The position numbers and the translations under genes are program-made. Positions 1 to 6,394 of a DNA stretch of 6,394 nucleotides are shown in pieces (the first letter of the stretch is position 1; each line of letters starts with the position of its first letter). The notes beneath the pieces are model-generated. The model was not told where the DNA came from, ran no database searches, and saw only the letters and a list, made by a program, of their open reading frames with translations. The DNA is taken from the NCBI GenBank assembly GCA_902803345.1, contig CADCPV010000267.1, forward strand, positions 1 to 6,394. Reading direction: 5' to 3'. This stretch comes from an uncultured Eubacteriales bacterium (GTDB lineage Bacteria; Bacillota_A; Clostridia; Lachnospirales; Lachnospiraceae).

Positions 1-33
1 ATATAAAACTGAAAAACAGCCATTGTGGAGGCG

Positions 34-58
34 GCCATTGCCAAAGCAGTGGCTTTTT
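34..58 (+). terminator. Intrinsic terminator of an upstream gene
   Basis: An 8-bp stem (GCCATTGC at 34-41 with GCAGTGGC at 46-53, one T-G wobble) closes a CAAA loop and runs straight into five T residues (54-58). This is the classical rho-independent form. It would end transcription entering from the left, so the ATPase gene downstream needs its own promoter, and one is present. A second copy of the left arm (GCCATTG, 19-25) could pair with the same right arm, giving an alternative longer-loop hairpin. Confidence 0.75.
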
Positions 59-89
59 ATATAAAAAAACGGGAATCATGCAATTTTAC

Positions 90-119
90 TTGCAAAACAC
101 ATAGGACTTTTGTTATAAT
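90..119 (+). promoter_or_regulatory. Sigma-A-type promoter of the AAA+ ATPase gene
   Basis: TTGCAA (90-95) and a perfect TATAAT (114-119) are separated by 18 bp, in an AT-rich stretch just downstream of the terminator. Transcription would start near base 126, leaving a leader of about 28 bases before the ATG at 154. This is the only promoter in the window with near-consensus boxes. Because no strong terminator follows the ATPase gene, it may also feed the genes behind it. Confidence 0.7.
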
Positions 120-131
120 AGTTGCAAAAGT
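90..131 (+). promoter_or_regulatory. Possible operator: three TTGCAAAA-like half-sites around the promoter
   Basis: TTGCAAAA occurs at 90-97, overlapping the -35 box, and again at 122-129 at the expected transcription start, 32 bp apart or about three helical turns. Between them, ACTTTTG (106-112) is the exact reverse complement of CAAAAGT (125-131), so the -10 box sits in the 12-bp spacer of a 7-bp inverted repeat. A protein bound here would block the polymerase, suggesting repression or autoregulation. No regulator gene is visible, and AT-rich promoters can produce such repeats by chance. Confidence 0.35.
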
Positions 132-153
132 GCCATGACATTCCGGAGGAGCC

Positions 154-1470
154 ATGTATAGAGATATCATAAACGATTTGAAGCAATGGAAGGATAAGAA
201 GCGCAGAAAACCACTCTTATTGACCGGTGTAAGACAGTGTGGGAAGACATATATCGTCGAGAAATTCGCAAAGGAATGCTTTGAAGAGTATGTTTACCTG
301 AACTTTGAAGCGACTCAGACGATATCAGCTGTTTTTGATTACGATTTTGATGTCAACAGGATTCTGACAGAGATAGAGAGGTATTGTAAAACAAAGATTA
401 TTCCGGGAAAGACGCTTGTTTTTTTTGATGAAATCCAGGAATGCCCCAGAGCAATCACAGCACTGAAATATTTCTGTGAGAATAAGAAAGAACTGCATTT
501 GGTGTGCGCAGGGTCTCTTCTGGGCGTATCAATAAAAAGAGAGCAAATATCCTTTCCGGTAGGAAAAGTGAACAGAATGCAGCTTTATCCGATGAGTTTT
601 AAAGAATTTGTGATTGCTAATGAGAGATCGGATCTGGTTGAAGTATTTAAAAACTGGCCGGTTAACCGGCCTGTTCCTGAACTGTATTCGGTTCCTATGA
701 AGAAGCTTCTTAAGGAGTATTACATTGTAGGCGGCATGCCGGAGGCTGTTAAAACATGGATTGAGACACACGATGCAGATGAAGTTGAAGCAGTCCAGAA
801 CGAAATACTGAACGATTATTCTGACGATTTTTCAAAGCATGCACCCGTTAATGAGATCCCGAAGATCAGATGGATATGGGATTCGGTTCCGCTACAGCTT
901 GCAAAGGAAAACAATAAGTTCGTGTTCTCTCATGTCAAAGAAGGAAAACGATCAGCAGAGTTGGAGGATGCATTGGAGTGGCTTTCAGATGCGGGCTTGA
1001 TCGTCAAAACCGAACTTGTAGAAAAGCCTGAGATACCTTTGTCTGGCTTTGCTGATAAGACCTATTTTAAAGTGTATATGTCAGATATAGGATTATTGAG
1101 AGCCAAATCAAAAGTGCCTGCCGGGACAGTTATGGAAGAGTCTGTTTTATATGACCGTTTCAAAGGCGCTTTTGCAGAAAATTATGTGCTGAACGAGTTG
1201 AAATCAACGGGCAAGCAACCGTATTTCTGGCGTTCCGGCAATACTGCAGAGATTGATTTTATATATGAAAATGATATGGACATCGTACCGGTAGAAGTCA
1301 AAGCGGCAGATAACACCCAGGCAAAAAGTTATAAGCAGTTCTGTAAGAAATACGAACCTCATAGTGGTATAAAGCTCTCACAGAAAAATATAGCCGAAAA
1401 TTTATGTGAAAAGACGGTGACATATAGTATCCCGCTGTACTTGGCCTGGAATATAGATTTCTATATATGA
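154..1470 (+). CDS. AAA+ ATPase with C-terminal DUF4143 domain
   Basis: A 438-residue cytoplasmic protein with no signal peptide or membrane segment. The N-terminal P-loop domain has Walker A GVRQCGKT (25-32), Walker B LVFFDEIQ (88-95, D92/E93) and a sensor-1-like AGS (119-121). The middle carries the family-typical YYIVGGMPEAV (189-199). The C-terminal DUF4143 part contains AENYV (341-345), EIDF (366-369) and PVEVKA (379-384). E342, D368, E381 and K383 are placed like a PD-(D/E)XK nuclease core. Length is normal for the family. The ATG is set by GGAGG at 145-149, 4 bases upstream, and by the promoter at 90-119. These ATPases are widespread, often multicopy, in gut bacteria and archaea; their role is not established, and nuclease activity is an inference. 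At about 40% GC in a sampled stretch, it is AT-richer than several neighbours. Confidence 0.93.
   Translation: MYRDIINDLKQWKDKKRRKPLLLTGVRQCGKTYIVEKFAKECFEEYVYLNFEATQTISAVFDYDFDVNRILTEIERYCKTKIIPGKTLVFFDEIQECPRAITALKYFCENKKELHLVCAGSLLGVSIKREQISFPVGKVNRMQLYPMSFKEFVIANERSDLVEVFKNWPVNRPVPELYSVPMKKLLKEYYIVGGMPEAVKTWIETHDADEVEAVQNEILNDYSDDFSKHAPVNEIPKIRWIWDSVPLQLAKENNKFVFSHVKEGKRSAELEDALEWLSDAGLIVKTELVEKPEIPLSGFADKTYFKVYMSDIGLLRAKSKVPAGTVMEESVLYDRFKGAFAENYVLNELKSTGKQPYFWRSGNTAEIDFIYENDMDIVPVEVKAADNTQAKSYKQFCKKYEPHSGIKLSQKNIAENLCEKTVTYSIPLYLAWNIDFYI
656..671. repeat. Perfect 16-bp palindrome inside the ATPase gene
   Basis: GGCCGGTTAACCGGCC reads the same on both strands with no mismatch or spacer. 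It encodes part of a W-P-V-N-R-P-V segment (residues 168-174) between the ATPase core and the GGMPEA motif. Roughly 0.1 such palindromes are expected by chance in a window this size. No function is evident. Confidence 0.5.
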
Positions 1471-1506
1471 TCTATAAATGCGGCGTTTGTGGGGAGGTGG
1501 TACTCT

Positions 1507-1552
1507 GAAGCGATGCTTCCGGCCCCGGCGACCAGAATGATCACGAATTCTG
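1507..1552 (+). other. Two small hairpins in the leader before the hydrolase gene
   Basis: In the 123 bases between the ATPase stop and the hydrolase ATG, GAAGC (1507-1511) pairs with GCTTC (1515-1519) around a GAT loop, and CAGAAT (1533-1538) pairs with ATTCTG (1547-1552) around an 8-base loop. Neither is followed by a T tract, so they are not terminators. I do not recognise a riboswitch class here. They may be incidental. The rest of this spacer holds no recognisable site apart from a modest ribosome-binding site near 1579-1590. Confidence 0.2.
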
Positions 1553-1593
1553 TATCGAGGCGTTCAGGAGATTTAAGAAAAGGACAGGGAATC

Positions 1594-2184
1594 ATGAGTA
1601 AACTGGCAGTTTTCTTTCCGGGAATCGGTTATACTGTGGATAAGCCGCTGATGTACTACAGCCGGAAACTGGCGGCGGAGATTGGCTATGAAATCCGGCT
1701 GCTTTCATACAGCGGCTTTCCGGAAAAGAAACGAGGCGATGATGACAGGATGCAGAAATCTGTCCGGATAGCGATTGACCAGTCGCGGGAACAGATGAAA
1801 GATCTGGATCTGTCGGCGTACGAAGATGTCCTGTTTATCGGGAAAAGCATCGGAACCATCGCGTCAGCGGTTCTTTATTCGGAGAGTGCTGCGAAAGACC
1901 GTATCCGCCTGATCCTGTATACGCCGCTGGAGGAGACGTTTTCGCTTCTTCTGGGGAATACGATTGTCTTCACCGGTTCGAACGATCCCTGGGTCGGGAA
2001 AAACCGCATTCCGGAATTATGCAGAGAGCATTATATTCCCTGCCGGATCATTCCGGGAGGGAACCACTCGCTGGAGACCGGAAATACCTTTGAAGATATG
2101 AATAATCTTCTGAAGGTCATGGCGGACACAAGAACGTTTATTCTTGGCGAAAGTCTGATGCATGCTGTTGTAGAAAGAAAATAA
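1594..2184 (+). CDS. Small alpha/beta hydrolase family protein
   Basis: A 196-residue soluble protein with the landmarks of the alpha/beta hydrolase fold. It has a first strand and turn (LAVFFPGIGY, 4-13), a nucleophile elbow GKSIG (83-87, S85) matching GxSxG, a late acid in FTGSNDPW (D131), and a histidine in GGNHSLE (H158). A full Ser-Asp-His triad is therefore available. The substrate cannot be read from sequence; esterase, thioesterase or peptidase-like activity are all possible. The frame is open back to a GTG at 1489, but the extra 35 residues look non-native and that GTG lacks a ribosome-binding site. The ATG at 1594 starts exactly where the fold begins and has AAAGGA (1579-1584) and CAGGGA (1585-1590) just upstream. 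GC reaches about 48-53% in sampled lines, above the ATPase gene, which suggests a different origin. Confidence 0.85.
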   Translation: MSKLAVFFPGIGYTVDKPLMYYSRKLAAEIGYEIRLLSYSGFPEKKRGDDDRMQKSVRIAIDQSREQMKDLDLSAYEDVLFIGKSIGTIASAVLYSESAAKDRIRLILYTPLEETFSLLLGNTIVFTGSNDPWVGKNRIPELCREHYIPCRIIPGGNHSLETGNTFEDMNNLLKVMADTRTFILGESLMHAVVERK

Positions 2185-2239
2185 CAACTCGATCATTTGT
2201 CGGGATATTGCCAAAATTGGGATTTTTGGAGGTGTTTCA

Positions 2240-2752
2240 ATGGATAACACAAATTACGAGCTCAAAAACAAGGGCCTTCATCTGGTGAAGGCAGACAAAG
2301 AAAACTTCTGGACACTGATGGACCTGAGAGTCACAAAAGACCAGGAAGACTTCGTAGCCTCGAACGCAATCAGTCTGGCGCAGGCCTATGATACTTTGGC
2401 TGACGGTAAATTTGTCCAAGCCTTTGGCATCTGGGATGGTGAAACTCCTGTGGGTTTTGCTATGATCGACCACAATTCTGAAGAGTACGAAGAAATGCCT
2501 GAGGTCTATCGACATAGCTACTTTCTGTGGCGCTTTATGATCGATCAGCGATATCAAAAACGCGGCTACGGCAGAGATGCGCTGAAGCTGCTTTTGGATT
2601 ATGTCCGGAGCTTTCCGGACGGAGAAGAAAAGCTTTGGAGTACCTCCTGGGAGCCCGAAAATGAAGTTGCTGCAAAGCTTTATCACGAATTCGGCTTTAT
2701 AGAAAACGGCGAGATGGATGGAGACGAGATCGTTGCCGTTTTGGAACTCTGA
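2240..2752 (+). CDS. GNAT family N-acetyltransferase (spermine/spermidine acetyltransferase-like)
   Basis: A 170-residue protein with a complete GNAT fold, transferring acetyl from acetyl-CoA to an amine. The acetyl-CoA pyrophosphate loop is clear: QKRGYG (106-111) fits Q/R-x-x-G-x-G/A and follows the strand LWRFMID (96-102). Further on, EPENEVAAKLYHEFGF (138-153) is the usual C-terminal motif, with Y148 as the likely general-acid tyrosine. The N-terminal FVASNAISLAQAY (38-50) and FLWRFMI recall BltD-type polyamine acetyltransferases, but substrate assignment is inference. The ATG is fixed by GGAGG (2228-2232), 7 bases upstream. The gene starts 55 bases after the hydrolase stop and could share its transcript. 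A weak hairpin (2211-2216 with 2224-2229) overlaps the ribosome-binding site. A 260-codon frame on the opposite strand is only its shadow. Confidence 0.9.
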   Translation: MDNTNYELKNKGLHLVKADKENFWTLMDLRVTKDQEDFVASNAISLAQAYDTLADGKFVQAFGIWDGETPVGFAMIDHNSEEYEEMPEVYRHSYFLWRFMIDQRYQKRGYGRDALKLLLDYVRSFPDGEEKLWSTSWEPENEVAAKLYHEFGFIENGEMDGDEIVAVLEL

Positions 2753-2809
2753 GTCAACTTGTCGAATCGAATCATTTGATAGACAGAAAGCGGGAAAAGG
2801 AGAAATAGG

Positions 2810-3400
2810 ATGAATTTTGCTGATTGGAAGTGGCTGAATGAAAGCCAGGCAATTACTGTAAACGGGGAACTTGTAATTACAGCGCCCGCCAAAACAGACT
2901 GGTTTAATAATCCGGTCCCGGAGAATGGAGTGCTTTCGGCCCCGGTGGCAAATGCGCCGTTTTATTACACAGAGGTAACGGGCGACTTCGTCTTCAGGGC
3001 AAAGGTACGACCGAATCACAGATATGTATATGACGCTTGTGCTTTGATGGTGATCAAAGATGAATACACGTGGGCGAAGGCCGCTTTTGAAGCCTCTGAT
3101 TTCGGAACGAAGGCGGCTGTCTGTGTTGTGACCAATCAGATATCAGATGATGCGAACGGCTGCAATATTGATCAGGATGAAGCCTGGCTGCAGATTGTCC
3201 GAGTCGGAGATGTTTTCTGCGTGCATTATTCCCTGGACGGGAAACGGTTTGACATGGTCCGGCTTTTCCATCTGCCTGCGGGACAGAGCGTAAAGGTGGG
3301 ACTGGAAGCCCAGAGCCCGGCGGGAGACGGAGGACTCAGATTCTTCAGTGACATAACACTGGAGCACAGGACAGTGGAAAACTTACGGAAAGGATGCTGA
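2810..3400 (+). CDS. DUF1349 domain protein (concanavalin-A-like fold)
   Basis: A 196-residue soluble protein covering one DUF1349 domain, a beta-sandwich of the concanavalin A-like lectin/glucanase superfamily. Family-typical stretches are TDWFNNP (29-35), VTGDFVFRAKV (56-66), DACALMVIKD (75-84), WAKAAFE (88-94), SDDANG (112-117), WLQIVRVGDVFCVHYSLDG (126-144) and VGLEAQSP (163-170). There is no signal peptide, so it acts in the cytoplasm. The fold suggests binding of a carbohydrate or small ligand, but no activity is established for most members. The start is fixed by AAGGAG (2797-2802), 7 bases before the ATG. It lies 57 bases behind the first GNAT gene. By eye it is more GC-rich than the Nudix gene downstream. 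Confidence 0.88.
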   Translation: MNFADWKWLNESQAITVNGELVITAPAKTDWFNNPVPENGVLSAPVANAPFYYTEVTGDFVFRAKVRPNHRYVYDACALMVIKDEYTWAKAAFEASDFGTKAAVCVVTNQISDDANGCNIDQDEAWLQIVRVGDVFCVHYSLDGKRFDMVRLFHLPAGQSVKVGLEAQSPAGDGGLRFFSDITLEHRTVENLRKGC

Positions 3401-3460
3401 CAGGGTTGAAGCTGGAATCACGAAAAGTCCTGTACAAATTGGCAATATCGAAGCTTGCAG

Positions 3461-3472
3461 GGAGGGAAAGTG
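3461..3472 (+). promoter_or_regulatory. Ribosome-binding site that selects a GTG start for the AAC(6')-like gene
   Basis: GGAGG (3461-3465) lies 4 bases before GTG at 3470-3472. An in-frame TTG at 3455 would add five residues but would place this ribosome-binding site inside the coding region, and it has no site of its own. Starting at 3470 also gives an N-terminus (V/M-R-I-E-N-D-L-I-R-I-R) that aligns with the start of AAC(6')-Ie. Confidence 0.75.
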
Positions 3473-4006
3473 AGGATAGAAAACGATCTGATTCGGATCA
3501 GGGATTTCACCGAGGGTGATATTCCCCTGATGCTTAAATGGCTGACAGACGACAGGGTGTTGGAATACTATGAGGGGCGGGATGTCAGATTTACCATGGA
3601 TACTTTGGCGGCTCATTTTCTTGAAGGAATCCCCGACGGCTTCAGAGTGATTATCGAATACGGAGAACGACCAGTAGGATACGGTCAGGCTTATCAGCTG
3701 AGCGGAGAATTGTTCGAAGAATACGACTATCCCGATAACGGTAAAGTTGTATATGCCATGGATCAATTCATTGGCGAACCTTATTATTGGAATAGGGGAA
3801 TCGGCTCTGCGTTTCTGCAAATGATGGCTTCATATCTAAAAACCGATAAGGAAGCCGCCTGCATTTTGCTTGATCCACATAAAAACAATTACAGGGCAAT
3901 ACGTGCCTATGAGAAAGCAGGATTCAGAATCATTAAGGCTCTTCCTGAACATGAGCTCTTCGAAGGTGAAATGGCAGATTGCTGGTTGATGGAAAGAAAA
4001 CTGTAA
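3470..4006 (+). CDS. aac(6'): Aminoglycoside 6'-N-acetyltransferase, AAC(6')-Ie/Im-like, stand-alone
   Basis: A 178-residue GNAT protein expected to acetylate the 6'-amine of aminoglycosides with acetyl-CoA. It resembles, over its whole length, the N-terminal half of the bifunctional staphylococcal/enterococcal AAC(6')-Ie-APH(2'')-Ia enzyme as I recall it. Shared blocks include PLMLKWLTD (19-27), FRVIIEY (58-64), DQFIGEP (98-104), DPHKNN (135-140), RAIRAY (142-147) and LPEHEL (158-163). D98 corresponds to the Asp99 proposed as active-site base in AAC(6')-Ie. WNRGIG (107-112) is the CoA loop, with the same W in place of R/Q seen there. No APH(2'') domain follows: the frame stops at 4006 and a Nudix gene comes next. 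Actual resistance activity is inferred from conserved residues. The spacer before it (3401-3469) shows no strong promoter. Confidence 0.85.
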   Translation: MRIENDLIRIRDFTEGDIPLMLKWLTDDRVLEYYEGRDVRFTMDTLAAHFLEGIPDGFRVIIEYGERPVGYGQAYQLSGELFEEYDYPDNGKVVYAMDQFIGEPYYWNRGIGSAFLQMMASYLKTDKEAACILLDPHKNNYRAIRAYEKAGFRIIKALPEHELFEGEMADCWLMERKL

Positions 4007-4042
4007 CTTCGGTCTTTGATGACCTACCTGGACCGCCTGACA

Positions 4043-4059
4043 CTAAATCGGGCATTTAG
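4043..4059 (+). repeat. Short perfect inverted repeat before the Nudix gene
   Basis: CTAAAT (4043-4048) and ATTTAG (4054-4059) form a perfect 6-bp stem around a CGGGC loop. No T tract follows, so it is a poor terminator. It touches the AGAGGGA ribosome-binding site of the short frame at 4071, so if it forms in RNA it could modulate translation there. Confidence 0.3.
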
Positions 4060-4070
4060 AGGGAAATAAC

Positions 4071-4118
4071 ATGATAAGGTTTGAAACAGATATCGGGGCA
4101 ATGAAACATGGAGTATAA
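4071..4118 (+). CDS. Possible 15-codon leader peptide overlapping the Nudix start
   Basis: ATG at 4071 opens a 15-codon frame (MIRFETDIGAMKHGV) ending at TAA 4116-4118. Its ribosome-binding site, AGAGGGA (4058-4064) with a 6-base gap, is better than that of the Nudix gene, whose ATG at 4108 lies inside this frame in another phase. Ribosomes ending here could re-initiate at 4108. It could equally be a remnant: the peptide looks like the N-terminus of a longer protein. The short length keeps confidence low. Confidence 0.3.
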   Translation: MIRFETDIGAMKHGV

Positions 4119-4608
4119 AGATTATATCTGCAAAGATCAGGACGGAAATCTTCTCATTTTCGTTGATGGTGGCATAAACGAAGAGACTCTTTCTAATGAT
4201 CCTTTATTCACTCATTGTCTGGCTGTTGTTAAGGTCGGCGAAGAATATCTTTTGGGTCGTAATAAATGGAGAAACCGGTTCGAGATCTTCGGCGGATGCG
4301 CCGAAAAAGGCGAAACAGCCAGGGAATGTATAATCAGAGAGTGCTGCGAGGAATTGGGTTTTACTGCTTCTGATATTACATATATTGGTGCTATGAAGTT
4401 CTTGCTCAAACCGGACTATTTCTCCAAAGAAGAACGTATAGAACTGGGTGGCTTATACGGCGTAACTTTGCCGGATATGAGTGTAGATTCATTATATGGA
4501 ATGATTAAAGATAAAGATGAAATAACACAGTTTGCTTTGTACAGCAGGATTAAAGGCAATGAACCTATCGCGTTGATTGATGAAAAGCTGTTATCATACT
4601 ATGAGTAA
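4108..4608 (+). CDS. Nudix hydrolase
   Basis: A 166-residue soluble protein with a textbook Nudix box at residues 63-85: G63, E69, R77-E78, E81-E82 and G84-F85 satisfy Gx5Ex7REUxEExGU without deviation. Members hydrolyse nucleoside diphosphates linked to another moiety, using divalent metal held by the box glutamates. The N-terminal strand LAVVKVGEEYLLGRN (38-52) and RFEIFGG (57-63) are standard. The C-terminal part (about 95-166) gives no substrate clue; house-cleaning of oxidised or modified nucleotides is one possibility. The start is the first one available, since an in-frame TGA lies at 4102-4104. Its ribosome-binding site is weak (GGGG, 4095-4098), so it may depend on the overlapping short frame at 4071-4118. 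Sampled GC is about 30-43%, lower than its neighbours. Protein-like sequence continues in frame past the stop. Confidence 0.92.
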   Translation: MEYKDYICKDQDGNLLIFVDGGINEETLSNDPLFTHCLAVVKVGEEYLLGRNKWRNRFEIFGGCAEKGETARECIIRECCEELGFTASDITYIGAMKFLLKPDYFSKEERIELGGLYGVTLPDMSVDSLYGMIKDKDEITQFALYSRIKGNEPIALIDEKLLSYYE

Positions 4609-4616
4609 GGGATAAT

Positions 4617-4640
4617 TGAAGAAATCAATGCATTTCTTCA
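4617..4640 (+). repeat. 9-bp perfect inverted repeat after the Nudix gene
   Basis: TGAAGAAAT (4617-4625) and ATTTCTTCA (4632-4640) pair perfectly around a CAATGC loop, 8 bases after the Nudix stop codon. The stem is AT-rich and no T tract follows, so intrinsic termination is doubtful. It could be an mRNA-stabilising hairpin or a dyad binding site. The remainder of the 127-base spacer has a second, looser repeat, ACAAAAA (4679-4685) with TTTTTGT (4704-4710), but no clear promoter. Confidence 0.4.
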
Positions 4641-4735
4641 TGATCTGGATTAAGGAGAGGGCTCGGCTGAGGAAAACTACAAAAACAATCACAACTTGGG
4701 AGCTTTTTGTGAGATAGTTTTTAAGGAATGAGACA

Positions 4736-5260
4736 ATGATCAGAGAGGTCAAAAGGGATGATATTCCCGGATGTGTAGAGATTATTAGAAAGAGTTTTCA
4801 AACGGTGGCAGATGAATTTGGCTTCACTGCAGATAATGCCCCAAGGTTCACAGCATTCGCAATAACCGAAGAACGCCTGTATTGGCAGTTGGAAAATGAA
4901 CCGCGCCTGATGTTTGTTTATGAACGAGGCGGAGTTGCGTGTGGTTATTATTCGCTGCTGATACAGGACAACAATGAATGTGAACTCAATAATCTTGCGG
5001 TTCTTCCCGAATACAGATACTGCGGAATTGGCAGGGAATTATTGGAACATGCATATGAATCCGCAAAAAATCAGGGATGTAAGCGCATAAACATAGGAAT
5101 TGTAGAAGAAAACAAAAGACTTAGAAAATGGTATGAGCAGAATGGAGCAATTCATATCGGAACTAAGAAATATGATTTCTTCCCGTTTACGTGCGGATAT
5201 ATGGTGAAGGAAATCCGGGAAATCAACGCAGAATATAATGAGCCGTTTGTGCGCGGATAG
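4736..5260 (+). CDS. GNAT family N-acetyltransferase
   Basis: A 174-residue GNAT protein beginning with the common IREVKRDDIPGCVEIIRKSF-type first strand and helix (2-21). LNNLAVLPEYR (84-94) is the beta-4 strand, and RYCGIG (94-99) is the acetyl-CoA loop matching R-x-x-G-x-G. NKRLRKWYEQNGA (126-138) is the C-terminal motif, with Y133 the likely catalytic tyrosine. The substrate is unknown; it is not close to the AAC(6')-like protein upstream. The ATG is set by AAGGAA (4723-4728), 7 bases upstream. The next gene starts 8 bases after its TAG, so the two are almost certainly on one mRNA. The last 15 or so residues extend beyond the usual fold. Confidence 0.9.
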   Translation: MIREVKRDDIPGCVEIIRKSFQTVADEFGFTADNAPRFTAFAITEERLYWQLENEPRLMFVYERGGVACGYYSLLIQDNNECELNNLAVLPEYRYCGIGRELLEHAYESAKNQGCKRINIGIVEENKRLRKWYEQNGAIHIGTKKYDFFPFTCGYMVKEIREINAEYNEPFVRG

Positions 5261-5268
5261 GGATATTC

Positions 5269-5967
5269 ATGAACGCGAAACGGGGCTTTGTGCCGGAAGA
5301 CGAACGAAATTTTTCCGAAGAAGCGGCTGCGGGCATGCGGACGGCAGCCAGACAGATCATTTACCTGATCAATGAAGGGTATGACCTGAAGCAGTCGACG
5401 ACATTTGTCGGGAATCACTTTCAGCTTTCCGAGCGGCAGCGCCTTGCACTGATGAGGAGCCTGGCCGCGGATAAACAGCTGTCAGATAGGAAAAACAAAG
5501 AGAAATGCATCCGGCAGATTTCCGGGCAAAAGGTCTGGATTGACGGATTTAACACCATTATCACACTGGAGGTAATGCTGTCCGATTCAATCCTTTTTCA
5601 GGGAATGGACGGCTGTATCCGGGATCTAGCGGCACTCCGGGGAACATACCGGCTGATACCGGAAACAGAGCCGGCGGTGCGGATGATGATGAAACAGCTG
5701 GAGTCTGCGCAGGTTAAGAGTGCCGGCATTCTTCTGGATGAACCGGTATCCAATTCAGGGAGGCTGAAGGCACTGATTTCGGAGATTGCAGAAGAGTTCA
5801 GTTTTGGCGTCGATATTCAGATTCTCAGGGATGTAGATCGGGAACTGTATCAGAAAGAAAATGTGGTTACATCGGATGCAATTATTCTGGACCACTGCCG
5901 AAGCTGGGTAAATCTGACGGCTGAATGCCTGAAACAATACAGGAATTCGGTGATTCGGGTCTGGTGA
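5269..5967 (+). CDS. DUF434/DUF5616 domain protein
   Basis: A 232-residue soluble protein. The N-terminal helical domain (about 5-65), with RGFVPED (5-11), YLINEGYDLKQS (32-43), FVGNHFQLSERQRLAL (46-61), is typical of DUF434. A linker leads to a C-terminal alpha/beta domain (about 85-225) matching DUF5616: WIDGFNTIITLE (90-101), DGCIRDL (114-120), LLDEPVSNSG (155-164), SDAIILD (202-208) and W213. Acidic residues D92, E101, D119, D157 and D203 occur after predicted strands, as in PIN-like metal-dependent nucleases; that likeness is my inference, and the family has no established function. The ATG follows AGGGA (5259-5263) with a 5-base gap, overlapping the preceding gene's stop. One sampled line has about 57% GC, the highest I counted. 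No terminator is visible after it. Confidence 0.9.
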   Translation: MNAKRGFVPEDERNFSEEAAAGMRTAARQIIYLINEGYDLKQSTTFVGNHFQLSERQRLALMRSLAADKQLSDRKNKEKCIRQISGQKVWIDGFNTIITLEVMLSDSILFQGMDGCIRDLAALRGTYRLIPETEPAVRMMMKQLESAQVKSAGILLDEPVSNSGRLKALISEIAEEFSFGVDIQILRDVDRELYQKENVVTSDAIILDHCRSWVNLTAECLKQYRNSVIRVW

Positions 5968-6094
5968 CTGCGATCCGGAACGGGAGGCGCGCACTGCAAT
6001 ATCATCTGCATGCATAAAGGAATGCGTCGTCGATAAAATCTGATGATGTCAGTATAGTAATGATAAAACAGGGGCATTTGTGAAGGTAATTGTT

Positions 6095-6196
6095 ATGGAT
6101 AAGAAAACAAAGATGGAAAACCCGACCCGTGAAGCACATGAAAAAAGACGTTTTCACAGGAGCGTGGCTCTATGCGGAAAAAGGGAGGAAAAGTGA
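6095..6196 (+). CDS. Doubtful 33-codon basic frame before the last gene
   Basis: ATG at 6095 has AAGGT (6083-6087) 7 bases upstream and opens 33 codons rich in Lys, Arg and Glu, ending at TGA 6194-6196. That TGA overlaps a GTG (6193) in frame with the last gene, a GTGA arrangement typical of translational coupling. I recognise no family and the composition is unremarkable, so this may be chance. Upstream, 5968-6094 holds only a lone -10-like TATAGT (6053-6058) without a matching -35 box. Confidence 0.25.
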   Translation: MDKKTKMENPTREAHEKRRFHRSVALCGKREEK

Positions 6197-6198
6197 AT

Positions 6199-6394
6199 AT
6201 GCATTATGATATAGTCGCATTACCTAAAGATCAGTGGAAAGGCACAGCCATACCCTTGAGCACCAGAAGCGACAGTTATTATGACTTTGAGATGAGTCCG
6301 CTAACCAGTGAAGGATGCACGGTTTCCATTGTCAGGAAACCGGCAGAAAAGGAGATCGTTCATACGCCGGAGGAATATGACTTCCCTGATTCTC
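6199..6394 (+). CDS. Probable GNAT family acetyltransferase, N-terminal part (cut by window end)
   Basis: Sixty-five codons are visible before the window ends. The sequence has ALPKDQWKG (7-15), SYYDFEM (26-32) and HTPEEYDFPD (55-64). I recognise these as the N-terminal region of a Clostridia GNAT subfamily that precedes the CoA-binding core and is related by description to streptothricin-type acetyltransferases. The catalytic core lies outside the window, so the call rests on this N-terminal signature alone. ATG 6199 matches the family's usual start. In-frame alternatives are GTG 6193, 4 bases from GGAGG (6184-6188), and ATG 6172, preceded by AGGAG (6158-6162). A start at 6199 leaves a 10-base gap to GGAGG, slightly long. 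Confidence 0.7.
   Translation, partial: MHYDIVALPKDQWKGTAIPLSTRSDSYYDFEMSPLTSEGCTVSIVRKPAEKEIVHTPEEYDFPDS

Follow-up and report, generated by a model that had tools for sequence, protein, structure and literature searches.

A stand-alone AAC(6')-like acetyltransferase gene of a probable gut or rumen bacterium in a cassette-like array of small genes with a recurring palindromic site

The best-described relatives of the gene considered here are the aminoglycoside 6'-acetyltransferases AAC(6')-Ie, which in the clinical AAC(6')-Ie/APH(2'') fusion is joined to a second resistance domain, and AAC(6')-Im, which stands alone. In kanamycin complexes, as described in the structural account, Tyr34 packs on the A ring of the drug and Trp54 on the C ring, and in Im Asp99 orients the N6' amine (PMC5722643). 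Among arrays of mobile genes the nearest parallels are the Acinetobacter dif (pdif) modules and the gene cassettes of integrons. The attC sites of the latter have the core consensus RYYYAAC and GTTRRRY. Integrons are described as very rarely reported from Firmicutes (PMC9024848).

Here we set against these systems a 6.4-kb window (the whole stretch of DNA that was analysed), in which nine genes are predicted, all on the + strand, the ninth being truncated by the window end. Our reading is that it holds a stand-alone AAC(6')-type GNAT of a clade sister to those of Ie and Im, placed in a cassette-like array whose units are exchanged at a palindrome, and we give this joint reading a probability of roughly two in three. 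It draws directly on homology, active-site conservation, clade membership, near-identical sister copies, junctions at the site and the sites within the window. On this reading the AAC gene is a unit among small genes that follow one another on the same strand, a short imperfect palindrome lying between several of them. Such genes would pass from one rumen bacterium to another in compact form, with their joints inside the palindrome, presumably by site-specific recombination.

The acetyltransferase and its relatives

The frame of the AAC gene is open throughout from GTG 3470 to the stop codon TAA (4006) and encodes 178 residues. As a candidate start GTG 3470 is the better match than TTG 3455, which would open a longer frame, because a GGGAGG stretch precedes it and its position agrees with the start in relatives. 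Pfam and NCBIfam both assign the product to the GNATs. The top NCBIfam models are those for the AAC(6')-Ie family (NF033693, 234.5 bits where the curated cut-off is 340), Ie (222.9 bits) and Im (214.0 bits), all three matches falling below the models' own curated cut-offs, and the nearest solved structures are PDB 4qc6 (Ie, E 2.7e-64) and 6bff (Im, E 1.7e-63), a likeness to Ie and Im that by these scores far exceeds chance. Homology with Ie is full-length, at 55.4% identity over 175 aligned residues, and identity to Im is 54.9% over 173. The preliminary description of this DNA had pointed to the blocks DQFIGEP, DPHKNN, RAIRAY and LPEHEL and had taken the protein for a stand-alone member of the Ie/Im kind; all of these blocks are found in the translation, and the identity of about 55% to both enzymes agrees with the structure and NCBIfam matches. 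Its further remark that no APH(2'') domain follows is borne out, in that none of the nine proteins predicted in the window (the ninth cut short) showed an APH domain and the gene directly 3' encodes a NUDIX protein, so the C-terminal APH(2'') domain of the bifunctional enzyme is absent.

Among 5.8 billion proteins searched there were 261 homologues; of the 120 listed, nearly all are 170-210 residues long and the closest are 84-89% identical (the window's own entry excluded). A scan with one genome per species gave 45 AAC loci, many with ruminant-gut titles, in Lachnospiraceae, Oscillospiraceae, Mogibacterium, Coriobacteriia, Spirochaetes and others. The maximum-likelihood tree comprises 79 hand-chosen rows, which include 34 of the 45 genome loci (those with a match covering most of the protein; L024, L025 and L036-L044 were dropped) and 39 of 228 listed proteins. 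In it the window falls in a separate clade of 37 rows (support 94/97), whose titled members are mostly ruminant-gut; the Ie clade has 20 rows (94/82), the Im clade 7 rows (99/98), among them identical Eisenbergiella genes, and the outgroup branch is very long. In the phylogeny that had been proposed as a check, the window lies outside the Ie and Im clades, in a clade that is sister to both. Its relatives point to gut or rumen bacteria, in keeping with the gut-commensal origin first proposed, and the profile, structure, homologue and tree results also favour the earlier suggestion of a new type: judged by its relatives, the gene is probably a new AAC(6') type of gut and rumen bacteria.

Several members of the wider family deserve separate mention. 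In Eisenbergiella porci and E. tayi (L026, L027) the protein is identical to clinical AAC(6')-Im over 173 residues, and the four loci L026-L029 have about 950 nt upstream in common. In two loci (L004:7467-8534 and L021:2169-3254) the open AAC frame extends well upstream, to 355 and 361 aa, which gives it the look of an in-frame fusion to another domain. A single Eggerthellaceae contig holds two distant AAC relatives (L032 and L033), and these copies are 93.5% identical over 679 nt, upstream sequence included.

It had also been suggested that the AAC(6')-Ie/APH(2'') fusion may have its origin in a reservoir lineage to which the window gene belongs. The gene is of the same family, stands alone and comes from gut bacteria, all of which would suit such a source. 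With Ie as the query, however, the search returned a protein of 184 aa (P0126), apparently stand-alone and 86% identical to Ie, and fused AAC-APH proteins, with APH(2'')-type domains by profile match, are also in the Ie clade: one of 484 aa from Yanshouia hominis, whose AAC part has 88% identity to Ie, and one from a Mucispirillum MAG. Because these stand-alone and fused relatives at 86-88% identity group with Ie, and the window protein has 55%, the tree makes the window lineage sister to Ie and Im and not the source of the fusion, and we consider a reservoir role extremely improbable.

The fused protein of Yanshouia hominis (L023:6961-8415) is a complete AAC(6')-Ie/APH(2'')-Ia-like fusion, with a stretch of 1787 nt that is 81% DNA-identical to the Staphylococcus aureus plasmid copy. 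In the Mucispirillum MAG (L035:340-1788) the partner of the Ie-type AAC domain is an APH(2'') domain with a higher score for the APH(2'')-Ie/IVa family (225.9 bits) than for the Ia/If/Ih family (170.4 bits), a pairing that suggests a second fusion event or a domain swap.

By alignment the window protein has Tyr34, Ile54, Glu84 (position 85), Asp98 (99) and Asp135 (136), Asp98 corresponding to Asp99 of Ie and Im; the preliminary description took this aspartate for the catalytic base, a putative role. The positions of Tyr34, Asp99 and Asp136 are invariant in all 37 rows of the window clade. Compared with Ie, the loop after helix alpha3 is one residue shorter in the alignment and Ile replaces Trp54; compared with Im, with which it has Glu at position 85 in common, the window protein likewise has no Trp54 and carries Glu rather than Asp at 35. 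Trp54 occurs in none of the 37 window-clade rows, where the position holds Ile (32), Leu (3) or Phe (2) and is directly followed by Pro in every row; it occurs in 16 of 20 Ie-clade rows, in all 7 Im-clade rows and in 0 of the 12 other rows. Since it is absent outside these three clades too, Trp54 may be a gain in Ie and Im, not a loss in the window clade.

The window GNAT would most likely transfer acetyl from acetyl-CoA onto the 6'-amine of aminoglycosides, which would make it an aminoglycoside 6'-acetyltransferase whose contact with the C ring differs; its enzymatic activity and contribution to resistance are predictions from sequence. An alternative is that it is a GNAT for another amine substrate and confers no aminoglycoside resistance. 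GNATs switch substrate readily. Trp54 is missing from every window-clade row and from all 12 rows outside the three clades, and the score lies below the NCBI cut-off for the Ie family, both of which would fit such a change; against it, the active-site positions and the DQFIGEP and DPHKNN blocks are retained, the two closest solved proteins are both aminoglycoside enzymes, and Trp54 is described as contacting the C ring only (PMC5722643). We regard another substrate as unlikely, while noting that, with Trp54 absent and the score below the cut-off, the drug spectrum is not predictable from sequence.

The array and its palindromic sites

The genes and sites of the window are collected in Table 1. 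The preliminary description had spoken of a chromosomal-style gene array; the array is there, and the description is understated in that the gaps hold an oriented recurring site at which related genes swap neighbours.

Table 1. Predicted genes and palindromic sites of the window
Feature	Position	Strand	Basis
AAA_14/DUF4143 ATPase gene, first of the window	154..1470	+	ORF, Pfam, PADLOC
A-type site before hydrolase-like gene, AAATGCGGCGTTTGTGGGGAGG	1476..1497	+	motif scan
Alpha/beta-hydrolase-like small gene (open from GTG 1489)	1594..2184	+	weak Pfam match, below cut-off
B-type site after hydrolase gene, AACTCGATCATTTGTCGGG	2186..2204	+	motif scan
A-type site before first small GNAT gene, AAATTGGGATTTTTGGAGG	2214..2232	+	motif scan
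GNAT gene	2240..2752	+	NCBIfam, Pfam
DUF1349 gene	2810..3400	+	Pfam
A-type site before AAC gene, CAATATCGAAGCTTGCAGGGAGG	3443..3465	+	comparison with L037/L040
AAC(6')-Ie/Im-like stand-alone GNAT gene, 178 aa, GTG start	3470..4006	+	ORF frame, profile and structure-database matches, tree, alignment
Degenerate B-type site over AAC stop codon, AACTTCGGTCTTTG	4005..4018	+	by eye; outside pattern count
A-type site before NUDIX gene, AAATCGGGCATTTAGAGGG	4045..4063	+	motif scan
NUDIX gene	4108..4608	+	NCBIfam, Pfam
GNAT gene (second)	4736..5260	+	NCBIfam, Pfam
DUF434/DUF5616 gene	5269..5967	+	Pfam

The core of the site is an imperfect palindrome, CAAAT-N4-RTTTG, that recurs between small genes in two types. 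The A type (CAAATCG..., CAAATCGNNRTTTG) lies before gene starts and is followed by a G-rich stretch, and the B type (CAAATTC..., CAAATTCNNGTTTG) lies at or after stops; at several loci B and A are 26 nt apart and form a compact double site. The B and A sites that follow the hydrolase gene in the window also make up a compact double site. The general form of the motif gives four sites in the window (at 1476, 2186, 2214 and 4045), all on the + strand in gaps and none on the opposite strand, with a mean of 0.03 gap sites in 2000 second-order Markov resamples, none of which reaches four; a looser form gives five in gaps (equalled by no resample), seven on the + strand overall (P 0.059) and three on the other, and these resampling probabilities flatter the result, the pattern having been fixed with the window sites in view. 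With the general pattern there is no site in the gaps before the DUF1349 gene, before the second GNAT gene or around the DUF434 gene. The site before the AAC gene equals the corresponding site of L037/L040 at 20 of 23 bases, and as it precedes a homologous gene it is no independent occurrence. The window has the look of a further array of this kind, one that has diverged more, and its own gene may have moved as a unit, although its AAC copy was not found in a second context. No tRNA was found in the window and no Rfam RNA at gathering thresholds. The ATPase at its start matches the PADLOC candidate-defence models PDC-S01 (E 3.8e-173).

One form of the motif, counted over 49 loci and the window, gave 29 matches on the gene strand and none on the opposite strand, against about two expected, a count to which every AAC copy adds its own site. 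Of 89 distinct sites, 9 were dropped as preceding the AAC gene, and at least one of those retained (L140) also precedes an AAC remnant. Among the resulting 80 sites a stop codon lies within 60 nt upstream in 49 (random 16%; other strand 19 of 80) and both a stop and a start are present at 21 (random 5.7%; other strand 4); start codons after the sites are not enriched (37 of 80, random 39%). In a survey of 200 genomes the pattern occurred 34 times in 21 genomes, with one occurrence of the reversed-pattern control, and among 79 genomes of the genus of G005 it occurred 71 times in 37 genomes, with 15 for the control. The compact double site was found in one of 391 genomes of the class, namely the already known genome of L037 (G565). 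The idea that the double site forms a hairpin found no support, the compact sites folding no better than shuffled sequence (mean z -0.58 for the top and -0.70 for the bottom strand, over 11 pattern hits of which some are apparently spurious). In the MAG genome G009, B and A sites bound a repeat of about 243 bp that is 91-94.5% identical between four places and can be read by eye as a terminator plus a promoter. A search of open-licence papers, with queries that did not include the letters of the site, found no description of it.

Change of neighbours at the site

A sister gene, whose protein is 74% identical to that of the window, occurs in nine loci (L005-L011, L013 and L031) of genomes that span at least four families, six being isolates by title (Eubacterium ruminantium FB3002, Ruminococcus flavefaciens FD-1, Butyrivibrio NC2002 and AE3009, Lachnospiraceae P6A3 and YSD2013). 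Among the 70 of 703 pair rows listed, the copies are 97.5-99.5% identical in DNA, and in most of these pairs the match begins 18-43 nt before the coding sequence and ends 3-28 nt past it. The shared stretch is usually just 570-590 nt or so between unrelated flanks; exceptions are L007/L008, with 169 nt upstream in common, and L005/L011, with the following gene, a GNAT, in common. The proteins are identical in six of the nine loci. At the left junctions the GTTTG core is present in all nine copies, ahead of a ribosome-site-like stretch, and at the right junctions the core is present in eight, seven with ATTC-NN-GTTTG and L009 with GCTTG; at the right end of the L031 copy there is no site.

Short shared blocks of this kind might also be produced if the palindromes were control elements of leaders and stops, such as ribosome-site hairpins, and selection acted on gene plus leader after ordinary transfer. 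A sites do overlap the ribosome-site-like stretch, and small local hairpins are predicted in some sites. The core follows stop codons too, however, as the count of 49 in 80 attests, and the near-identity of the copies allows little divergence time, yet most flanks are unrelated; we think this explanation improbable.

Nine contigs (L024, L025, L036-L038, L040-L042 and L109) end inside the AAC gene, a pattern to be expected where near-identical copies, present in several genomes, interrupt the assembly. In Butyrivibrio NC2002 (L013:8658-9211) a MazE/PemK-like gene pair directly follows the AAC unit and lies in a block common to many Butyrivibrio genomes. The shared blocks of this locus were considered as a pure cassette array and rejected as such, the block-end test, the MazE/PemK-like pair and a terminator-like repeat indicating other causes as well. 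Partial AAC remnants occur at similar junctions in two further loci, L174 (G626) and L173 (G632).

Genes other than AAC also change neighbour at the site. The tail of a 288-aa gene (L008:7093-7959) has the same bases up to AAATTC in L007, L008, L218 and L219 and then four continuations, of which those of L007 and L008 are both the AAC gene, with different core bases, and those of L218 and L219 are from one genome. Gene X (183 aa, L105:7420-7971), found in L010, L038, L105 and L189, diverges right after AAATTC, L010 and L038 both leading into AAC; its copy in L017 has no site at the end. A small Ruminococcus block that runs between AAATCGG and AAATT is common to L011 and L220, which differ on either side of it; a cyclase gene common to L006 and L012 has site-like bases at both ends (diverged in L012), and one GNAT gene stands after AAC in L019 and before it in L040. 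The general mark of cassette-like systems, one gene with different neighbours exactly at a recurring site, is observed; no true empty site was found, and in its place there is an identical left neighbour with differing right neighbours.

How far the site marks the ends of shared blocks can be put in numbers. AAC blocks end near the motif in 51 of 77 pairs on the left and 39 of 77 on the right, pairs that are not independent of one another, while at six shifted positions the counts never exceed 8 and 7 of 77. For distinct non-AAC blocks the counts are 8 of 64 (left) and 7 of 64 (right), with 0-1 and 0-4 at shifted positions. For AAC the link between site and block end is strong; for other genes it is real but partial, and because few non-AAC shared blocks end near the motif, much of the local mosaicism has other causes.

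Two mechanisms of joining are live, site-specific exchange by a putative enzyme and short-homology recombination, the first being somewhat ahead because the joins are precise. Under the second, the palindrome would simply be a repeat that is frequent between genes, at which homology or microhomology leads to joining incidentally and no dedicated recombinase acts. This would agree with the modest tie, at most, of non-AAC block ends to sites, with the lack of a complete recombinase close to the compared sites, and with L174, where the joint of a partial AAC copy lies at an internal AAATTCCAG that matches a B site over 9 bases, which speaks for loose specificity or short homology. It sits less well with unrelated partners that diverge directly after AAATTC, which leaves few bases of homology, with the orientation of the sites and their position near stops, and with the several units that have sites at both ends. 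Short-homology recombination is in our estimate doubtful, though a serious contender.

Comparison with integrons and other mobile systems

A dedicated enzyme was sought in the genomes that carry the site. None of 12 host genomes has a match to the integron integrase model TIGR02249 over the cut-off, the best reaching 80.3 bits against 265 and being taken for an ordinary Xer-type protein. Tyrosine recombinases are present in all 13 genomes examined from the genus of G005. The 33 sites of these genomes include 18 on contigs that lack a tyrosine recombinase and one that has a recombinase fragment of 104 aa 2.2 kb away; the next nearest recombinase is at 14.7 kb, so that no complete recombinase was found near the compared sites. 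The fragment is an open frame with a tyrosine-recombinase match (G590:C12:391212-391391); together with the finding that G565 is the genome of L037, it slightly lowers our confidence.

Plasmids and phages were compared as possible carriers. The window DNA has no near match among plasmids, and among the plasmid matches listed the best protein reaches 55.1% identity over 98% coverage; of the 4296 records a single one, outside those listed, falls in the 60-80% identity band. Among phage records the best match to the window protein (54.5%) is the known fusion. In viral contigs two protein searches confirmed no AAC, and the DNA pattern picked out three stretches, of which that of L109 shows weak matches to tail and endolysin families and then, at the contig end, a site and the start of an AAC gene; phages may carry such units. 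The composite double site was not found in phages, and its three matches in plasmids (E about 1) were taken as chance and set aside.

As a broader proposal, Clostridia of rumen and gut, and probably further phyla of the gut as well, would have a cassette system that is neither integron nor dif, in which apparently promoterless genes of about 0.2-1 kb are joined within CAAAT-N4-RTTTG by a putative recombinase acting away from the array, AAC being among the most widely shared cassettes. We offer this tentatively, at odds short of even. In rumen Firmicutes a short site appears to serve for the exchange of genes as cassettes. If so, there would be a testable account of how near-identical small genes come to lie in unrelated rumen species without a transposon, one that covers a type of antibiotic-modifying gene among them. 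For resistance surveillance the analysis adds a clade of stand-alone AAC(6')-like proteins whose scored members fall below the NCBI cut-off for the Ie family, and it points to another gut lineage as the place to look for the source of the clinical AAC(6')-Ie/APH(2'') fusion.

Integron cassettes resemble the present arrays in that small same-strand genes lie between recurring sites and are exchanged by unit, and on that likeness a classical integron, with integron integrase and attC sites, might be supposed. The core here is CAAAT-N4-RTTTG and not RYYYAAC/GTTRRRY, a pair of which, 35-160 nt apart, occurs on neither strand of the window; no integrase exceeds the cut-off in the 12 genomes, and the 11 pattern hits that were folded show no sign of an attC-like fold. 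A classical integron is accordingly very improbable. The pdif modules, compared here by their description, also consist of genes between short recombination sites, which in dif modules alternate in orientation and have XerC/XerD half-sites; the matches to one motif form in our loci lie on the gene strand, 29 to none, and their core is another short palindrome. The recurring site matches no mobile system that the analysis could recognise. As an enzyme, then, the window protein joins a known kind; as a cassette-like unit, its gene possibly belongs to a new system.
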